A stretch of DNA of 64,000 bases from Stella humosa (GTDB lineage: Bacteria; Pseudomonadota; Alphaproteobacteria; ATCC43930; Allostellaceae), in NCBI RefSeq assembly GCF_006738645.1, contig NZ_AP019700.1, positions 4,880,001-4,944,000 of the forward strand. Reading direction: 5' to 3'. A model generated the notes under the pieces. That model was not told the origin of the DNA. It saw nothing but the letters and a program-made list of their open reading frames with translations, and ran no database searches. A program made the translations under genes and the position numbers. Of the stretch, positions 1 through 64,000 are shown in pieces (position 1 is the stretch's first letter; every line of letters starts with the position of its first letter).

Positions 1-1086
1 GGCGGCATAGCCGATGAAGGTGAAGAAGCTCGAGGCCGAGGTCGTCTCACCCACCTTGCCTGCCGGCGCGATGCGCGCGACCTCTGCCAGGTAGACGCCG
101 TTCCAGCTCACCGCCGAGATGCCGGTCAGGGCGGCCGCCGCCAGGATCGTCCACCAGGCCAGCGTGGGCGACAGGCTGGCGGTCAGCACCAGCGCGCCGC
201 AGCCGGTCGCCGCCAGCAGCATCAGCGTGCCGATCGCCGAGGTGCGGTCGGCCAGCCAGCCAGCCGAGATGCGGCCGACCGCGCCCGCCATCTGCAGGAA
301 GCCGTAGGCGGTGCCCGCCGCCGTCACCGCGAAGCCGAGGTCGGCCGTGAAATAGGGCACGTAGAACGAGAAGAGACTGCCCTGGGCGCAGGCCAGGCAG
401 AAGCCGGCATAGGTCAGGAGCGCCATGTTGCGCACCTGGCGGACGGTCCGGTAGGGCTGCACGAAGTTGGCGGGGTTGAAGATGTGGCCATAGGGCAGCC
501 GGCGCAGGCCGGCATCCGAGCGTCCTGCGTCGAACCGGCCGCGCAGCGGTTGGATCGACAGCACGATCGCCAGGGCGAGGCCAGCCGACAGCGCCAAGGC
601 CCAGCGCCAATCGAGCGCGACCGCCACCACGGGGATGACGAAGCCGCCGATCGCCTGGCCCACCGGCACGCCCGACTGCTTCAGCGAGAAGGCCAGCCCC
701 CGCCGCTCCGATGGGGTATGGCGGGCCAGGATGTCGCTGCTGGCCGGCGGCACCGGCCCATAGCCCAGGCCGAAAAAGATGGCCGATGCCAGCACCGCCG
801 GCCAGGTGCCGACGGTGACGAGCAGCATCGACACGGCCGCCAGCGACAGCCCGACCTGGAGCAGGCGCAAGGGGCCGAACTGCCCAAGCAGCGGCCCGCA
901 GCTCATCAGGTACCACATGCTGGCTACGGTCGAGAGCGCAGAGACATAGCCGATGCGCTCGACCGGGACGCCGGCCGCGGCCGTGATCATTGGCGCGCAT
1001 ACGGCGATCGCGCTCGACAGGAACGAGATCGAGACCTGGATCGAGAAGGTGGCGCCGAGCGCGCCCACCCAGCTGTTCTGGGACAT
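1..1086 (-). CDS. MFS transporter, C-terminus cut off by window edge
   Basis: The reading frame stays open from an ATG at 1086 to the first base of the window (362 codons), so this is the N-terminal part of a longer gene. The start reads MSQNSWVGALGATFSIQVS. The protein is a chain of hydrophobic helices with MFS features: a GPLLGQFGPLRL loop between helices 2 and 3, a cytoplasmic RHTPSERRGLAFSLKQSG stretch typical of the central repeat, and a second-half AGWLADRTS loop. It would act as a secondary carrier in the inner membrane. It follows the GDPD gene in the same direction after 57 bases containing a hairpin, so it may be only partly co-transcribed. The substrate is unknown; the context (phosphodiester hydrolases) makes an organophosphate or its released alcohol possible, which is inference. 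Confidence 0.85.
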   Translation of the reverse strand, partial: MSQNSWVGALGATFSIQVSISFLSSAIAVCAPMITAAAGVPVERIGYVSALSTVASMWYLMSCGPLLGQFGPLRLLQVGLSLAAVSMLLVTVGTWPAVLASAIFFGLGYGPVPPASSDILARHTPSERRGLAFSLKQSGVPVGQAIGGFVIPVVAVALDWRWALALSAGLALAIVLSIQPLRGRFDAGRSDAGLRRLPYGHIFNPANFVQPYRTVRQVRNMALLTYAGFCLACAQGSLFSFYVPYFTADLGFAVTAAGTAYGFLQMAGAVGRISAGWLADRTSAIGTLMLLAATGCGALVLTASLSPTLAWWTILAAAALTGISAVSWNGVYLAEVARIAPAGKVGETTSASSFFTFIGYAA

Positions 1087-1098
1087 GGGTACCCGTGG

Positions 1099-1121
1099 CC
1101 GGCCCCGTAGGCCGGGGCCGG
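1099..1121 (-). terminator. Hairpin after the GDPD gene
   Basis: A perfect 8-bp inverted repeat (CCGGCCCC / GGGGCCGG) with a 7-base loop lies about 23 bases past the GDPD stop. No T-run follows, so it may only attenuate transcription into the MFS gene. Confidence 0.4.
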
Positions 1122-1143
1122 TCGAGTGGAAGGGGCCTATTCC

Positions 1144-1890
1144 CTAGCGCAACGAATCGCGGATCGCCAGCGCCCGGTCGGGCCGGTCGGTGGTGAAGAC
1201 GTCGACCTCCAGCGCGAACATGCGGCGGATGTCCTCCTCCTCGTTCACGGCGAAGCCGCCGATGCCGAGCCCGGCGTCGCGCGCGGCCTTTACCACGTCG
1301 GCCGTCAGCATGGTGCGATGGACCGACAGGGCCGGCACGCCATGCAGCCTGGCGGTGGCAATCGCGCCGGCGATGCCGACATCGGTCATCACATAGTTCG
1401 ACAGGATCCAGATCGTGCCCTTGGGATCGACATGGCGGCGCAGTGCCACCAGCGTCTCGACCTGGAAGCTGGTGACCGTCGTGTCGGCCAGCGCGCCCTC
1501 GGCCTTCAGCACGGCCGCCACCATGGCCGGCGTCTGCGGGTACGGGCGGCGGTCGTGATCCGGCTTGATCTCCAGCCGCAGCTTGACCGGCGTGCCGCGG
1601 AAGATGCCGACGACATCCTCCAGCGCCAGCATGCGCTCGCCGTCCGTGCCCTTCAGCGTGATCTGCTGCAGCTCGGCCCAGCTCTTCGCGCCGATCGGGC
1701 CGGTGCCGTCCGACGTGCGTTCCAGGACCGGGTCGTGGAACACCGCCAGGCGGCCGTCGGTCGTCGGGTGCACGTCGAACTCGACCTGCTCGACCGCCAG
1801 CTTCGCGGTGTTGCGAAAGGCGGTCGGGCTGTTCTCGGGCCATACCAGCGCGCCGCCGCGGTGCGACGCGATCTCGGTCTTGATGGTCAT
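1144..1890 (-). CDS. Glycerophosphodiester phosphodiesterase
   Basis: This 248-residue protein is a GDPD-family enzyme, hydrolysing glycerophosphodiesters to sn-glycerol 3-phosphate and an alcohol. It has a TIM-barrel fold. The signature is intact: H10-R11 followed by PEN at 18-20, metal-binding E37 and D39 in EFDVH, H52-D53 in VFHD, and the RLEIKPD strand. There is no signal peptide, so it acts in the cytoplasm on imported substrate. The reading frame extends to 1938, but the family starts at MTIKTEIASHRGG; the ATG at 1890 clears the upstream permease stop by 19 bases, so it is preferred. As the last enzyme gene behind a full ABC transporter and a phosphonate monoester hydrolase, it fits import and cleavage of phosphodiesters. 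It resembles ugpQ in function, but the transporter beside it is peptide-type rather than Ugp-type. Confidence 0.93.
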   Translation of the reverse strand: MTIKTEIASHRGGALVWPENSPTAFRNTAKLAVEQVEFDVHPTTDGRLAVFHDPVLERTSDGTGPIGAKSWAELQQITLKGTDGERMLALEDVVGIFRGTPVKLRLEIKPDHDRRPYPQTPAMVAAVLKAEGALADTTVTSFQVETLVALRRHVDPKGTIWILSNYVMTDVGIAGAIATARLHGVPALSVHRTMLTADVVKAARDAGLGIGGFAVNEEEDIRRMFALEVDVFTTDRPDRALAIRDSLR

Positions 1891-1909
1891 GTCGGTCCTG
1901 GTGCCAGCT

Positions 1910-2851
1910 TCACTTGAGGGTGGGGTCGAGGCGGTCACGCAGCCAGTCGCCGACGATGCTGATCGACAGCGTCGTCAGGATGATGACGATGCTGGGGGCC
2001 AGCATGATCCAGGGCGCCCGCGTGATGTATTCGCGCCCGTAGCCGACCATGTTGCCGAGCGAGGTGAGCGGCGGCTGCACGCCCAGGCCCAGGAACGACA
2101 GGCCGGATTCGAGCAGGATCGTCTCGGGGAAGGCCAGCGTCATGCTGACGATCAGGGTGGACGCGATGTTGGGCAGGATGTGGCGGCCATAGATGCGCCA
2201 GGCGGGCGCCCCCAGTTGCCGCACCGCGCCGGCATAGCCCTGCTCGTTGGCGGAGATCGCTAGCCCGCGCGAGATGCGGGCGTAGCGCTCCCAGCCATGG
2301 AAGCCCATCAGGCAGATGAAGAGGATGAGCGAGTTGCCGAAGAAGGCCAGCACGGCGAGCGCGATGATGAGGAAGGGCATCGACGCCTGGAAGTCGATCA
2401 TCATCAGCACGATGTCCTCGACCCAGCCGCGGAAATGCGCGGCCAGGATGCCGAGGAAGGTGCCGAGTGCTGCCGCGATCAGGGTGCCGAAGAAGGCGAT
2501 CAGCAGGCTCATGCGGATGGAGTAGAGAAGCCGCGACAGCACGTCCCGGCCCAGCTCGTCGGTGCCCAGCAGGTGGCGCACGTCGCCGCCCCACATCACC
2601 GGCGGCGACAGGCGGGCGCGCAGGTCCATCGCGGTATAGGCGTAGCCGGCCAGCAGTTCGACGAAGGTGGCGATGACCAGCATGGCCACGATCCAGCCCA
2701 GCGCCAGCAGCACCGAGGGCGGCCATGCCTCGAAGAAGCGCGCCACGCGGCCGCGCGGCGCCCGCTTGGCGGACACCTCAGCCGGCGCCTGGTTGCGTTC
2801 GCGGGTGACGGCGTCTTCGTCCGGCCCGCGGTTGTCGGTCACGATCGCCAT
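1910..2851 (-). CDS. ABC transporter permease, DppC/OppC type
   Basis: This 313-residue inner-membrane permease belongs to the BPD_transp_1 family. A polar N-terminus of about 40 residues with an OppC-type pre-helix region precedes the first helix (SVLLALGWIVAMLVIATF). A periplasmic segment with GTDELGRDVLSRLLYS follows, the standard DppC hallmark. The EAA loop is seen as ANEQGYAGAVRQLGAPAWRI near residues 205-225. It pairs with the DppB-type permease whose stop lies only 3 bases upstream. The complex would move small organic solutes delivered by one of the two binding proteins encoded earlier in the operon. Substrate specificity cannot be read from the permease. Confidence 0.93.
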   Translation of the reverse strand: MAIVTDNRGPDEDAVTRERNQAPAEVSAKRAPRGRVARFFEAWPPSVLLALGWIVAMLVIATFVELLAGYAYTAMDLRARLSPPVMWGGDVRHLLGTDELGRDVLSRLLYSIRMSLLIAFFGTLIAAALGTFLGILAAHFRGWVEDIVLMMIDFQASMPFLIIALAVLAFFGNSLILFICLMGFHGWERYARISRGLAISANEQGYAGAVRQLGAPAWRIYGRHILPNIASTLIVSMTLAFPETILLESGLSFLGLGVQPPLTSLGNMVGYGREYITRAPWIMLAPSIVIILTTLSISIVGDWLRDRLDPTLK

Positions 2852-2854
2852 GGC

Positions 2855-3790
2855 TCACCCCGCTCCGGCGACGCGGCGCGTACGCAGCCGCGGATCGATC
2901 CAACCATAGAGCATGTCCACGGTCAGGTTGGCACACACCATCGTGGCGGCGACGAACAGCAGGATCGTCTGCACCACCGCCAGGTCACGGTTGGCGACCG
3001 CGATGACCAGCAGCCGCCCGACGCCGGGCCAACTGAAGACGCTTTCCACCACCACCGCGCCCGCCACCAGGCTGCCGACCATGAAGCCGACGATGGTGAC
3101 GGTCGGGATGGCGGCATTTGGCAGCGCGTGGTCGATGATGACGCGTCGCCAGGGCAGGCCCTTGGCGGATGCCGTGCGGATGTAGGGCTGGCCCAGCACC
3201 TCCAGCATGGCGCTGCGGGTGAACCGGGCCAGCACGGCCGCACCAGCCGTGCCCAGCGTGATGACCGGCAGGATGCCGTGGACCCAGCTATCCTGGCCAC
3301 CGGACGGCAGCCAGCCGAGATTGACCGAGAACAGCAGCACCAGCAGCAGGCCCAGCACGAAGCTCGGCACCGTGAAGCCCGCGACCGAGAACAGCATGGT
3401 CAGGCGGTCGGCCAGCTTGTTGCGGTGGAGCGCGGCATAGATGCCGGCCGGGATGCCGATGCCGATCTTGAGGATGAGGGCCGGGATGGTGAGCGCCAGG
3501 GTGGCGGGCACGCGCTCCAGCACCAGTTCCAGGGCCGGGCGGCCGTCGCGCATGGAGCGGCCGAGGTTGCCCTCGGCGATGGCCGCGAAATAGTGGAAGT
3601 ACTGTTCCCAGACCGGGCGGTCGAGGCCCCAGGACTTGCGGAACGCCTCGATCGCCTCGGGCGGGGCGTCCGGCGACAGGATCAGCAGGGCCGGGTCGCC
3701 CGACAGGCGAAGGATGATGAAAGCGAAGGTGACGACGAAGCAGATGGTGAGCAGCGCCCGCACCAGCCGGGTCGAGAGATAGCGGAGCAT
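2855..3790 (-). CDS. ABC transporter permease, DppB/OppB type
   Basis: This 311-residue protein is the first permease of the transporter. It starts MLRYLSTRLVRALLTICFVV, the usual DppB N-terminus, then has the LRLSGDPALLILSPDAP periplasmic segment and an EAA-type loop (IRTASAKGLPWRRVIIDHAL) near residues 205-225. An in-frame upstream start at 3835 would overlap the ATPase gene and add a basic tail absent from the family, so the ATG at 3790, 10 bases past the ATPase stop, is chosen. It forms a heterodimer with the DppC-type protein that follows. Confidence 0.93.
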   Translation of the reverse strand: MLRYLSTRLVRALLTICFVVTFAFIILRLSGDPALLILSPDAPPEAIEAFRKSWGLDRPVWEQYFHYFAAIAEGNLGRSMRDGRPALELVLERVPATLALTIPALILKIGIGIPAGIYAALHRNKLADRLTMLFSVAGFTVPSFVLGLLLVLLFSVNLGWLPSGGQDSWVHGILPVITLGTAGAAVLARFTRSAMLEVLGQPYIRTASAKGLPWRRVIIDHALPNAAIPTVTIVGFMVGSLVAGAVVVESVFSWPGVGRLLVIAVANRDLAVVQTILLFVAATMVCANLTVDMLYGWIDPRLRTRRVAGAG

Positions 3791-3800
3791 GGGCGCTCTC

Positions 3801-4829
3801 CTATGCCGCAATCCGAGGCGAATCCGCCTCGCCATGGGCGACGTGGCAGGCGACGAGGCGGCCGTTGGGCAGCGGCTTCAGGACGGGCGTGTCGACCAGG
3901 CAGCGGGCGGTCGCCGCCGGGCAGCGCGGATGGAAGGCACAGCCGGCCGGGCGGTCGACCGGGTTCGGCGGATCCCCCTTGAGGATGAGGCGCGGCCGGC
4001 GCCGGGCGGCCGCCGCCACCGGGATGGCCGACACCAGGGCCTGGGTATAGGGGTGCGCCGGGTCGATCAGTAGCTGGTCGGGGTCGCCCTGCTCGACGAT
4101 GCGGCCCAGATACATGACCGCCACTTCGTGGCAGACCTGCCGCACGACCTTGAGGTCGTGGCTGATGAAGAGGAACGCGAGGTCGAACTTGGCCTGGAGG
4201 TCGAGCAGCAGGTTGATGACCTGCGCCTGGATCGACACGTCCAGGGCCGAGATCGGCTCGTCGCAGACCAGCAGCGACGGCTCCAGGATGAGGGCGCGCG
4301 CCAGCACGATGCGCTGGCGCTGCCCGCCCGACAGTTCGTGCGGGTAGCGGGCGAAGAAGGACGAGCCCAGGCCCACGGCATCCAGCAGCTCCAGCGCCCG
4401 GCTGCGCCGGTCGGCGCCGGCGCCGATGCCATGGATCTGCAGGGGCTCCATCACCTGGACGCCCACCGGGATGCGGCGGTCGAGCGCGCCCAGCGGGTCC
4501 TGGAAGACCATCTGCATGCGCCGGCGCATGCGCCGCCAGGCGGCGGTGCCCGGGGCCGGCACCGCCTCGCCCTCGAAGCGCACGGTGCCGCCGGTCGGCG
4601 TCAGCATGCCCAGCACGAGGCGCGCGGTGGTAGTCTTGCCGCAGCCGGATTCGCCGACCAGCCCCAGCGTGCGGCCGGGGCGGAGGTCGAAGGAGACGCC
4701 GTCGACGGCGTGCAGCGTGGCCGGCTTGCCAAACCAGCCGCCGGCGCGACGGACCTGGAAGCTGCGCGCGAGGTCGCGGACTTGGAGCAGCGGGGGGCCC
4801 TGGAGCAACGGAGAGGTTGGCTGGTTCAT
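3801..4829 (-). CDS. ABC transporter ATP-binding protein, DppF/OppF type
   Basis: This 342-residue ATPase energises the peptide-type transporter. Visible motifs are Walker A GESGCGKTT (about residues 60-68), signature [15 protein letters not shown], Walker B LLVCDEPISALD and the H-loop FISHDLKVV. The C-terminal oligopeptide-transporter extension has GCAFHPRCPAAT with the cysteine cluster that binds an iron-sulfur centre in some members. Its start overlaps the stop of the DppD-type gene in an ATGA, so the two ATPases are translationally coupled and probably form a heterodimer. Confidence 0.93.
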   Translation of the reverse strand: MNQPTSPLLQGPPLLQVRDLARSFQVRRAGGWFGKPATLHAVDGVSFDLRPGRTLGLVGESGCGKTTTARLVLGMLTPTGGTVRFEGEAVPAPGTAAWRRMRRRMQMVFQDPLGALDRRIPVGVQVMEPLQIHGIGAGADRRSRALELLDAVGLGSSFFARYPHELSGGQRQRIVLARALILEPSLLVCDEPISALDVSIQAQVINLLLDLQAKFDLAFLFISHDLKVVRQVCHEVAVMYLGRIVEQGDPDQLLIDPAHPYTQALVSAIPVAAAARRRPRLILKGDPPNPVDRPAGCAFHPRCPAATARCLVDTPVLKPLPNGRLVACHVAHGEADSPRIAA

Positions 4830-5800
4830 GCTGCCACCGCAGTCTGGACGCGGATACAGGCCGCGCGATGGTCGGTGCCGACATGCACGAGCGGCGGCAC
4901 GCCGGCCGTGCAGGCGGCAATCGCCTGCGGGCAGCGCGGCGCGAAGGCGCAGCCGGGCGGCAGGCGCGACGGTTCCGGCACGGTGCCGGGAATGGCGACC
5001 AGCCGCCGGCGCGGCCCGTCGAGATCGGGCAGGGCCGCCAGCAGGCCGCTGGTATAGGGATGGCGCGGCGACGCGAACAGCTCGGCCGTCGGCGCCTCCT
5101 CGACGATGCGGCCGGCATACATGACGGCGATGCGGTCGCTGTTCTCGGCGACGACGCCGAGGTCGTGGCTAATCAGCACCATCGACATGCCGCCGTCGCG
5201 CCGCAGCTCGCGCAGCAGGTCGAGGATCTGCGCCTGGATGGTGGCGTCGAGCGCGGTCGTCGGCTCGTCGGCCACCAGCATGTCGGGCTCGCCCGCCAGG
5301 GCCATGGCGATCATGACGCGCTGGTTGGTGCCGCCCGAAAGCTGGTGAGGATAGTCGTCCAGCCGCCGCGCGGCATCGGCGATGCCGACCCGCTCCAGCA
5401 GGCGCTTGGACTCCGCCTTGGCCGCCGCCCCTTCCAGGCCGCGATGCAGCCGGAGCGCCTCGCCGATCTGGCGGCCGATGCGGTGCACCGGGTTCAGCGC
5501 GCTGGCGGGATCCTGGAAGATCATCGCCACGCGCCGCCCGCGCACCGCCTCCAGCACGGCTGGCGGGCCGCCCAGCAGCGACTGGCCGGCCAGTTGGACC
5601 GAGCCGCCGACATGGGCGCGCGGCCCCAGCAGGCCGAGGGCGGCCAGCCAAGTCACGCTCTTGCCGGAACCCGATTCCCCGACCAGCCCGATCGCCTGTC
5701 CCTTGCCGATGGTCAGGTCGACCCCGTGCAGGACGCGCACGACCCGGGTGCCGAGGTCGAAATCGACCGTCAGCCCCCGGATCGACACCAGCGTTTCCAT
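4826..5800 (-). CDS. ABC transporter ATP-binding protein, DppD/OppD type
   Basis: This 324-residue ATPase is the partner of the DppF-type protein. It has Walker A GESGSGKS near residue 40, Walker [13 protein letters not shown], the H-loop LISHDLGVV, and the C-terminal [11 protein letters not shown] cysteine cluster. The signature loop reads [15 protein letters not shown], where most relatives have M-R or Q-R after LSGG; the change is conservative in position but unusual. It begins 7 bases after the stop of the second binding-protein gene. Confidence 0.92.
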
Positions 5801-5807
5801 GAAGGCT

Positions 5808-7454
5808 TCAGCCCCGCGTCAGCTTGAAGTTGCGGGCACGGAAGTCCATGGCGAAGGACGGCGCCGGCTTCCAGGCGATGTCCTTGCGCTTGGCGGTGAA
5901 GACGGCCGTCTGGTGCAGCACCGTGTAGGCCGGGTCTTCCCGCTCGCAGATCTCCAGCATGCGACGGAACATCTGCTTGCGCTTGGGCCGGTCGGTCGAG
6001 GTTTCCAGTTCGACCGAGAGCTTGTTCATCTCGTCGTTGGTCCACTCGCCGATCTGCTGCTGCTGGCCCTTGGGGCCATGCTGGTTGACGATGGACGAGA
6101 CCGGGTCGTTGAAGGGCGCGCTGTTCGACCAGTCGCGCACGCCGCGCGGGCTGTTGCGGTCGAAGATCTGGCTCCAGTTTTCCTTCATCTGGATCTCGAC
6201 GTTGATGCCGACGGCGCGCCACATCTCGCTCAGCACCTGGGCCGTCGAGTTCTGGCCCGCATAGTAGTTGTTCAGCACGCGGTACGGGATGACCCCGCCC
6301 TTGTAGCCGGCCTCGCGCAGCAGCTTCTTGGCCAGGTCCGGATTGTAGGCCGGCACCGACCAGTCGCCGTGGAACATGTCACCGTAGAATTCCCACTGCA
6401 GGCCCTTGGGCACGCGCGTGCGGCCTGCCCACAGCGCTTCGACGATGAGCTGCCGGTCGATGGCATGGCACATGGCCAGGCGCACGCGCGGGTCCTTCAG
6501 CTCCGGATGGGCCTTGTCGAAGCAGATGATGCGATGGTTGGTGATGAGGCCGCCGGCCACTTCGTAGCGCGGATTGCGCTCGATCTCGACGATCTGGTCG
6601 GGCGGGATGTCGCAGGCGAAGTCGTACTGGCCGGACAGCAGGCCGTTGATGCGGCTGGCGGCCTCGGGCACCACCACCAGGCGGATCTGCTTCACCGGCG
6701 GCCGGTCGCCCCAGTAGTCGTCGAAGGCGGTCAGGGTCAGCGAAGTGTCGGGCCGGAACTCGGTCACCTTGTAGGGACCGGTGCCGACGGGCGCACGCGC
6801 CCACTCGAGCCAGCTCTTCGCCTCGTTGAAGGCACGGCGCGAGATGATCTGCGAGCCACCGCGGGCAATGCGGCCCTCCAGCGTCACGTCTGGCACCTTG
6901 TTGACGAAGCGCACGGTGTACTTGTCGACCGCCTCGATGCGCTCCAGCGCCGGCCACAGGCGCTTGGCGACCGCGGGCACCTCGGGCGGCAGGTCCTTGG
7001 TGTCGCCGGGAACGACGCTGGTGAACAGCTTCTGCTCGGGCGCGCCGGCCTTGCCGAACATGCGCTCCGGGCCGAAGCTGAAGACCACGTCGTCGGCCGT
7101 CACCTCGTCGCCATTGTGGAACTTGGCGCCCTGGCGCAGCTTCAGCTCGACCGTGCGGTCGTCCAGCCGCTTCCATTCCGTGGCCAGGCCCGGAATCGAT
7201 TCAAGATCCTTCTGCAGGTCCTGCTCGATCAGCGATTCGAAGATGCTGGTCATGATGCGGGTGCCTACGTTCGACTGCTCGCGCAGCGGCTCCAGCGTGT
7301 TGGCGTTGACGATCTGCTGGACGGCGACCGTGATCGACGGGCGATTGTCGGCCTGGGCGGCGGCGATGCGCGGCAGCAGGCCGGTGGCGCCGCCCGCCAG
7401 CGCGCCGGCGGCGACGCCGGCCTTGAGGACGGCGCGTCGGGTAAATCGGGTCAT
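5808..7454 (-). CDS. Solute-binding protein family 5, second copy (Tat signal)
   Basis: This 548-residue periplasmic binding protein belongs to the SBP_bac_5 (DppA/OppA) family. The N-terminus MTRFTRRAVLKAGVAAGALAG has a twin-arginine signal, so it is exported folded. Family landmarks include the ESLIEQDLQ segment, KFHNGDEVTADDVVFSF and VGTGPYKVTEF. It is close to its upstream neighbour along its whole length, sharing long stretches such as RKDIAWK and VSSIVNQHG/LSSLVNQHG, so the pair arose by tandem duplication. A strong ribosome site (GGAGGGG) precedes the ATG. One permease/ATPase set follows, so both proteins probably feed the same channel with different ligands. Confidence 0.92.
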   Translation of the reverse strand: MTRFTRRAVLKAGVAAGALAGGATGLLPRIAAAQADNRPSITVAVQQIVNANTLEPLREQSNVGTRIMTSIFESLIEQDLQKDLESIPGLATEWKRLDDRTVELKLRQGAKFHNGDEVTADDVVFSFGPERMFGKAGAPEQKLFTSVVPGDTKDLPPEVPAVAKRLWPALERIEAVDKYTVRFVNKVPDVTLEGRIARGGSQIISRRAFNEAKSWLEWARAPVGTGPYKVTEFRPDTSLTLTAFDDYWGDRPPVKQIRLVVVPEAASRINGLLSGQYDFACDIPPDQIVEIERNPRYEVAGGLITNHRIICFDKAHPELKDPRVRLAMCHAIDRQLIVEALWAGRTRVPKGLQWEFYGDMFHGDWSVPAYNPDLAKKLLREAGYKGGVIPYRVLNNYYAGQNSTAQVLSEMWRAVGINVEIQMKENWSQIFDRNSPRGVRDWSNSAPFNDPVSSIVNQHGPKGQQQQIGEWTNDEMNKLSVELETSTDRPKRKQMFRRMLEICEREDPAYTVLHQTAVFTAKRKDIAWKPAPSFAMDFRARNFKLTRG

Positions 7455-7470
7455 GTCGGGTCCCCTCCCC

Positions 7471-9120
7471 TTAGATCTTGTTCATCTTGAAATTATGCGA
7501 GCGGAAGTCCATCGCAAAGGATGGAGCGGCCTTCCACGCAATATCCTTGCGCTTGGCCGTGAAGATCGCCGTCTGGTGCAGCACCGTGTAGGCGGGATCG
7601 TCACGCTCGCAGATTTCCAGCATGCGGCGGAACATCTGCCGCCGCTTGGCGCGGTCGGTCGACGTCTCAAGCTCGACCGAGAGCTTGTTCATCTCGTCGT
7701 TTGACCACTCGCCGATCTGCTGCTGCTGGCCCTTGGGTCCATGCTGGTTGACCAGCGAGGACAGCGGATCGTTGTAGAGGGCGCTGTTCGACCAGTCGCG
7801 CACGCCGCGCGGCGAGCCACGGTCGAAGACCTGGGAGAAGTTCTCCTTCATCTGGATTTCGACGTTGAGGCCGACCTGGCGCCACATCTCGGTCAGGATC
7901 TGCCCGGTCGCGGTCTGGTTCGGGTAGTAGTTGTTCAGCAGGCGATAGGGGATGACGCCACCCTTGTAGCCCGCCTCGCGCAGCAGCTTCTTGGCCTCGG
8001 CCGGGTCGTAGGCCGGGACGTTCCAGTCGTCGATGAACATCTGGCCGTAGAATTCCCACTGCAGGCCCTTGGGCACCCGCGTCCGGCCGCCCCACAGCGA
8101 ATCGACGATGAGCTGGCGGTCGATCGCATGGGTGAAGGCGCGGCGCACCCGCGGGTCGCGCAGTTCCGGGTGGTTCTTGTCGAAGCAGGTCAGGCGATGG
8201 TTGGTGACGAGCCCGCCCGAGACTTCGAAGCGCGGGTTCTTCGTCACCTCCGGCACCTGGTCGGGCGGGATGTCGGTGGCGAAGTCGTACTGGCCCGAGA
8301 AGAGGCCGTTGATGCGGCTGGCCACTTCCGGCACGACGACGAAGCGGAGCTGCTTGATCGGCGGGCGGCCGCCCCAGTACTCGTCGAACGCCTCCAGCGT
8401 CAGCGACACGTCGGGGCGGAACTCGACGATCCGGTAGGGACCCGTCCCGATGGGCTTGCGCGCCCATTCCAGCCAGTTCTTCGATTCCATGAAGGCGCGG
8501 CGCGAGATGATCTGCCCGGCCGCCCGGCCGATGCGGCCTTCCAGCGTCACGTCCGGCTGCTTGTTGACGAAGCGGACCGTGTACTTGTCGACCGCCTCGA
8601 CGCGGTCCAGCGACGGCCAGAAGCGGCGGGCGACCGCCATCACTTCCGGCGGCAGGTCCTTGGTATCGCCGGCGACGACGCCGGTGAACAGCTTCTGGTC
8701 GGCCGCCGCCCCCGGCTTGCCGAACATCCGCTCCGGCCCGAAGGTGAAGGCCACGTCCTCGGCCGTCATCTCGTCGCCATTGTGGAACTTCACGCCGCGG
8801 CGCAGCGTCAGCTCGACCGTGCGGTCGTCGATCCGCCGCCACTCCGTCGCCAAACCCGGAATATCCTCCAAGTTGCGCTGGAGGTCCTGCTCGATCAGCG
8901 ATTCCAGGAAGCAGGGCGTGATGCGATAGCCGACGTTCGACTGCTCGCGCAGCGGCTCCAGCGTGTTGGAATTCACCACCTGCTGGACCGCCACCGTGAT
9001 CGACGGCCGCGTGTCCGCCTGGGCGAAGGCCATCCGACCGACCGCCAATTGACCGCCGGCGGCAAGCGCGCCGCCGGCAACGCCTGCTTTCAGCAGGCCG
9101 CGACGAGTGAACCCGGTCAT
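7471..9120 (-). CDS. Solute-binding protein family 5, first copy (Tat signal)
   Basis: This 549-residue periplasmic binding protein is the paralogue of the following gene. It begins MTGFTRRGLLKAGVAGGALA with a Tat motif and an alanine-rich h-region, and mature protein likely starts near QADTRPSITVAV. Family landmarks are KFHNGDEMTAEDVAFTF and IGTGPYRIVEF. An ATG two codons upstream (9126) sits directly against the GGGAG ribosome site, whereas the ATG at 9120 has an 8-base spacer, so 9120 is preferred. The gene follows the phosphonate monoester hydrolase by 42 bases. Its ligand is unknown; the operon suggests phosphodiesters or phosphonate esters rather than peptides. Confidence 0.92.
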   Translation of the reverse strand: MTGFTRRGLLKAGVAGGALAAGGQLAVGRMAFAQADTRPSITVAVQQVVNSNTLEPLREQSNVGYRITPCFLESLIEQDLQRNLEDIPGLATEWRRIDDRTVELTLRRGVKFHNGDEMTAEDVAFTFGPERMFGKPGAAADQKLFTGVVAGDTKDLPPEVMAVARRFWPSLDRVEAVDKYTVRFVNKQPDVTLEGRIGRAAGQIISRRAFMESKNWLEWARKPIGTGPYRIVEFRPDVSLTLEAFDEYWGGRPPIKQLRFVVVPEVASRINGLFSGQYDFATDIPPDQVPEVTKNPRFEVSGGLVTNHRLTCFDKNHPELRDPRVRRAFTHAIDRQLIVDSLWGGRTRVPKGLQWEFYGQMFIDDWNVPAYDPAEAKKLLREAGYKGGVIPYRLLNNYYPNQTATGQILTEMWRQVGLNVEIQMKENFSQVFDRGSPRGVRDWSNSALYNDPLSSLVNQHGPKGQQQQIGEWSNDEMNKLSVELETSTDRAKRRQMFRRMLEICERDDPAYTVLHQTAIFTAKRKDIAWKAAPSFAMDFRSHNFKMNKI

Positions 9121-9162
9121 CGTCATCTCTCCCTGTTCTGCTGTCCTTGGGTCTTCCGCCGC

Positions 9163-10704
9163 TCAGCCGTGAGGCCGCTTCTCGAGCCCCTTGGGCGTGG
9201 CGCGGTAGTGGGTCAGCGTCCGCTCGGCATAACGCATGCGCCAGTTCAGCATCTTGCGCGCGTACTCGCCCATGCGGACGGCGTACTCCGGATCCTCCGC
9301 CCGGTTCTCGAACTGGCCGGGATCGCGCTTCAGGTCGAAGAAGAGCGGCGGCAGCGCCGGGAAGTGGACGTACTTGTAGTCATGGTCCTGCACGACCGAG
9401 AGCGAGCACTCGTCCATGTGCAGGCCGAGCGCGGTTTCCGGCTGCGAGTAGAAGATGTCGCGGAAATCGAACTCGTAGTGGACCTCGGTGCGCCAGTCGG
9501 CCGGGCGACCGGAATGGGCGAAGGGCAGCAGGCTGCGGCCGTCGCACTGGCGCGGGATCGGCGCCCCCAGCCATTCCATGATGGTGGGGAAGGTGTCGAT
9601 CGTCTCGCTGAAGTCGTCGACGATGGTGCCGCGCGTGCCGTCCGCCTCGGGCGATGGGTCGCGCAGGATCATCGGGATGCGGAAGCTCTCGTCGAAATAG
9701 CCGATCTTGCCCAGCATGTGATGGTCGCCGAGCTGCTCGCCATGGTCGCAGGTGAAGATGATCAGCGTGTCATCCCACTGCCCGGTCTCCTCCAGGAAGG
9801 CGAAGACGCGGCCCAGATGCTCGTCCACCTCGCTCATCAGGCCGCGATAGGCGGCCCGCATCTGCCGCACCTCCGCGTCCGTCATGTCCTTGGCGAGGCC
9901 CTTGGCGTTCTGGAAGAAGCCACCCTTGGCGATGTGCTTGACGTAGAAATCGAGCAGCGGGTGCTGGGCGGCCTCGGCCTCGGGCGTGGCGGCGCGCACC
10001 GGGGATGGCATGTCGGCCGCGTCGTACATCGCATTGTAGGGTGCCGGCGCTATGAACTGCGGGTGCGGCCGGTAGTAGCCCAGATGGAGGAACCAGTTCC
10101 CGTCGCGCCGGCCCTTCAGGTAGGTGAGGCCGCGGTCGGTGAAGTAGGACGTGTCGCTGAACTCGGCCGGGATGCGCGACGGGCGGGCGGTCGGGCCGGG
10201 CACGGCGTCGTCGCCCTCGGGCATCCAGATGTCGGTGCGATTCTTCGGCGCCTCGAAGCCCTTGCCGGCGACCCAGCCGAAATAGCCGTCCATCGCCGGC
10301 TCGAAGGGGCCGACCGAGCGGAACCCGTCCATCAGGTCGCCCAAGATCTTGAAGCGCGGGTCGTCGGCCGTGGTGGTGCGTGGGTCGGGCGTCGTGGTGG
10401 TGTAACCCACCAGCGCCGGATCGTAGCCGGCACGCCGCAGGGCGCGGCCCAGCGTGTCGTGGCGATCATCCAGCGGGATAGTGTTCTGCACCGCCCGGTG
10501 GTTCATCTGATAGAGGCCGGTCAGCAGCGAGGCTCGCGCCGGGCCGCAGGGGGCGGTCTGGGTGAAGTGATTGCGGAAGGTCACCCCTTCTCGACACAGC
10601 CGATCCAGGTTCGGCGTGTGCAGGTTGTCCATTCCAAGGCATGCGAGATGATCGCCGCGCCACTGATCGACCACGATCAGCAGCACGTTCTTCGGTCGGC
10701 CCAT
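9163..10704 (-). CDS. Phosphonate monoester hydrolase / phosphodiesterase (formylglycine sulfatase superfamily)
   Basis: This 513-residue enzyme belongs to the alkaline-phosphatase/sulfatase superfamily. It has D13 of the LLIVVDQW metal site, the C-x-P-x-R formylglycine motif at 53-57 (CGPAR) and the second metal site in CDHGEQLGDHHMLGK. Remembered similarity to the Rhizobium and Burkholderia phosphonate monoester hydrolases is strong over the full length (MNHRAVQNT, TTTTPDPRTT, DGRSLLPF, HYEFDFRD), and those enzymes cleave phosphonate monoesters and phosphate diesters promiscuously. There is no signal peptide, so it is cytoplasmic. The frame is open to 10809, but homology begins at MGRPKNVLLIVV, giving the ATG at 10704. 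It leads the operon, directly behind the PHO-box-like site. Formylglycine maturation would need a separate enzyme not seen here. Confidence 0.92.
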   Translation of the reverse strand: MGRPKNVLLIVVDQWRGDHLACLGMDNLHTPNLDRLCREGVTFRNHFTQTAPCGPARASLLTGLYQMNHRAVQNTIPLDDRHDTLGRALRRAGYDPALVGYTTTTPDPRTTTADDPRFKILGDLMDGFRSVGPFEPAMDGYFGWVAGKGFEAPKNRTDIWMPEGDDAVPGPTARPSRIPAEFSDTSYFTDRGLTYLKGRRDGNWFLHLGYYRPHPQFIAPAPYNAMYDAADMPSPVRAATPEAEAAQHPLLDFYVKHIAKGGFFQNAKGLAKDMTDAEVRQMRAAYRGLMSEVDEHLGRVFAFLEETGQWDDTLIIFTCDHGEQLGDHHMLGKIGYFDESFRIPMILRDPSPEADGTRGTIVDDFSETIDTFPTIMEWLGAPIPRQCDGRSLLPFAHSGRPADWRTEVHYEFDFRDIFYSQPETALGLHMDECSLSVVQDHDYKYVHFPALPPLFFDLKRDPGQFENRAEDPEYAVRMGEYARKMLNWRMRYAERTLTHYRATPKGLEKRPHG

Positions 10705-10766
10705 TGGTAGTCGCCTCTTCCCAGCTACGGCGTGAGCGCCTCTTAACAGCGTCAGCCTACAGATTC

Positions 10767-10784
10767 TTGACGGATTTATGACAG
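10767..10784 (-). promoter_or_regulatory. PHO box (PhoB-type operator) candidate
   Basis: On the minus strand the 18 bases read CTGTCATAAATCCGTCAA, two CTGTCA-like heptamers spaced by the A/T tetramer of the PhoB consensus. It lies 63-80 bases before the phosphonate monoester hydrolase ATG and points into that operon. The rest of 10705-10902 shows no gene; it has an AT-richer stretch around the box and a run of seven T at about 10810. Confidence 0.7.
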
Positions 10785-10902
10785 TGAAATTTCGTTTGGC
10801 ATGCTGCACTTTTTTTCAGCAGCAGCCGGCCGCACGCCCCTCGCGTCGAGGTGGGAAGACGAGCAATCCCAGCGTGCAGGCCGGCCAGTGCCGCAGAGCC
10901 GC

Positions 10903-11730
10903 TTAGGGCGCGCAGACCTTGTCGGATTCGAGATCCGAGATCAGCCCTTTGGAAGGTGCGGAGGTGATCATCAGGTCGATCCCCGAGACCTCGGCAACGG
11001 CCTGCGGGGTCATGCTACATGCCCAGAAAACAGGCACGACATCCTTGGGAATTTCCGGCACCGGGTCGCCCATCATCGGCCGCTGCAGGTCGCAGCCCAG
11101 GGCGGCGGGGTCGCCGATATGGATGGGTGCCCCGTGGTTGAAGGGGAATCGGCCGGTCAACTGCGTGGCGATCAGCGCCTCCTTGGGCGTCAGCCAGCGC
11201 ATGGTGACGACCAGCGGCCCGTGGAACGGCCCGGCCGGCTCGGTCGGCACGTTGGTCTTCAAGACCCAGCGGTTGCGCTCCGTCTGCACGCCGGCCCGGC
11301 GCAGCGCCAGGTCGCAGGAAGTGTTGGAGCCGATGCAGAAGGCGACCGAATCGTCCTGCCACAGGTCGACGATGTCGGTGCGGTACCCCTCCAGCACGCC
11401 GTTGCGATAGACCGAGTAGCCGGGGCTGTCGGTGCGCAGGTCGGCACCGGGCGCGATCCGCCGCGGCTCGGGATCGCCCGGGTCGGTCACGTCCAGCACC
11501 GGGCAGGGCCGCTGGTTGCGCTGGCAGAACAGCATGAACTCGAACGCCAGCGACTTGGGCAGGACGACCAGCGCGCACTGCACGTGGCCCAGCGCCACGT
11601 TGCGGGTGGTGCGGAGCGTGAAGCGCCCCTCGCGCATCACCTGCCGCACCTCGCGCGGGGTCATGCGGCCATACTCCTCGATCGTCGGCTCGCGCTGCTG
11701 CGGCCGTTCGGCGACGGTGCTTGCGGACAT
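10903..11730 (-). CDS. DUF1445 / D-glutamate cyclase-like putative hydro-lyase
   Basis: This 275-residue protein matches the UPF0317/DUF1445 family (Pfam D-glu_cyclase). Conserved-looking segments are LPKSLAFEFMLFCQRNQRPCPVLDVTDPGDPEP, given here in part, then FCIGSNTSCD, FHGPLVVTMRWL and the C-terminal FWACSMTPQAV and ITSAPSKGLISD. No signal or membrane segment is seen. The family is linked by name to D-glutamate cyclisation and generically to hydration/dehydration; the bacterial substrate is mostly unknown. It starts 26 bases after the TctC gene with a good ribosome site (GAGGGG), so it is part of the tricarboxylate-type transporter operon and probably acts on the imported acid. Confidence 0.85.
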   Translation of the reverse strand: MSASTVAERPQQREPTIEEYGRMTPREVRQVMREGRFTLRTTRNVALGHVQCALVVLPKSLAFEFMLFCQRNQRPCPVLDVTDPGDPEPRRIAPGADLRTDSPGYSVYRNGVLEGYRTDIVDLWQDDSVAFCIGSNTSCDLALRRAGVQTERNRWVLKTNVPTEPAGPFHGPLVVTMRWLTPKEALIATQLTGRFPFNHGAPIHIGDPAALGCDLQRPMMGDPVPEIPKDVVPVFWACSMTPQAVAEVSGIDLMITSAPSKGLISDLESDKVCAP

Positions 11731-11756
11731 GGCTTCCCCCTCGATGCGGAAGGCGA

Positions 11757-12740
11757 TCAGTTGTCGATCTTCAGGCCCTGGCTGCGGATGATGCCGCCCC
11801 AGGTGTCGAACTCGTTCTTCACGAAGGCGCCGAGTTCGCCCGGGGTCGAGCCGACGCTCTCGGTGCTGAGGTCCTTGAGCCGGCGCTGGGTGTCCTCGTG
11901 GCGCAGGGCGGCGATGGCACTGGCATGCAGGCGCTCGACGATCGGCTGCGGCGTGGCGGCGGGCACGAAGAAGGCGGTCCAGGAGGTGACCGACAGGTCG
12001 AAGCCCTGCTCGGCCAGGGTCGGCACGTCGGGCAGGGCCGGCGACCGGCGGTCGGCCGCTACGCCCAGCACCTTCAGCTTGCCGGCCTGGGCCGGCGACA
12101 GGGCGGTCTGGATGTTCTCGACCATCACCGGCGGCTCGCCCGCCAGCACCGCGTTGCGCGCCGGGCCGGAGCCGTTGAAGGGCACGTGCACCATGTCGAG
12201 TCCCGCCAGCGTCCGCAGCCGCTCCATGCCGAGATGGCCGCCGGTGCCGTTGCCGGGCGAGGCGTAGTTGAACTTGCCGGGATTGGCCTTCACCAGCGCC
12301 ACGAACTCCTTGGCGTTAGCGGCCTTCAGGCTGGGATGCGCGATCAGCACGCCGGCCGAGGTCGTCAGCAGGGTGACGGGTGCGAAGGCCGTCATCGTGT
12401 CGTAGGTGAGGTTCTTGTAGAGGTTGGGCGCCAGCGCGTGGGTAGACACGTTACTGATGAAGAGCGTGTAGCCGTCGGGCGCCGAGCGCGCGACGAAGGC
12501 GGCCGCCGTGGTGCCGCCGGCCGTGCCGCGATTGTCGACGACGACCCGCTGGCCGAGGTCGGCACTCATGCGCTCGGCGAAGATGCGCGCCAGCACGTCG
12601 GTGGTGCCGCCGGCCGGGAACGGCACGATCAGGGTGATCGGCTTCGTCGGATAGGCCTGGGCCAGGACCGCGCCGGCGGAGAGGACGGTGGCGGCAGCGG
12701 CGAGCAGGACGGCGCGACGGAGACGGGATACGGACGGCAT
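11757..12740 (-). CDS. Tripartite tricarboxylate transporter binding protein (TctC/Bug)
   Basis: This 327-residue periplasmic receptor belongs to the Bug/TctC family. A Sec signal (MPSVSRLRRAVLLAAAATVL, ending near AQA) is followed by the diagnostic YPTKPITLIVPFPAGGTTDVLAR segment, abbreviated here. Later landmarks are VVDNRGTAGG, PDGYTLF and VPTLAEQG. An upstream in-frame ATG at 12755 exists, but AAGGGG lies about 8 bases before 12740, which decides the start. It comes after the two permease genes, so the operon order is TctB-TctA-TctC. The ligand is presumably a carboxylate; family members bind citrate, aspartate, glutamate, terephthalate and others. Confidence 0.93.
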   Translation of the reverse strand: MPSVSRLRRAVLLAAAATVLSAGAVLAQAYPTKPITLIVPFPAGGTTDVLARIFAERMSADLGQRVVVDNRGTAGGTTAAAFVARSAPDGYTLFISNVSTHALAPNLYKNLTYDTMTAFAPVTLLTTSAGVLIAHPSLKAANAKEFVALVKANPGKFNYASPGNGTGGHLGMERLRTLAGLDMVHVPFNGSGPARNAVLAGEPPVMVENIQTALSPAQAGKLKVLGVAADRRSPALPDVPTLAEQGFDLSVTSWTAFFVPAATPQPIVERLHASAIAALRHEDTQRRLKDLSTESVGSTPGELGAFVKNEFDTWGGIIRSQGLKIDN

Positions 12741-12771
12741 GGGCGGCCCCTTCATGGATGGGTTGCTGGGA

Positions 12772-14286
12772 TCACTCCTCGCGGAATGCGGTCTGTCGCA
12801 GCCCGCGCACGGCGGGCAGGATGGTGAGGATCAGCAGCAGCACGGCGATGGCCAGGATGGCGGCGCTGAGCGGCCGGGTGACGAAGACGGTGGGGTCGCC
12901 GCGGCCGATGAGCAGCGCCCGCCGCAGGCTCTCCTCCATCATCGGCCCCAGCACGAAGGCCAGCAGCAGCGGGGCCGGCTCGCAGCGCAGCTTCAGCAGG
13001 ACATAGCCCATGAGCCCGAAGACCATGGTCAGCACCACGTCGAAGACGCTGTGGGCATAGCTGTAGGCGCCGATGGCGCAGAACAGCAGGACGGCCGGGA
13101 AGAGGATGCGGTAGGGCACCCGCGTCAGCCGGGCCCAGATGCCGACCAGCGGCAGGTTGATCACCACCAGGATCAGGTTGGCGACCCACATGCTGGCGAT
13201 GATTCCCCAGAACAGCTCGGGCTGCTGGTCGATCACGGTCGGGCCGGGGGTGATGCCGTGGATCATCATCGCGCCCACCATCAGCGCCATGACGCCGTTC
13301 GACGGGATGCCCAGGGTCAGGAGCGGGATGAAGGAGGTCTGGGCGGCGGCGTTGTTGGCCGATTCCGGCGCCGCCACCCCTTCGATCGCGCCGTTGCCGA
13401 AGCGCGACGGGTCGCGCGCCAGCCGCTTCTCCAGCGTGTAGGCGGCGAACGAGCCGAGGATGGCACCGCCGCCCGGCAGGATGCCCAAGAGCGAGCCGAC
13501 GCCGGTGCCGCGCAGCACGGCCGGCCAGGCCCGGCGGAAGTCGTCGCGCGTCGGCCACAGGCGGGTGATGGCGGCGGCCGGTGGCGCCCCGCCCTGCATG
13601 CGCTCCAGGTGGACGGCGATCTCGGCGATGCCGAAGACGCCCATGGCCAGCGGGATGAACCCGATGCCGTCGGCCAGCCCCTCCAGGCCGAAGGTCAGGC
13701 GCTGGGCGCCGCTGTTCACGTCGGTGCCGACGAAGCCCAGCATCAGGCCCAGCAGGATCATCAGCAGGGCCTTCAGCACCGAGCCTTGGGCCAGGACCAC
13801 GGCCGCCACCAGGCCCAGCGCCATCAGCGCGAAATACTCGGCCGCCCCGAAGAGCTGCACCAGGTCGGTGAGCGGCGGGGCGAACAGCGCCACCAGCAGC
13901 GTGGCGATGCAGCCGGCGACGAACGAGCCCAGCGCGGCGGTTGCCAGGGCCGATCCCGACCGCCCCTGCCGCGTCATCGCGTGGCCGTCGAGGCAGGTGA
14001 TGACCGAGGAGGATTCGCCCGGGATGTTCACCAGGATGGACGTGATCGAGCCGCCATACTGGGCGCCGTAATAGATGCCGGCCAGCATGATCAGCCCGCC
14101 GATCGGCGACAGGTGGAAGGTCACCGGCAGCAGCATGGCGATGGTGGTGGCCGGCCCCAGGCCCGGCAGCACGCCGATCAGCGTCCCCAGCAGGGCGCCC
14201 AGGAAGCAATAGAAGATGTTGCTGGCCGTCAGCGCGACGGACAGGCCGAGGCCGAGATGGGCGGCGATTTCCTCTAGGCCGGCCAT
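12772..14286 (-). CDS. Tripartite tricarboxylate transporter large permease (TctA)
   Basis: This 504-residue protein is the large 12-helix TctA-family permease. It shows the twin glycine-proline signatures of the family: LIGVLPGLGPATTIAMLLP near residue 40 and LLGILPGGGAILGSF in the second half, with GGSITSILVNIPGESSSV between them. It uses an ion gradient in the inner membrane to take up the solute caught by TctC. Its start overlaps the end of tctB by 13 bases, indicating translational coupling. Confidence 0.95.
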   Translation of the reverse strand: MAGLEEIAAHLGLGLSVALTASNIFYCFLGALLGTLIGVLPGLGPATTIAMLLPVTFHLSPIGGLIMLAGIYYGAQYGGSITSILVNIPGESSSVITCLDGHAMTRQGRSGSALATAALGSFVAGCIATLLVALFAPPLTDLVQLFGAAEYFALMALGLVAAVVLAQGSVLKALLMILLGLMLGFVGTDVNSGAQRLTFGLEGLADGIGFIPLAMGVFGIAEIAVHLERMQGGAPPAAAITRLWPTRDDFRRAWPAVLRGTGVGSLLGILPGGGAILGSFAAYTLEKRLARDPSRFGNGAIEGVAAPESANNAAAQTSFIPLLTLGIPSNGVMALMVGAMMIHGITPGPTVIDQQPELFWGIIASMWVANLILVVINLPLVGIWARLTRVPYRILFPAVLLFCAIGAYSYAHSVFDVVLTMVFGLMGYVLLKLRCEPAPLLLAFVLGPMMEESLRRALLIGRGDPTVFVTRPLSAAILAIAVLLLILTILPAVRGLRQTAFREE

Positions 14287-14723
14287 AGCTGGATCGGCAG
14301 TTGCAGCAGGTGGACGAAGACGAGCGCGCTGAACAGGGCAGCCGCCAGCACCAGGGCCGCCGTCTCCAGCGGGCGCAGGGGCCGGCTGGCGAAGCGGGCG
14401 GCCACGATGAGCGCCGCCGTGGCGCCGACCAGGCCAACCGGGTCGATCAGCAGCGCGAAGGTGCCGAGCCCGGCCAGGATCGCCGCGATCGGCCGAACAT
14501 CCCAGGCGACGGCGTCATCCGGGCCGGGCCGGGTCATCGCCGCGCGCGCCGCCAGGGCGGCCGACAGCAGCAGCAGCAGGGTCGCGACCACCGTCGGCAT
14601 GTAGCCCGGCCCCATGCGCATCAGCGTCCCCGGCTCCAGCCCACGTGAGCCGGCCAGCCCGATCGCCCCGATGGTGGCGAACAAGCCGGCAGCCAGGATA
14701 TCGGGACGGGCGGTATGCAGCAT
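14274..14723 (-). CDS. Tripartite tricarboxylate transporter small permease (TctB)
   Basis: This 149-residue membrane protein has four predicted helices and the RMGPGYMPTVVATLLLLLSA segment that marks TctB proteins. It is the small subunit that completes the TctA channel. The ATG at 14723 has AAAGG eight bases upstream. A perfect TGGTATACCA palindrome lies just 23 bases before the start, so expression is likely governed at this point. Confidence 0.9.
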   Translation of the reverse strand: MLHTARPDILAAGLFATIGAIGLAGSRGLEPGTLMRMGPGYMPTVVATLLLLLSAALAARAAMTRPGPDDAVAWDVRPIAAILAGLGTFALLIDPVGLVGATAALIVAARFASRPLRPLETAALVLAAALFSALVFVHLLQLPIQLWPA

Positions 14724-14745
14724 TCACCGGCCTTTCGGATACCGA

Positions 14746-14755
14746 TGGTATACCA
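14746..14755. promoter_or_regulatory. TGGTATACCA palindrome upstream of the TctBAC operon
   Basis: A perfect 10-bp palindrome lies 23 bases before the tctB start, where a bound repressor would block the promoter or leader. The form is that of operators used by GntR/FCD regulators. Related sites occur at 14866, 20055 and 25347. Confidence 0.6.
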
Positions 14756-14865
14756 ATCGTCCTGCGCGACCAGGACCAATCTTGCGATCGTCCCGGTTCT
14801 TCCGGCCTGAAACGGCGATTTGCCAACTGGGATCGGCGCTTCGGCCACACCGACCTTTCGGCCCG

Positions 14866-14875
14866 ATTGTATACA
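14866..14875. promoter_or_regulatory. ATTGTATACA palindrome, distal site before TctBAC
   Basis: The TGTATACA core is a perfect 8-bp palindrome, identical with flanks to the site in front of the GntR gene at 25347. It sits about 143 bases upstream of tctB, just past the end of the preceding ATPase gene, giving a two-site arrangement that would permit looping. Confidence 0.6.
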
Positions 14876-14884
14876 GCGACGAAT

Positions 14885-16510
14885 TCAAACGGCGTCGCCC
14901 CGCCAGCCGCGGCCCGGCACGGCATCGAGCAGCTCGCGGGTGTAAGGATGCCGGGGGTCGGCGAAGATCTCGGCCGTGGGCCCCGTCTCGACGATCTCGC
15001 CACGGCGCATGACGGCGATGCGGTCGCAGATCTGGGCGGCCACACGCAGGTCGTGGGTGATGAAGAGCATGGCCAGGTCGAAGCGGCGGCGGACGTCGGC
15101 CAGCAGTTCCAGCACCTGGGCCTGAACCGAGACGTCGAGCGCCGAGACCGGCTCGTCGGCGATCAGCAGCTTGGGCTCGACCGCGAGCGCGCGGGCGATG
15201 CCGATGCGCTGGCGCTGCCCGCCCGAGAATTCGTGCGGGTAACGGTCGATGCCGGCGGGGTCCAGCCCTACCAACCCCATCAGCTCGCGGGCGCGCGCCA
15301 GCCCCTCCGCCCGGGGCCGCCCCTGGGCCAGCAGCCCGTCGGCGATGATGGCGCCGACGCGCCGGCGCGGGTTGAGCGAGGCGTAGGGGTCCTGGAAGAC
15401 CATCTGCACGTCGCGACGCAACGCCCGCAGCCGGTGCGGCGGGGCCGCCAGCAGGTCGGTGCCCTGGCACTGGACGCTGCCGCCATCGGCCGCCAGCAGC
15501 CGGATCAGCAGCCGGCCCAGGGTCGACTTGCCGGAGCCGGATTCGCCCACCACCCCCAGCGTCTCGCCCTGGGCGATGACGAGGTCGACCGCCTTCACCG
15601 CCTCCACCACGCGCCGGCGCACGAAGATGCCGCCGGCCGAGCGGTAGGTCTTGGTGATCCCGCGCGCGACCAGCGCCGGCAGGCCGCCCGCGCTCGCGAC
15701 CGGCGCCCGCGGTTGGAGCCTCGGCACGGCCGCGATCAGGGCACGGGTATAGGCATGTTGCGGCCGGTCGAGGACGTCGGCCACGGCGCCGATCTCGACG
15801 ATGCGGCCATGCTGCATCACGGCCACCCGGTCGGCGATCTCGGCCACCACGCCGAAATCATGGGTGATGAAGAGGACGCCCATGCCGCGGGCCGACTGCA
15901 CCGCCTTGATCAGCGCCAGGATCTGCTTCTGCGTGGTGACGTCGAGTGCGGTCGTCGGCTCGTCGGCGATCAGCAGCGACGGCCCCAGCGCCAGGGCCAT
16001 GGCGATCATCACCCGCTGCCGCTGCCCGCCCGACAGGCGAAACGGATAGGCCAGGCGAAGCTGCGCCGGATCGGGCAGGTTCACCTGCTCCATCAGCTCG
16101 ACGACGCGGGCCCGGCGCTCGGCCTCGCCCAGCGCGGTGTGGACGCGCAGCACCTCGTCGATCTGCTCGCCGACGCGCATCAGCGGGTTCAGCGCCGTCA
16201 TCGGCTCCTGGAAGATCATGCCGATGTCGCGGCCGCGCCGGGACCGCATCTCGTCCTCGCCCAGCCGCAGCAGGTCGGTGCCAGCCAGCTCTATGGTGCC
16301 GCCGACGGCGCGCACGCCGCGCGGCAGCAGCCCCATGATGGCCGAAGCCGTCAACGACTTGCCGGAGCCGGATTCGCCGACGATGCAGAGGATCTGGCCG
16401 GCCTCCAGGTCGAAGTCGATGCCATCGACCGCATGGACGCGGTCGCCGCCGGCGGGCAGTGCCAGCTTGAGCCCACGGACCTGGAGCAGCGGCGCGGATG
16501 GGGCTTCCAT
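14885..16510 (-). CDS. Fused peptide-type ABC ATPase (DppD-DppF in one chain)
   Basis: This 541-residue protein joins two ATPase domains. The first (residues 1 to about 260) has [25 protein letters not shown] and [12 protein letters not shown]; the second (about 270-541) has [26 protein letters not shown] and [12 protein letters not shown]. The fusion replaces separate DppD and DppF subunits and is common in Alphaproteobacteria. The ATG at 16510 overlaps the stop of the DppC-type gene by one base (TGATG); an earlier in-frame start at 16624 would lie inside that gene and is rejected. It is the last gene of the binding protein-DppB-DppC-ATPase operon. Confidence 0.93.
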
Positions 16511-17355
16511 CACCGGCCCTCGCGCGACAGGCGGGGGTTGAGGGCATCGCTCAGCCCCTCGCCCACCAGATTGAGCGCCAGCACCGTCAGCAGGATCGCG
16601 AGCCCCGGAAAGAAGCTGCACCACCAGGCCAGCCGCACGACCGAGCGCGAGGCGCCGATCATGTAGCCCCAGCTCATCATGTTGGGATCGCCCAGGCCGA
16701 GGAAGCTGAGGGAGGATTCGACCAGGATGGCGGTGGCCACCATCAGCGATGCCGAGACGATGATGGGCGAGATGGCGTTGGGCAGGATCTCGACGAAGAT
16801 GATATGGCGCGCCGAGCGGCCCAGCACGACGGAGGCCTGGACGAATTCCCGCGTACGCAGGGTCAGGAACTCGCCACGCACCAGGCGGGCGACGGCCGGC
16901 CAGCTCACCACGGCGATCGCCGTGACGATGGAGCCGATGCCGGGCGTGAAGATCGCCACCAGGACGACCGCGAAGACGAAGCTGGGGATGGTCTGGAAGA
17001 ACTCCGTCAGGCGCATGATCAGGTCGTCGACCCAGCCGCCGAAATAGCCCGCGACGGCGCCCACGACGACGCCGACGCCGACCGCGGCCAGCGTCGCCAC
17101 GAAGCCGATCAGCAGCGACACCCGCGCGCCATGGACGATGCCGGTCGCCACGTCGCGGCCCAGCGTGTCGGTGCCGAGCGGGTTCTCGGCCCCGAAGGGC
17201 GGCTGGAACGGGGCGCCCGCCATGTCCCAGGGGCTGCCGGGATAGACCATCGGCCCGAAGGCGGCGACGGCCAGGATCACCACCAGGACGGCCAGCCCGA
17301 CGACCGCCCCCTTGTTGCGGCGGTAGCGCCGCCAGAATTCGCGCAAGGATGCCAT
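16510..17355 (-). CDS. ABC transporter permease, DppC type
   Basis: This 281-residue permease has the N-terminal LREFWRRYRRNKGAVVGLAV of DppC/OppC proteins, the ENPLGTDTLGRDVATGIVHG periplasmic hallmark and a C-terminal EAA loop. It ends DALNPRLSREGR. It would pair with the DppB-type protein 5 bases upstream and with the fused ATPase to which its stop codon is coupled. Confidence 0.93.
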   Translation of the reverse strand: MASLREFWRRYRRNKGAVVGLAVLVVILAVAAFGPMVYPGSPWDMAGAPFQPPFGAENPLGTDTLGRDVATGIVHGARVSLLIGFVATLAAVGVGVVVGAVAGYFGGWVDDLIMRLTEFFQTIPSFVFAVVLVAIFTPGIGSIVTAIAVVSWPAVARLVRGEFLTLRTREFVQASVVLGRSARHIIFVEILPNAISPIIVSASLMVATAILVESSLSFLGLGDPNMMSWGYMIGASRSVVRLAWWCSFFPGLAILLTVLALNLVGEGLSDALNPRLSREGR

Positions 17356-17360
17356 GACGG

Positions 17361-18338
17361 TCAGGCCCCCAGCTCGATGCGCGGGTCGACCAGCGAATAG
17401 ATCACGTCGGTCGCGAGGTTGACGGCGATCACCAGGGCGGACGTGACCAGGAACACCCCCAGCAGCACGTTGTAGTCGCGCTGCAACACGGCCTCGTAGG
17501 CGAGCCGGCCGATGCCGGGCCAGGCGAACACCGTCTCGACCACGATCGAGCCGCCCAGCAGGTAGCCCGCCTTCATGCCGGCGATGGTGACGACCGGCAG
17601 GATGGCGTTGCGCAGGACGTGGCGGCGGAGGATCGAGCCCTCGTCCACCCCCTTGGCCCGCGCGGTGCGCACGAAGTCGAGGTCGCGCACCTCCAGCATC
17701 GAGGCCCGCGTCATGCGGGCATAGACCGCCATGTGGAACAGCGTCAGCGTCAGGGCCGGCAGCACGAGGTGCCGGCCGACATCCGCCAGATAGGCAAACC
17801 CCGTCAGCTTCACGCCGACCGACGCCATGCCGAAGGCCGGCAGCCAGCCCAGCGTGACCGAGAACAGCAGCACCCCCATCAGCCCGACCCAGAAGAGCGG
17901 TGTCGCGTAGAAGAAGAGGGCGACGACGGTGATCGCCGAATCCGACCAGCGACCGGCCCGCCTGGCCGCCATCACCCCCAGCGTCACCCCGGCCACCAGC
18001 GACAGCACGAAGGCCGTGCCGGTCAGCAGCAGGGTCGGCGGCAGGCGCTCGGCCAGCAGATCGACCACCGGGCGCTGCTGGCGGTAGGAGAAGCCGAAAT
18101 CGAAGGACAGGATGTTGGCGACGTAGGCCCAGAGCTGTTCCAGCAGCGGCCGGTCGAGCCCGAACTGGGCGCGGAGCTGCTGGAGGAAGAGCTCGTCGGA
18201 GGCACCCGCCTCCCCCGCCATGACGGCGGCGGGATCACCCGGTGCCAGCCGGATCAGCAGGAAGTTGAGGACCACGATCCCGACCAGGACGACGATACCC
18301 TTCAACACCCGCTGGGCGATGAATTCCAGACGCTCCAA
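17361..18338 (-). CDS. ABC transporter permease, DppB type, TTG start
   Basis: This 325-residue permease starts with TTG at 18338: the neighbouring ATG at 18343 is out of frame, while GGGAGA lies about 7 bases before the TTG. The N-terminus (MERLEFIAQRVLKGIVVLVG) and RLAPGDPAAVMAGEAG segment are typical of DppB, and the EAA loop reads VRTARAKGVDEGSILRRHVL. A TTG start together with the hairpin just upstream would keep permease synthesis far below that of the binding protein. Confidence 0.92.
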   Translation of the reverse strand: MERLEFIAQRVLKGIVVLVGIVVLNFLLIRLAPGDPAAVMAGEAGASDELFLQQLRAQFGLDRPLLEQLWAYVANILSFDFGFSYRQQRPVVDLLAERLPPTLLLTGTAFVLSLVAGVTLGVMAARRAGRWSDSAITVVALFFYATPLFWVGLMGVLLFSVTLGWLPAFGMASVGVKLTGFAYLADVGRHLVLPALTLTLFHMAVYARMTRASMLEVRDLDFVRTARAKGVDEGSILRRHVLRNAILPVVTIAGMKAGYLLGGSIVVETVFAWPGIGRLAYEAVLQRDYNVLLGVFLVTSALVIAVNLATDVIYSLVDPRIELGA

Positions 18339-18372
18339 GGCATGTTCTCCCGGACAGGGGGGCGACCGCCGG

Positions 18373-18395
18373 GACGGGCGGCCGCCCCGCCCGTC
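18373..18395 (-). terminator. Intercistronic hairpin between binding-protein and permease genes
   Basis: GACGGGCGG and CCGCCCGTC form a perfect 9-bp stem with a 5-base loop, beginning at the stop codon of the binding-protein gene. Such hairpins after a binding-protein cistron commonly protect its mRNA or cut read-through. No T-run follows. Confidence 0.5.
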
Positions 18396-19992
18396 AACGC
18401 CGCATGAAGACGTCGGCGAAGCCGTCGCGGACGCCGATGGCCGAGGTCACGACATTGCCGAAGCGCTTGTCGATGAAGGTCGGGAAATCCAGCTCCAGGA
18501 GCCAGGCGACCGGCACGTCCTCCACCAGGATCTTCTGGATCTCGGTGTACATCTTCTGCGCCTCGGCCGGGTCGACCGCGACCGCCGCCTTGTCGAAGAG
18601 CTCGTCGATGCGCGGGTTGGAGTAGCCGTTGACGTTGCTGAACAGCACGCCCTTGCGGATGTTGCTGGAGACATAGAGGCGCGAGACGCCGAGCGCCGGG
18701 TGACCGAGCTGGCTCAGCACCTGCAGCGTCATGTCGTAGTCCCAGTTGCGCACCCGGTCGCCCCAGGTGGCCACGTCGGCGCTGCGCAGGTTCACCTGGA
18801 CGCCGATCCGGCCCAGCGCCTGGCGGATGTACTCGCCGGCCCGGATATAGACGTCGCCATAGGGGAGCTGGTCCAGGGTGATGCGCGCCCGCACCCCGTC
18901 GGCGCCGCGCTTCAGCCCCATCTCGTCCAGCAGCGCCTCGGCCTTCTTGGGGTCGAAGGGGTATTTCGGCACGTTGGCGTCGTAGTGCGGGATGCTGGAA
19001 TGGATCGGCCCGGTCGCCGGCTTGCCCAGGCCGAACCAGATCCGGTCGCGCAGGAAGTTGCGGTCGATGGCATGGTAGACCGCCTGGCGGAAGCGGCGGT
19101 CGTCGAAGGGTTTGTTGCGCAGGTTGAAGTCCAGCCAGACGATCTGGGCCAGGTATTCATAGCCCTTGGTCGTCATCTCCAGGTTGGGCAGCGCCTTCAG
19201 CCGCGGCACCTCGAAGGTCTCGATGTCGGCGAAGGCCGACAGGTGGGTCTGGCCGGTCTCCATGGCGACGACGCGGGCGCTGGCGTCGGGCAGCACGCGG
19301 TAATAGATCGCGTCGAGGTAGGGCTTGCCCTTCTGCCAGTAGTCGTCGTTGCGCACGAAATGAATGTGCGAGCCGCGCACCCATTCCTTCAGCTTGAAGG
19401 GGCCGGTGCCGATCGGCTTGTTGTTGGCGGGGTTGGTGCGGAAATCGGTGCCTTCGTAGATATGCTTGGGCACGATCGGTGCCGTGGAGGGCTCCCACGC
19501 CATGATGAAGGGGGCGAACGGCCCCTTCAGCTTGAACACGACGGTCAACGGATCGGGCGCGGTGATCTCCTCCGCGCGCTGGAAGATCGGGCGCGAGCGC
19601 GGGTGGACGGCCGTCAGGTAGGTCTTGGTGCTGAACACCACGTCGTCGGCCGTGAAGGGCGTGCCGTCATGCCACTTCACCCCTTCCTGCAGCTTGAAGG
19701 TGTAGGTCAGCCCGTCCGGCGACACCGTCCACGACTTGGCGAGGCCCGGCATCGGCTTCAGGTCGAAGTCGTAGCGCAGCAGGCTCTCGTAGATCTTGCC
19801 GCCGACGATGGCCGCCGGCGTCGTCTGGTTGATGCCCAGCATCAGGGTCGGCGGCTCGGGCGAGATGATGATGTTCATCGTGCCGCCGCGCGGCGGATCG
19901 GCCGGCGCCTGGGCCGCGGCCGGCGCTGCGGCCAGCATGCCGGCCGCCAGGGCACCGGCCAGCAAGGTCGCGATGGGGCGGACGAGCGACAT
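18394..19992 (-). CDS. Solute-binding protein family 5
   Basis: This 532-residue periplasmic receptor leads the second peptide-type ABC operon. It has a Sec signal (MSLVRPIATLLAGALAAGML, cleaved near AQA), then PPRGGTMNIIISPEPPTLM, KWHDGTPFTADDVVFSTKTY and PIGTGPFKLKEW, all standard SBP_bac_5 landmarks. It is only distantly like the pair at 5.8-9.1 kb. GGAGGA precedes the ATG. The divergent M81 metallopeptidase gene and the shared TGTATACC site suggest that the ligand is an amide- or peptide-like compound hydrolysed by that enzyme; this is inference. Confidence 0.92.
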   Translation of the reverse strand: MSLVRPIATLLAGALAAGMLAAAPAAAQAPADPPRGGTMNIIISPEPPTLMLGINQTTPAAIVGGKIYESLLRYDFDLKPMPGLAKSWTVSPDGLTYTFKLQEGVKWHDGTPFTADDVVFSTKTYLTAVHPRSRPIFQRAEEITAPDPLTVVFKLKGPFAPFIMAWEPSTAPIVPKHIYEGTDFRTNPANNKPIGTGPFKLKEWVRGSHIHFVRNDDYWQKGKPYLDAIYYRVLPDASARVVAMETGQTHLSAFADIETFEVPRLKALPNLEMTTKGYEYLAQIVWLDFNLRNKPFDDRRFRQAVYHAIDRNFLRDRIWFGLGKPATGPIHSSIPHYDANVPKYPFDPKKAEALLDEMGLKRGADGVRARITLDQLPYGDVYIRAGEYIRQALGRIGVQVNLRSADVATWGDRVRNWDYDMTLQVLSQLGHPALGVSRLYVSSNIRKGVLFSNVNGYSNPRIDELFDKAAVAVDPAEAQKMYTEIQKILVEDVPVAWLLELDFPTFIDKRFGNVVTSAIGVRDGFADVFMRR

Positions 19993-20054
19993 GGGAAATC
20001 CTCCGGAATGGGCGCGCCAGGTGGCGTTCAGGCTGAGATATCAGTGGAGCGTAG

Positions 20055-20064
20055 ATTGTATACC
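20055..20064. promoter_or_regulatory. ATTGTATACC site in divergent promoter region
   Basis: This site differs by one base from the ATTGTATACA boxes at 14866 and 25347. It lies in the 135-base gap between the divergently read binding-protein and M81 peptidase genes, 63 bases before the former and 64 before the latter, so one bound regulator could control both. Confidence 0.55.
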
Positions 20065-20127
20065 GATCAGAATGCAATATCGCTTGATCAGATGATTTGA
20101 CCCCCAATCCCCGGTCGGGAGATTTCG

Positions 20128-21591
20128 ATGCACAAACGGCTGGCCGTCGCCCGGATCTGGCTCGAGGTGAATTCCTTCTCGCCGCTGCCGAGCGTGCTTT
20201 CGGACTTCGAGAACAGCGAGTGGGCGCGCGGGCCGGCCGTGCTCGACCGCTTCCGCGGCACGCCGACGGAGCTGGGGGCGGTCGCCGCCTTCGCCGACGC
20301 CAACCCCGGCTGGCAGGTGGAGGTGCTGCGCTGTGCCGCCGCCCAGCCCGGCGGCCACATGGACGACGCACTATTCGACGCCTTCCTGGACGAACTGCGC
20401 GCCGACCTGGGGGCCGGGCCGTGGGACGCGGTCTACCTGTCGCTGCATGGCGCGCTGGCGACCGAGCGGCGCCGCACGCCCGACCTGGACGTGCTGCGGC
20501 TGGCGCGCGAGATGGCGGGAACCGTGCCGATCGGCGTCAGCTTCGACATGCACGCCAACATGGCGCCCGAGATCGCCCGGATCGCCGACGTCGCCGCCGG
20601 CTACAAGACCCTGCCGCACATTGACATGTTCGAGGTGGGGGCGAAGGTCCTGGACATGCTGGCGGCCACGGTCGAAGGGCGCATCCGCCCGACCGGCATC
20701 ATCCTGCGCGCCGGCCGCATCATCCACAGCCACAACATGCGCACCGCCGACGGGCCGATGAAGGACCTGGAGGCGATCGCCCGCGACCTGACCCGGGGGC
20801 CGATCCTCGACGTGACGCCGTTCGGCGGCTTTCCCTGGGCCGACACGCCCAATACCGGCGCGTCGGTCATGGTCTATGCCGATGGCGACGCGGCGGCCGC
20901 GCGCGCCGCCGCCGAGACGATGGCAGACGCCATCCGCCGCAAGGCGCCCGAGTTCGCGGTCGTCCGCCCTGAGGCGGACGAGGGCCTGCGCCAGGCGCTG
21001 GCTTTGGGCGACGGGCCCGGGCCGGTGGCGGTGGTGGAGGCGTCGGACAACATCTATTCGGGCGGCATCGCCGACACGCCGGGCCTGCTGCGGGCGCTGC
21101 TGGACCTGGCGCCGGCGGTTCCCACCGTCTTCGCCTTCTTCTTCGATGCCGGCATGGTGGCCCGCGCCCACGCGGCGGGCGTGGGCGGGCGCGTCGCCGG
21201 CCATCTGGGCGGGCGCGTCACGGCCGATTTCGGACCGCCGGTCGCGATCGACGCCGAGGTGGTGCGCCTGACGGATGGGTCCTTCATCAACCACGGGCCG
21301 ATGCTGCGCGGCGTCGAGACCCGCCTTGGCCGCACCGCGGTGCTGCGCATCGGCCAGGTCGACGTGATCGTGACCGAGCGGCGCGAGCCGGTGAACGACC
21401 TTGCCTACATGGAGCTGCACGGCATCGACATCGCCCGTACGCGCCTGCTCTGCATCAAGGCCAAGAACCACTTCCGCGCCGCCTACGGCCCGGTCTGCCG
21501 CGCCTTCATCGAGGTCGACACGCCGGGCCCGGCCGGCGTCGACCTGGCCCGCCTGCCGTTCCGCTTCGCCCCCGTCGAAGAGTACGCCTGA
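20128..21591 (+). CDS. M81 family metallopeptidase (MlrC-like)
   Basis: This 487-residue protein has the two-domain MlrC layout: an N-terminal M81 peptidase domain (about 1-290) and the MlrC C-terminal domain (about 300-480). Probable zinc ligands are visible in LEVNSFSP (Glu), SFDMHANM (Asp and His) and LPHIDMFEVG (His); SLHGAL supplies another conserved histidine. MlrC degrades linearised microcystin, but most relatives sit in ABC-transporter operons and act on unknown small amides. No signal peptide is seen, so it works in the cytoplasm. GGGAGA precedes the ATG. Divergence from a peptide-type transporter suggests that it processes the imported solute. Confidence 0.92.
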   Translation: MHKRLAVARIWLEVNSFSPLPSVLSDFENSEWARGPAVLDRFRGTPTELGAVAAFADANPGWQVEVLRCAAAQPGGHMDDALFDAFLDELRADLGAGPWDAVYLSLHGALATERRRTPDLDVLRLAREMAGTVPIGVSFDMHANMAPEIARIADVAAGYKTLPHIDMFEVGAKVLDMLAATVEGRIRPTGIILRAGRIIHSHNMRTADGPMKDLEAIARDLTRGPILDVTPFGGFPWADTPNTGASVMVYADGDAAAARAAAETMADAIRRKAPEFAVVRPEADEGLRQALALGDGPGPVAVVEASDNIYSGGIADTPGLLRALLDLAPAVPTVFAFFFDAGMVARAHAAGVGGRVAGHLGGRVTADFGPPVAIDAEVVRLTDGSFINHGPMLRGVETRLGRTAVLRIGQVDVIVTERREPVNDLAYMELHGIDIARTRLLCIKAKNHFRAAYGPVCRAFIEVDTPGPAGVDLARLPFRFAPVEEYA

Positions 21592-21605
21592 CCGCACGGC
21601 CGGAA

Positions 21606-21664
21606 CTGTCGCTGCCATGGCCGGTTCACTGAGGGACATCCCTCAAGTGGCCATGGAGCGACAG
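21606..21664 (+). repeat. 59-base nested stem-loop ending at the next start codon
   Basis: Outer arms 21606-21622 and 21649-21664 pair over 16 bases with one bulge; inner arms TGAGGG (21630-21635) and CCCTCA (21640-21645) pair perfectly around ACAT. The right outer arm contains the GGAG ribosome site of the following gene, whose ATG comes directly after it. It could act as a translational gate or as an end signal for the M81 transcript. Confidence 0.7.
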
Positions 21665-22150
21665 ATGCCGACACCGCAGGAAATCGAAGGAAAATTCTGG
21701 AAGGCGCTGGGTTCGGACCGGACGATGATGCTGGGCGTCGACGGCGTCGAGGACGGCCATGCCCGGCCGATGACGGCCCAGTTCGAGGGCGACCGCGGCC
21801 CGATCTGGTTCTTCACCTCGCGCGACAACGGCGTCGTCCGGGCGCTACCCAAGGGCGACCGGGCGATCGCCACCTTCACGTCGAAGGGCCACGACCTGTT
21901 CGCGACGGTGCATGGCAGCCTTGCCGTCGACAACGACCGCGCGGTCATCGACCGGCTGTGGAACAAGTTCATCGCCGCCTGGTTCGAGGGCGGCAAGGAC
22001 GACCCGAACCTGGTCCTGCTGCGCTTCGACGCCGAGCGGGCGGAGATCTGGCTCGATGCCTCGAACCTGCTGGCCGGCATCAAGATGCTGTTCGGCGTCG
22101 ATCCGAAGAAGGACTACAAGGACAAGGTGGCGGAGGTCAGCCTGACCTGA
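21665..22150 (+). CDS. Pyridoxamine 5'-phosphate oxidase-fold general stress protein
   Basis: This 161-residue protein has the split-barrel flavin-binding fold of the general stress FMN-binding family. Landmarks are EIEGKFWKALGSDRTMMLGV, GPIWFFTSRDNGVVRAL, ATFTSKGHDLFATVHGSL and the tail LWNKFIAAWFEGGKDDPNLV, all typical. Earlier in-frame ATGs exist at 21617 and 21653, but both lie inside the stem-loop; GGAG is 7-9 bases before 21665, which also fits the family length. Such proteins bind FMN or F420-like flavins and are often stress induced; the specific reaction is unknown. Confidence 0.85.
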   Translation: MPTPQEIEGKFWKALGSDRTMMLGVDGVEDGHARPMTAQFEGDRGPIWFFTSRDNGVVRALPKGDRAIATFTSKGHDLFATVHGSLAVDNDRAVIDRLWNKFIAAWFEGGKDDPNLVLLRFDAERAEIWLDASNLLAGIKMLFGVDPKKDYKDKVAEVSLT

Positions 22151-22166
22151 ATTGCGGGAGCGTCCG

Positions 22167-22286
22167 TGCGCCCTTCGACTGCTCGCTGCGCTGCGCGCTC
22201 AGGGTGAGGACGGTCTGCGCATAGACCGAGCTTCCTTATCCCGAGCGCGCAGTGAAGCGCAGCGGAACGAGCAGTCGAGGGACGCA
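22167..22286. repeat. REP-like imperfect inverted repeat between convergent genes
   Basis: Arms at about 22167-22207 and 22239-22286 are imperfect reverse complements (CTTCGACTGCTCG against CGAGCAGTCGAGG, then GCGCTGCGC and GCGCGCTC blocks). The wording resembles palindromic intergenic repeats scattered through many alphaproteobacterial genomes. Its place between two converging genes would let it end transcription from both sides. It fills most of the 153-base gap. Confidence 0.6.
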
Positions 22287-22303
22287 CCAGCGCCCGCCAG
22301 CCC

Positions 22304-23131
22304 CTAGCTTCCGACGTGCAGCGACCCCGCCATCGTGCGGAGCGCCGCCAGCACGCTGGGGGCGATGATGCGGCTGGTCTTGGGGTTCGCCTCCGACGGC
22401 CGGTTGCGGCTTGTAAGCGAAAGAATGACCTCGTCCGCCTCCAACTCCACCGTGTGGATGGCGCCCGGGATGTCCGGGTCGGCCCAGATCTCGACCTGGG
22501 TGCGGTCGAAGCCGACCCCGGCTAGGCTGAGGGAGATCGCCACGTTGAAATGGCGCGGGAAGGCCGCCGCCGCCTCCCCGGCCGAGCCGGTGAAGACCTT
22601 CACCGCGGCTGCCAGCGGCTGGCGGAAGTCGTAGCCGCGGGATTCGAGATACTCCTCGCCCACGAAGGATGCCGGCTTGATGCGCGAGAAGAGGCGCACC
22701 TGGCGGATCGTGCCCTCGGCCGCCGAGCGGATCGAATCCAGCCCCGGCAATGCGCCGCTGGCGATGCGGATGCGCCCGCCATGGCGGGCGGCGAAATCGA
22801 CGATGTCGGGGAAGGCCGGCACGCCGCCGGCACTCAGTGCCAGCAACGTGCGTCCGGCCTCCAGCACCGTGCGGGCGACCACGGGGAACGAGTCCGCCGT
22901 GGCGCATTCGACGATCACGTCGGCATGGGCCGGCAGCTCGGCCAGGGGCACGACCCTGGCCTGGACCCCGAGTGCGGCGGCATTGCGCGCCGCCTGCTCT
23001 AGGTTGCGCGCGGTGATCGCCGTCAGCTCGACCTCCGGCAGGGCGCCTTCGGCCAGGCGCCGGGCAAGGAACTGCCCGACGCTGCCGAAACCCGCCAGCC
23101 CCACCCGCATCCGGGGCGCCATCGCCGCCAT
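22304..23131 (-). CDS. Aspartate dehydrogenase-like (DUF108 family)
   Basis: This 275-residue protein has an N-terminal Rossmann domain (VGLAGFGSVGQFLARRL) and a C-terminal DUF108 domain with FPRHFNVAISLSLAG, DPDIPGAIHTVEL and NRPSEANPKTSRI, all close to NAD(P)-dependent L-aspartate dehydrogenases. These enzymes interconvert aspartate and iminosuccinate plus ammonia. The start at 23131 overlaps the stop of the MmgE/PrpD gene by one base (TGATG), so the two are coupled. As aspartate is central metabolism, a tight pairing with an MmgE/PrpD enzyme suggests a catabolic rather than NAD-biosynthetic role; nadA and nadC are absent here. The true substrate may be another amino dicarboxylate. Confidence 0.88.
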   Translation of the reverse strand: MAAMAPRMRVGLAGFGSVGQFLARRLAEGALPEVELTAITARNLEQAARNAAALGVQARVVPLAELPAHADVIVECATADSFPVVARTVLEAGRTLLALSAGGVPAFPDIVDFAARHGGRIRIASGALPGLDSIRSAAEGTIRQVRLFSRIKPASFVGEEYLESRGYDFRQPLAAAVKVFTGSAGEAAAAFPRHFNVAISLSLAGVGFDRTQVEIWADPDIPGAIHTVELEADEVILSLTSRNRPSEANPKTSRIIAPSVLAALRTMAGSLHVGS

Positions 23132-24522
23132 CACTGGTTGTCCGGCTTGGCACCCATGAGGGCGGCATAGCGCTCGACGCCGGGCGCCTCCCACAACCCG
23201 TCGATCGCGGCGGCCAGGTCGGCGATGCGCTTGGGCGAGGCGACCGCCCCGGTCAGGCGGGCGAACTTCTCCCGCACCTCGGCATCGGTAAGGGGGGCCT
23301 CGGGATAGCCGCGGGCGATGCCGTTCTTGTCGGAGAAGGTCTTGCCGGCGGTCGTCGTCACCTCGACCACCGTCTCGTAGCGGTTGGGGAAACCCTTATC
23401 GAGGTCGTCGTCCTGCACCACCGTGACGCGCGCCGACAGGCGGGCGACCTCCGGCTCGGACAGGCGGCGGTCGGTGAAAAGATCGGCCACGCGCAGGCCC
23501 GTCTTCGACAGGGCGACCGGCAGGATGTACTGCGCGCAATGGCTCTTGAGCGGGTTGTCGTCGATGCAGTGGGTGCCCGACGACGGGAAGCGCAGCACGA
23601 TCGAATCGACATCCTCGATCGCCAGATTGTTGGCGCGCTGGATGCCGAGCAGGCTGTCGAGACCCGGATGCAGGAAGGACACGCTGGAATAGGGCTTGAT
23701 CGCCAGTTCCATGATGCCGTCCCAGCGGGTGCCGAGCTCGTCGGTCATGTGGTGCTGGGCGGCCTTGCGGCTGAAGGCGCCGAAGACCGTGTGGCCATGG
23801 TCGAAGATGCCGATGGGGCCGCCGAAGCCCTGGGCCGCCAGCATCGCCGCGGTGACGCCGTTGCGCGCCGCCATGCCCATCTGGAAGGGCCGCGAATTCT
23901 CGGTCTCGTCGGATTCCCACGCCATCAGGCCGGACGCCTGGCAGCCGGCCAGGCCGAACGCCTTGGTCACCTGCGCCTCGTCCAGGCCGAGCAGGAAGGC
24001 GGCCGCCGCCGTGGCGCCGAAGCAGCCGCAGACCGCCGACGGATGGAATCCCAGGTTGTACTGCTCGACCGGGCCCAGGGCCATCGACAGGCGGTACTCG
24101 ATCTCGCAGCCCAGGACGACGGCCGCCACCAGGTCGCGGCCGGGCTTGCCCAGATGCTCGGCCAGGGCGAGTGCCGCCGGCACCATGACGGCGATCGGGT
24201 GCAGCACGCCCTCGGGATGATGGGGCTCGACGTCGCAGGTGTAGCCCATCGTGCCGTTGGCAAGTGCGGCGTTCACGACGCTGGTTCGGAAGCCGTGGCC
24301 GACGATGGTCGCCTGCGGTGCCCCGCCCTGCCCTTCGACGAAGCCGGCGATGCGCCGGCCGGTCGAGATCTTGGGATCGGATGCGGCCAGCAGCGCGCCG
24401 CTGCCGTCCAGGATCATCTGGAGGGCGCGGGCGCGCACCGGCTCCGGCACGGAATCGGCCGTGAAGCCCGCCACCAGTTTCGCCCATGCCTCGGTCAGCG
24501 GACCGGAACCGCGCGTCGCCAT
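23131..24522 (-). CDS. MmgE/PrpD family protein (first of three)
   Basis: This 463-residue protein has the two-domain MmgE/PrpD fold: a helical domain with NAALANGTMGYTCDVEPHHP and GCFGATAAAAFLLGLDEAQV, then a smaller domain from about residue 270 with KPYSSVSFLHPGLDSLL and DVDSIVLRFP. The family includes 2-methylcitrate dehydratase, cis-aconitate decarboxylase and iminodisuccinate epimerase. The open frame runs to 24675, but the family start MATRGSGPLTEAWAKLV fixes the ATG at 24522. It is followed, with coupled stop and start, by the aspartate-dehydrogenase-like gene. Substrate unknown; a carboxylated amino compound is the best guess from context. Confidence 0.9.
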   Translation of the reverse strand: MATRGSGPLTEAWAKLVAGFTADSVPEPVRARALQMILDGSGALLAASDPKISTGRRIAGFVEGQGGAPQATIVGHGFRTSVVNAALANGTMGYTCDVEPHHPEGVLHPIAVMVPAALALAEHLGKPGRDLVAAVVLGCEIEYRLSMALGPVEQYNLGFHPSAVCGCFGATAAAAFLLGLDEAQVTKAFGLAGCQASGLMAWESDETENSRPFQMGMAARNGVTAAMLAAQGFGGPIGIFDHGHTVFGAFSRKAAQHHMTDELGTRWDGIMELAIKPYSSVSFLHPGLDSLLGIQRANNLAIEDVDSIVLRFPSSGTHCIDDNPLKSHCAQYILPVALSKTGLRVADLFTDRRLSEPEVARLSARVTVVQDDDLDKGFPNRYETVVEVTTTAGKTFSDKNGIARGYPEAPLTDAEVREKFARLTGAVASPKRIADLAAAIDGLWEAPGVERYAALMGAKPDNQ

Positions 24523-24583
24523 CTGTACACTCCGCTCTGGAAGTCTCGTGGGATCGAAGGAAGGAAGGGATGAAGAAGGATGG

Positions 24584-25336
24584 TCAGTCGGGGCGCGACC
24601 GCCCCGGGCCGGCCTTGGGCTGTTCGGCGGCGTAGGCGCCCATGTAGATGCGCGCATAGCCCTCGCGGATGACATCGACGATCTGGTCGAGGCGGCGGGC
24701 GATATGGCCCTGCATCATTGCCGCACAGCGGTCGGCATCGCGCGCGACCAGGGCCGCCAGCACCTCGGCATGCTCGGTCTGGGTCGCCTGGCGGCGGCCG
24801 TTGGCCATGTCGATCCAGCGGCAGAAGCGGATGCGGGCGTTGATGTTGCGCAGGATGTGCAAGAGCTCGGCATTGCGCGACAGGCCGGCGACGCGCTCGT
24901 GGAAGGCTTCGTCCAGCCCCACCAGTTCCACCACCGAGGCATCGTCGGGTGCGGCCCGGCTGGTCTTCAGGAAGGCCGCCAGTTCCTCCAGCTCCTCGTC
25001 GGTGGCGCGCTCGGCCGCCAGGCGTACGGCCGCCACCTCGAGCGAGCGCCGCACCTCGTAGAGGTCGAAGATCTCCTTGGCGTCGAGCGGCCGGCACTGG
25101 AAGCCGCGGTTGGGCGTGAAGACCAGGAAGCCCTCGGTCACCAGCCGGTTGAGCGCTTCGCGGATCGGCGTGCGGCTGACCTTCAGCCGCTTCACCAGGT
25201 CGGCCTCCGCCAGCCGCTCCAGCGGGCGGAACTGGTAGGTGATGGCCATCGTCCGCAACTGCTCGTAGGCGCGCTCGGCCAGGTTCACCTGGGTGCGCGG
25301 TCGCCGGCGGACTCGGCCGAGAGGTTCTCTTTCCAT
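24584..25336 (-). CDS. GntR family regulator, FCD type
   Basis: This 250-residue regulator has an N-terminal winged helix-turn-helix (about residues 18-82: AYEQLRTMAITYQFRPL, ADLVKRLKVSRTPIREALNR) and a C-terminal all-helical FCD ligand domain (about 95-225), with metal-ligand candidates in LDEAFHERV and TEHAEVLAAL. FCD proteins usually repress catabolic operons until a carboxylate ligand binds. The ATG at 25336 follows an ATTGTATACA box by only 10 bases, so autoregulation is likely. It sits at the head of the MmgE/PrpD and aspartate-dehydrogenase genes and divergent to the thiamine-diphosphate enzyme, placing it as the regulator of this set. Confidence 0.93.
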   Translation of the reverse strand: MEREPLGRVRRRPRTQVNLAERAYEQLRTMAITYQFRPLERLAEADLVKRLKVSRTPIREALNRLVTEGFLVFTPNRGFQCRPLDAKEIFDLYEVRRSLEVAAVRLAAERATDEELEELAAFLKTSRAAPDDASVVELVGLDEAFHERVAGLSRNAELLHILRNINARIRFCRWIDMANGRRQATQTEHAEVLAALVARDADRCAAMMQGHIARRLDQIVDVIREGYARIYMGAYAAEQPKAGPGRSRPD

Positions 25337-25346
25337 TGCCGGCCGT

Positions 25347-25356
25347 ATTGTATACA
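25347..25356. promoter_or_regulatory. ATTGTATACA operator between gntR and the ThDP enzyme gene
   Basis: The 8-bp palindrome TGTATACA with the same flank as the site at 14866 lies 10 bases before the GntR gene start and 81 bases before the divergent gene. This is the usual place for an autoregulatory GntR/FCD operator. Confidence 0.7.
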
Positions 25357-25437
25357 GAGGCGTATTCCGAGCAAGCCGCCGTCGCACGGTGGCCATCACG
25401 ATTCTGCCGACACCATCCGATCACCCGCGGGGGATTC

Positions 25438-27135
25438 ATGAGCAACCAGCTTTCCGGGGCCGAAGCCTTCGTCCGCCTGCTGCAGCAGCATGACGTGAAG
25501 CACGTCTTCGGCCTGTGCGGCGACACCAGCCTGCCGCTTTACGACGCGCTGTTCCGGCTCGACCATGGCATGACCCACATCCTGAGCCGCGACGAACGGT
25601 CGGCCTCTTACATGGCCGACGGCTATGCGCGCGTGACCGGCAAGGTCGGCATCTGCGAGGGCCCCTCGGGTGGCGGCGCCACCTACATCCTGCCGGGCGT
25701 GGTCGAGGCGAACGAGTCGTCGATCCCGATCCTGGCGGTGACGACCGACATCTCGGTCGGCGGCCGCGGCCGCTACACCCTGACGGAGCTCGACCAGGAG
25801 GCGTTGTTCCGGCCGCTGTCGAAGTGGAACCGGATGCTGAACCGCGCGGTCGACATTCCGCGCGTGGTCCGCTCGGCCTTCACCCACATGACCAGCGCCA
25901 AGCCGGGCTCGGCCCATATCGGCCTGCCCTTCGACGTGCAGAAGGACCCGGTCGACGAGGCCGACGTGTGGGCCGACCGCGCGCTCGGCAGCTACCCGTC
26001 GCGCCGCTTCGGTCCCGATCCGGAGATGGTGGCCCGCGCGGCCGAGGCCCTGCTGTCGGCCAAGAACCCGATCTTCATCTGCGGCGGCGGCGTCGTCATC
26101 GCCGGCGCCGAGGCGGCCCTGGTGCAGTTGGCGGAGTGGCTGGGTGCGGCCGTCGCCACCACCATCTCGGGCCAGGGCTCGATCCCCGAGGACCACCCGC
26201 TGGCGACCGGCGTGGTCGGCTCCAACGGCGGCACGCCGATGACGCGCGCGCTGGTCGACATGGCCGACCTGGTGATCTTCGTCGGCTGCCGCGCGGGCTC
26301 GGTCACGACCGAGCGCTGGCGTCACCCGCTGCCGGGCAAGGCCCGGGTTGTCCACATCGACGCCGATCCCGGCGTTTTCGGCGCCACCTACCAGACCCAG
26401 GTGGCGATGCTGTCGGATGCCCGCCTGGCGCTGGAGGCGATCCTGGCCGAGGTGAAGACGGCCCCGCGCCCCACCATCGGCCGGATGCTGGATGCCGCCG
26501 CCATCGCCAAGGCAAAGCTCGAGAAGTTCGGCGCGTTCAATGCGCTGGCCCAGTCCGACGACGCGCCGATCCGGCCCGAGCGGGTGGTGGCGACGTTGCA
26601 GAAGATCCTGCCGAACGATGCCGTCATCGTCTGCGACCCGGGCACGCCCTGCCCCTACTTCTCGGGCTACTACGAGTTCAAGTCGACCGGGCGGCACTTC
26701 ATCTCCAACCGTGCCCACGGCGCGCTCGGCTATTCCATGTCGGCGGCGGTCGGCGCCTGGTATGGCCGGCCGCAGTCCAAGGTGCTGTCGATCATGGGCG
26801 ACGGCTCGTTCGGCTTCACGGTCGGCGAGATGGAGACGATCGTGCGCCAGAAGGTGCCGCTGACGATGATCGTCTTCTCCAACAGCGTCTATGGCTGGAT
26901 CAAGGCCGGGCAGAAGACCGGCTTCGACAGCCGCTACTTCTCGGTCGACTTCTCGCGCACCGATCATGCCAAGGTGGCCGAGGCCTTCGGCGTGAAGGCC
27001 TGGACCGTGCGCGACCCGGCCGACCTGGAGACGGCGCTGCGCCAGGCGATCGACCATGACGGCCCGACCCTGGTCGACATCCACGCCCAGCCGCTGCAGG
27101 ACGCCAAGGCGCCCGTGTCGGAGTGGGTGGCCTGA
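25438..27135 (+). CDS. Thiamine diphosphate-dependent enzyme, acetolactate synthase-like
   Basis: This 565-residue protein has the three ThDP-enzyme domains in order: N-terminal Pyr domain (1-180) with the catalytic-type glutamate E53 in RDERSASYMADGYARVTGK, a central domain (about 195-330), and the C-terminal PP domain with MGDGSFGF and about 28 residues on NSVYGW, the diphosphate/magnesium motif. The fold is shared by acetolactate synthase, oxalyl-CoA decarboxylase, sulfoacetaldehyde acetyltransferase and benzoylformate decarboxylase; the C-terminal half does not assign it to any of these. No regulatory-subunit gene follows, arguing against biosynthetic acetolactate synthase. GGGGG lies 4-8 bases before the ATG. 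It is divergent from the GntR gene with the shared operator. Confidence 0.88.
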   Translation: MSNQLSGAEAFVRLLQQHDVKHVFGLCGDTSLPLYDALFRLDHGMTHILSRDERSASYMADGYARVTGKVGICEGPSGGGATYILPGVVEANESSIPILAVTTDISVGGRGRYTLTELDQEALFRPLSKWNRMLNRAVDIPRVVRSAFTHMTSAKPGSAHIGLPFDVQKDPVDEADVWADRALGSYPSRRFGPDPEMVARAAEALLSAKNPIFICGGGVVIAGAEAALVQLAEWLGAAVATTISGQGSIPEDHPLATGVVGSNGGTPMTRALVDMADLVIFVGCRAGSVTTERWRHPLPGKARVVHIDADPGVFGATYQTQVAMLSDARLALEAILAEVKTAPRPTIGRMLDAAAIAKAKLEKFGAFNALAQSDDAPIRPERVVATLQKILPNDAVIVCDPGTPCPYFSGYYEFKSTGRHFISNRAHGALGYSMSAAVGAWYGRPQSKVLSIMGDGSFGFTVGEMETIVRQKVPLTMIVFSNSVYGWIKAGQKTGFDSRYFSVDFSRTDHAKVAEAFGVKAWTVRDPADLETALRQAIDHDGPTLVDIHAQPLQDAKAPVSEWVA

Positions 27136-27146
27136 ACCTGTAGAAC

Positions 27147-27176
27147 CGCGCTGCCGGGGCTCAGCCCCGCAGCGCG
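27147..27176. terminator. Bidirectional hairpin between convergent genes
   Basis: CGCGCTGCCGGGGC (27147-27160) pairs with GCCCCGCAGCGCG (27164-27176) around a 3-base loop, with a single bulged C. It lies 12 bases after the ThDP gene stop and 2 bases before the end of the opposing DUF1513 gene, so it can end both transcripts. Confidence 0.7.
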
Positions 27177-27177
27177 A

Positions 27178-28296
27178 TCAGGTGCCGCCCTGCAGGGCGA
27201 TGAGATGATTGTCCCAGCGACCGGCAGCCGCGACCGACCCTGCCAGGGGTCGGCCGGCGCCGGTCGCGGGATCGAATCCCACCGCCCCGCCCAGGCCGCT
27301 GGCAACGACGAAGCCGCCGTCCGGGCCGGCGCCGGCGATGCCGCAGCCATCCGCCACCGCCACCGACGACAGCACGCGGCCGTCGGCGATGTCCCAGAAG
27401 GTGGCGATGTTACCGCGCGGCGACGACACGCCCAGCACGCGGCCGGCTGCGTCCATGGCCGCACTGCCGCAATACTGCCGCATCGCCCGCAAGGTCGGCT
27501 GGGGGGCGGCGAAGAAGCGGATCTCGCGGTCGCCCGGCCGGTGGGTGCCGACCAGCGGCACCAGGTCGACGGCCGGCCCCTCATACTGCGCTGCCACCGC
27601 CACCATGCCGTCGGCCGCCACGGCCAGGTGGCGGATGCCAAGCGCCCCCAGTTCGGCTGCCGGCCGGTGGACGGCGACGAGACGCCCGTCCGCCGTATCG
27701 AGATAGGCCAGCGTCGAATCCATGGCCCCGGTGTTCAGCTTCATGCGCGGCGCGTCGAGGTCGGTGACGATGCCGCCATTGGCGACCACGAGCGTGCGCC
27801 CGTCCGGCAGCAGGCGGACGTCGTGCGGGTCGAGCCCGCCCGAATCCCACACCGCGACCGGCGCATAGCCGCGGTCGGCGGCATAGACGCCGATCACCCC
27901 GCGCTCGCCCGCATAGTCCGATTCCGAGGCGAAGAAGAGCCGGCCGTCGGTCGAGAAGGCGCCGTGCCCGTTGAAGCGCCGGCCTTCGGCATTGGCGACC
28001 ATGTGGCGGATGCCGCCCGCCGCCAGGTCGATCACCGCCAGGTAGCGGCCGGGCCGCCGCGCGCAGGCCACGACCTCCGCGCCGCCCGGGCGTTGGGCGA
28101 AGCCGTGCCCACGCGCCGGCAGGGCGAGATCAAGCCGCCCCTCGCCCTCGCCGTCGAAGGCGCTGGCGAAGAAGCGGCCGCCAGCCTCGATGCGGGCGCC
28201 CAGCATCAGGGGCCGTGCGGCTTCCGCCCGTGCCCGCGGCAGGGCCGCCAGCGCCGCACAGGCGAGCCCGCCCGCCAGAAGATCGCGTCGCCGCAT
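27178..28296 (-). CDS. DUF1513 periplasmic beta-propeller-like protein
   Basis: This 372-residue protein starts MRRRDLLAGGLACAALAAL, a twin-arginine-type export signal, and then has the DUF1513 pattern of repeated blades: RPGRYLAVIDLAAGG, FNGHGAFSTDGRLFFASESD, DPHDVRLLPDGRTLVVANGG and RHLAVAADGMVAVAAQYEG. The family is nearly always the last gene of imelysin/di-heme oxidoreductase operons, as here, where it begins 2 bases after the second imelysin gene ends. Its role in iron handling is not established. Confidence 0.9.
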   Translation of the reverse strand: MRRRDLLAGGLACAALAALPRARAEAARPLMLGARIEAGGRFFASAFDGEGEGRLDLALPARGHGFAQRPGGAEVVACARRPGRYLAVIDLAAGGIRHMVANAEGRRFNGHGAFSTDGRLFFASESDYAGERGVIGVYAADRGYAPVAVWDSGGLDPHDVRLLPDGRTLVVANGGIVTDLDAPRMKLNTGAMDSTLAYLDTADGRLVAVHRPAAELGALGIRHLAVAADGMVAVAAQYEGPAVDLVPLVGTHRPGDREIRFFAAPQPTLRAMRQYCGSAAMDAAGRVLGVSSPRGNIATFWDIADGRVLSSVAVADGCGIAGAGPDGGFVVASGLGGAVGFDPATGAGRPLAGSVAAAGRWDNHLIALQGGT

Positions 28297-28298
28297 GG

Positions 28299-29411
28299 TC
28301 AGTCCCCGTCCAGCGCGTTGAAGCCGAGCGGGATGCCCAGCGCCTCGGTCAGGCGCTGGGCGATCAGCGCCTTCAACGCCGCCGTCTCGCGCACCAGCCG
28401 CTCGATCGCCGGGCGGCGCTTGGCATCCTCGACCGCCGATTCCAGCGGCCCCTGGATCGCCTCGGCCGAAGCGCGGGTCTGCGCGAAGGCGCGGCGCAGC
28501 AGCTCGTCGAGGGCGACGTCCTTGGCCGGTCCCTTCACGACCGCAGAGAAGCCGTCGGCGGCACCATAGAGATCAGCCCCGGCGGCAAGGTCGAGGCGGA
28601 CATTGTCGAGCGAGCGGCCGCTGCGCCAGGCCTCCGCCAGGCGCGGCCGGGCGGCCTGGATGGCCTGTCCCAGCGGGCGCGCCAGCTTGTGGTCGGACAC
28701 CAGTTCGACCGACAGGTGCAGCGCCTTAACGAAGTCGAGCGTCGCCTCGCTCGGCTGCTGGTAGGGCGAATCGGTGCCGCCGGCGCCGGCCAGTACCTTC
28801 AGGAACGGCCGGTCGCCGCCGGTCCATTCATGGTGCACGTCGGCCGCCATGCGGGCGAGATTGACCGTGAGCGCGTGCAGCACGGCGCAGCGCCGGCGGG
28901 CGCCGTCATCCCCGGCCAGCAGCAGCCCCTCCGTCCCGTCCGCGAACATCAGGCGTTCCAGCGCCGGGAAGCCCTGGCCGGCGACGTTGCCGCGCGCCAG
29001 CGCCGCCGGGTCCAGCGCCGCCGGCTCGGCCTTCAGCAGTTCCTCCAGCGCGCGGCCGACGCTGTTGCGCGGGTCCGGCCAGAAGGCGAAGCGGGCAGAC
29101 CGCGAGAAATACTCGACCGGCCCGAAGCGGACATGCTGGATGCGCTGCCAGGCGTCAGAGGCCTCGACATAGCGGCGCCGCAACTCGACCAGATGGGTGC
29201 GGCTGGGGGCGGCACAGAAGGTCTTGGCGCCGGCCTCGAGTGCGGCCGTCGCCTTCTCCAGCGCGGCATAGCGCGGCACGACATAGCCGGTGGCGAGCGC
29301 CTCATTGAGCCGGCGATAGACCGCCTCGTCCAGGTCGGCCGCCTGGCCGCCGGCCACCGGCAGGACGAAGGCAGAGAGCAGGAGGAACAGCCGCAGGATC
29401 AGGCCGGGCAT
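28299..29411 (-). CDS. Imelysin family protein, variant lacking the GxHxxE histidine
   Basis: This 370-residue secreted protein has a Sec signal (MPGLILRLFLLLSAFVLPVAG) and the helical imelysin domain (WQRIQHVRFGPVEYF, TGGDRPFLKVLAG). At the position where the other imelysin has G-W-H-A-I-E, it reads G-F-P-A-L-E, so the glutamate is kept and the histidine is lost. It is therefore unlikely to bind metal in the same way. It lies 12 bases after the di-heme oxidoreductase gene. A structural, substrate-capturing or partner role beside the canonical imelysin is possible. Confidence 0.88.
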   Translation of the reverse strand: MPGLILRLFLLLSAFVLPVAGGQAADLDEAVYRRLNEALATGYVVPRYAALEKATAALEAGAKTFCAAPSRTHLVELRRRYVEASDAWQRIQHVRFGPVEYFSRSARFAFWPDPRNSVGRALEELLKAEPAALDPAALARGNVAGQGFPALERLMFADGTEGLLLAGDDGARRRCAVLHALTVNLARMAADVHHEWTGGDRPFLKVLAGAGGTDSPYQQPSEATLDFVKALHLSVELVSDHKLARPLGQAIQAARPRLAEAWRSGRSLDNVRLDLAAGADLYGAADGFSAVVKGPAKDVALDELLRRAFAQTRASAEAIQGPLESAVEDAKRRPAIERLVRETAALKALIAQRLTEALGIPLGFNALDGD

Positions 29412-29423
29412 CGCATCTCTCCT

Positions 29424-30902
29424 CTAGAGGGACCGCAGGAAGGCAAGCAGCGCCTCGCGCTCGTGCCGGCTCATCGCCACCACCTTGCGCCGGGCCGCCT
29501 CGGCCTCGCCGCCATGCCACAGGATCGCCTCGAGCGGCGAGCGCGCGCGGCCGTCATGGAGATAGAAGGTGTTGCCGTTCACCACCTCGGTCAGGCCCAG
29601 ACCCCACAGGGGCGTGGTGCGCCACTGCCGCCCGTTCGCCAGGCCTTCCGGCCGGTCGTCCGCCAGCCCTTCGCCCATGTCGTGCAGCAGCAGGTCGGTG
29701 TAGGGCCAGATAAGCTGCCCCGACAGTTCCGGCCGGTCCGGGTCGTTGCCGGTGACGAACTTCGGGCGGTGGCAGCCGGCGCAGCCGCTGGCATGGAACT
29801 GCCGCTTGCCTTCCAGCACCTGGGGGGAATCGACGTCGCGCCGCGCGGGCACGGCCAAGTGACGGGAATAGAAGGCGACCAGGTCGAACATCTTGGGCAC
29901 CACCTCGACCGCGCCCTCGCCATGGGCGCCGTGCGGGGCCTTGCGGCAGGCGTCCTGGGCCGGCGTGCAGTCGCCCCAGGGGTCGCGCGACAGGGGCGTC
30001 GACAGGCCCATGTCGCCCGAGAAGGCATCGGCCACCTGCTGGGCGATCGTCGGCTGCCCCGCCTTCCAGCCGAAGCGGCCCAGCATGGCGCGGTCGAACT
30101 CCCGGCTCCACACCCGGTTGGCCTTGCCGGCGATGCCGTCGCCGTCGCCGTCGTCCGGATCGGCCAGCGCCAGGATGTCGGCCTCGTCGACCAGTTCCAG
30201 CAGCCCCATGCCGATCATCGGCGGCGCCAGCCGCGGCGACATCATGGTCTTCGGATGGAGTGGGCCGTAGTTCAAGCCGGAGATGGAGTAGGTCGGGCGG
30301 CGCAGATGGACGATCGTGCCGTCGGCCAGCCGCACCGGCTCCTCGGCATAGGCGACGTCCATCGTGCCCTCGGCCAGGTGGCCCTGGACCGAGAAGTTCT
30401 GGAGCTGGCCGCCATAGGTCGGCTCCGGCACCGCCGAGGCCAGCAGCTTGGCCAGCCGGTCCTGCTGCTCGGCCGTCTCGGGCGGGATCGACAGCCGCAG
30501 GAAAAGCGAGACGGCCGCCTCGCCGGGTGCCGGCACGCGGCCGCGCCCGTCCTTCAGGTGGCAGGACTGGCAGGAGCGCGCGTTCCACAGCGGCCCCAGC
30601 CCGTCCGACGAGCGGGTCGAACTGGGGGCCGACACCCACAGCTTGCGGAAGATGCCGTCGCCCACCTTGAAGTCGAGCTGGCGCTCGAAGGACAGGTTGC
30701 CGGAGGGGTGCGAGAAGACGCTGGTGTTGATCGGATGGCGCCCGGTCGCGGCCCCGCCCGGGTTCTCCTCATAGGGTTCCGGCCTGGAAAAGTCGGTCGG
30801 CGGCCGGACGATGTCGCGCAGGGTGGCGGAGTCGGCCGCCGCCCCGGGGGCGGCGGCCAGCGCCAGCATGGTGGCCGCGATCGCGGTTCTTCTGCCCATC
30901 AT
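29424..30902 (-). CDS. Di-heme oxidoreductase (DHOR/cytochrome c peroxidase-like)
   Basis: This 492-residue periplasmic protein has a Sec signal (MMGRRTAIAATMLALAAAPG) and two CxxCH c-type heme sites, CQSCH near residue 114 and CAGCH near residue 380. Between them is the DHOR signature ADPDDGDGDGIAGKANRVW, a calcium-like acidic loop. The family was once called thiol oxidoreductase; members occur with imelysins in iron-regulated operons and are proposed to help redox conversion of iron. It lies between two imelysin genes. Confidence 0.92.
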   Translation of the reverse strand: MMGRRTAIAATMLALAAAPGAAADSATLRDIVRPPTDFSRPEPYEENPGGAATGRHPINTSVFSHPSGNLSFERQLDFKVGDGIFRKLWVSAPSSTRSSDGLGPLWNARSCQSCHLKDGRGRVPAPGEAAVSLFLRLSIPPETAEQQDRLAKLLASAVPEPTYGGQLQNFSVQGHLAEGTMDVAYAEEPVRLADGTIVHLRRPTYSISGLNYGPLHPKTMMSPRLAPPMIGMGLLELVDEADILALADPDDGDGDGIAGKANRVWSREFDRAMLGRFGWKAGQPTIAQQVADAFSGDMGLSTPLSRDPWGDCTPAQDACRKAPHGAHGEGAVEVVPKMFDLVAFYSRHLAVPARRDVDSPQVLEGKRQFHASGCAGCHRPKFVTGNDPDRPELSGQLIWPYTDLLLHDMGEGLADDRPEGLANGRQWRTTPLWGLGLTEVVNGNTFYLHDGRARSPLEAILWHGGEAEAARRKVVAMSRHEREALLAFLRSL

Positions 30903-30925
30903 CGTCCGGCCGCGGCGGCCGCTCC

Positions 30926-32203
30926 TTACTTCTTGAAGACCTTGGCCGGGTCGTCGAGGCTGTCGGAGCCCTCGAACTTGATCGGCTTCAGCTTGAGGGA
31001 CGCCACCACGCGCTCCAGCGTGCGGGTCTGTGCCGTCAGCGCGTCGATCGCGGCCTGCACCACCGCGTTGCCCTCGGCGTTGTCCGGCCCGATCATCTGG
31101 TCGTAGGCTTCCTTGGTCTCGGCGCGTTCCTTGACCCGGCGCATCGCGGCCTCGGTCGCGTCTAGTCGCGCCTTCATCTCCACCGCCAGCGCCGCATCCG
31201 TCGCCTGCACGAGATCGGCCGGAGCCGGCCCCTTCAGTTCGCTGCCGTCCGTGCGCTTGTACTGGCCGAACCAGACCGCGCGCATGCCGACCACGTTGTA
31301 GTAGTGGCTGTTGTGGGTGTTGTCGGAGAAGCAGTCATGCTCCTCTTCCGGGTCGTGCAGCATCAGGCCCAGCTTCATGCGCTCGCCCGCCAGCTCGCCA
31401 TAGGCCAGGCTGCCGATGCCGGTCAGGATGGCGGTGATGCCGCCGTCCGGGCCACCCTTGCCCAGGTCCTTGCGCGCCTTGCCGGTCTTGGCCCACTGCT
31501 TGGTCATCCAGCCGAGATCGTCGACCAGCAAGTCGGTCGCCACCCGCAGGTACTGGCCGCGGCGATCGCAATGGCCGTTGGTGCAGGCCGCCCCCTTGGC
31601 ATAGTCGGTCCAGGGCCGATTGCCGGCGCCGGGGCCGTTGCCGTTCAGGTCCTGGCCCCACAGCAGGAACTCGATCGCGTGCCAGCCGACGGCGACGTTG
31701 GCCTCGACCCCGCCCAGTTCGTGCAGCTTCTCGGACAGCAGCTTCTTGGTGATGCGGGTGGCGTCGATCGTCTTGCCGCCGAACTTGATCTTCGGGTTGG
31801 CGATGACGTTGGCGGTGTAGAGCGGGTTCTCGTCGCTTTCGGCGCCATAGGAGCTGTCGACATAGTCGATCAGCCCCTCGTCGAGCGGCCAGCCATTCAC
31901 CTTGCCTTCCCAGCCGTCGACGATGGCATTGCCGAAGCGGAAGGCCTCGGTCTGCTGGTAGGGGACGCGGGCGGCAAGCCAGGCGGTCCGCGCGGCCTTC
32001 AGGTTGGCCTCGCTCGGCTGCTCGACGAGCGCGGTCACCGCCGTCTTCAGCGTACCGGCGCCGGCCAGCGCATCCTGGTACATCGCCTGGGCGATGTCGC
32101 CATAGGTGGCGACGATCTGGCGCTTGTCGGCGGCGCCAGCGGCCAGCGCCGGCACCATGGCGGCGATAAATCCGAACGCGAACAAATGCTTGGCGGCGAT
32201 CAC
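30926..32203 (-). CDS. Imelysin family protein with GxHxxE motif (iron-regulated), GTG start
   Basis: This 425-residue protein has a Sec signal (FAFGFIAAMVPALAAGAADK region) and a full imelysin peptidase-like (M75) domain. It carries the GxHxxE metal motif in VGWHAIEFLLWGQDLNG and a conserved cysteine pair in CTNGHCDRRGQYL. The start codon is GTG at 32201-32203, preceded by a very strong GGAGGGGAGGGG ribosome site. It is the first gene of the operon and would be the most abundant product, placed in the periplasm or on the outer membrane. Bacterial imelysins of this kind (ICMP, IrpA) are tied to iron uptake. The Fur-box-like site just upstream agrees. Confidence 0.93.
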   Translation of the reverse strand: MIAAKHLFAFGFIAAMVPALAAGAADKRQIVATYGDIAQAMYQDALAGAGTLKTAVTALVEQPSEANLKAARTAWLAARVPYQQTEAFRFGNAIVDGWEGKVNGWPLDEGLIDYVDSSYGAESDENPLYTANVIANPKIKFGGKTIDATRITKKLLSEKLHELGGVEANVAVGWHAIEFLLWGQDLNGNGPGAGNRPWTDYAKGAACTNGHCDRRGQYLRVATDLLVDDLGWMTKQWAKTGKARKDLGKGGPDGGITAILTGIGSLAYGELAGERMKLGLMLHDPEEEHDCFSDNTHNSHYYNVVGMRAVWFGQYKRTDGSELKGPAPADLVQATDAALAVEMKARLDATEAAMRRVKERAETKEAYDQMIGPDNAEGNAVVQAAIDALTAQTRTLERVVASLKLKPIKFEGSDSLDDPAKVFKK

Positions 32204-32238
32204 GAGCCCCTCCCCTCCTCTGGTTTCCGTGCGGCAGG

Positions 32239-32271
32239 ACGATACTGCAAGTGATTATGACTGTCAGTAGC
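32239..32271 (-). promoter_or_regulatory. Promoter with embedded Fur-box-like sequence for the imelysin operon
   Basis: On the minus strand a -35 CTGACA (32262-32267) and -10 TATCGT (32239-32244) are 17 bases apart. Between and over them, read on the plus strand, TGATTATGACTGTCA (32252-32266) matches 12 of 15 positions of the Fur 7-1-7 motif. A repressor here would cover the promoter 36-64 bases before the imelysin GTG. Confidence 0.6.
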
Positions 32272-32408
32272 GCACGGCCATGCGGCAATGCGCCACGCCC
32301 AGCCGGCCCGGCGGCCCGCCCGAGCCGGATGGCGGCGATTGCGCGGTGCGGCCCGGACCGACTAGCCTGCACCCCGCGAAACGGCACGCAATCGGCCCCG
32401 GGCAGCAG

Positions 32409-33662
32409 ATGACGCGATATTCGGCTTTCAGCCTCCTGACCAAGGCCCTCGGCGGCCATGCCGGGTGGGGTCGTGCCTGGCGCGACCCGGCGCCCAAGCC
32501 CGCCTATGATGTCATCATCATCGGCGGCGGCGGCCATGGGCTGGCCAGCGCCTACTACCTGGCCAAGGTGCACGGCATCACCAACGTCGCCGTGCTGGAG
32601 AAGGGGCCGATCGGGCTGGGCAACACCGGCCGCAACACGACGATCGTGCGCTCCAACTACCTGCTGCCCGAGAACAACCATTTCTACGAATGGTCGCTGA
32701 AGCTCTGGGAGGGGCTGGAGCAGGACCTGAACTTCAACGTCATGATGAGCCAGCGCGGCGTCCTGAACCTCTTCCACTCCGATGCCCAGCGCAACGCGGC
32801 CGCCCGGCGCGGCAACTCGATGCGGCTGATCGGCGTCGATGCCGAGTTGCTGGACCGCGAGCAGGTGCGGGCGATGGCGCCGATGCTCGATTTCGACAAT
32901 GCGCGCTTCCCCGTGATGGGCGGGCTGTTGCAGCGGCGCGGCGGCACGGCCAGGCACGATGCCGTCGCCTGGGGCTTCGCGCGCGCGGCCGACGCGCTGG
33001 GCGTCGACGTCATCCAGCATTGCGAGGTGACGGGGATCCGCCGCGAGGGCGACCGGGTGACGGGGGTGGAGACGACGCGCGGACCGATCGCCGCGGCCAA
33101 GATCGGCATGGCGGTCGCCGGCAACACCTCGCGCGTGGCGGCGATGGCCGGCCTGAACCTGCCGATCGAAAGCCACGTCCTGCAGGCCTTCGTGACCGAG
33201 GGGCTGAAGCCGCTGGTCGATACCGTGATCACCTTCGGCGCCGGGCACTTCTACATCAGCCAGTCCGACAAGGGCGGGCTCGTCTTCGGCGGCGACCTCG
33301 ACGGCTACAACTCCTACGCCCAGCGCGGCACCTTGCAGATGGTGGAGCATGTCTTCGCCGCCGGCGTCGCCATGATGCCCTGCCTGTCGCGCCTGCGCGT
33401 GCTGCGCCAATGGGGCGGCGTGATGGACATGACGATGGACGGCTCGCCCCTCATCTGCCGCACGCCGCTTGCCGGGCTCTATCTCAATGGCGGCTGGTGC
33501 TATGGCGGCTTCAAGGCGACGCCCGGCTCGGGCTGGTGTTTCGCCCACACGATCGCCAACGACGCGCCCCATCGCCTCAACGCGACGATGACGATCGAAC
33601 GCTTCCGCGATGGCCGCCTGATGGACGAGCGCGGCGTCGGCGCCTGGCCCTGGGCACAGTAG
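32409..33662 (+). CDS. soxB: Sarcosine oxidase beta subunit
   Basis: This 417-residue flavoprotein is the catalytic subunit that oxidises sarcosine to glycine. It has the FAD-binding DVIIIGGGGHGLASAYYLAK near residue 33, the GLGNTGRNTTIVRSNYL active-site region, and TARHDAVAW with the histidine that carries covalent FMN in the Corynebacterium and Arthrobacter enzymes. The C-terminal GGWCYGGFKATPGSGW is also typical. The frame opens at 32280, but MTRYSAFSLL at 32409 is the family start. It is the first gene of a B-D-A-G cluster. The 32272-32408 leader shows no recognisable riboswitch. Confidence 0.95.
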   Translation: MTRYSAFSLLTKALGGHAGWGRAWRDPAPKPAYDVIIIGGGGHGLASAYYLAKVHGITNVAVLEKGPIGLGNTGRNTTIVRSNYLLPENNHFYEWSLKLWEGLEQDLNFNVMMSQRGVLNLFHSDAQRNAAARRGNSMRLIGVDAELLDREQVRAMAPMLDFDNARFPVMGGLLQRRGGTARHDAVAWGFARAADALGVDVIQHCEVTGIRREGDRVTGVETTRGPIAAAKIGMAVAGNTSRVAAMAGLNLPIESHVLQAFVTEGLKPLVDTVITFGAGHFYISQSDKGGLVFGGDLDGYNSYAQRGTLQMVEHVFAAGVAMMPCLSRLRVLRQWGGVMDMTMDGSPLICRTPLAGLYLNGGWCYGGFKATPGSGWCFAHTIANDAPHRLNATMTIERFRDGRLMDERGVGAWPWAQ

Positions 33663-33671
33663 GAATCGGCG

Positions 33672-33962
33672 ATGCATCTCATCCCCTGCCCCTGGTGTGG
33701 CCCGCGCGACGAGGCGGAGTTCAACTATCGCGGCGACGCGACCGTCCGCCGGCCAGCGCCCGATGCCGGCGTCGATGCCTTCTACGACTATGTCTACACG
33801 CGGGCGAACCCGCGCGGCTGGCACACCGAATGGTGGCACCATGCGGGCGGCTGCCGCCAGTTCGTGAAGGTGGTGCGCCACACCATGACCCATGCCATCG
33901 CCGGGGCTGGCCGGGCGACCGACGAGATGCCGCTGCCTAAAGAAGGGAGGGCGGCAGAATGA
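33672..33962 (+). CDS. soxD: Sarcosine oxidase delta subunit
   Basis: This 96-residue zinc-binding subunit has IPCPWCGPRDEAEF (first cysteine pair), YTRANPRGWHTEWWHHAGGC with the remaining ligands, and the conserved ending RQFVKVVRHT. It stabilises the complex. It starts 9 bases after soxB and its stop overlaps the soxA start (ATGA). Confidence 0.95.
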   Translation: MHLIPCPWCGPRDEAEFNYRGDATVRRPAPDAGVDAFYDYVYTRANPRGWHTEWWHHAGGCRQFVKVVRHTMTHAIAGAGRATDEMPLPKEGRAAE

Positions 33963-36910
33963 CCGCCCTGCCCCGGCGCCAGCCGATGCGCACCCGCAGC
34001 GGCGGCCATATCGACCGCGACCAGCGGCTGACGTTCCGCTTCGACGGGCGCGAGTATGGCGGCTATGCCGGCGACACGCTCGCCTCGGCCCTGCTGGCCA
34101 ACGGCGTGCGCATCGTCGGCCGCAGCTTCAAGTACCACCGCCCGCGCGGCATCTATGGCGCGGGGCCGGAGGAGCCCAACGCCCTGGCCGAGATCGGCAC
34201 CGGCGCCCGGCGCACGCCCAACAGCAAGATGACCGGCGTCGAGCTGCATGACGGGCTGGTGGCGGCGAGCCAGAACCGCTGGCCGTCGCTGGGGCTGGAC
34301 CTGCTCTCGATCAACTCCGCGCTCGCCCGCCTCCTGCCGGCCGGCTTCTACTACAAGACCTTCATGTGGCCGGCCGCCTTCTGGGAAAAGGTCTACGAGC
34401 CGGCGATCCGCCGCGCCGCGGGCCTTGGCCGGGCAACCACCCTGCCTGATCCCGACCATTACGAGGCGGCCCACGCCCATTGCGACGTGCTGGTGGTGGG
34501 GGCGGGTGCGGCTGGCCTGGCGGCCGCGCGCGCGGCCGGCGAAGCCGGTGCCCGCGTGATCCTGGCCGAGCAGGATTTCCTGCTGGGCGGTGGACTGCTG
34601 GCCGAGCGCCCGCTGGAGCCGTGGCGGCGCGAGATGCTGGCCGCGCTCGCCGCCCTGAAGACCGTCACGGTGATGCCGCGGACGACCGTCTTCGGCTATT
34701 ATGAGCAGAACATGCTGGGCGCGCTGGAGCGCGTGTCGGACCATCTGGCCGAGCCCGCCGCCCATGCCCCGCGCCAGCGCTACTGGACCATCCGGGCGCG
34801 CGAGGTGGTGCTGGCGACCGGCGCCGACGAGCGGCTGATCGCCTTTCCCGGCAACGACCGGCCGGGGGTGATGCTGGCGGGCGCGGTGCGCACCTATGCC
34901 GAGCGCTTTGGCGTGCTGGCCGGGCGCCGGGCCGTGCTCTTCACCAACAACGATGCCGCCTATGCCACGGCCGACGCGCTGGTCGCGGCGGGCGCCGACC
35001 AGGTGACGGTGCTGGATGCCAGGCCGCTGGGGCCGGCGGCGGCCGCCGCGCGCCAGCGCGGCATCCCCGTCATGGCCGGCCACGAGATCACCGGCGCCCA
35101 TGGCGGCCGCGGGCTCTACAGCGTCGAGGCGCGGGCGGCCGGCACCTATGGCAGCTTCCAGATCGACGCCGACCTGCTCTGCGTGTCGGGCGGCTACGGG
35201 CCGGCGATCCACCTGGCCAGCCAGTCGCGCACGGCCATGCGGTGGGACGAGCGGATCGCGGCCTTCGTGCCGGGCGAAGCCGCCGGACAGCGTTCGGCCG
35301 GGGCGGCGCGCGGGCGCTTCGGCATCGGCGCCGCCGCCAGCGACGGTCTGGCCGCCGGACAGGCGGCGGCCGCCGCCGCCGGCTTCGCGCGCAAGACCGC
35401 GTTCGACCTGCCATCCGAGACCGGCGACCCGGACCCCACGGTCACGCCCTTCTGGGAGGTGGCGGCCTCCGGCAAGTCCTTCGTCGACCTGCAGCACGAC
35501 GTGACGACGGCCGACATTCGCCTGGCCCATCGCGAGGGCTACACCCATATCGAGCACGCCAAGCGCTACACCACCCACGCCATGGCGACCGACCAGGGCA
35601 AGACGGGCGGGCTCGTCGGTGCCGCCGTCCTGGCCGAGGCGCGCGGCCTGCCGGTTGAGGCGGTCGGCATGCCGACCTACCGCCCCTATGTCTCGCCCAT
35701 CACCTGGGGGGCGGTCGCCGGGCACCATACGGGCCGCGACTTCGCGCCCATCCGCCGCACCATGCTGCACGACTGGCATGCCCGCCGCGGGGCGGAGTTC
35801 ATGGAGGCCGGACTGTGGCTGCGCCCGGCCTTCTACCCGCGGCCCGGCGAGGCGGTGTGGGACGCGATCGTGCGCGAGGGCCGCGCCGTGCGCACCGCCG
35901 TCGGCATCTGCGACGTGTCCACGCTCGGCAAGATCGACCTGCAGGGGGCCGATGCCGGCCTCTTCCTCGACCGGCTCTACATGAACACCTTCTCGACCCT
36001 GCCGGTCGGCAAGGCACGCTACGGGCTGATGCTGCGCGAGGACGGTCTGGTGCTGGACGACGGCACCACCAGCCGGCTGGCGCCCGACCATTTCTTCGTC
36101 ACCACGACCACGGCCAATGCCGGACGGGTGATGGAGCACATGGAGTTCCACGCCCAGACGGTGTGGCCCGAGCTGGACGTCCAGTTCGCCTCGGTCACCG
36201 ACCATTGGGCGTCGATGTCGGTGGCCGGGCCCCAGGCGCGGCGCACGCTGGCCAAGGTGGTGGAGGGCCTCGACCTGGCCGATGCCGCCCTGCCCTTCAT
36301 GGGCGTGGCCGATGCGACCCTGGCCGGCTGCCCGATCCGCATCTTCCGCATCAGCTTCTCGGGCGAGCTGGCGTTCGAGGTGGCGACGCCGGCCGGCTAT
36401 GCCCTGCCAGTGTGGGAGGCGATCCTGGCCGCGGGTGCGGAGTTCGGGATCGAGCCCTATGGCGTCGAGGCGCTGGGCCTGCTGCGCATCGAGAAGGGCC
36501 ATGTCGCCGGCGCCGAGCTGAACGGCCAGACCACCGCCCGCGATGTCGGGCTGGAGCGGATGGCCAAGAAGCGCGGCGACTTCGTCGGGCGCGTCCTGGC
36601 CGAGCGGCCGGGCCTGGCCGATCCATCCCGCCCGCGCCTGGTCGGCGTGCGCCCCGTCGTGCCCGAACAGCAGATCCGCGCCGGCGCCCACTTGGTCGAG
36701 GCCGGGTCGCAGCACAGCCTGGGCTGGATATCCAGCATCACCCGCTCGGTCGAGCCGGGCGGCTGGGTCGGGCTGGCGCTGCTGACGGATGGTGCCGCGC
36801 GCCACGGCCAGCGCCTTCACGCCGCCTTCCCGCTCTATGGCGAGTCGGTCGAGGTCGAGATCACCAGCCCGCATTTCGTCGATCCGGAGAATGCCCGTGT
36901 CCGCGCCTGA
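33959..36910 (+). CDS. soxA: Sarcosine oxidase alpha subunit
   Basis: This 983-residue subunit carries, in order, a plant-ferredoxin-like N-terminal domain (RLTFRFDGREYGGYAGDTLA, about 15-100), an NAD-binding two-dinucleotide domain (VLVVGAGAAGLAAARAAGEA at about 178), and a C-terminal aminomethyltransferase-type domain (about 600-970) that hands the methylene group to tetrahydrofolate. The usual length of about 1000 is kept. The VSTLGKIDLQG and EKGHVAGAELNGQTT motifs are visible. No glyA, purU or folD genes follow, so the one-carbon product is handled elsewhere. Confidence 0.95.
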   Translation: MTALPRRQPMRTRSGGHIDRDQRLTFRFDGREYGGYAGDTLASALLANGVRIVGRSFKYHRPRGIYGAGPEEPNALAEIGTGARRTPNSKMTGVELHDGLVAASQNRWPSLGLDLLSINSALARLLPAGFYYKTFMWPAAFWEKVYEPAIRRAAGLGRATTLPDPDHYEAAHAHCDVLVVGAGAAGLAAARAAGEAGARVILAEQDFLLGGGLLAERPLEPWRREMLAALAALKTVTVMPRTTVFGYYEQNMLGALERVSDHLAEPAAHAPRQRYWTIRAREVVLATGADERLIAFPGNDRPGVMLAGAVRTYAERFGVLAGRRAVLFTNNDAAYATADALVAAGADQVTVLDARPLGPAAAAARQRGIPVMAGHEITGAHGGRGLYSVEARAAGTYGSFQIDADLLCVSGGYGPAIHLASQSRTAMRWDERIAAFVPGEAAGQRSAGAARGRFGIGAAASDGLAAGQAAAAAAGFARKTAFDLPSETGDPDPTVTPFWEVAASGKSFVDLQHDVTTADIRLAHREGYTHIEHAKRYTTHAMATDQGKTGGLVGAAVLAEARGLPVEAVGMPTYRPYVSPITWGAVAGHHTGRDFAPIRRTMLHDWHARRGAEFMEAGLWLRPAFYPRPGEAVWDAIVREGRAVRTAVGICDVSTLGKIDLQGADAGLFLDRLYMNTFSTLPVGKARYGLMLREDGLVLDDGTTSRLAPDHFFVTTTTANAGRVMEHMEFHAQTVWPELDVQFASVTDHWASMSVAGPQARRTLAKVVEGLDLADAALPFMGVADATLAGCPIRIFRISFSGELAFEVATPAGYALPVWEAILAAGAEFGIEPYGVEALGLLRIEKGHVAGAELNGQTTARDVGLERMAKKRGDFVGRVLAERPGLADPSRPRLVGVRPVVPEQQIRAGAHLVEAGSQHSLGWISSITRSVEPGGWVGLALLTDGAARHGQRLHAAFPLYGESVEVEITSPHFVDPENARVRA

Positions 36911-37490
36911 ACCCTGGTCGCCACTGGCGGGCCATCTGGTCGCCGGCCGCCATGGCGCCGTCACCGGCGAGCCGCTGGCGCTGCGCGAGGTCGCCTCGTC
37001 CATCGTCGACCTGGCGGCCCGGCGCGGCAGGGCCGGCGACCTGGTCGCGGCGATCCGCGGCGCGTTCGGCTTCGACCTGCCCGCCCCCGGCCGCTGGGCT
37101 GGCGATGGCGAGGTCACGGCCGTCTGGATCAAGCCCGAGACCTGGCTGCTGCTGGCGCCCCGCGGGGTGGAGGGTGCGTTTGCGGCCGGGGTGAAGCAGG
37201 CGGCCGGCGACGCCGGATCGGTCGTCGACCAGTCGCACGGCAAGACGCGCCTCGGCCTGTCCGGTGTCATGGCCCGGGAGGCGCTCGCCAAGGGCTGCCG
37301 CATCGACCTCGACCCGTCGGCCTTCGGCCCCGGCCGGTCGGCGGTGACGCAGATCTCCCAGACCGGCTGCGTCCTGCTGCAACGCGATGACACGCCCGCC
37401 TTCGAGCTGGTCGTCGGGTCGAGCTATGCCATTCCCTTCTTCGACTGGCTGACCCATGCGGCGGCCGGGTTCGGCTACGAGATCCGCTAG
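36891..37490 (+). CDS. soxG: Sarcosine oxidase gamma subunit
   Basis: This 199-residue protein matches the SoxG family (LRLSGVMAREAL-type region seen here as LGLSGVMAREALAKGC, and SSYAIPFFDWL near the C-terminus). Its fold resembles the folate-binding domain of the alpha subunit. The ATG at 36891 overlaps the end of soxA by 20 bases, so translation is coupled; an upstream in-frame ATG at 36789 lies deep inside soxA and is rejected. Confidence 0.93.
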   Translation: MPVSAPEPWSPLAGHLVAGRHGAVTGEPLALREVASSIVDLAARRGRAGDLVAAIRGAFGFDLPAPGRWAGDGEVTAVWIKPETWLLLAPRGVEGAFAAGVKQAAGDAGSVVDQSHGKTRLGLSGVMAREALAKGCRIDLDPSAFGPGRSAVTQISQTGCVLLQRDDTPAFELVVGSSYAIPFFDWLTHAAAGFGYEIR

Positions 37491-37550
37491 CCGCCACTGC
37501 CCGGCCGTGGCCGTCCCGGCCGGCCATTCCCACCGGACGCACAACCCCAG

Positions 37551-38798
37551 ATGCCCGACAGCGCCGAGCCTGCCCGCCGATCCGTCGGCGTCTTCCGCCA
37601 TCGCGGCTTTGCCGTCTATTGGGGTGGGCGCTTCCTCACCACCTTTGCTGCCCAATTCATCAGCGTCTCGGTCGGCTGGCACGTCTACAGCCTGACGCGC
37701 GACCCGCTCGACCTGGGGCTGGTCGGCCTGTTCCAGTTCCTGCCCTTCCCCGTCCTCATCTTCGTCACCGGCACGGTGGCCGATCGCTTCGACCGGCGCT
37801 GGATCATGGGCATCTGCATCGCCGGGCAGATCCTGTGCGTGGCCGGCCTGCTGGCGCTGATCCTGGCGGGCGACGGGCGGACTTGGCCAATTTTCGCGCT
37901 ACTGGTCCTGTTCGGGACCGCGCGCGCCTTCCTCGGCCCCGCCTCGCAGTCGATCACGCCCAACCTGGTGCCGAGTGCGGAACTGGCGACGGCGGTCGCC
38001 TGGACCACCTCCTCCTGGCAGGTGGCGACGATCCTGGGCCCGGTCGTGGGCGGCCTCCTCTACGGCCTGGCGCCCTCCGTGCCGTTCGCCGCCGCCGCCC
38101 TGCTGATGGCAGCCGCCGTCGCCATGACGGCGCTGATCCCGGCGATGCCGCGCGCCAGCCTGCCGGGGGCCGTCGACTGGCCGGCGCTGAGTGCCGGCTT
38201 CCGCTACATCTGGAAGGAGAAGGTGGTGCTGGGCGCCATCTCGCTCGACCTGTTCGCGGTGCTGCTCGGCGGTGCCGTCGCCCTGCTGCCCGCCTATGCC
38301 GGCGACATCCTGCATGTCGGGCCGGTCGGGCTCGGCCTCCTGCGGGCGGCCCCCGGCGTCGGCGCGCTCGCCATGGCGCTGTGGCTGACCCGACGGCCGA
38401 TCACCGACCATGCCGGCATCGTCATGTTCGCGGGCGTGGCCGGCTTCGGCCTCTTCGCCTGCGTCTTCGGCCTGTCGGTGTGGCCGGCGCTCTCGATCCT
38501 GGCCCTGCTGCTGATGGGGGCGACCGACATGATCAGCGTCTATGTGCGCGAGACGCTGATCCAGCTCTGGACGCCCGACCACCTGCGCGGGCGCGTCAAC
38601 GCGGTCAACATGGTCTTCATCGGGGCGTCGAACGAGCTGGGCGCCTTCCGCGCCGGGGTGTCGGCCGCCCTGATCGGCATCGTCCCCGCGGTCGTCGTCG
38701 GCGGCGCCGGCACGATGCTGGTGGCCGGCTTGTGGGCCCACTGGTTTCCGCGCCTGCGGGCCATTCGCCGGGTCGATCAGGTGGACCGATCGGCGTAG
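37551..38798 (+). CDS. MFS transporter, EntS-like
   Basis: This 415-residue membrane protein has twelve predicted helices and the MFS_3 (enterobactin exporter-like) features: FRHRGFAVYWGGRFLTTFA at the start, TGTVADRFDRRWIMG in loop 2-3 and YVRETLIQLWTPDHLRGRVN before helix 11. It probably exports a small molecule. The substrate is unknown. It lies 60 bases after soxG with no clear ribosome site and may belong to the next unit. Siderophore export is possible from family but no siderophore genes are present. Confidence 0.88.
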   Translation: MPDSAEPARRSVGVFRHRGFAVYWGGRFLTTFAAQFISVSVGWHVYSLTRDPLDLGLVGLFQFLPFPVLIFVTGTVADRFDRRWIMGICIAGQILCVAGLLALILAGDGRTWPIFALLVLFGTARAFLGPASQSITPNLVPSAELATAVAWTTSSWQVATILGPVVGGLLYGLAPSVPFAAAALLMAAAVAMTALIPAMPRASLPGAVDWPALSAGFRYIWKEKVVLGAISLDLFAVLLGGAVALLPAYAGDILHVGPVGLGLLRAAPGVGALAMALWLTRRPITDHAGIVMFAGVAGFGLFACVFGLSVWPALSILALLLMGATDMISVYVRETLIQLWTPDHLRGRVNAVNMVFIGASNELGAFRAGVSAALIGIVPAVVVGGAGTMLVAGLWAHWFPRLRAIRRVDQVDRSA

Positions 38799-38833
38799 AC
38801 TGGCGCAGAAGTCCAATCTGGGGAGAAGGGCGC

Positions 38834-39223
38834 ATGGGCATCACGGCGATGAACCACTTCACGGTCCTCACCGACGACCTCGACGCGACGATCGGTTTCT
38901 ACGGCATGTTCGGGCTGAACCCGGGCTGGCGGCCGCCGTTCGGCTTTCCCGGTGCCTGGCTCTATTCCGGCGAGACGGCGATCCTGCACGTCATCAAGCG
39001 CGACGAAGTCACCCGCATCGACGGGCTGCTCGACCACATGGCTTTCTCGGCCGTCGACCTGCCGGCGGTCGCCGCCCGGCTGAAGGCGGCCGGCCACGAC
39101 TACGACCTGCGGCGGCTGGCCGGCGGCGGCATCTGGCAGCTCTTCACCCGCGACCCGGCCGGCGCCAAGGTCGAGTTCGACTTCGCCAAGGACGAGCCGG
39201 CGCCGGAAGGCTACGTCGCCTAG
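38834..39223 (+). CDS. VOC family (glyoxalase-fold) protein
   Basis: This 129-residue protein has two beta-alpha-beta-beta-beta modules of the vicinal oxygen chelate fold. Metal-ligand candidates are H8 (MNHFTVL), H in LLDHMAFSA and E in AKVEFDFAKDE. Start ATG 38834 is preceded by GGGAGAAGGG. Lactoylglutathione lyase, dioxygenase and binding-only activities are all possible. It ends 6 bases before a convergent gene. Confidence 0.85.
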   Translation: MGITAMNHFTVLTDDLDATIGFYGMFGLNPGWRPPFGFPGAWLYSGETAILHVIKRDEVTRIDGLLDHMAFSAVDLPAVAARLKAAGHDYDLRRLAGGGIWQLFTRDPAGAKVEFDFAKDEPAPEGYVA

Positions 39224-39229
39224 GCCCCC

Positions 39230-40285
39230 CTACCGGAGCGAGGCGTTCACCTTGTCGAGCGCCTTCGCCCCCGGCACCAGGGCCGCGTCGTCCAGGCTGT
39301 TGAGCGGGGTCGCCACGGTCGACAGCGCGTCGTGCAGGTCGGCCGATTCCGGGTCGACATAGAGCAGGCCCGTCACCACCTCGCCCTTGGCCGCCTGCTG
39401 CTGCAGGTAGGAGATGGCCGCCCCGCGGTCGCGCGGGTCGTAGTCGGCGTCGAGCTTGCGCAGGCGCAGCACGGTGCCGTCATGCTGGGTCACCTCCACC
39501 AGTTCGCCCGGACCGTACTGGGCGGCGATCGGCGCATGGTCGACCATCACGTCGAGCCGGTTCACCGCCTCGTTGTGCTCGCGCACGAAGTCGAAGCTCT
39601 TGGTCGAGCCCGGGTGGTTGTTGAAGGCGACGCACGGGCTGATGCAGTCGATGAAGGCCGCCCCCTTGTGGCGGATGGCGGCCTGGATCAACGGCACCAG
39701 TTGCTCCTTGTCGCCCGAGAAGCTGCGGGCGACGAAGCTGGCGCCCAGCAGCAGCGCCATCGAGGCGAGGTCGATCGGCTCGTCATGGTTGGCCGCCCCG
39801 CGCTTGCTGAGCGAGCCCTTGTCGGCGGTGGCCGAGAACTGCCCCTTGGTCAGCCCGTACACGCCGTTGTTCTCGACGATGTAGAGCATGTCGACGCCGC
39901 GGCGGATCGAGTGGGCGAACTGCCCCAGCCCGATCGAGGCACTGTCGCCGTCGCCCGAGACGCCGAGATAGATCAGGTCGCGGTTGGCGAGGTTGGCGCC
40001 GGTCAGCACCGACGGCATGCGGCCATGCACGCTGTTGAAGCCGTGGCTGGCCCCGAGAAAGTAGGTCGGCGTCTTCGACGAGCAGCCGATGCCCGACAGC
40101 TTGGCGATGCGGTGCGGCGCCAGGTCGAGTTCGAAGCAGGCCTGGATGATGGCCGCACTGATCGAATCATGCCCGCAGCCGGCGCAGAGCGTGGATACCG
40201 CGCCCTCATAGTCGCGCCGCGTGTAGCCCAGCCGGTTCGTCGGCAGCTTGGGGTGGTGGAACTTCGGCTTGGTGATGAAGGTCAT
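39230..40285 (-). CDS. 2-oxoacid:ferredoxin oxidoreductase beta subunit
   Basis: This 351-residue subunit binds thiamine diphosphate and an iron-sulfur cluster. It shows STLCAGCGHDSISAA (cluster cysteines and ThDP contact), GIGCSSKTP, and VSGDGDSASIGLGQFAHSIR with ENNGVYGLTKGQFS, the ThDP magnesium motif. With the alpha subunit it oxidatively decarboxylates a 2-oxoacid to the acyl-CoA, reducing ferredoxin. The start overlaps the alpha gene stop (ATGA). 2-oxoglutarate is the most common substrate in this group (KorAB), but substrate cannot be read from the sequence. Confidence 0.93.
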   Translation of the reverse strand: MTFITKPKFHHPKLPTNRLGYTRRDYEGAVSTLCAGCGHDSISAAIIQACFELDLAPHRIAKLSGIGCSSKTPTYFLGASHGFNSVHGRMPSVLTGANLANRDLIYLGVSGDGDSASIGLGQFAHSIRRGVDMLYIVENNGVYGLTKGQFSATADKGSLSKRGAANHDEPIDLASMALLLGASFVARSFSGDKEQLVPLIQAAIRHKGAAFIDCISPCVAFNNHPGSTKSFDFVREHNEAVNRLDVMVDHAPIAAQYGPGELVEVTQHDGTVLRLRKLDADYDPRDRGAAISYLQQQAAKGEVVTGLLYVDPESADLHDALSTVATPLNSLDDAALVPGAKALDKVNASLR

Positions 40286-42150
40286 GGCACCGCCTTCCGG
40301 AGCGGGACGACGTTGAGGTCGGGCAGGGCAGCCGCGATCGCGCCGACGATGAAGCGCGCCGTGATCGGCGTGCCGTCATAGTGGCGGATGCTGACCAGCC
40401 GGGCGGGGTCGAGATCGCATTCGGAGACCAGCAGGGTACGCATCTGCCCGTCGCGGTTCTGCTCGACGAGGAAGACGGTGTCGTGCCGGCGCACGAAGTC
40501 CGCCACCGCGTCGGAGAAGGGAAAGGCCCGCAGGCGCAGCGTGTCGGCGTGGATGCCGCGCTCGGCCATGGTCACCAGCGCCTCGTCCATGGCGGCCGCC
40601 GTCGAGCCGAAATAGACGATGCCGAGGCCGGTCGGCTCGGCCGCCGCGCGCTCGACCGGGGCCGGCACCAGGGTCTTGGCCGTCTCGAACTTGGCGAGCA
40701 GGCGCTCCATGTTGTCGATATAGACCGGCCCCTCCTCGCTGTAGCGGGCGTAGCGGTCGCGCGTCGTGCCGCGGGTGAAGTAGGAGCCGCGGGTCGGATG
40801 GGTGCCGGGATAGGTCCGGTAGGGGATGCCGTCGCCATCGACATCGAGATAGCGGCCGAAGTCGATGCCGGCCTCCAGCATCTCGCGCGTCATCACCTTG
40901 CCGCGGTCCATGCGGCGGTTGTCGTCCCAGGCGAAAGGGCGGCACAGCCACTCGTTCATGCCGATGTCGAGGTCGAGCATGACGAAGACCGGCGTCTGCA
41001 GCCGGTCCGCCAGGTCGAAGGCGAGCGAGCCCATCTCGAACGCCTCGTTCGGGTCCTCCGGCAGCAGCAGGACGTGCTTGGTGTCGCCGTGCGAGGCGTA
41101 GGCGCAGGCCAAGAGGTCCGATTGCTGCGTGCGGGTCGGCATGCCGGTCGACGGGCCGCCGCGCTGCACGTCGAAGATGACGGCCGGAATCTCGGCGAAA
41201 TAGGCCAAGCCCAGGAATTCCTGCATCAGCGAGATGCCGGGGCCGGAGGTGGATGTGAAGGCCCGCGCCCCGTTCCAACCCGCCCCGATCACCATGCCGA
41301 TCGAGGCAAGCTCGTCCTCGGCCTGGACGATGGCGTACTTGTTCTGCTCGCCCTCGCCGCGGAAGCGGCGGCAATGGCGCTGGAACGCCTCGGCCAGCGA
41401 CGAGGAGGGCGTGATCGGATACCAGGCGCAGACGGTGGCGCCGCCATAGACCGCCCCCAGGGCGGCGGCGGCGTTGCCGTCGACGAAGATGGCGTCGCCC
41501 ACCGCATCGGCCGCCCGCACCTTCAGCGGCAGCGGGCAGGGGAACTCCTGGAGCGCGTAGTCGCGGCCCATGTGGAGCGCATCGATGTTCGGGCGGATTA
41601 GCTTGTCCTTGCCCTTGAACTGCTCGGCGATCAGCGCCTCGATCACGGCCGGGTCGATGTCGAGCAGGGCCGAGAGCGCGCCGACATAGATGATGTTCTT
41701 GAAGAGCTGGCGCTGGCGCGAATCCGTGTAGGCGCGGTTGCAGATCGCCGTCAGCGGCACGCCCAGCACGGTGATGTCGGGCCGGAACTTCGAGGCCGGC
41801 ATCGGCTTGGTCGAGTCGTAGAAGAGATAGCCGCCGGGATCGACGCCGTTCACGTCCTTGTCCCAGGTCTGCGGGTTCATCGCCACCATCAGGTCGACGC
41901 CGCCGCGGGCGCCGCGCCAGCCCTGCTCGGTCACCCGCACCTCGTACCAGGTCGGCAGGCCCTGGATGTTCGAGGGGAAGATATTGCGCGCGACGACGGG
42001 CACGCCCATGCGGATGATGGAGCGGGCAAACAGCAGGTTGGCGCTGGCCGAACCGGAACCGTTGACGTTGGCGAACTTGACGACGAAGTCGTTGGTCCGG
42101 TCCCCGCCGGGGGACTGGATGAGCGAAGAGCCGGCTAGTGACTGCGGCAT
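40282..42150 (-). CDS. 2-oxoacid:ferredoxin oxidoreductase alpha subunit (gamma-alpha fusion)
   Basis: This 622-residue subunit begins with a gamma domain (about 25-200: VKFANVNGSGSASANLLFAR, FPSNIQGLPTWYEVRV) followed by the pyrimidine-binding alpha domain (about 225-600: AWYPITPSSSLAEAFQ, SGPGISLMQEFLGLAYFAE, VQRGGPSTGMPTRTQQSDL). That order is standard for bacterial KorA. The ATG at 42150 lies 16 bases inside the end of the flavoprotein gene; a longer frame reaching 42603 overlaps that gene fully and is not coding. Together with the beta subunit it forms the complete enzyme. Confidence 0.93.
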   Translation of the reverse strand: MPQSLAGSSLIQSPGGDRTNDFVVKFANVNGSGSASANLLFARSIIRMGVPVVARNIFPSNIQGLPTWYEVRVTEQGWRGARGGVDLMVAMNPQTWDKDVNGVDPGGYLFYDSTKPMPASKFRPDITVLGVPLTAICNRAYTDSRQRQLFKNIIYVGALSALLDIDPAVIEALIAEQFKGKDKLIRPNIDALHMGRDYALQEFPCPLPLKVRAADAVGDAIFVDGNAAAALGAVYGGATVCAWYPITPSSSLAEAFQRHCRRFRGEGEQNKYAIVQAEDELASIGMVIGAGWNGARAFTSTSGPGISLMQEFLGLAYFAEIPAVIFDVQRGGPSTGMPTRTQQSDLLACAYASHGDTKHVLLLPEDPNEAFEMGSLAFDLADRLQTPVFVMLDLDIGMNEWLCRPFAWDDNRRMDRGKVMTREMLEAGIDFGRYLDVDGDGIPYRTYPGTHPTRGSYFTRGTTRDRYARYSEEGPVYIDNMERLLAKFETAKTLVPAPVERAAAEPTGLGIVYFGSTAAAMDEALVTMAERGIHADTLRLRAFPFSDAVADFVRRHDTVFLVEQNRDGQMRTLLVSECDLDPARLVSIRHYDGTPITARFIVGAIAAALPDLNVVPLRKAVP

Positions 42151-43955
42151 GCGTGCCCCGCGTGCGTCATCTCGAGAAGGAATTTCTGCATGTCCCAGGC
42201 GCCGGTCGGGCAGCGCTCGGCGCACAGGCTGCAGTGGAGGCAGACATCCTCGTCCTTCACCATCACCCGCCCGGTCTTCAACTCGCCTGAGACGTAGAGC
42301 GCCTGCGACAGGTCGGTGGAGGGTGCGTTGAGCCGGTCGCGCAGCTCGGGCTCCGGCCCATTGGCGGTGAAGGTGATGCAGTCGACCGGGCAGATGTCGG
42401 CGCATGCGTCGCACTCGATGCAGAGCCTGTCGGTGAAGACCGTCTGCACGTCGCAGTTCAGGCAGCGCTGCGCCTCGGCAAACGCCATCTGCGGGTCGAA
42501 GCCCAGCTCCACCTCGACGCCGATGTTGCGCAGCGTCTTCTCGGGCGGCGCCCATGGCACCTTCAGGCGCAGGTCGGAGGAGATGTCGTTGTCGTAGCTC
42601 CACTCGTGGATGCCCATCTTCTGGCCGGACATCTCGACCGCCGGGGGCGGGCGCTCGCCCACGTCCAGACCCTGGCAGAAGCGGTCGATCGAGATCCCCG
42701 CCTCGTGCCCGTGGGCCACCGCCCAGATGATGTTCTTGGGCCCGAAGGCGCTGTCGCCGCCGAAGAAGACGCGCGGGTTGGTCGACTGGAAGGTGGCAGG
42801 GTCGAGCTTGGGCAGGCCCCAGCGGTCGAAGGCGACGCCCGTGTCGGCCTCGATCCAGGGAAAGGCGTTCTCCTGCCCGACCGCGACCAGCACGTCGTCG
42901 CAGTCGACCCGCTCGTCCGGCTCGCCGGTCGGCACGAGCGAACGGCGGCCATCGGCGTCGTACTGCGCCCGCACCTTCTCGAACAGCATGCCGGTCAGCC
43001 GGCCGCCCTCGTGCAGGAATTCCTTGGGCACCATGAAGTTGAGGATCGGGATGCCCTCGTGGGTGGCATCCTCCTTCTCCCAGGGCGAGGCCTTCATCTC
43101 GTCATAGCCCGACCGGACGATGACCTTCACTTCGTCGCCGCCCAGCCGCCGGGCCGAGCGGCAGCAATCCATCGCCGTGTTGCCGCCGCCCAGCACGATC
43201 ACCCGCCGGCCGATCTTCTCGATATGCCCGAAGGAGACGCTGGACAGCCAGTCGATGCCGACATGGATGTTGGCCGCGGCCTCCTTGCGGCCGGGCAGGT
43301 CGAGGTCCTTGCCGCGCGGCGCGCCGGTGCCGACGAAGACGGCGTCGAACCCCTCGTCCAGGACCGCGCGCAGGCTGTCGACCTCCGCCCCCAGGCGCAG
43401 ATCGACGCCCATGCCGGTGATGTAGCCGACCTCTTCGTCGATCACCTCCTCGGGCAGGCGGAAGCGCGGGATCTGGCTGCGGATCATGCCGCCGGCGCGG
43501 GAATCGCGGTCGAAGATGGTGCAGTGGTAGCCGAGCGGCATCAGGTCGCGCGCCACCGTCAGCGCCGCCGGACCGGCGCCGATCAGCGCCACCCGCTTGC
43601 CGTTCTTGGCCGTCGGGATGGCCGGCAGGCGATCGGTGATGTCGTCCTTGTAATCGGCCGCCACGCGCTTCAGGCGGCAGATGGCGACGGGCTCGTCCTC
43701 CACCCGGCCGCGGCGGCAGGCCGGCTCGCACGGGCGGTCGCAGGTCCGTCCCAGGATCCCCGGGAAGACGTTCGATTTCCAGTTCACCATGTAGGCGTCG
43801 GAATAGCGCCCGGCCGAGATCAGCCGGATGTATTCCGGCACCGGCGTATGGGCGGGACACGCCCACTGGCAATCGACGACCTTGTGGAAATAGCTGGGAT
43901 TGCGAATATCGGTGGGCGGAACACCACCGTCGCCGCCCACACCGCGTCCATCCAT
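42135..43955 (-). CDS. FAD/iron-sulfur NAD(P)-ferredoxin-type oxidoreductase with C-terminal 2x[4Fe-4S]
   Basis: This 606-residue protein has an N-terminal cysteine-rich helical domain as in glutamate synthase small subunit (CQWACPAHTPV, CDRPCEPACRRG), two nucleotide-binding halves (VALIGAGPAALTVARDL for FAD at about 120; VIVLGGGNTAMDCCRSARR for NAD(P) at about 250) and, after about residue 490, a bacterial ferredoxin domain with CIECDACADICPVDC and CLHCSLCAERCPTGAW. This can pass electrons between NAD(P)H and the ferredoxin-dependent oxidoreductase encoded right after it. GGAAGGG precedes the ATG. It may make the oxidoreductase independent of soluble ferredoxin. Confidence 0.9.
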   Translation of the reverse strand: MDGRGVGGDGGVPPTDIRNPSYFHKVVDCQWACPAHTPVPEYIRLISAGRYSDAYMVNWKSNVFPGILGRTCDRPCEPACRRGRVEDEPVAICRLKRVAADYKDDITDRLPAIPTAKNGKRVALIGAGPAALTVARDLMPLGYHCTIFDRDSRAGGMIRSQIPRFRLPEEVIDEEVGYITGMGVDLRLGAEVDSLRAVLDEGFDAVFVGTGAPRGKDLDLPGRKEAAANIHVGIDWLSSVSFGHIEKIGRRVIVLGGGNTAMDCCRSARRLGGDEVKVIVRSGYDEMKASPWEKEDATHEGIPILNFMVPKEFLHEGGRLTGMLFEKVRAQYDADGRRSLVPTGEPDERVDCDDVLVAVGQENAFPWIEADTGVAFDRWGLPKLDPATFQSTNPRVFFGGDSAFGPKNIIWAVAHGHEAGISIDRFCQGLDVGERPPPAVEMSGQKMGIHEWSYDNDISSDLRLKVPWAPPEKTLRNIGVEVELGFDPQMAFAEAQRCLNCDVQTVFTDRLCIECDACADICPVDCITFTANGPEPELRDRLNAPSTDLSQALYVSGELKTGRVMVKDEDVCLHCSLCAERCPTGAWDMQKFLLEMTHAGHACRSH

Positions 43956-44137
43956 GAAAAGCGCCCTTCCTCAAGCCCCGGACAGGCCCTCTGCCGGGAC
44001 CATTTGTCGCGGAACCTTGCACCAACGACCGGCCGGCCGCAACGGCGTTTCGCCGGCCCCCGGCTGCCATGCTTCCGCCCATTTCGCGGGCGACATTCGC
44101 GTTCCCGGTTGGTGAATATCCCCCAAAGGAGCAAGCC

Positions 44138-44506
44138 ATGCGTGCCATTCCCTCCCGTGCCGCAGCCCTGTCCGCCGCCACCGTGGCGATCCTGGCGCTG
44201 GCCACGCCGCTCGCGGCCCATCACGGCTGGGGCGCCTACGATGCCGCCAAACAGTTGGAGCTGGCCGGCACCGTGAAGGAGATCAGCTACGACAACCCCC
44301 ACGGCACCATGCGGCTGGAGGTGCCGGGCAAGACCTGGACGGTCATCCTGGCGCCGCCGTCGCGCATGCGCAGCCGCGGCCTGACGCCCGAGATGGTGGC
44401 GGTCGGCCGGCAGGTGACGGTCGTGGGCTACCCGCACCGCACCGACGAGCAGGAACTGCGGGCCGAGCGCGTGGTGGCCGAGGGCAAGACGGTCGAGCTG
44501 CGCTGA
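44138..44506 (+). CDS. DUF6152 family periplasmic protein
   Basis: This 122-residue protein has a Sec signal (MRAIPSRAAALSAATVAILA, cleaved near LAAHHG) and a small beta-rich domain starting HHGWGAYDAAKQLELAGTVK, the DUF6152 hallmark, with a GKTWTVILAPPSRMRSRGL core resembling an OB-type barrel. The exposed N-terminal HH could bind a metal. AAAGGA precedes the ATG. It is followed 20 bases later by a DUF6644 membrane protein, a pairing found widely; the function is unknown. Confidence 0.8.
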   Translation: MRAIPSRAAALSAATVAILALATPLAAHHGWGAYDAAKQLELAGTVKEISYDNPHGTMRLEVPGKTWTVILAPPSRMRSRGLTPEMVAVGRQVTVVGYPHRTDEQELRAERVVAEGKTVELR

Positions 44507-44526
44507 CCGGCGACGGGGGCCGGACG

Positions 44527-45015
44527 ATGGGCGGCGCCGCACCGCAGGTCGCCTGGGCGCTGGCCATCGAACGGTCGGCGGCCGGCGACTTCATCCGCGA
44601 ATCGGCCTGGATCTATCCCTGGTCGAACATCGTCCATGTGGTGGGCGTGGCGCTGCTGCTGGGGGCGGTCGCCGTCTTCGACCTGCGCCTGCTGGGCGTG
44701 CTGCGGGCCGCGCGGCCGGCGGATGCGGCCGCCCTGGCGCTGCCGGTGGCGCGCCTGGGCTTCCTGCTGGCACTGCCGACCGGCCTCGTCCTTTTCGTCG
44801 CCGAGGCCAACGGCGTCGTCACCAACCCCGTGTTCCTGGTCAAGTTCGCGGCCATCGCCGTGGGCTTGGCCAACATCGCGGCCTTCCACCTGGGGCCGCT
44901 GCGCGATGTCGCCGCCTGGACCGGCATTCCGCCGGCAGCGCGCATGGTGGCCCTGCTGTCGCTGTCGGCCTGGCTGGTGGCCGCCGTCTGCGGCCGCTGG
45001 GCGGCATACGTCTGA
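44527..45015 (+). CDS. DUF6644 family membrane protein
   Basis: This 162-residue protein has four hydrophobic segments. Landmarks are SAWIYPWSNIVHVVGVALLL with a histidine inside the first helix, FDLRLLGVLRA and NPVFLVKFAAIAVGLANIA. Histidines within helices could ligate heme or metal, as in DUF2214/CopD-like membrane proteins. It is the companion of the DUF6152 gene before it. No experimental function is known to me. Confidence 0.8.
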   Translation: MGGAAPQVAWALAIERSAAGDFIRESAWIYPWSNIVHVVGVALLLGAVAVFDLRLLGVLRAARPADAAALALPVARLGFLLALPTGLVLFVAEANGVVTNPVFLVKFAAIAVGLANIAAFHLGPLRDVAAWTGIPPAARMVALLSLSAWLVAAVCGRWAAYV

Positions 45016-45080
45016 TTGGCGCCGGGGCCGCCGGCAGTGCTAACGTCGCGGCCCCGATTGCACGACGAGGCGCGCCTTTC

Positions 45081-46514
45081 ATGGCCGAAGACCTGTCCAT
45101 CAGCACGCCCTACACGAACCACTACTTCTCGTCGCTGGCGCCGGCGATGCTGCAGTTCGTGCCTCTGCTGCACCGCTGGCAGGCGGGGCCGGCCGCCACC
45201 CGGCTGCCGACGCAGGACCGCTTCAACTATGTCGAGTTCGGCTGCGGCCAGGCGCTGAGCCTGCTGATCATGGCCGCCGGCAATCCGAATGCCACCTTCT
45301 ACGGCATCGACTACAGCGCCGCCCACATCGCCCGGGCACGGCGCATGGCCGACCAGGCGGGGCTGGCCAACGTCGTGCTGATGGAGCGCGCGTTCGAGGA
45401 CATGAAGCCCGAGGACCTGCCGCCGATCGACATGGCGGTGCTGCACGGCGTCTATAGCTGGATTCCGCCGGCCGCCCGCGACGCGCTGGTCGACGTCATC
45501 GACCGGCACCTGCGGCCGGGCGGCATCGTCTATGTCAGCTACAACACGCTGACCTCGTGGACGGCGCTGCTGCCGATCCAGAAACTCCTGACCGAGTTCG
45601 CGGCCCAGGCCAGCGGCTCGCCGGAGGACCGGGCACGCAAGGCGCTCGACTTCCTGGAGAAGCTGCTGGAGACCAATTCCGGCCACTTCAAGGACGCCAA
45701 GGCGCTGGCCGCCTGGCTGAAGCACACCAAGGGCGGCGACATCCGCTACGTGCTGCACGAATACTTCGTCAGCCACTGGGAGCCGACGCCGCACAGCGAG
45801 GTGGCGGCCCGGTTTGGGCGGGCCAAGCTCAACTATGTCGGCACCTGCGACGTGGTGGACACGCTCGACCGCTTCATCCTGCAGCCGGCGGCGAGCAAGG
45901 CGCTGAGCGAGGTGCCCGCCGGCCCGCTGCGCGAGACGGCCGGCGACCTGATGCGCAACAACGGCTTCCGCCGCGACGTCTATGTCCGCGGGCCGGTGGC
46001 CACGACCCCGTCGGAGTGGCGCGACCGGGTGCGCGAGCAGCGGTTCGCCCTGATCCGCCGGCGCGACCGCTGCGGCATGAGCGCCAAGTTCCCGATCGGC
46101 ACGGTCGAGCTGAACAAGGAAGCGTTCGACCCGGCGCTCGACCGGCTGGCCGACGGGCCAGCGACGCTGGGCGACCTCCTGCCCATCATGGGCGAGACCC
46201 AGGACGGCAACGCGTTGCGCCGCCTGGTGACGATGGTGGCGGCCGGCTATGCCGCGCCCTGCCCGCCGGTCGATGCCGATCCAGGCCCGTCGGACCGGCT
46301 GAACCGGGTGCTGGCCGACGAGGTGGCGCTGGGGCATTCGCACGACGTGCTGGCCTCGCCCGTGCTGGGGGCGGGCGCGCGCGTCGCCACCCCGCGCATC
46401 GTGGCGCTGGCCAAGGACACCCCGCCGCCCGCGCCCGGCGCGCCCGAGGAGCCGGACTACCTGGCCGAGCGGCGGCTGATGGACAATCTGCGCGTGCGGC
46501 TGCGCCGGGGGTAG
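45081..46514 (+). CDS. SAM-dependent methyltransferase with methyltransferase regulatory domain
   Basis: This 477-residue protein has an N-terminal class I methyltransferase domain (about 45-200) with YVEFGCGQALSLLIMA (motif I, acidic E52 and GCG 54-56) and YGIDYSAAHIARARRMA (motif II), then a regulatory domain (about 210-300, HTKGGDIRYVLHEYFVSHWE) and a C-terminal winged region. This layout is that of the MethyTransf_Reg family, which includes rickettsial protein lysine methyltransferases. The target is unknown. It lies 65 bases after the DUF6644 gene and ends 6 bases before a convergent gene. Confidence 0.88.
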   Translation: MAEDLSISTPYTNHYFSSLAPAMLQFVPLLHRWQAGPAATRLPTQDRFNYVEFGCGQALSLLIMAAGNPNATFYGIDYSAAHIARARRMADQAGLANVVLMERAFEDMKPEDLPPIDMAVLHGVYSWIPPAARDALVDVIDRHLRPGGIVYVSYNTLTSWTALLPIQKLLTEFAAQASGSPEDRARKALDFLEKLLETNSGHFKDAKALAAWLKHTKGGDIRYVLHEYFVSHWEPTPHSEVAARFGRAKLNYVGTCDVVDTLDRFILQPAASKALSEVPAGPLRETAGDLMRNNGFRRDVYVRGPVATTPSEWRDRVREQRFALIRRRDRCGMSAKFPIGTVELNKEAFDPALDRLADGPATLGDLLPIMGETQDGNALRRLVTMVAAGYAAPCPPVDADPGPSDRLNRVLADEVALGHSHDVLASPVLGAGARVATPRIVALAKDTPPPAPGAPEEPDYLAERRLMDNLRVRLRRG

Positions 46515-46520
46515 CCGCCG

Positions 46521-47435
46521 TCAGCCGGCGAGGCGATCGGCGACCAGCGCCGCCACCGAGGGCAGGAAACCATCGTCCTCGTTGATCGCCTCGCCCGCCG
46601 ACATGGTGGTCAGGAAGAACTCCTGGCCGGCCGGCAGGATGGCGCGGATGGTGTCGTGGCGGCGGAAATTGGCGTTGTCGTCGCCGATCCAGCGCGTGCG
46701 CCCGGCCTTCGACCAGACCTGGCTGCCGGCCGGCAGGCCGGCGGCAAGATAGCCGTTCACCTGGTAGGCCGCGCGCGGCCGGTGGGGGCTGTCGAGGTCG
46801 CGCGCCAGGTGATCGCGCACCACTGCCGCGCGCGGCCCCGGCAGGATGTCGCCGTGGAACACGGCATACATCAGCCGGGCGACGGCTCCGGCGCTGAGCC
46901 GGTTGTGCCCTGCGCCGTCGGGGCCGAGCGATGCCCGCTCGCGCCCGTAGCGCTGGTCGTCCATCAGCTTCTGGTCGAGGTTGAGGCCCGCCAGCTCGGG
47001 CCAGTTCCAGGCCAGGAAGAAGCGGTTGAAGGCCTGGCGCCGGTCCTTCCAGCGGGCCATCTCCTCGTCCCCCAGCAGCGTATCGCCGGTGGTGCCGGTG
47101 ACGAGGTCGATGACGTAGTTGGTGGCCGTGTTGGACGACCACAGGATCATGTCGCGCATCGCCCGGTCGAGGTCGGGATGGTCGATGATACGGCCCTGCT
47201 CCAGCCAGGCCTGGCAGGCGACGAGGTGGAACACCTTCACCAGCGAGCAGGGGTAGAAGCCCATCGCCGGCCGCAGCGCCGCACCGCGTGGACGACCGCC
47301 CGGCCCGGGGCCGGTCAGCAGCACGAAGGCGAACTGGTCTTCGGGCAGGCGATGGCGGCGCAGGGCATCGCTGGCCAGCGCCTCTACTTCCCGGCCGATG
47401 CCGGCAAGGAGGGCATCCTCGTCGAAGAACGTCAT
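46521..47435 (-). CDS. Serine hydrolase of class A beta-lactamase fold, no signal peptide
   Basis: This 304-residue protein has the three active-site elements of the fold: S64-x-x-K67 in PCSLVKVFHL, the S-x-N-like SSN at 100-102 in LWSSNTATN, and a KAG triad in VWSKAGRTRW where true beta-lactamases have KTG. No export signal is seen, so it is cytoplasmic. It is probably an amidase or esterase rather than a resistance enzyme. It is the last gene in the minus direction after the carboxymuconolactone decarboxylase-like gene, separated by 120 bases with a hairpin. Confidence 0.82.
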   Translation of the reverse strand: MTFFDEDALLAGIGREVEALASDALRRHRLPEDQFAFVLLTGPGPGGRPRGAALRPAMGFYPCSLVKVFHLVACQAWLEQGRIIDHPDLDRAMRDMILWSSNTATNYVIDLVTGTTGDTLLGDEEMARWKDRRQAFNRFFLAWNWPELAGLNLDQKLMDDQRYGRERASLGPDGAGHNRLSAGAVARLMYAVFHGDILPGPRAAVVRDHLARDLDSPHRPRAAYQVNGYLAAGLPAGSQVWSKAGRTRWIGDDNANFRRHDTIRAILPAGQEFFLTTMSAGEAINEDDGFLPSVAALVADRLAG

Positions 47436-47450
47436 TGGAGACTCGCAGGT

Positions 47451-47500
47451 GGGATGGGGGTTCGGCCGATCGGCCGATTGGCTTGACCCCCAGCATCCCC
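47451..47500. terminator. Hairpin with inner perfect palindrome
   Basis: GGGATGGGGGT and ACCCCCAGCATCCC form a bulged outer stem, enclosing CGGCCGATCGGCCG (47463-47476), a perfect 14-bp palindrome. It lies between the CMD-like gene stop and the serine hydrolase start and could end the upstream operon or bind a regulator of the hydrolase. Confidence 0.45.
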
Positions 47501-47533
47501 GACCCTGCCCCGGCGGGCAAGATCAACCTGGGC

Positions 47534-47562
47534 GTTGGTCAGTCGGCGGGGTTGGTCAGTCG
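47534..47562. repeat. 17-bp tandem duplication across a stop codon
   Basis: GTTGGTCAGTCG occurs at 47534-47545 and 47551-47562. The second copy includes the stop codon of the CMD-like gene, so the first copy looks like a recent slip-strand duplicate left downstream. Confidence 0.6.
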
Positions 47563-47957
47563 CCGGCCGCCGGCTTGGCCTGGGCGTCGACCTCGTTGAA
47601 GGCCTCCCGCGCGATGCGGAAGCAGTCGACCCCGGCCGGAATGCCGCAATAGATCGCCACCTGGAGGAAGACCTCCCGGATCTCGGCCCGGCTGACGCCG
47701 TTCTTGAGGGCGCCCTTCACGTGCATCTTCAACTCGTGCGGGCGGTTGAGCGCGCTGATCATGGCGAGGTTCAGCATGGAGCGGGTCTTGCGCGGCAGGT
47801 CTTCCCGGCCCCAGACCCAGCCCCAGCAATACTCCGTCGTCAGCTCCTGCATCGGCATGTTGAAGTCGTCGGCGGCCGCGAACGACTTCTCGACGAACTC
47901 CGCCCCCAGCACATCCTTGCGGATGGCCAGGCCACGCTCGAACATCTCGTTGCTCAT
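47556..47957 (-). CDS. Carboxymuconolactone decarboxylase family protein
   Basis: This 133-residue protein has the CMD fold: ERGLAIRKDVLGAEFVEKSF, the core EYCWGWVWGREDLPRKTRSML and LNLAMISALNRPHELKMHVKGAL, abbreviated, with the active-type histidine in KMHVKGAL and IYCGIPAGVDCFR. It is close to PcaC of the protocatechuate path in length and motifs, but no other pca gene is nearby. AAAGGA precedes the ATG. It follows the LivK-type binding protein gene and a strong hairpin. Confidence 0.85.
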   Translation of the reverse strand: MSNEMFERGLAIRKDVLGAEFVEKSFAAADDFNMPMQELTTEYCWGWVWGREDLPRKTRSMLNLAMISALNRPHELKMHVKGALKNGVSRAEIREVFLQVAIYCGIPAGVDCFRIAREAFNEVDAQAKPAAGD

Positions 47958-47988
47958 CGGGAATCCTTTCCGTTCACGCGACGGCAGC

Positions 47989-48015
47989 CGGCCCGGCGGA
48001 AACCCCGCCGGGCCG
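47989..48015 (-). terminator. Strong intercistronic hairpin after the LivK-type gene
   Basis: CGGCCCGGCGG and CCGCCGGGCCG form a perfect 11-bp stem around a 5-base loop, 10 bases past the binding-protein stop. No T-run follows. It should stabilise the binding-protein mRNA or limit read-through into the CMD-like gene. Confidence 0.55.
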
Positions 48016-48024
48016 TCCGCGCCT

Positions 48025-49260
48025 CTACTTCTTCGACCAGACCGGCTGGGCCAGGGCGAGATCGAGCGGGAAGACGGTCTTGGGGATGCCGTCCTGCCAC
48101 TGCACGATTGTCAGGCCCGCATTCACCCGCCGGCCCTTCTCGTCGAACTTGATGAGGCCGCCCGGATAGTACTTGGAGGGCCCGAGGTCGAGCGTGCGCA
48201 GGGCCTGGGCGACCGCCTCCTTGTCGGCCTTGCCGGACTTCTCGAGTGCGGCCGCGATCACCCACATGTCGGCATAGGTCGAGATGCCGTTCTGGGTCAT
48301 CCAGGGCTCGCCATACTTGGTCTTCAGCTCGGCCATCAGCGGCTCGTGGCCCTTGGAGCCCCAGCTCCCGACGCAGGTCATGACGCCTTGCAGCAGCTCC
48401 GGCGCCATCGTCTTCAGCATGTCGGGCTCGGCAATGGCGATGCCGAACGAGATGGTCGGGATGCGCGCCTGGCCCAGGCCGAACTCGTTCATCTTCTCCA
48501 GGATCAGCTTGCCGTCGGAGATGACGGTCGGCAGGAAGAACAGCAGGTCGGGCCGGGTGGCGCGCACCTTCTGCACCAGGGGCGTGGCGTCGGACAGGGG
48601 CGGGGTGAAGGTCTCGTCGACGACGAGCTGCAGCCCGTGCTCCTTCAGCAGGCGCTCGCGCATCGGCTTCACGGACGCCACCGACGCGCCGGTGTTGTCG
48701 GTGATGATGGCGACGGTCTTGGGCTTCTTGCCGGTGGCGTTCTCGGCCACCTTCATCACCTCGGGCAGGCACTGCTCGGCCTGGGAGGCGGCCGTGGCCG
48801 AGGTCTGGAAGACGTACTTGAAGCCGCGGTCGGTGATGAGGTCGGAATAGGAGAGCGTCAGGACCGGCAACTGTGCGCGCTCCGTCACCTCCGTCACGGC
48901 CAGCGTGAAGGAGGAGAGGTAGGCGCCGCTGGCCGCCACCAGGTCGGTCTCCTGCGCCACCATGCGCTGGGCCGCGTTCTTGGCCTTCTCGGTGGTGTCG
49001 CCGGAATCGAGCAGTACCATCTTCAGCTTGGCGCCACCCAGCGCCTTGATGCCGCCCTGGGCGTTGATGTGCTCGATCGCCATCTCCGCACCCATGCGCA
49101 TGACCGCACCCGGGCGGGCATAGAGGCCCGACAGCGGCACCAGCAGGCCGACCTTCACCTCGGCCGGGTTCTGGGCGGCGGCGGGCGGGGCCAAGCCCAG
49201 CCCGGCCAGTACCGGCAGTGCGAGCGTCCAGAGCAATGTCGTCTTCGTCTTGGTGCGCAT
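48025..49260 (-). CDS. Branched-chain amino acid-type ABC binding protein (LivK-like)
   Basis: This 411-residue periplasmic receptor has a Sec signal (MRTKTKTTLLWTLALPVLAG, cleaved near AAAQN) and the two-lobed Peripla_BP_6 fold, with VGLLVPLSGLYARPGAVMRM, HINAQGGIKALGGAKLKMV and ITDNTGASVASVKPM. An in-frame ATG at 49287 exists, but MRTKTKTT gives a proper signal peptide. It is encoded after LivF rather than at the head of the operon. Ligands of this group range from amino acids to aromatic acids and amides. Confidence 0.92.
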   Translation of the reverse strand: MRTKTKTTLLWTLALPVLAGLGLAPPAAAQNPAEVKVGLLVPLSGLYARPGAVMRMGAEMAIEHINAQGGIKALGGAKLKMVLLDSGDTTEKAKNAAQRMVAQETDLVAASGAYLSSFTLAVTEVTERAQLPVLTLSYSDLITDRGFKYVFQTSATAASQAEQCLPEVMKVAENATGKKPKTVAIITDNTGASVASVKPMRERLLKEHGLQLVVDETFTPPLSDATPLVQKVRATRPDLLFFLPTVISDGKLILEKMNEFGLGQARIPTISFGIAIAEPDMLKTMAPELLQGVMTCVGSWGSKGHEPLMAELKTKYGEPWMTQNGISTYADMWVIAAALEKSGKADKEAVAQALRTLDLGPSKYYPGGLIKFDEKGRRVNAGLTIVQWQDGIPKTVFPLDLALAQPVWSKK

Positions 49261-49314
49261 CGTCGTTTCCTCCGTGGGTGAGGCCACTGTTCCCGTGGCT
49301 TGGTGAAAGGGCGC

Positions 49315-50040
49315 CTACATCCCGAGATAGGCTTGGCGGACGCGGTCGTCGGCGCGCAGCGTCCGGTTGTCGCCCTCGAGCACGACGCGGCCGGCCTCCA
49401 GCACATAGCCGTGGTCGGCCGATTCCAGCGCCTCGGCCACCCGCTGCTCGACCAGCAGGATGGTGAGGCCTGTGTCGCGGCGGATCTCGATCAGCTTCTC
49501 GAAGATGAAGTCGGCGATGGTCGGCGCCAGGCCCATCGACGGCTCATCCAGCATCAGCAGCTTGGGCGAGGAGGCGAGCCCCCGACCGATCGCCACCATC
49601 TGCTGCTCGCCGCCCGACAGCGTGCCGGCCAACTGCCCGCGGCGGTCGGCCAGGACGGGCAGCCAGGCCAGGATGCGCTGGATGTTGTGCTTCCAGTCGC
49701 GCTGGCCGGCCGCCGTGAAGGCCCCCATCTCCAGGTTCTCCATCACCGTTAGCGAGGGGAAGACCTGGCGCCCCTCGGGCACGTGGGCGATGCCGAGATG
49801 GGCGCGCCGGGCGGCCGGCAGCGCCAGCAGGTCGGTGCCCTCGAAGGTGATGCTGCCGGCGGTCGGCCGGACGATGCCGGAGATGGTCTTGAACAGGGTC
49901 GTCTTGCCCGCCCCGTTGGGTCCGACCACGGCCACGAACTGCCCGGCATCGACCGCCAGCGAGACCTGGCGCAGGACGGGCACGGCCGAATAGCCGGCCA
50001 CGACGTTCTCAAGAGTCAGCATTGGCTCAAGCGTCAGCAT
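49315..50040 (-). CDS. ABC transporter ATP-binding protein, LivF type
   Basis: This 241-residue ATPase has Walker A GPNGAGKTT, signature LSGGEQQMVAIGRGL, Walker B LLMLDEPSMGL and the LivF-type ending. The first twelve residues are a repeat (MLTLEPMLTLEN), from an 18-bp near-duplication of the start region; the ATG at 50022 gives the family-like N-terminus, while 50040 has a GGA-rich leader. The gene overlaps the fused LivM-LivG gene by 14 bases if 50040 is used. Confidence 0.92.
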   Translation of the reverse strand: MLTLEPMLTLENVVAGYSAVPVLRQVSLAVDAGQFVAVVGPNGAGKTTLFKTISGIVRPTAGSITFEGTDLLALPAARRAHLGIAHVPEGRQVFPSLTVMENLEMGAFTAAGQRDWKHNIQRILAWLPVLADRRGQLAGTLSGGEQQMVAIGRGLASSPKLLMLDEPSMGLAPTIADFIFEKLIEIRRDTGLTILLVEQRVAEALESADHGYVLEAGRVVLEGDNRTLRADDRVRQAYLGM

Positions 50041-51787
50041 TGGCCATCCATTTCCGGCCGAGATAGGCCTCGATCACGCGCGGGTCGCGGGTCACCTGGT
50101 CGGGCGGGCCGTCGACCAGCACGGCGCCGTGGTCGAGCACGACGAAATGGTCGACCAGGCGGACCATGGCCTGCATCGTGTGCTCAATGATGATGATGGT
50201 GATGGCCTCGCCCGCCAGGCGGCGGATGACGGCCACCACCTCGTCGGCCTCGCCATGGCCGAGGCCGGCCAGCGTCTCATCGAGCAGCAGGGTCCGGGGC
50301 TGCCCGGCCAGCGCGCGGGCCAGCTCCATCAACCGCAGCTCCTTGGTGGTGAGCTGGCTGGCGGGCCGGTCGGCGATGGCCGACAGCCCGACGCGGGCGA
50401 TGGCGTCGGCGGCGAAGCGCCGCGCCTCCTCGTCGGTGGCGGCGCGGACATAGGCGCCGACGATCACGTTCTCGGCCACCGACATGCGCTGGAACGGCCG
50501 CATCACCTGGAAGGTGCGGCCGACGCCGAGCCGGCACAGGCGGTGCGGCTTCAGCCCGATCGTCGCCTGGCCGTGGAACGCCACCTCCCCCTGGTCGGGG
50601 ACGAGGAAGCCGTTCAGCAGGTTGAAGAGGGTCGTCTTTCCCGCCCCGTTCGGACCGATGATGCCGAGGATGGCGCCCTGCGGCACATCGAAGCTGACGT
50701 CGCGCACCGCCCTCAAGCCGCCGAACGACTTCGACAGGTTGCGCACGCTGAGCGCGATCGGCGCACCGGCCACCGGCGGCACGCGCGCCGGCAAGGTGGC
50801 CGCGGGCGTGTCCGCCGCCGGGGCAGCCGTCGCGGCCGGCGCAGCCGGGCGGCGGCGGAAGCGGTCCCGCACCTTCCAGTAGACGCCCTCGGGCGCCACC
50901 AGGATGACGCCGATGATGGCCAGCCCGAAGATCACCCCCTGGATGCCGGGGAAGCGGGCGCCCAGCTCGGCATGCAGCACCTCGGCCACCGGGATCAGGA
51001 TGATCGAGCCGATGACCGGCCCCCAGACGCTGCCGATGCCGCCGAACATGCTGACGGTCAGCGCCTGCGCCGACACCAGCATGCCGAACACCGATGGCGG
51101 CGTGACCACCAGCAGGACGACCGCATAGAAGCCGCCGACCATGCCGGCGATGGCGCCGCTGACCGCGATCGAGCGCAGCTTCCAGGCCAGCGTATCGATG
51201 CCGGCCGCCTCGGCCGCGGCCTCGTTCTGCTTGATCGCCAGCAACGCCCGGCCGAAGCGCGAGCGCTCGATCGCCTGGGTCAGGACCATGACCGCGATCA
51301 GCAGCGCCAGCGCCAGCAGGGTATAGATGCGGTGGTCGGAGAACTGCATGTAGGCGGCCGGGTTCTCGCGCTTGATCGGCAGCGTGAGCTCCTGGTAGCC
51401 GAGCCATTCGAAGACGTAGAGAAGCGCCAGCGGGTAGGCCAGCATGGCCAGCGCGAAATAATGCCCGCGCAGCCGGAAGGTCGGGAAGCCGATCACGACC
51501 CCCGCCAGCCCGCCGATCACGGCCGAGACCGGGATCATCAGCCAGGGCGAAAAGTCGAAGTAGATCTGGCCCAGCGCCGTGGCATAGGCGCCCAGGCCGA
51601 AGAAGGCCGCGTGGCCGAACGAGACCAGGCCCGTATAGCCGCTGAGCACGTTCCAGGAGAGGCCGAAGCAGGCCCAGACCAGGACCAGCGTCAGCATGAG
51701 CTGGTAGTAGGAGTTGGTGACGGCCAGCGACAGGCCCGCATAGGCCAGCGCGAAGGCGAGGATGGGCAAGAAGTAGCGGGCGCGCAT
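50027..51787 (-). CDS. Fused permease-ATPase, LivM-LivG type
   Basis: This 586-residue protein joins an N-terminal LivM-type permease (about 1-300; ten hydrophobic segments, WNVLSGYTGLVSFGHAAFFG) to a C-terminal LivG ATPase (about 335-586; GPNGAGKTT, LTTKELRLMELARAL, LLLDETLAGL, IIIEHTMQAM). An Ala/Pro-rich linker (about 300-333) connects them. The fusion is common in Alphaproteobacteria. The ATG at 51787 lies 2 bases after the LivH stop. Transport of branched-chain amino acids or other small carboxylates across the inner membrane is expected. Confidence 0.92.
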   Translation of the reverse strand: MRARYFLPILAFALAYAGLSLAVTNSYYQLMLTLVLVWACFGLSWNVLSGYTGLVSFGHAAFFGLGAYATALGQIYFDFSPWLMIPVSAVIGGLAGVVIGFPTFRLRGHYFALAMLAYPLALLYVFEWLGYQELTLPIKRENPAAYMQFSDHRIYTLLALALLIAVMVLTQAIERSRFGRALLAIKQNEAAAEAAGIDTLAWKLRSIAVSGAIAGMVGGFYAVVLLVVTPPSVFGMLVSAQALTVSMFGGIGSVWGPVIGSIILIPVAEVLHAELGARFPGIQGVIFGLAIIGVILVAPEGVYWKVRDRFRRRPAAPAATAAPAADTPAATLPARVPPVAGAPIALSVRNLSKSFGGLRAVRDVSFDVPQGAILGIIGPNGAGKTTLFNLLNGFLVPDQGEVAFHGQATIGLKPHRLCRLGVGRTFQVMRPFQRMSVAENVIVGAYVRAATDEEARRFAADAIARVGLSAIADRPASQLTTKELRLMELARALAGQPRTLLLDETLAGLGHGEADEVVAVIRRLAGEAITIIIIEHTMQAMVRLVDHFVVLDHGAVLVDGPPDQVTRDPRVIEAYLGRKWMANADA

Positions 51788-51789
51788 CG

Positions 51790-52746
51790 TCACGTCCTCT
51801 CGACGACGCGGCCGAAGAAGCCCTGCGGCCGCAGGAAGACGATCAGGAGGAAGACCACGAAGATGGCGGCGTTCTGTAGCTGGGTCGGCAGCACCAGGGT
51901 CGAGAGCTGCTGCACCAGGCCGATCGTCATGCCGCCCCAGAAGGCGCCGATGATGCTGCCCATGCCGCCCAGCACGACGCCGGCATACATGACGATGACG
52001 TATTCGAGCCCGATATAGGGGTGGAACGGATAGTTGGTGGCGAGCAGCCCGCCGGCGATGGCCGTGATGCCGACGCCCAGCGCGAAGGCGATCCGGTGCG
52101 AATGGTCGACGTCGATGCCCATGTAGGTCGCGGCCTCGGGATTGTCGGCCGCCGCCCGCAGCGACTTGCCGAGCCGCGAGCGGGTGATCATCGCGGCCAG
52201 CACGGCGATGGTGGCGACCGACACCAGGGCCGCGATGGTGCGCGACTTGTTGAGGAAGATGCTGACGAAGTCGCCCCAGAAGGGCCCGATCTCCCAGGCC
52301 GAGCTGGAGAGCGGCGTGCGGATCGAGGCCAGCACCGAGCCGAAGATGATGAGGCCGCCATTCTGCAGCACCAGCGCGATGCCGAGCGTCAGGATAAGCT
52401 GGGCATAGTGCCCCTCGCCGTCGAGCGACGCCGTGCGGGTGCCGGTGACGCGCGAGATCAGCGTCTTGTGGATGGCATAGCCGAAGGCGAAGAGCAGCGG
52501 CCCGGCCAGCAGGATGGCGATGTAGGGACCGACATAGCTGCCGGCCACCGCCTGGATGCCCAGTGCGGCGAAGAGGTAGTAGGCGCCGTACATGCCCAGC
52601 ATCATGAAGTCGCCATGGGCGAAGTTGATGACGCGCATGACCCCGAAGATGAGACCGAGGCCGACGCACATCAGCCCATAGATCGACCCGGCGAGCAGGC
52701 CTGCGGCCAGGGCCTGGAGGACGTTCTCCACTGTCTGCGCCATCAT
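51790..52746 (-). CDS. Branched-chain amino acid-type ABC permease (LivH)
   Basis: This 318-residue membrane protein starts at the doubled ATG at 52746/52743 (MMAQTVENVLQALAAGLLAG) and has the LivH landmarks YGLMCVGLGLIFGVMRVINF, HGDFMMLGMYGAYYLF and GTRTASLDGEGHYAQLILTLG. A longer frame to 52812 would add a polar tail absent from the family. It is the first transporter gene, 145 bases after the MmgE/PrpD gene; that gap shows no gene and no clear promoter. Confidence 0.93.
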   Translation of the reverse strand: MMAQTVENVLQALAAGLLAGSIYGLMCVGLGLIFGVMRVINFAHGDFMMLGMYGAYYLFAALGIQAVAGSYVGPYIAILLAGPLLFAFGYAIHKTLISRVTGTRTASLDGEGHYAQLILTLGIALVLQNGGLIIFGSVLASIRTPLSSSAWEIGPFWGDFVSIFLNKSRTIAALVSVATIAVLAAMITRSRLGKSLRAAADNPEAATYMGIDVDHSHRIAFALGVGITAIAGGLLATNYPFHPYIGLEYVIVMYAGVVLGGMGSIIGAFWGGMTIGLVQQLSTLVLPTQLQNAAIFVVFLLIVFLRPQGFFGRVVERT

Positions 52747-52891
52747 GGCCCGGGCCTCGCCCGGCGGCCGTGCGGCGGATGCGTCGCGGTCATCCTCATC
52801 GTGCTCTCCCACAGCGTTTCCCCGGTCGCCGGGTCTTTCTGCCCGGTCGCCCCGTCGCCCATCCCCGCGCCGAGCCCGGCGCGCGGGATCG

Positions 52892-54271
52892 CTACGTCTT
52901 CACGTCGTCCACCTGGCACAGCCGGGCGATCCGCCCGGCATCGTCCAGCCCCTCGCAGTCGTCGATCAGCGCGGCGATCTCGCCGGCGCGGGCCGCGCCC
53001 AGAACGGGGGCGGCCGCGGCCAGGAAGCGCGCCCGCACTTCGTCGGCCGTCGCCGGCACCACGTCGTCGAGCCGGCGCGCCAGCCGCGTGCCGTCCGTCA
53101 GCACGACCGAGACCTCAGCCCCCTGGCGGCCGGGAAAGGCGGCGGTTAGCTCGTCGTCGCGGCGGAGCCGGGCCAGGCGCGCCAGGGCCAGCACCGGCGG
53201 ATCGTCCAGCCGGGCATAGTTGGCCTCGGCCACCACGCCGTGGCGCAATGCGGCCGCAACGCCGTACTGGATGCTCATCTTGGCCTGCAGCGGACGCTCG
53301 AAGGGACCGGCGAAGTCGCAGCCGGGATAGCGGATGGCGGCATCGGGCAGGTCGATCGTCAGGCTGGCGATGGCGGCGGGGTCGCCGATCTCCCCGGCAA
53401 GCCCCACCGCCGCCTGGCAGGCGGTCTGGGCGAAATTGCAGGCCGGCACGGGCTTGTTGTAGACCGCCAGGATCTCGGCCGTGCCGTCGGCGAAGAGGGT
53501 GGCCGGCATCCGCGGCGGGCCACGACGGAAGGCGGCGAAGAGACCCGCCTCGCCCTCCAGGATCGCCTCCGACCCGTGCGCCCCGGCCTGCGCCAGCATC
53601 ACCGCCTGGATGGCGTTGCGGGCGGCGAAGCCCGGATGGAAGTACATGTCGCCCGCACCCGTGTGCGGCCACTGGTTCAGGCCCGAGGCCGTATTGGCGG
53701 CGAGCGCCAGCGCGGCCACGCCCGCATCCTCGCCAAGGTCCAGCAGGATGGCGCCGGCCAAGGCGCCGCCGACCGGCCCGGCCACGCCGGTCGGCCGGAA
53801 AAGCCGCGCCAGGTCGGCATCGAACAGCGCCCGTCCCAGGCGGGCGCCCGCCTCGTAGCCGACCAGGGCCGCCTTCAGGAAGGCGGCGCCGGATACGGGA
53901 CGATGGTGGGCGAGCGCCAGCAGCACCGGCCAGACCACCACGCCGTGATGGCCGATGCTGCCGGCATGCATGTCCTCGCGCACCAGGCCGTGGCCCACGG
54001 TGGCGTTGGCGAAGGCGGCATCGCCCGGCGTCGACCGCAGATCGGTGCCGACCACCGGCACGCCCCCTGCCACCGGGCAGGCCGTGGCCCGCGCCTGGCG
54101 GCTGGTAGCGAGATCGCGGGCTTCCAGGCAGCAGGAGAGGAAGTCGAGGAGGCAGACCTTCAGCTTGGCCACCACCGCCCCGTCGAATGCCGCCCCATCG
54201 AATGCCATCAGGTCCGCCGCGCGCGCGGCGCGAACCATGGCTCGCGTCGACCCGACGGCGGTGGTGGCCAT
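52892..54271 (-). CDS. MmgE/PrpD family protein (second of three)
   Basis: This 459-residue protein has the MmgE/PrpD helical domain (about 1-265) with FANATVGHGLVREDMHAGSI, the family's catalytic-type histidine region, and NTASGLNQWPHTGAGDMYFH, followed by the smaller C-terminal domain with KPVPACNFAQTACQAAVGLA and YPGCDFAGPFERPLQAKMSI. It differs clearly from the other two family members in the window. It sits between a HIBADH-like gene and the Liv-type transporter. Substrate unknown; a hydroxy or unsaturated di- or tricarboxylate is likely by family. Confidence 0.9.
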   Translation of the reverse strand: MATTAVGSTRAMVRAARAADLMAFDGAAFDGAVVAKLKVCLLDFLSCCLEARDLATSRQARATACPVAGGVPVVGTDLRSTPGDAAFANATVGHGLVREDMHAGSIGHHGVVVWPVLLALAHHRPVSGAAFLKAALVGYEAGARLGRALFDADLARLFRPTGVAGPVGGALAGAILLDLGEDAGVAALALAANTASGLNQWPHTGAGDMYFHPGFAARNAIQAVMLAQAGAHGSEAILEGEAGLFAAFRRGPPRMPATLFADGTAEILAVYNKPVPACNFAQTACQAAVGLAGEIGDPAAIASLTIDLPDAAIRYPGCDFAGPFERPLQAKMSIQYGVAAALRHGVVAEANYARLDDPPVLALARLARLRRDDELTAAFPGRQGAEVSVVLTDGTRLARRLDDVVPATADEVRARFLAAAAPVLGAARAGEIAALIDDCEGLDDAGRIARLCQVDDVKT

Positions 54272-54296
54272 GGCGGCGGCCTCTCCTGCCCGGATC

Positions 54297-55190
54297 CTAG
54301 CCGCGGATCTCCACCCCGGCCCATTCCTCCAGCACCTTGGCGATGGAGGTGAAGTCGGACGACGCGCCGAACTTGGCCTGGGTCACCGCCAGCATCTGGC
54401 GCACGGCGGCACCCACCACCATCGGCACGCCCAGCGCCTCGGCCTCGTCGATGCACAGGCGCACGTCCTTGTAGGACAGGCCCGTGGTGAAGCCGAAATC
54501 GAAGGTGCCGGGCAGGATGGCGCGCGGGAACTTGTCCTGGCTGGCGCTGTTGCGGCCGCTGCTGACATTGATGATGTCGATGAGGACGCGGGCGTCGAGC
54601 CCGGCCTTTACGCCCATCGCCATGGCTTCCGACGTGATCACGAGGGCGGCCGCGGCCATCAGGTTGTTGGCGAGCTTGGCGGTCTGGGCCAGGCCCGGCT
54701 TCTCGCCGGTATAGAAGAGCTTGCCGAAGGTCTGGAGGATCGGCGTGACCTCCTCGTAGGTCGCGGGCGGGCAGGAGACCATGACGGCCAGGGTGCCGGC
54801 GACGGCCCCCTTGATGCCGCCGCTGACCGGCGAATCGACGGCGACGATGTTCTTCTCGGCCAGACCGGCGGCGACGATGGTGGCCGCCCCCGGGCCGGTC
54901 GTCGACAGGTCGATCATCACCCGCACCTTGGCACCGGCCGCGACCCCGTCGGGACCGAGCGCCACGGCCTTGACGATGTCGGGCGTGGGCAGGCTGACGA
55001 GCACGATCTCCGCCTGGTCGGCGACGTCGCGGGGCGAGGCTGCGAGCGTGGCGCCAAGCGCCACCAGCGGATCGGTCGCGGCCTTCTGCGTGTCGAAGAT
55101 CACGACGGGATAGCCGGCCGCGATCAGCCGGGAAACCATGGGGCCGCCCATGCGGCCGACACCGACGAAGCCGAGAAGCTGGCTTGCCAT
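54297..55190 (-). CDS. NAD(P)-dependent beta-hydroxyacid dehydrogenase (HIBADH family)
   Basis: This 297-residue enzyme has the Rossmann motif GFVGVGRMGGPMVSRLIAAG at residue 7, the substrate motif SPVSGGIKGAVAGTLAVMVS (about 120-140) and the catalytic lysine in TAKLANNLMAAAALV (about 170). Members oxidise 3-hydroxyisobutyrate, tartronate semialdehyde or related hydroxyacids. AGGAGG sits 9 bases before the ATG at 55190 but directly against the ATG at 55199, so 55190 is the start. It leads the minus-strand run that includes MmgE/PrpD and the Liv-type transporter. Confidence 0.92.
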   Translation of the reverse strand: MASQLLGFVGVGRMGGPMVSRLIAAGYPVVIFDTQKAATDPLVALGATLAASPRDVADQAEIVLVSLPTPDIVKAVALGPDGVAAGAKVRVMIDLSTTGPGAATIVAAGLAEKNIVAVDSPVSGGIKGAVAGTLAVMVSCPPATYEEVTPILQTFGKLFYTGEKPGLAQTAKLANNLMAAAALVITSEAMAMGVKAGLDARVLIDIINVSSGRNSASQDKFPRAILPGTFDFGFTTGLSYKDVRLCIDEAEALGVPMVVGAAVRQMLAVTQAKFGASSDFTSIAKVLEEWAGVEIRG

Positions 55191-55337
55191 ACTGATCATC
55201 CTCCTGCGCCCGGCCGGATCGGCCATGGCGTCGTTCCCGAATACGAACTGGCCTCGAACGCGATCCGGCGGCTTGACGCACAGCGCCGAACGCTGACTGG
55301 CCCCGATCATCCATAGGCAGGCGCCGAAGTGCCGTCA

Positions 55338-55371
55338 ATAGGATTGTAAGACGATATGATTGTGTGGTGAA
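55338..55371 (-). promoter_or_regulatory. Sigma70-like promoter with direct-repeat operator candidate
   Basis: On the minus strand TTCACC (55366-55371) and TACAAT (55343-55348) are 17 bases apart, pointing to the HIBADH gene. Direct repeats ACAATCATAT and ACAATCCTAT, 16 bases apart, lie over this promoter. The same half-site recurs at 60563. Confidence 0.45.
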
Positions 55372-55391
55372 ATTGGCTCTGCCAGAAGGCC

Positions 55392-56249
55392 ATGCAAGAA
55401 GAATTGGGGCCGCCCATGACCGCAGCACCCGCCCCGCAATGGGGCGCGCCGGAGCCGTTCGAGCTGTTCGCGATCCGCTATGCCAACCACACCCGCCGCA
55501 AGGCGTCCGACAACGCCATCGGCGGCGACTTCCACGAGGAGGCCTCCGACCTCGACTATTTCGTATGGGTCGCGCGGCGCTCGGACCGCACCTTCGTCAT
55601 CGACACCGGCTTCGACACCGAGCAGGCGCAGGCCCGCGGCCGCGACCTGATCCGCAAGCCCCATGCGGCGCTGGCCCTGCTGGGTATCGACGCCGCCCAG
55701 GTCGACGCGGTGATCCTGACCCACCTGCACTACGACCATGCCGGCACGCTGACCGATTTCCCGCGCGCCTGCTTCCATGTCCAGGACACCGAGGCCGCCT
55801 ATGCCACCGGGCGCTGCATGTGCCACGGCTTCCTGCGCCACCCCTATCACGTGGAGGATGTCGTCTCGTTCGTGCGCCACGTCTATGCCGGCCGCGTCGC
55901 CTTCCATGACGGGGTGACCGAGTTGGCGCACGGCCTGTCGCTGCACCGCATCGGCGGCCATACCGGCGGGCTGCAGGTGGTGCGGGTATGGACCAGGCGC
56001 GGCTGGGTCGTGGTCGCCTCCGATGCCGCCCACCTCTACATGAACATGCTGCGGCCCCAGCCCTTCCCGGCGGTGGTGAATGTCGGCGAGATGCTGGAGG
56101 GCTTTCGCACCATCCACCGCCTGGCGGACTCGCCCAAGCATGTGGTGCCGGGCCATGATCCGCTGGTGATGCAGATCTATCCCCCCGTCTCGCCCGAGCT
56201 GGCCGGCATCGCCGTCCGGCTCGACGAAAGCCCGAAGGACCTGCCGTGA
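55392..56249 (+). CDS. Metallo-beta-lactamase-fold lactonase (AHL lactonase family)
   Basis: This 285-residue protein has the zinc motif H111-L-H-Y-D-H116 in ILTHLHYDHAGTL, a later HRIGGHTGGLQVV histidine, VVASDAAHLY with the bridging aspartate, and the C-terminal VVPGHDPLVM histidine, so both metal sites are complete. Family members include N-acyl homoserine lactonases AttM/AiiA, but also lactonases of catabolic pathways. The start could instead be the ATG at 55416; the first ATG has its AAGG only 2 bases away. Its stop overlaps the SDR start (GTGA), so a lactone or hydroxyacid pathway is as likely as quorum quenching. Confidence 0.88.
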   Translation: MQEELGPPMTAAPAPQWGAPEPFELFAIRYANHTRRKASDNAIGGDFHEEASDLDYFVWVARRSDRTFVIDTGFDTEQAQARGRDLIRKPHAALALLGIDAAQVDAVILTHLHYDHAGTLTDFPRACFHVQDTEAAYATGRCMCHGFLRHPYHVEDVVSFVRHVYAGRVAFHDGVTELAHGLSLHRIGGHTGGLQVVRVWTRRGWVVVASDAAHLYMNMLRPQPFPAVVNVGEMLEGFRTIHRLADSPKHVVPGHDPLVMQIYPPVSPELAGIAVRLDESPKDLP

Positions 56250-57037
56250 CCGTCATGCTGGCCGGACGCACCGCGCTCGTCACCGGCTCGGTCGCGGGGC
56301 TGGGCTATGCCATGGCGCGCGGGCTGGCGGCGGCCGGCGCCGACATCGTCCTGAACGGCCTGTGCGCGCCGGACGATGGTGAGGCCGCGGCCGCGACCCT
56401 GGCCGGAGAGACCGGCGCCCGGGTCGTCTTCGACGGCACCGACCTCGCCCGCCCGGCCGGGATCGAGGCGATGATGGCGCGCGCCATCGCGCGTTCCGGC
56501 GGCGTCGACATCCTGGTCAACAATGCGGTCATCCGCCATTTCCAGCCGATCGAGGCTTTCTCGGCCGCCGAGTGGGATGCCTCGCTGGCGGTCAACCTGT
56601 CGGCCGCCTTTCACACCGTGCGGCTGGCGTTGCCCGGCATGAAGGCCAGGGGCTGGGGCCGCATCATCAACCTGTCGTCGATCTATGGCGCGCGCGGGGC
56701 CGAGAACCGCATCGACTATGTGACGACCAAGACGGCGCTGATCGGCATGACCCGGGCCATCGCCATCGAGACGGCGCGCACGGGCATCACCTGCAATGCC
56801 ATCTGCCCGGGCACGGTGCCATCGCCCGCGATCCTCGACCGCATCGCCGTCATCGCCCGCAAGGAAGGCATCCCACAGGCCGAGGCCGAGCGCGACTACC
56901 TGGCGCCCCGCCACCCGACCGAGCGCTTCGTAGCCTTGGAGAGCGTGGCCGCCCTGGTCGTCTTCCTGTGCAGCCCGGCCGGCCAGGACATGACCGGCGG
57001 GACGGTGCCGATCGACGGCGGCTGGCAGGCGCGCTGA
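56246..57037 (+). CDS. Short-chain dehydrogenase/reductase, GTG start
   Basis: This 263-residue enzyme has the classical SDR layout: G14-x-x-x-G18-x-G20 cofactor loop in LVTGSVAGLGYA, NNAV at 92-95, catalytic S145, Y158 and K162 in DYVTTKTAL, and the C-terminal TGGTVPIDGGWQ. It is most like 3-hydroxybutyrate dehydrogenases in pattern. The GTG at 56246 has GAAGGA six bases before it; the later ATG at 56255 lacks a site. The GTGA overlap with the lactonase stop shows translational coupling: the lactonase would open a lactone and the SDR oxidise the hydroxyacid, or act just before it. Confidence 0.9.
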   Translation: MTVMLAGRTALVTGSVAGLGYAMARGLAAAGADIVLNGLCAPDDGEAAAATLAGETGARVVFDGTDLARPAGIEAMMARAIARSGGVDILVNNAVIRHFQPIEAFSAAEWDASLAVNLSAAFHTVRLALPGMKARGWGRIINLSSIYGARGAENRIDYVTTKTALIGMTRAIAIETARTGITCNAICPGTVPSPAILDRIAVIARKEGIPQAEAERDYLAPRHPTERFVALESVAALVVFLCSPAGQDMTGGTVPIDGGWQAR

Positions 57038-57062
57038 GCGCCCGCCTTTCATCCGTTTGCGT

Positions 57063-58397
57063 TCAGCCGTGCGCGGCCAGCCGGATGATGGCGGCCGCGT
57101 CGGGCGCGTCCTCGATCGCCCACAGGGCGGCGATCAGCGGGTCGGGGTCGAAGCCGGGGCAGCCATAGGCGGCCAGCGTGCGGAACTTCGCTTCCAACTC
57201 GGCGTCGGACAGCGGCCGGGCAGCACTGCCGCGCGCGGCCTCCACCACCTGGACGACCGTCTCGCCCGATGCCAGCAGCACCTCGACCCGGGCGCCCTCG
57301 ACCGGGATGCCCGGCGCCTCGCGCACGGCGACGCGGTCGCGCAGGGCCAGCACGTCGGGCGCAGCCACGCGCGCGTCGGAGAACTCGACCACCCCCGCCG
57401 CCCCGTCGAGCAGGGCCACGGCGACGGCATGCTGGGCGCTGACCTGGGCCTCGCGGCCGCTGGTGACGGCCGGCCGGTCCGCGCGCTCGCGCAGCAGCGG
57501 GTGGCCCAGGACCGTGATCGCCCGGATCGCGTCGACCGGCACCTGGCCGCCCGCGCGCAGCTCCAGGCAGGCGTCGATGACCGAGTTCAGCACGACGCCG
57601 CAGGGATAGGGCTTGCAGTTGTTCTTGGGCATCTCCCAATCCTGCCCCAGCCCGTCCGCGACGCGGGCCAGGTCCGCCTCGTGCCCCATCACGCGCAGGA
57701 AACCGCGCGGCCCCTCAATCGGCAGCTCCGGCCCCTCGACCCCGTTCTCGGCCAGGAAGGCCGCCAGCAGCCCGCCGCGGGCCGATTGGCCGACGCCGAC
57801 GCTCTTGGCCATGGTGCCCAGCGTCTCGACCAGGCCGGAAGACTGGGCCGACGCATTGCCCAGCGCCCACAGCATGCGCTCCTCGTCGAGCCCGATCGCC
57901 CGGCCGGCGGCCGCTGCCGCCCCGAACACGCCGCAGGTCGAAGTGATGTGCCAGCCGCGCTTGTAGTGGAAGGGCGAGACGGCGTTGCCCAACCGGCATT
58001 CCACCTCCACCCCCAGGACGAAGGCGTGCAGCAGGGCCGCCCCCGTCATCGGCCGGCGCTCGGCCAGCGCGAAGAGCGCCGGGGCGACGGGGGCCGAAGG
58101 GTGGATGATGGTTTCCGGGTGGGTGTCGTCGAAGTCGAAGACGTTGCCGGCCAGCGCGTTGAGGAAGCTGGCGGTCAGGCAGTCGACCCGCTCCGGCCGG
58201 CCGATCACAGTCGCCTCGGCCGGGCCGGAGAACGGCACCAGCGTCGCGGCCGAACGCCGGCTCGCCTGGTCGGCGCTGCCGCCCAATGCCGTGCCGAAGA
58301 CGTTGAGGAGCGAGCGTCGGGCCTCGTGGCGCGCGGCAGCGGGCACGTCCTCCCAGCGGGAGGCGACGAGGAAGCGGGCGAGTTGGCGGGAGATCAT
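57063..58397 (-). CDS. MmgE/PrpD family protein (third of three)
   Basis: This 444-residue protein shows NALAGNVFDFDDTHPETIIH with the histidine-rich region, GVFGAAAAAGRAIGLDEERM and GQSARGGLLAAFLAENGVEG in the helical domain, then KPYPCGVVLNSVIDACLEL opening the second domain. ATG 58397 is preceded by AAGGAA with a 7-base spacer; the frame upstream overlaps the TRAP permease gene and is not coding. It ends 25 bases before the converging SDR gene. It follows the TRAP permease gene by 19 bases, so it likely acts on the carboxylate taken up by TRAP. Confidence 0.9.
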   Translation of the reverse strand: MISRQLARFLVASRWEDVPAAARHEARRSLLNVFGTALGGSADQASRRSAATLVPFSGPAEATVIGRPERVDCLTASFLNALAGNVFDFDDTHPETIIHPSAPVAPALFALAERRPMTGAALLHAFVLGVEVECRLGNAVSPFHYKRGWHITSTCGVFGAAAAAGRAIGLDEERMLWALGNASAQSSGLVETLGTMAKSVGVGQSARGGLLAAFLAENGVEGPELPIEGPRGFLRVMGHEADLARVADGLGQDWEMPKNNCKPYPCGVVLNSVIDACLELRAGGQVPVDAIRAITVLGHPLLRERADRPAVTSGREAQVSAQHAVAVALLDGAAGVVEFSDARVAAPDVLALRDRVAVREAPGIPVEGARVEVLLASGETVVQVVEAARGSAARPLSDAELEAKFRTLAAYGCPGFDPDPLIAALWAIEDAPDAAAIIRLAAHG

Positions 58398-58416
58398 GGA
58401 CGGGTTCCTTGGCCGG

Positions 58417-60492
58417 TCAGCCGATCGTCCTGGGCAGCCAGGTGACGATGTCGGGGAAGATGTAGAGCAGCCAGATGAAGCCAAGCATCACGCCGATATA
58501 GGGCAGCACCCCATAGGAGATGTCGCGCAGCGGCACGCTGCCGCTCATCCCGCGGAGCACGAACAGCACAAGACCGACCGGCGGCGTCACCAGACCGATC
58601 TCGATGAGCAGGACCAGGACGACGCCGAACCAGATCGGGTCCAGCCCGATCGAGACGATGACCGGGAAGGTGACTGCCAGCGTCATCATCATCATGGCGA
58701 TCGATTCGATGAAGCAGCCCAGCACCAGGTAGATGACGACGATGATCAGCATGACCAGGGCGGGCGACAGGTTGGCGTCGGTGACGAGCTGGACCATGGC
58801 GCGCGGCAGGCGCAGGAAGTCGAAGACCCAGCTCATCACCGAAGCACCGGCGACGATCAGCATGATGAAGGCGGTCACCTTCACCGTGTCGAGCAGGGTG
58901 CCGTAGAAGCCAGCCCAGTCGAGCCGACCGCGCTGGATCGCCATGACGAGGGCCGCGACCGCACCGATGGCGCCGGCCTCGGTCGGCGTCGCGATGCCCA
59001 GGTAGAGCGAGCCCAGGACGGCCAGGATGAGGATGATGAAGGGGAGCACGCCGATCGCGGAGGCGAGCTTCCGACGCAGCGGATAGGTTTCCCCGGCCGG
59101 AATGGCGCTGGGCACGAGCAGGCCCCAGACGAAGACCGTCACCATGAAGAGGGCCGACAGCAGCAGGCCGGGGATGACGCCGGCCAGGAAGAGCTGGGTT
59201 ACGGCGACGCCGACGACATTGCCGTAGATGATCATGGCGATGCTGGGCGGGATAAGGATGCCCAACGTGGCGCCGGCGGCGACCACGCCATAGGTTAGCC
59301 GCGGGCTGTAGCCGCGCCGCACCATCTCGGGTGCCGCGACCGACCCCAGGGTGGCCGCCGTCGCCAGGCTGGAGCCGCAGACGGCCGCAAAAGTGGCCGC
59401 CGCGGCGACGCTGGCATGAGCCAGGCCGCCCGGCGTGCGGCCGAACCAGCAGACCAGGGCATCGAACAGGTCCGTGGTGATGCCGCTGCGGACCAGCAGC
59501 GCGCCCATCAGCACGAAGCTCGGCACCGCCGTCAGTGTGAAAGTGTTGATGCTGGTCCAGGAGCGGTCGGCCAGCACCGGGAGCTGGGTCATCGGCAGCA
59601 GGAAATAGAGGCCGAGCAGGCCGACCAGCCCCATGGCGAAGGCGACACGCACGCCGATCACCAGCAGCACGACGAGCGTCAGGCCGAGCAGGCTGCCGAG
59701 CCACAGCAGCGACGTGCCGCGCGACAGGTAGAAGACGACGGCAAGCGCGCCGAAGAGGATGGTGACGGCGGCAGCGGTGCGCACGCCGCTCCATGCCACC
59801 ATGCCGACCAGGATGGCGGCACAGATGGCGATGGTGCCCCAGTCGAACCGGGTGCCGGGGATGCGCCAGTCCGACCGGCCGAAGTAGACGAGCATGGCGG
59901 CCAGCGCCAATGCCACCAGCGGCAGCGTCCAGCGGGCGATTGCGCCGGCGGGCGGGCGCAACTGGTAGATGTCGCGCAGCATGGCCGCCGCGAAGAGCAG
60001 CAGGCCGACGGTCATCGGTAGCTGGGGCAGCCATTGCGGCGTGCCGAGCAGGCCCCAGTCGCGCGCGTCGTGGACATATTCCAGGAACGTGAAGCGCGCC
60101 GTGTGCCATGCCGCAAAGACGACGAAGATGAGGCCCAGCCACAGCGTCACCCGTTCCAGCGCGTTGCGCCGCGCCGGGGACAGCCGGTCGACCACGATCT
60201 CCACCTGGACATGGGCGTTCGCGCGCTGCGCCGATGCCAGCCCGAGGAAGACGATGGCGACGAAAAGGTAGGTCCCGATCTCCGTCACCCAGGTCGTCGG
60301 TGCGTTGAAGACGTAGCGCGATACGACCTCGAACACGACGACGCCGGTCATCACCGCCAGTGCCACTGTACTGATGAATCCCGCCAGGTCCGACAGCCGG
60401 TCGATCCCGCGCACGATGACCGGGCGCTCGCCGTCCGGCGCGGCGGGATGCGCCGGAATCGGGTGGGAGCCGGCTGCGATTGCGTCTGCCAT
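58417..60492 (-). CDS. Fused TRAP transporter permease (DctQ-DctM)
   Basis: This 691-residue protein fuses the small DctQ domain (about 30-175; four helices, WVTEIGTYLFVAIVFLGLAS, NAHVQVEIVVDRL) to the large DctM domain (about 270-690; ILIPPSIAMIIYGNVVGVAV, VTPPVGLVLFVLRGM). Between them are about 90 residues with extra hydrophobic segments, as in other fused TRAP permeases. It uses a sodium gradient to import a carboxylate bound by DctP. GGAGAT precedes the ATG at 60492. The partner DctP gene is divergent. Confidence 0.93.
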   Translation of the reverse strand: MADAIAAGSHPIPAHPAAPDGERPVIVRGIDRLSDLAGFISTVALAVMTGVVVFEVVSRYVFNAPTTWVTEIGTYLFVAIVFLGLASAQRANAHVQVEIVVDRLSPARRNALERVTLWLGLIFVVFAAWHTARFTFLEYVHDARDWGLLGTPQWLPQLPMTVGLLLFAAAMLRDIYQLRPPAGAIARWTLPLVALALAAMLVYFGRSDWRIPGTRFDWGTIAICAAILVGMVAWSGVRTAAAVTILFGALAVVFYLSRGTSLLWLGSLLGLTLVVLLVIGVRVAFAMGLVGLLGLYFLLPMTQLPVLADRSWTSINTFTLTAVPSFVLMGALLVRSGITTDLFDALVCWFGRTPGGLAHASVAAAATFAAVCGSSLATAATLGSVAAPEMVRRGYSPRLTYGVVAAGATLGILIPPSIAMIIYGNVVGVAVTQLFLAGVIPGLLLSALFMVTVFVWGLLVPSAIPAGETYPLRRKLASAIGVLPFIILILAVLGSLYLGIATPTEAGAIGAVAALVMAIQRGRLDWAGFYGTLLDTVKVTAFIMLIVAGASVMSWVFDFLRLPRAMVQLVTDANLSPALVMLIIVVIYLVLGCFIESIAMMMMTLAVTFPVIVSIGLDPIWFGVVLVLLIEIGLVTPPVGLVLFVLRGMSGSVPLRDISYGVLPYIGVMLGFIWLLYIFPDIVTWLPRTIG

Positions 60493-60554
60493 GGTCGTAT
60501 CTCCGGCCCCTGGTCGGGCGATTGGGCTGCCCGGACGGTTAGCATGGGGCCCGC

Positions 60555-60589
60555 TTGACATGCAATCCTATGGTCATATTGTATGATTG
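60555..60589 (+). promoter_or_regulatory. TRAP binding-protein promoter with inverted-repeat operator candidate
   Basis: TTGACA (60555-60560) is a perfect -35, with TATTGT (60577-60582) as a weak -10 after 16 bases. CAATCCTAT (60563-60571) and GTATGATTG (60581-60589) form an imperfect inverted repeat overlapping the spacer and -10. The placement suits a repressor such as the GntR protein encoded 1.3 kb downstream. Confidence 0.55.
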
Positions 60590-60670
60590 AATGATGGTGA
60601 CGCGGCAACGCGCGGCTGTGCCGCGCTGCTGACGGCCCATGAATATCGGCAGAAGCGGGAGGGAATGAGG

Positions 60671-61717
60671 ATGACCGGAGCGAAAGAGATGCGCGCAGGC
60701 GTGCAGATTGGCCGGATGGCCGCGGTGGCGATGCTGGCGGGACTGCTGGCGGCGCCGGCCGCACTGGCCCAGAAGATCGACCTGACCATGGGCATCATCG
60801 TGTCGCCCGGCGACGCCTATTCGGCGATGACGGCCAGCGTACCGGAGCGGGTGAGCAAGGCCACCAACGGCCGCGTCCAGATCACCGTCAGCGACAGCCT
60901 GGTGGCGCCGGCGCAGATCGCATCGGCCGTGCGCGACGGCCGGCTGCCGATGTCGGCCGCCCTGCACACCTATCTGGCGGCCGACGAGCCCCGCATGGGC
61001 ATCTTCAACCTGCCCGACCTGATCAACAACATCGACGAGTACCAGAAGGTGCGGAATGCCTTCTGGGCCAAGGACGTGGCGAAGATTTGGGACGAGAAGT
61101 GGGGGGCGGTGGTGCTGGCCGAGGGCGCCTGGTGCCCGACGCGCCTGTTCTCCAAGACGCCGATCCACACGGTCGAGGACTTCAAGAACAAGCGCCTGCG
61201 CGTGCACAACCCGCAGACCGCCGCCCACATGAATGCGCTGGGCGCCAAGCCGACCCCGATGGCACCGACCGAGATCATGCCGGCGCTGGAGCGCGGCGTC
61301 ATCGACGGCGTCTTCATCTCGACCTGCGTCGGCGGCGCCATGGAGTTCTGGCGGATCGCCAAGAACGTGCAGGACTGGGGCATCGGCACGATCACCGGCT
61401 GGGCCATCCTGGTGAACAAGGCCGAGTGGGCCGGCATGCCGGCCGACGTGCGCGAGCAGGTGAAGGGCGCCATGGAGGGGCTTGAGAAGGATGCCTTCGG
61501 CACCTACGGCGCCTTCGTCCAGGCCGCGCTCGACAACATGAAGAAGCATGGCATCGAGCCCTGGACGGCGCCGGCCGAGGCCCGCAAGCAGGTGAATGCC
61601 GCGCAGTATTCCAAGGCCGCCTATGACAGCTGGTATGCACGCGCCAAGGAAGTGGGCGTCGACGGCCCGGCCTATGTCCGCCGCATCCAGGAGGCGCTGG
61701 GCAAGCCGGCGCAGTAG
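60671..61717 (+). CDS. TRAP transporter solute-binding protein (DctP)
   Basis: This 348-residue periplasmic receptor has a Sec signal (MTGAKEMRAGVQIGRMAAVA then a leucine/alanine core cleaved at ALAQK) and the DctP landmarks FSKTPIHTVEDFKNKRLRVH, LGAKPTPMAPTEIMPALERG and VIDGVFIS. The conserved arginine in KRLRVHN binds the ligand carboxylate in this family. GGAGG lies 8 bases before the ATG at 60671, while the in-frame ATG at 60665 is too close to it. It is divergent from the fused permease gene. Confidence 0.92.
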   Translation: MTGAKEMRAGVQIGRMAAVAMLAGLLAAPAALAQKIDLTMGIIVSPGDAYSAMTASVPERVSKATNGRVQITVSDSLVAPAQIASAVRDGRLPMSAALHTYLAADEPRMGIFNLPDLINNIDEYQKVRNAFWAKDVAKIWDEKWGAVVLAEGAWCPTRLFSKTPIHTVEDFKNKRLRVHNPQTAAHMNALGAKPTPMAPTEIMPALERGVIDGVFISTCVGGAMEFWRIAKNVQDWGIGTITGWAILVNKAEWAGMPADVREQVKGAMEGLEKDAFGTYGAFVQAALDNMKKHGIEPWTAPAEARKQVNAAQYSKAAYDSWYARAKEVGVDGPAYVRRIQEALGKPAQ

Positions 61718-61776
61718 GGAACGGCAGCCCTGGCATCCCGCTTGCGTCGGATGCCGGACCATCGCCGGGATCGGGT

Positions 61777-61813
61777 CCGCGCGCGCCAGTCACCGGGCGC
61801 GCGCGGTTCCTTT
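61777..61813 (+). terminator. Rho-independent-like terminator after dctP
   Basis: CCGCGCGCGCC (61777-61787) and GGCGCGCGCGG (61796-61806) form a perfect 11-bp stem with an 8-base loop, followed by TTCCTTT. It lies 60 bases past the dctP stop and separates it from the GntR gene. The rest of the 179-base gap has no gene. Confidence 0.7.
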
Positions 61814-61896
61814 GGCGGTTATGGGGTAGAATGCGGCCCGGAAGCGCCGCGGCCCCTGCCGGCGGCGGCGCGATACCAGGGAGCAGGTCAGGACCG

Positions 61897-62583
61897 ATGA
61901 ACGATACGGGGCTTCCCGAGCATGATTTCCGGGTAGAGCGGGTAGCGGCCCCGCTGCGCCACAGCGTGACCGAGAGCATCCGCTACGCCATCGCCATCGG
62001 CCGCTTCAAGGCGGGCGAGCGTCTGCCCGAGCGCGGCTTGTGCGAGATGACCGGGGTCAGCCGCACGCTGGTTCGCGAGGCCCTGCGCCAGCTCGAGTCC
62101 GAAGGGCTGATCCAGGTGCTGCCCCATCGCGGGCCGGTCGTGGCCCGGGTCACGGTGGAGCAGGCCCACGGCATCTACCAGGTGCGCATCGAGCTGGAGG
62201 GGCTGGCCTGCCAGCTTTTCGCCGAGCATGCCAGCGACCAGCAGCGCGCGGCACTCGCAGCCGCGTTCGAGCGGCTGAAGGCCTCGTTCGACGATGCCGA
62301 CCCGCTGGCTCGCCTGCGCGCGAAGAACCATTTCTACGACTGCCTGGTGGATGGGTCGGGCAACGAGGCGCTGGGCATCAGCCTGCGCATGTTGAACGCG
62401 CGCGTCATGCTCTTGCGCGCGACCTCGCTCCAGGTGCCCGGCCGCAGCGCCGACAGCATCGCCGAACTGACCGAACTCATGGCCGCGCTCGCCTCGCGCG
62501 ACGGCGCACGGGCGCGGGCGGCCGCCGTCCACCATGTGCGCAATGCCGCCGCAGCCGCCATCGGGCTGCTGTCGGACGCCTAG
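61897..62583 (+). CDS. GntR family regulator, FCD type (second)
   Basis: This 228-residue regulator has an N-terminal winged helix (about 20-85: VTESIRYAIAIGRFKAGERL, GVSRTLVREALRQLESEGLI) and a C-terminal FCD domain (about 95-220: VRIELEGLACQLFAEHASD, AKNHFYDCLVDGSGNEAL, VHHVRNAAAA). The ATG at 61897 is preceded by AGGA. It lies downstream of the TRAP operon and likely responds to the imported carboxylate. It differs from the GntR protein at 24.6 kb and is unlikely to recognise the same sequence. Confidence 0.92.
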   Translation: MNDTGLPEHDFRVERVAAPLRHSVTESIRYAIAIGRFKAGERLPERGLCEMTGVSRTLVREALRQLESEGLIQVLPHRGPVVARVTVEQAHGIYQVRIELEGLACQLFAEHASDQQRAALAAAFERLKASFDDADPLARLRAKNHFYDCLVDGSGNEALGISLRMLNARVMLLRATSLQVPGRSADSIAELTELMAALASRDGARARAAAVHHVRNAAAAAIGLLSDA

Positions 62584-62591
62584 TTCGTCTA

Positions 62592-62612
62592 CCGGCAGCG
62601 CCCGGCTGCCGG
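62592..62612 (+). terminator. Hairpin after the second GntR gene
   Basis: CCGGCAGC and GCTGCCGG form a perfect 8-bp stem with a 5-base loop, 8 bases after the stop. No T-run follows. The remaining 240 bases before the next gene hold an AT-rich patch at 62652-62670, unusual for this DNA and a likely promoter region, but no gene. Confidence 0.5.
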
Positions 62613-62851
62613 AAAGGGTTGCACGCCGTTCCACCGTGGGTAAGCTGGACGGATAATAATATAAAATATGAGATCGAGTTCGACCCGCAGGCGCCCGCCG
62701 CCGCCGGGTCCGGCGGCCCGACCCGCGCCGCCTCCTGTCACCATTCGACCCGCCATCCGACCGGAGAGCTTCGCCACCGACCATACGACCGAGCATCACA
62801 GAACCGGCACCCGGCAAATCGGGGCCGGCCCATTGGGGAGGAAAAACAGGA

Positions 62852-64000
62852 ATGATAGCCAAGACCCTGCTGACCGCCGGCCTGGCGCTGCTTGCCGCCG
62901 GCCAGGTCGCCATCGCCCAGGAGCAGCCGCGCCGCGGCGGCACCCTGAACTTCTCGATCGCCGCCGAGCCGCCGACCTACGACTGCCACGCCTCGTCCAC
63001 CTTCGCCGTCATCCAGCGCATGGCACCGCACTATTCGACGGTGCTGAAGTACGAGCCGCACAAGTACCCGGCCATCGTCGGCGACCTGGCCGAGAGCTGG
63101 ACCGTCTCGCCCGACAACCTCAGCTACACCGTCAAGCTGCACCCGGGGGTGCTGTTCCACGACGGCACGACGCTGACCTCCGAGGACGTGAAGGCCAGCT
63201 ACGACCGCATCGCCAATCCCCCCGCCGGCATCAACTCGGCGCGCCGCGATTCGATGGTGAAGCTCGACTCGATCTCCACGCCCGACCCGCTGACCGTCGT
63301 CTTCAAGCTGAAGGAAGTCGACGTCGCCTTCCTCAACAACCTGGCCTCGCCCTGGAACTGCATCTTCAGCGCCGCCAAGCTCAAGGCCGACCCGAACTTC
63401 CCAGCCAAGAACGTGCTGGGCACCGGCCCCTTCAAGTTCACCGGCCATGTCGCCGGCTCCACCTGGACGGGCGAGCGCTTCGACGGCTACTTCCGCAAGG
63501 GTCACCCCTATCTCGACGGCTTCCGCGCCATCACCATGTCGTCGTCGGCCATGCTGAACGCGCTGGCCGGCGGCCAGGTCGATGCCGAGTTCCGCGGCGT
63601 GTCGCCGCCGGAGCGGGACCGGATCGTGCGCGAACTGGGCCAGAACGCCCAGGTCTTCGAGGAGCCGTGGCTCCTGCACATGCTGGTCACCTTCAACAAC
63701 GAGAAGGCGCCGTTCAACGACGCGCGCGTGCGCAAGGCGCTGTCGATCGCCATCGACCGCTGGGGTGCCGGCGCCTCGCTCGGCCGCATCTCGCCCTTGC
63801 GCAACGTCGGCGGCATCCTGCCCCCCGGCAGCCCCTATGCCTCAACCGACGAGGAGCTGGTGAAGCTGCCCGGCTTCGGCAAGGATATGGTCGCCGCCCG
63901 CGCCGAGGCCCGCCGCCTGCTGAAGGAGGCCGGCCAGGAGAACCTGACCTTCACGCTGGCCAACCGCAGCATCGCCCCCTACGTCGCCAACGGGATCTAC
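62852..64000 (+). CDS. Solute-binding protein family 5, C-terminus cut off by window edge
   Basis: The frame is open from ATG 62852 to the last base (383 codons), so about two thirds of an SBP_bac_5 protein is present. It has a short Sec signal (MIAKTLLTAGLALLAAGQVA, cleaved near AIAQE), then PRRGGTLNFSIAAEPPTYDC, LFHDGTTLTSEDVKASYDRI and VLGTGPFKFTGHV. AGGA and a further GGGGAGG precede the start. Permease and ATPase genes are expected beyond the window. It is unlike the three other family 5 receptors here, sharing only the general landmarks. Confidence 0.92.
   Translation, partial: MIAKTLLTAGLALLAAGQVAIAQEQPRRGGTLNFSIAAEPPTYDCHASSTFAVIQRMAPHYSTVLKYEPHKYPAIVGDLAESWTVSPDNLSYTVKLHPGVLFHDGTTLTSEDVKASYDRIANPPAGINSARRDSMVKLDSISTPDPLTVVFKLKEVDVAFLNNLASPWNCIFSAAKLKADPNFPAKNVLGTGPFKFTGHVAGSTWTGERFDGYFRKGHPYLDGFRAITMSSSAMLNALAGGQVDAEFRGVSPPERDRIVRELGQNAQVFEEPWLLHMLVTFNNEKAPFNDARVRKALSIAIDRWGAGASLGRISPLRNVGGILPPGSPYASTDEELVKLPGFGKDMVAARAEARRLLKEAGQENLTFTLANRSIAPYVANGIY

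Follow-up and report, generated by a model that had tools for sequence, protein, structure and literature searches.

The closest described relative of the locus analyzed here is the acc operon of the Agrobacterium Ti plasmid (accR-accABCDEFG), in which an AccA-type receptor works with an ABC importer, in such a way that the intact phosphodiester enters and is cut in the cytoplasm by the phosphodiesterase AccF. The acc transporter is of the peptide type and AccF is similar to glycerophosphodiester phosphodiesterases (GDPD). In AccA, the phosphate is contacted by Asn54, Tyr375, Tyr376 and Ser419, and Asn284 completes the set that holds the phosphate and hinge side (PMC4526662), and the operon is reported to be activated by phosphate limitation (PMC4086400, citing Kim 2008). 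A first-pass annotation of the present DNA knew of no characterised example of its gene set, a statement that has to be corrected given how close this phosphate-responsive operon comes, although the literature searched yielded no case of the precise combination that includes PehA. PehA/RlPMH has been much used as a model of enzyme promiscuity and assayed on model substrates, and the only natural role for it met in the literature searched is the release of phosphonate from a marine polysaccharide (PMC5649143).

The window (the whole 64,000-nucleotide stretch of Stella humosa DNA that was analyzed) contains a run of eight minus-strand genes, from 10704 to 1144, located 3' of an 18-bp PHO-box-like site (10767-10784), with -35 to +36 nt between successive genes. 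The gene content is the one first annotated: pehA (9163-10704), encoding a formylglycine enzyme of the phosphonate monoester hydrolase-phosphodiesterase family; sbp1 (7471-9126) and sbp2 (5808-7454), encoding binding proteins of the SBP_bac_5 family, each with a twin-arginine-like leader by eye; a complete peptide-type ABC transporter, with OppD-type (4826-5800) and OppF-type (3801-4829) ATPases and DppB/OppB-type (2855-3835) and DppC/OppC-type (1910-2851) permeases; and a GDPD-family phosphodiesterase (1144-1938; PF03009), whose nearest solved structure is 3ks5. A longer pehA could start at a GTG at 10809; the match to the PehA family profile starts near the ATG at 10704 (residue 4). Hydro-lyase and TctC genes flank the operon upstream, and downstream, also on the minus strand, there is a gene for what appears to be an MFS-type membrane protein (1-1086, truncated where the window ends; the complete protein has 407 aa). 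This gene starts 57 nt past the GDPD gene, with the same placement in L039 and L040, the two Stella loci long enough to include it, and it is possibly the tail of the operon; its part within the window gave no NCBIfam match at E 1e-20. The GC-rich hairpin between the two genes folds no better than shuffled sequences (z of -1.0; 34 of the 200 shuffles did equally well), and it is accordingly not proposed as a terminator.

In comparisons made through PDB alignments only, AccA (4ra1) was the closest solved structure to each receptor, with 282 bits for SBP1 and 288 for SBP2 against 129 and 137 for the best non-AccA structures, a lead of around 150 bits, and a fold search with the AlphaFold model of SBP1 placed AccA at ranks 1 to 11. 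The two proteins are 78% identical to each other. The equivalents of AccA N54, N284, Y375, Y376 and S419 are invariant in all 62 intact cassette receptors; seven further matches above 50% identity fall outside this set, four of them with a stop within the match (near the end in three) and three partial. By contrast, among 30 SBP_bac_5 paralogues from the same genome (those with loci given, out of 70 matches) the same residues appear in 0, 1, 1, 20 and 7 proteins, respectively, and all five in none, with an alignment that is uncertain for distant paralogues, most of all around Asn54. Both receptors are related to AccA, which in Agrobacterium is the receptor for agrocinopine, a sugar phosphodiester, and the proposal that the operon takes up intact phosphodiesters is well supported.

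PehA scored 954 bits against the curated equivalog model NF045661, whose cut-off is 900, and 804 and 802 bits against 2w8s and 2vqr. All 11 active-site positions checked match, including the formylglycine cysteine in CxPxR, the metal ligands and Tyr105/Thr107; the residue numbers other than these last two are those that we take to be the active-site ones. Ten of the 11 positions are invariant across 84 PehA proteins, the exception being position 107, with threonine in 82 and serine in two; the Tyr105/Thr107 pair is described as the signature of T-type PMHs (PMC5488252). FGE-sulfatase domains were found at two loci of the genome. Neither PehA nor the GDPD shows a signal peptide on inspection by eye, which together with the AccA-type receptors favors the part of the first-pass annotation that proposed a peptide-type importer of intact phosphodiesters followed by intracellular hydrolysis. 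The best plasmid match of the GDPD belongs to an ABC operon of the sugar type; the gene is thus not specific to this importer, and no AccF stood out among the closest plasmid matches.

When the receptor was used as query, pehA adjoined it in all of the best 20 plasmid records, and nine further cassettes, hand-picked from the next-best receptor matches and not a random sample, all ended in a GDPD gene and had no PehA. Taking PehA as query instead gave 80 loci, of which 41 lie next to the cassette, 29 lack it and 10 are too short to tell. With more than a third of the pehA loci (29/80) lacking the cassette, the enzyme must have other uses too; the gene context was viewed in two of these 29.

The PHO-box-like site, CTGTCATAAATCCGTCAA (10767-10784, minus strand), was found where the first-pass annotation had placed it; 62 bases separate it from the pehA ATG (10704). 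It consists of two CTGTCAT-like 7-mers 11 bp apart with 2 mismatches in 14 positions, and a search of the window for this 18-mer with up to three mismatches gave no other match. A search with CTGTCAT-N4-CTGTCAT gave 2 sites against 3.09 expected at up to three mismatches, and 1 against 0.18 at up to two, a count reached in 11 of 60 simulated windows. Judged by consensus only, a single site of this kind is unremarkable, not beyond chance and weak evidence, and the consensus search alone was rejected as proof of a box. What makes it more than chance is that it recurs at a similar position in related operons. Sites with up to three mismatches at a similar distance precede 15 of 44 cassettes, against 2 of 39 pehA loci without an AccA-type receptor in view (two 3-mismatch sites) and 46 of 8600 random segments, counts that are not independent because the loci are related. 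At up to four mismatches the number rises to 25 of 44 cassettes, 24 of these 25 sites lying 40-95 nt from the gene match, with a random background of 355/8600, and none of 200 permutations of the 7-mers reached 25 cassettes. Duplicates (L049 of L040 and L102 of L044) and L077, with a short upstream region, were omitted from these counts. A matrix built from 21 non-Stella sites ranked the site of the window first of 127,966 positions. The genome encodes PhoB (346.9 bits; curated cut-off 296.2), in such a way that both sequence marks of Pho regulon membership, a genomic PhoB and a promoter PHO box, were found, and the PHO control first proposed for the operon gains support from the recurrence of the box. 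The consensus also picks out sites ahead of ugpB and of a phnC-type gene elsewhere in the genome, both genes scoring above their curated cut-offs.

A fortuitous site, with the operon under other control, is nevertheless conceivable given the consensus statistics and the 19 of 44 related cassettes without a good site, their best having at least five mismatches; for L050, with the closest PehA outside Stella, the best upstream site has seven. Yet sequence and position recur across genera in one orientation, the reversed motif being found in 0 and 5 of the 44 cassettes at up to three and four mismatches against 15 and 25 for the forward one, which makes this explanation very improbable. Still more improbable is that the system imports peptides, nickel or something else and the hydrolases lie beside it by accident: its permeases and ATPases are indeed of the peptide/nickel type, but the receptors are not, and the cassettes reached through them adjoin a diester hydrolase throughout, PehA in the best plasmid records and GDPD in the nine others.

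The similarity to AccA, with its phosphate contacts conserved, could be taken further, to an importer of agrocinopine-like pyranose-2-phosphate diesters exactly like AccA. However, none of the 62 cassette receptors retains any of the sugar-selecting residues of AccA, namely the gate Trp178, Glu434 and Glu510: the Glu510 position is Phe in 56 and the Glu434 position Gln in 47, and the receptors of the window carry F, Q and, for Trp178, A/G. Because these residues are not kept, the ligand of AccA cannot be transferred to them, and their replacement is also why SBP1 and SBP2 were not filed as agrocinopine receptors, nor the operon as an agrocinopine system. No AccR-type regulator or AccG-type phosphatase was found among the three neighbouring genes viewed, and agrocinopine itself is probably not the imported diester, the exact AccA-like reading being quite unlikely. 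A pathway mainly for phosphonate esters, in which PehA would release phosphonate for C-P lyase, draws on the reported cleavage of both phosphonate monoesters and phosphodiesters by PehA relatives. It also draws on PMC5649143, which considers such an enzyme in the context of phosphonates ester-linked to marine polysaccharide and counts it in seven of eight annotated Sulfitobacter genomes, all those with C-P lyase among them. The Stella humosa genome has phnJ as well as the phnC-type gene with its PHO-like site. Against it, phnJ is around 2 Mb away, the operon has no phosphonate-processing gene, and the terminal GDPD, present without PehA in the nine other fetched cassettes, points to phosphate diesters, so we regard it as unlikely.

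We favor, with a probability of roughly 0.78, a phosphate-starvation operon in which intact phosphodiesters are imported through AccA-type receptors and then cut in the cytoplasm by PehA and the GDPD. Its ligand class, transport, cleavage and regulation are what we infer from the features above. Under phosphate starvation PhoB would act on 10767-10784 and switch the operon on. The two periplasmic receptors would grip small phosphodiesters by their phosphate, through the positions of the AccA Asn, Asn, Tyr-Tyr and Ser residues and with a head-group pocket predicted to be unlike that of AccA, and the peptide-type transporter would let the diester enter whole. In the cytoplasm, PehA, with its formylglycine nucleophile, and the GDPD may differ in the diesters that they split or in the side that they cut, and the resulting alcohol and phosphomonoester would serve as a source of phosphorus, perhaps also of carbon. 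The odds appear even for a wider proposal, namely that PehA is the physiological phosphodiesterase of widespread PHO-controlled AccA-like importers with new head-group specificity, replacing the AccF-type GDPD in many lineages, with tandem receptors (up to six) broadening the range of diesters.

The recurrence of the AccA-type importer as neighbour and of the PHO box suggests a different, directly testable role for PehA, and would supply a physiological function for enzymes so far known mostly through substrates used in the laboratory. A similar arrangement is present on plasmid pRL9 of Rhizobium johnstonii 3841, where a PehA 65% identical to that of Stella humosa (presumably pRL90232, the 2vqr protein, judging from the name) has an AccA-type receptor directly after it, along with the same D-F-B-C transporter. 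That cassette has a single receptor and no GDPD, and its best PHO-like site has four mismatches. PHO-linked organophosphorus uptake is shared with the phnCDE phosphonate importer, which differs in receptor and transporter type; a phnC-type gene sits elsewhere in this genome. The GDPD scored 103.9 bits against PRK09454, which we take to be the UgpQ model, below its cut-off of 264. The ugpBAECQ system likewise couples phosphodiester use under PHO control to a GDPD (PMC4415409), but with a UgpB-type receptor, whereas the receptors here are SBP_bac_5 proteins and the genome has its separate ugpB; a ugp system was rejected on the receptor family and the GDPD score. Unlike the acc operon, the Stella humosa operon has PehA added, two receptors and the sugar-selecting residues replaced, and the new element looks to be PehA joining or replacing a GDPD-type hydrolase next to an AccA-type importer. 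Agrocinopine uptake in crown gall may then be one case of a broader scavenging of phosphorus by whole-diester import, and the acc operon would represent a specialised form within a larger family of phosphodiester scavengers.

The minus-strand run at 10704-1144 comprises pehA, sbp1, sbp2, OppD-type, OppF-type, permease B, permease C and GDPD genes in that order, as annotated, which bears out the gene run described in the first-pass annotation (phosphonate monoester hydrolase, two binding proteins, a peptide-type ABC transporter and a glycerophosphodiester phosphodiesterase). Intergenic gaps range from -35 to +36 nt on a single strand, so that the eight genes likely form one transcript, judging from this layout. 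An MFS-like gene (1-1086), which begins 57 nt past GDPD and whose position is matched in the Stella loci L039 and L040, is possibly the last gene of the operon. The genome is a single contig of 5.83 Mb, and the same locus was found in three same-genus genomes, in one of which the contig ends inside the receptors. When inspected by eye, both receptors showed a twin-arginine-like leader, and no signal peptide was seen on PehA or GDPD.

The agrocinopine receptor AccA of Agrobacterium binds agrocinopine A, a sucrose-arabinose phosphodiester. AccA was the best solved match of both SBP1 and SBP2, ahead by about 150 bits, and occupied ranks 1 to 11 when the AlphaFold structure predicted for SBP1, with a mean pLDDT of 86.9, was run through a fold search. 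According to the sections of PMC4526662 consulted, AccA contacts the phosphate through Asn54, Ser419, Tyr375 and Tyr376, and the pyranose OH1 through Asn54, Asn284, Ser419 and Glu510. AccA residues were mapped through alignments onto 62 intact receptors from 42 sources, with 30 paralogues of the same genome as control. Asn54, Asn284, Tyr375, Tyr376 and Ser419 were each kept in 62/62 receptors, whereas no paralogue had all five together (0, 1, 1, 20 and 7 of 30, respectively). Glu510, Glu434 and Trp178 were each found in 0/62, the first position being Phe in 56 receptors and the second Gln in 47. By these alignments, the phosphate grip of AccA is retained in the cassette receptors and its sugar grip is lost.

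Receptor genes are also amplified in tandem, with 2 to 6 copies per operon in 13/41 cassettes (L118, L071 and L084 among them), and in the copies displayed the phosphate residues are constant and the head-group pocket residues variable. At the cassette end of L051 (17497), L052 (17239) and L067 (7992) there is a second receptor, 39-41% identical to those of the window, that carries the AccA gate residue Trp178, for which reason its specificity may lie nearer to that of AccA. The whole 5.8-Mb genome has 70 SBP_bac_5 matches.

As for the predicted hydrolases, PehA scores above the curated cut-off and is 65% identical to the R. johnstonii 3841 enzyme; the 11 active-site positions checked in 84 PehA proteins are conserved, except for Ser replacing Thr107 in two. 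An FGE-sulfatase domain, expected where a formylglycine enzyme is present, was found at two loci of the genome. GDPD is a family member, yet it falls under the PRK09454 model cut-off. Two more PehA-like relatives in the genome, at G000:C1:1295642-1297144 (594 bits) and 5016516-5017979 (337 bits), lie below the PehA cut-off.

Among the best 80 of 561 pehA loci in the genome contigs searched, 41 adjoin a cassette of receptor and transporter genes, 29 do not and 10 are too short; searching from the receptor side, pehA stood beside the receptor in all of the best 20 plasmid records. GDPD is present in 4 of the 35 cassettes having at least 1 kb beyond permease C, two of which (L065 and L070) show the order receptor, transporter, GDPD, pehA. 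In nine further cassettes reached through the receptor and picked by hand, GDPD follows permease C and PehA is absent (9/9). Since PehA-only and GDPD-only cassettes both occur, the two enzymes look like alternatives, with Stella and a few others holding both. Near four GDPD-bearing, PehA-less cassettes (L167, L172, L046 and L047) there is a divergent "sugar-binding transcriptional regulator", not seen near L048, hinting at phosphosugar induction replacing PHO control. At L060 and L055, two of the 29 loci without a cassette, pehA adjoins genes for a protocatechuate-type dioxygenase (PF00775) and a 2-hydroxyacid dehydrogenase, with a PF00206 lyase additionally near at L055, and no good PHO-like site was found at either pehA; this context suggests that the Reyranella/Enhydrobacter group puts PehA to another use.

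The PHO box is described, in the portion of PMC4415409 consulted, as two 7-nt direct repeats with a 4-base spacing, CTGTCAT in E. coli. With mismatches counted over the 14 scored positions, consensus matching makes little case for the site at 10767-10784: a two-mismatch match is unremarkable for a 64-kb stretch (0.18 expected; present in 11/60 simulated windows), and at three or fewer mismatches the window holds 2 sites against 3.09 expected. Genome-wide, this threshold gave 140 matches versus 40 for the reversed control. Eight of the best places were taken as loci and, two of them overlapping, seven places were inspected; one site is upstream of ugpB and another upstream of a phnC-type gene, both genes above curated cut-offs, and one adjoins a divergent gene that by eye resembles a metallophosphoesterase and had no NCBIfam match at 1e-20, while at least two of the seven, located within long reading frames, look fortuitous. 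Another of the seven (L004, G000 2061111) precedes a gene for a TorF-family porin, possibly an outer-membrane partner under phosphate control.

Compared with single-site consensus matching, recurrence across pehA loci is a strong test of the box. The 83 loci with 250 bp upstream comprised 44 with an AccA-type receptor nearby and 39 without, L074 being placed among the latter despite its adjoining transporter genes because its receptor falls off the contig. Sites with up to three mismatches were found in 15/44 receptor-linked loci versus 2/39 others, and with up to four in 25/44 versus 4/39, in loci that are related to one another. Random 250-mers from the same loci gave 46/8600 and 355/8600, and the reversed motif 0 and 5 in the 44 cassettes; none of 200 permuted 7-mers (sampled from 419) reached 25/44, the top one, with 20, having GTCAT in common with the motif. 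As many as 24 of the 25 sites are positioned 40-95 nt upstream of the protein match, which may start a few codons downstream of the true start. A matrix built from 21 non-Stella sites ranked the site of the window first of 127,966 positions. Against the box, the best site in 19/44 cassettes departs from the motif at 5 to 7 positions. In the nine further cassettes that lack PehA, the mismatches number 4 to 6.

The best reading of the operon, to which we give a probability of roughly 0.78, is a PHO-linked importer of phosphodiesters, AccA-like in type and accompanied by PehA and GDPD. No report tying PehA to an AccA-type importer was found in the open-licence literature searched, including the available parts of PMC5488252, PMC5870055, PMC5649143 and PMC4744853; in the third, the PehA role discussed is the freeing of phosphonates from marine polysaccharide. 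The first-pass annotation knew of no characterised example of this exact set, and this has to be corrected, as the acc operon is a precedent of the same kind: in the sections consulted, its phosphodiester is imported intact and cut intracellularly by AccF (PMC4526662), and a review describes its activation by phosphate limitation (PMC4086400), so that this kind of system was already known. On plasmid pRL9 of R. johnstonii 3841, pehA is likewise followed by a receptor and transporter of the same type.
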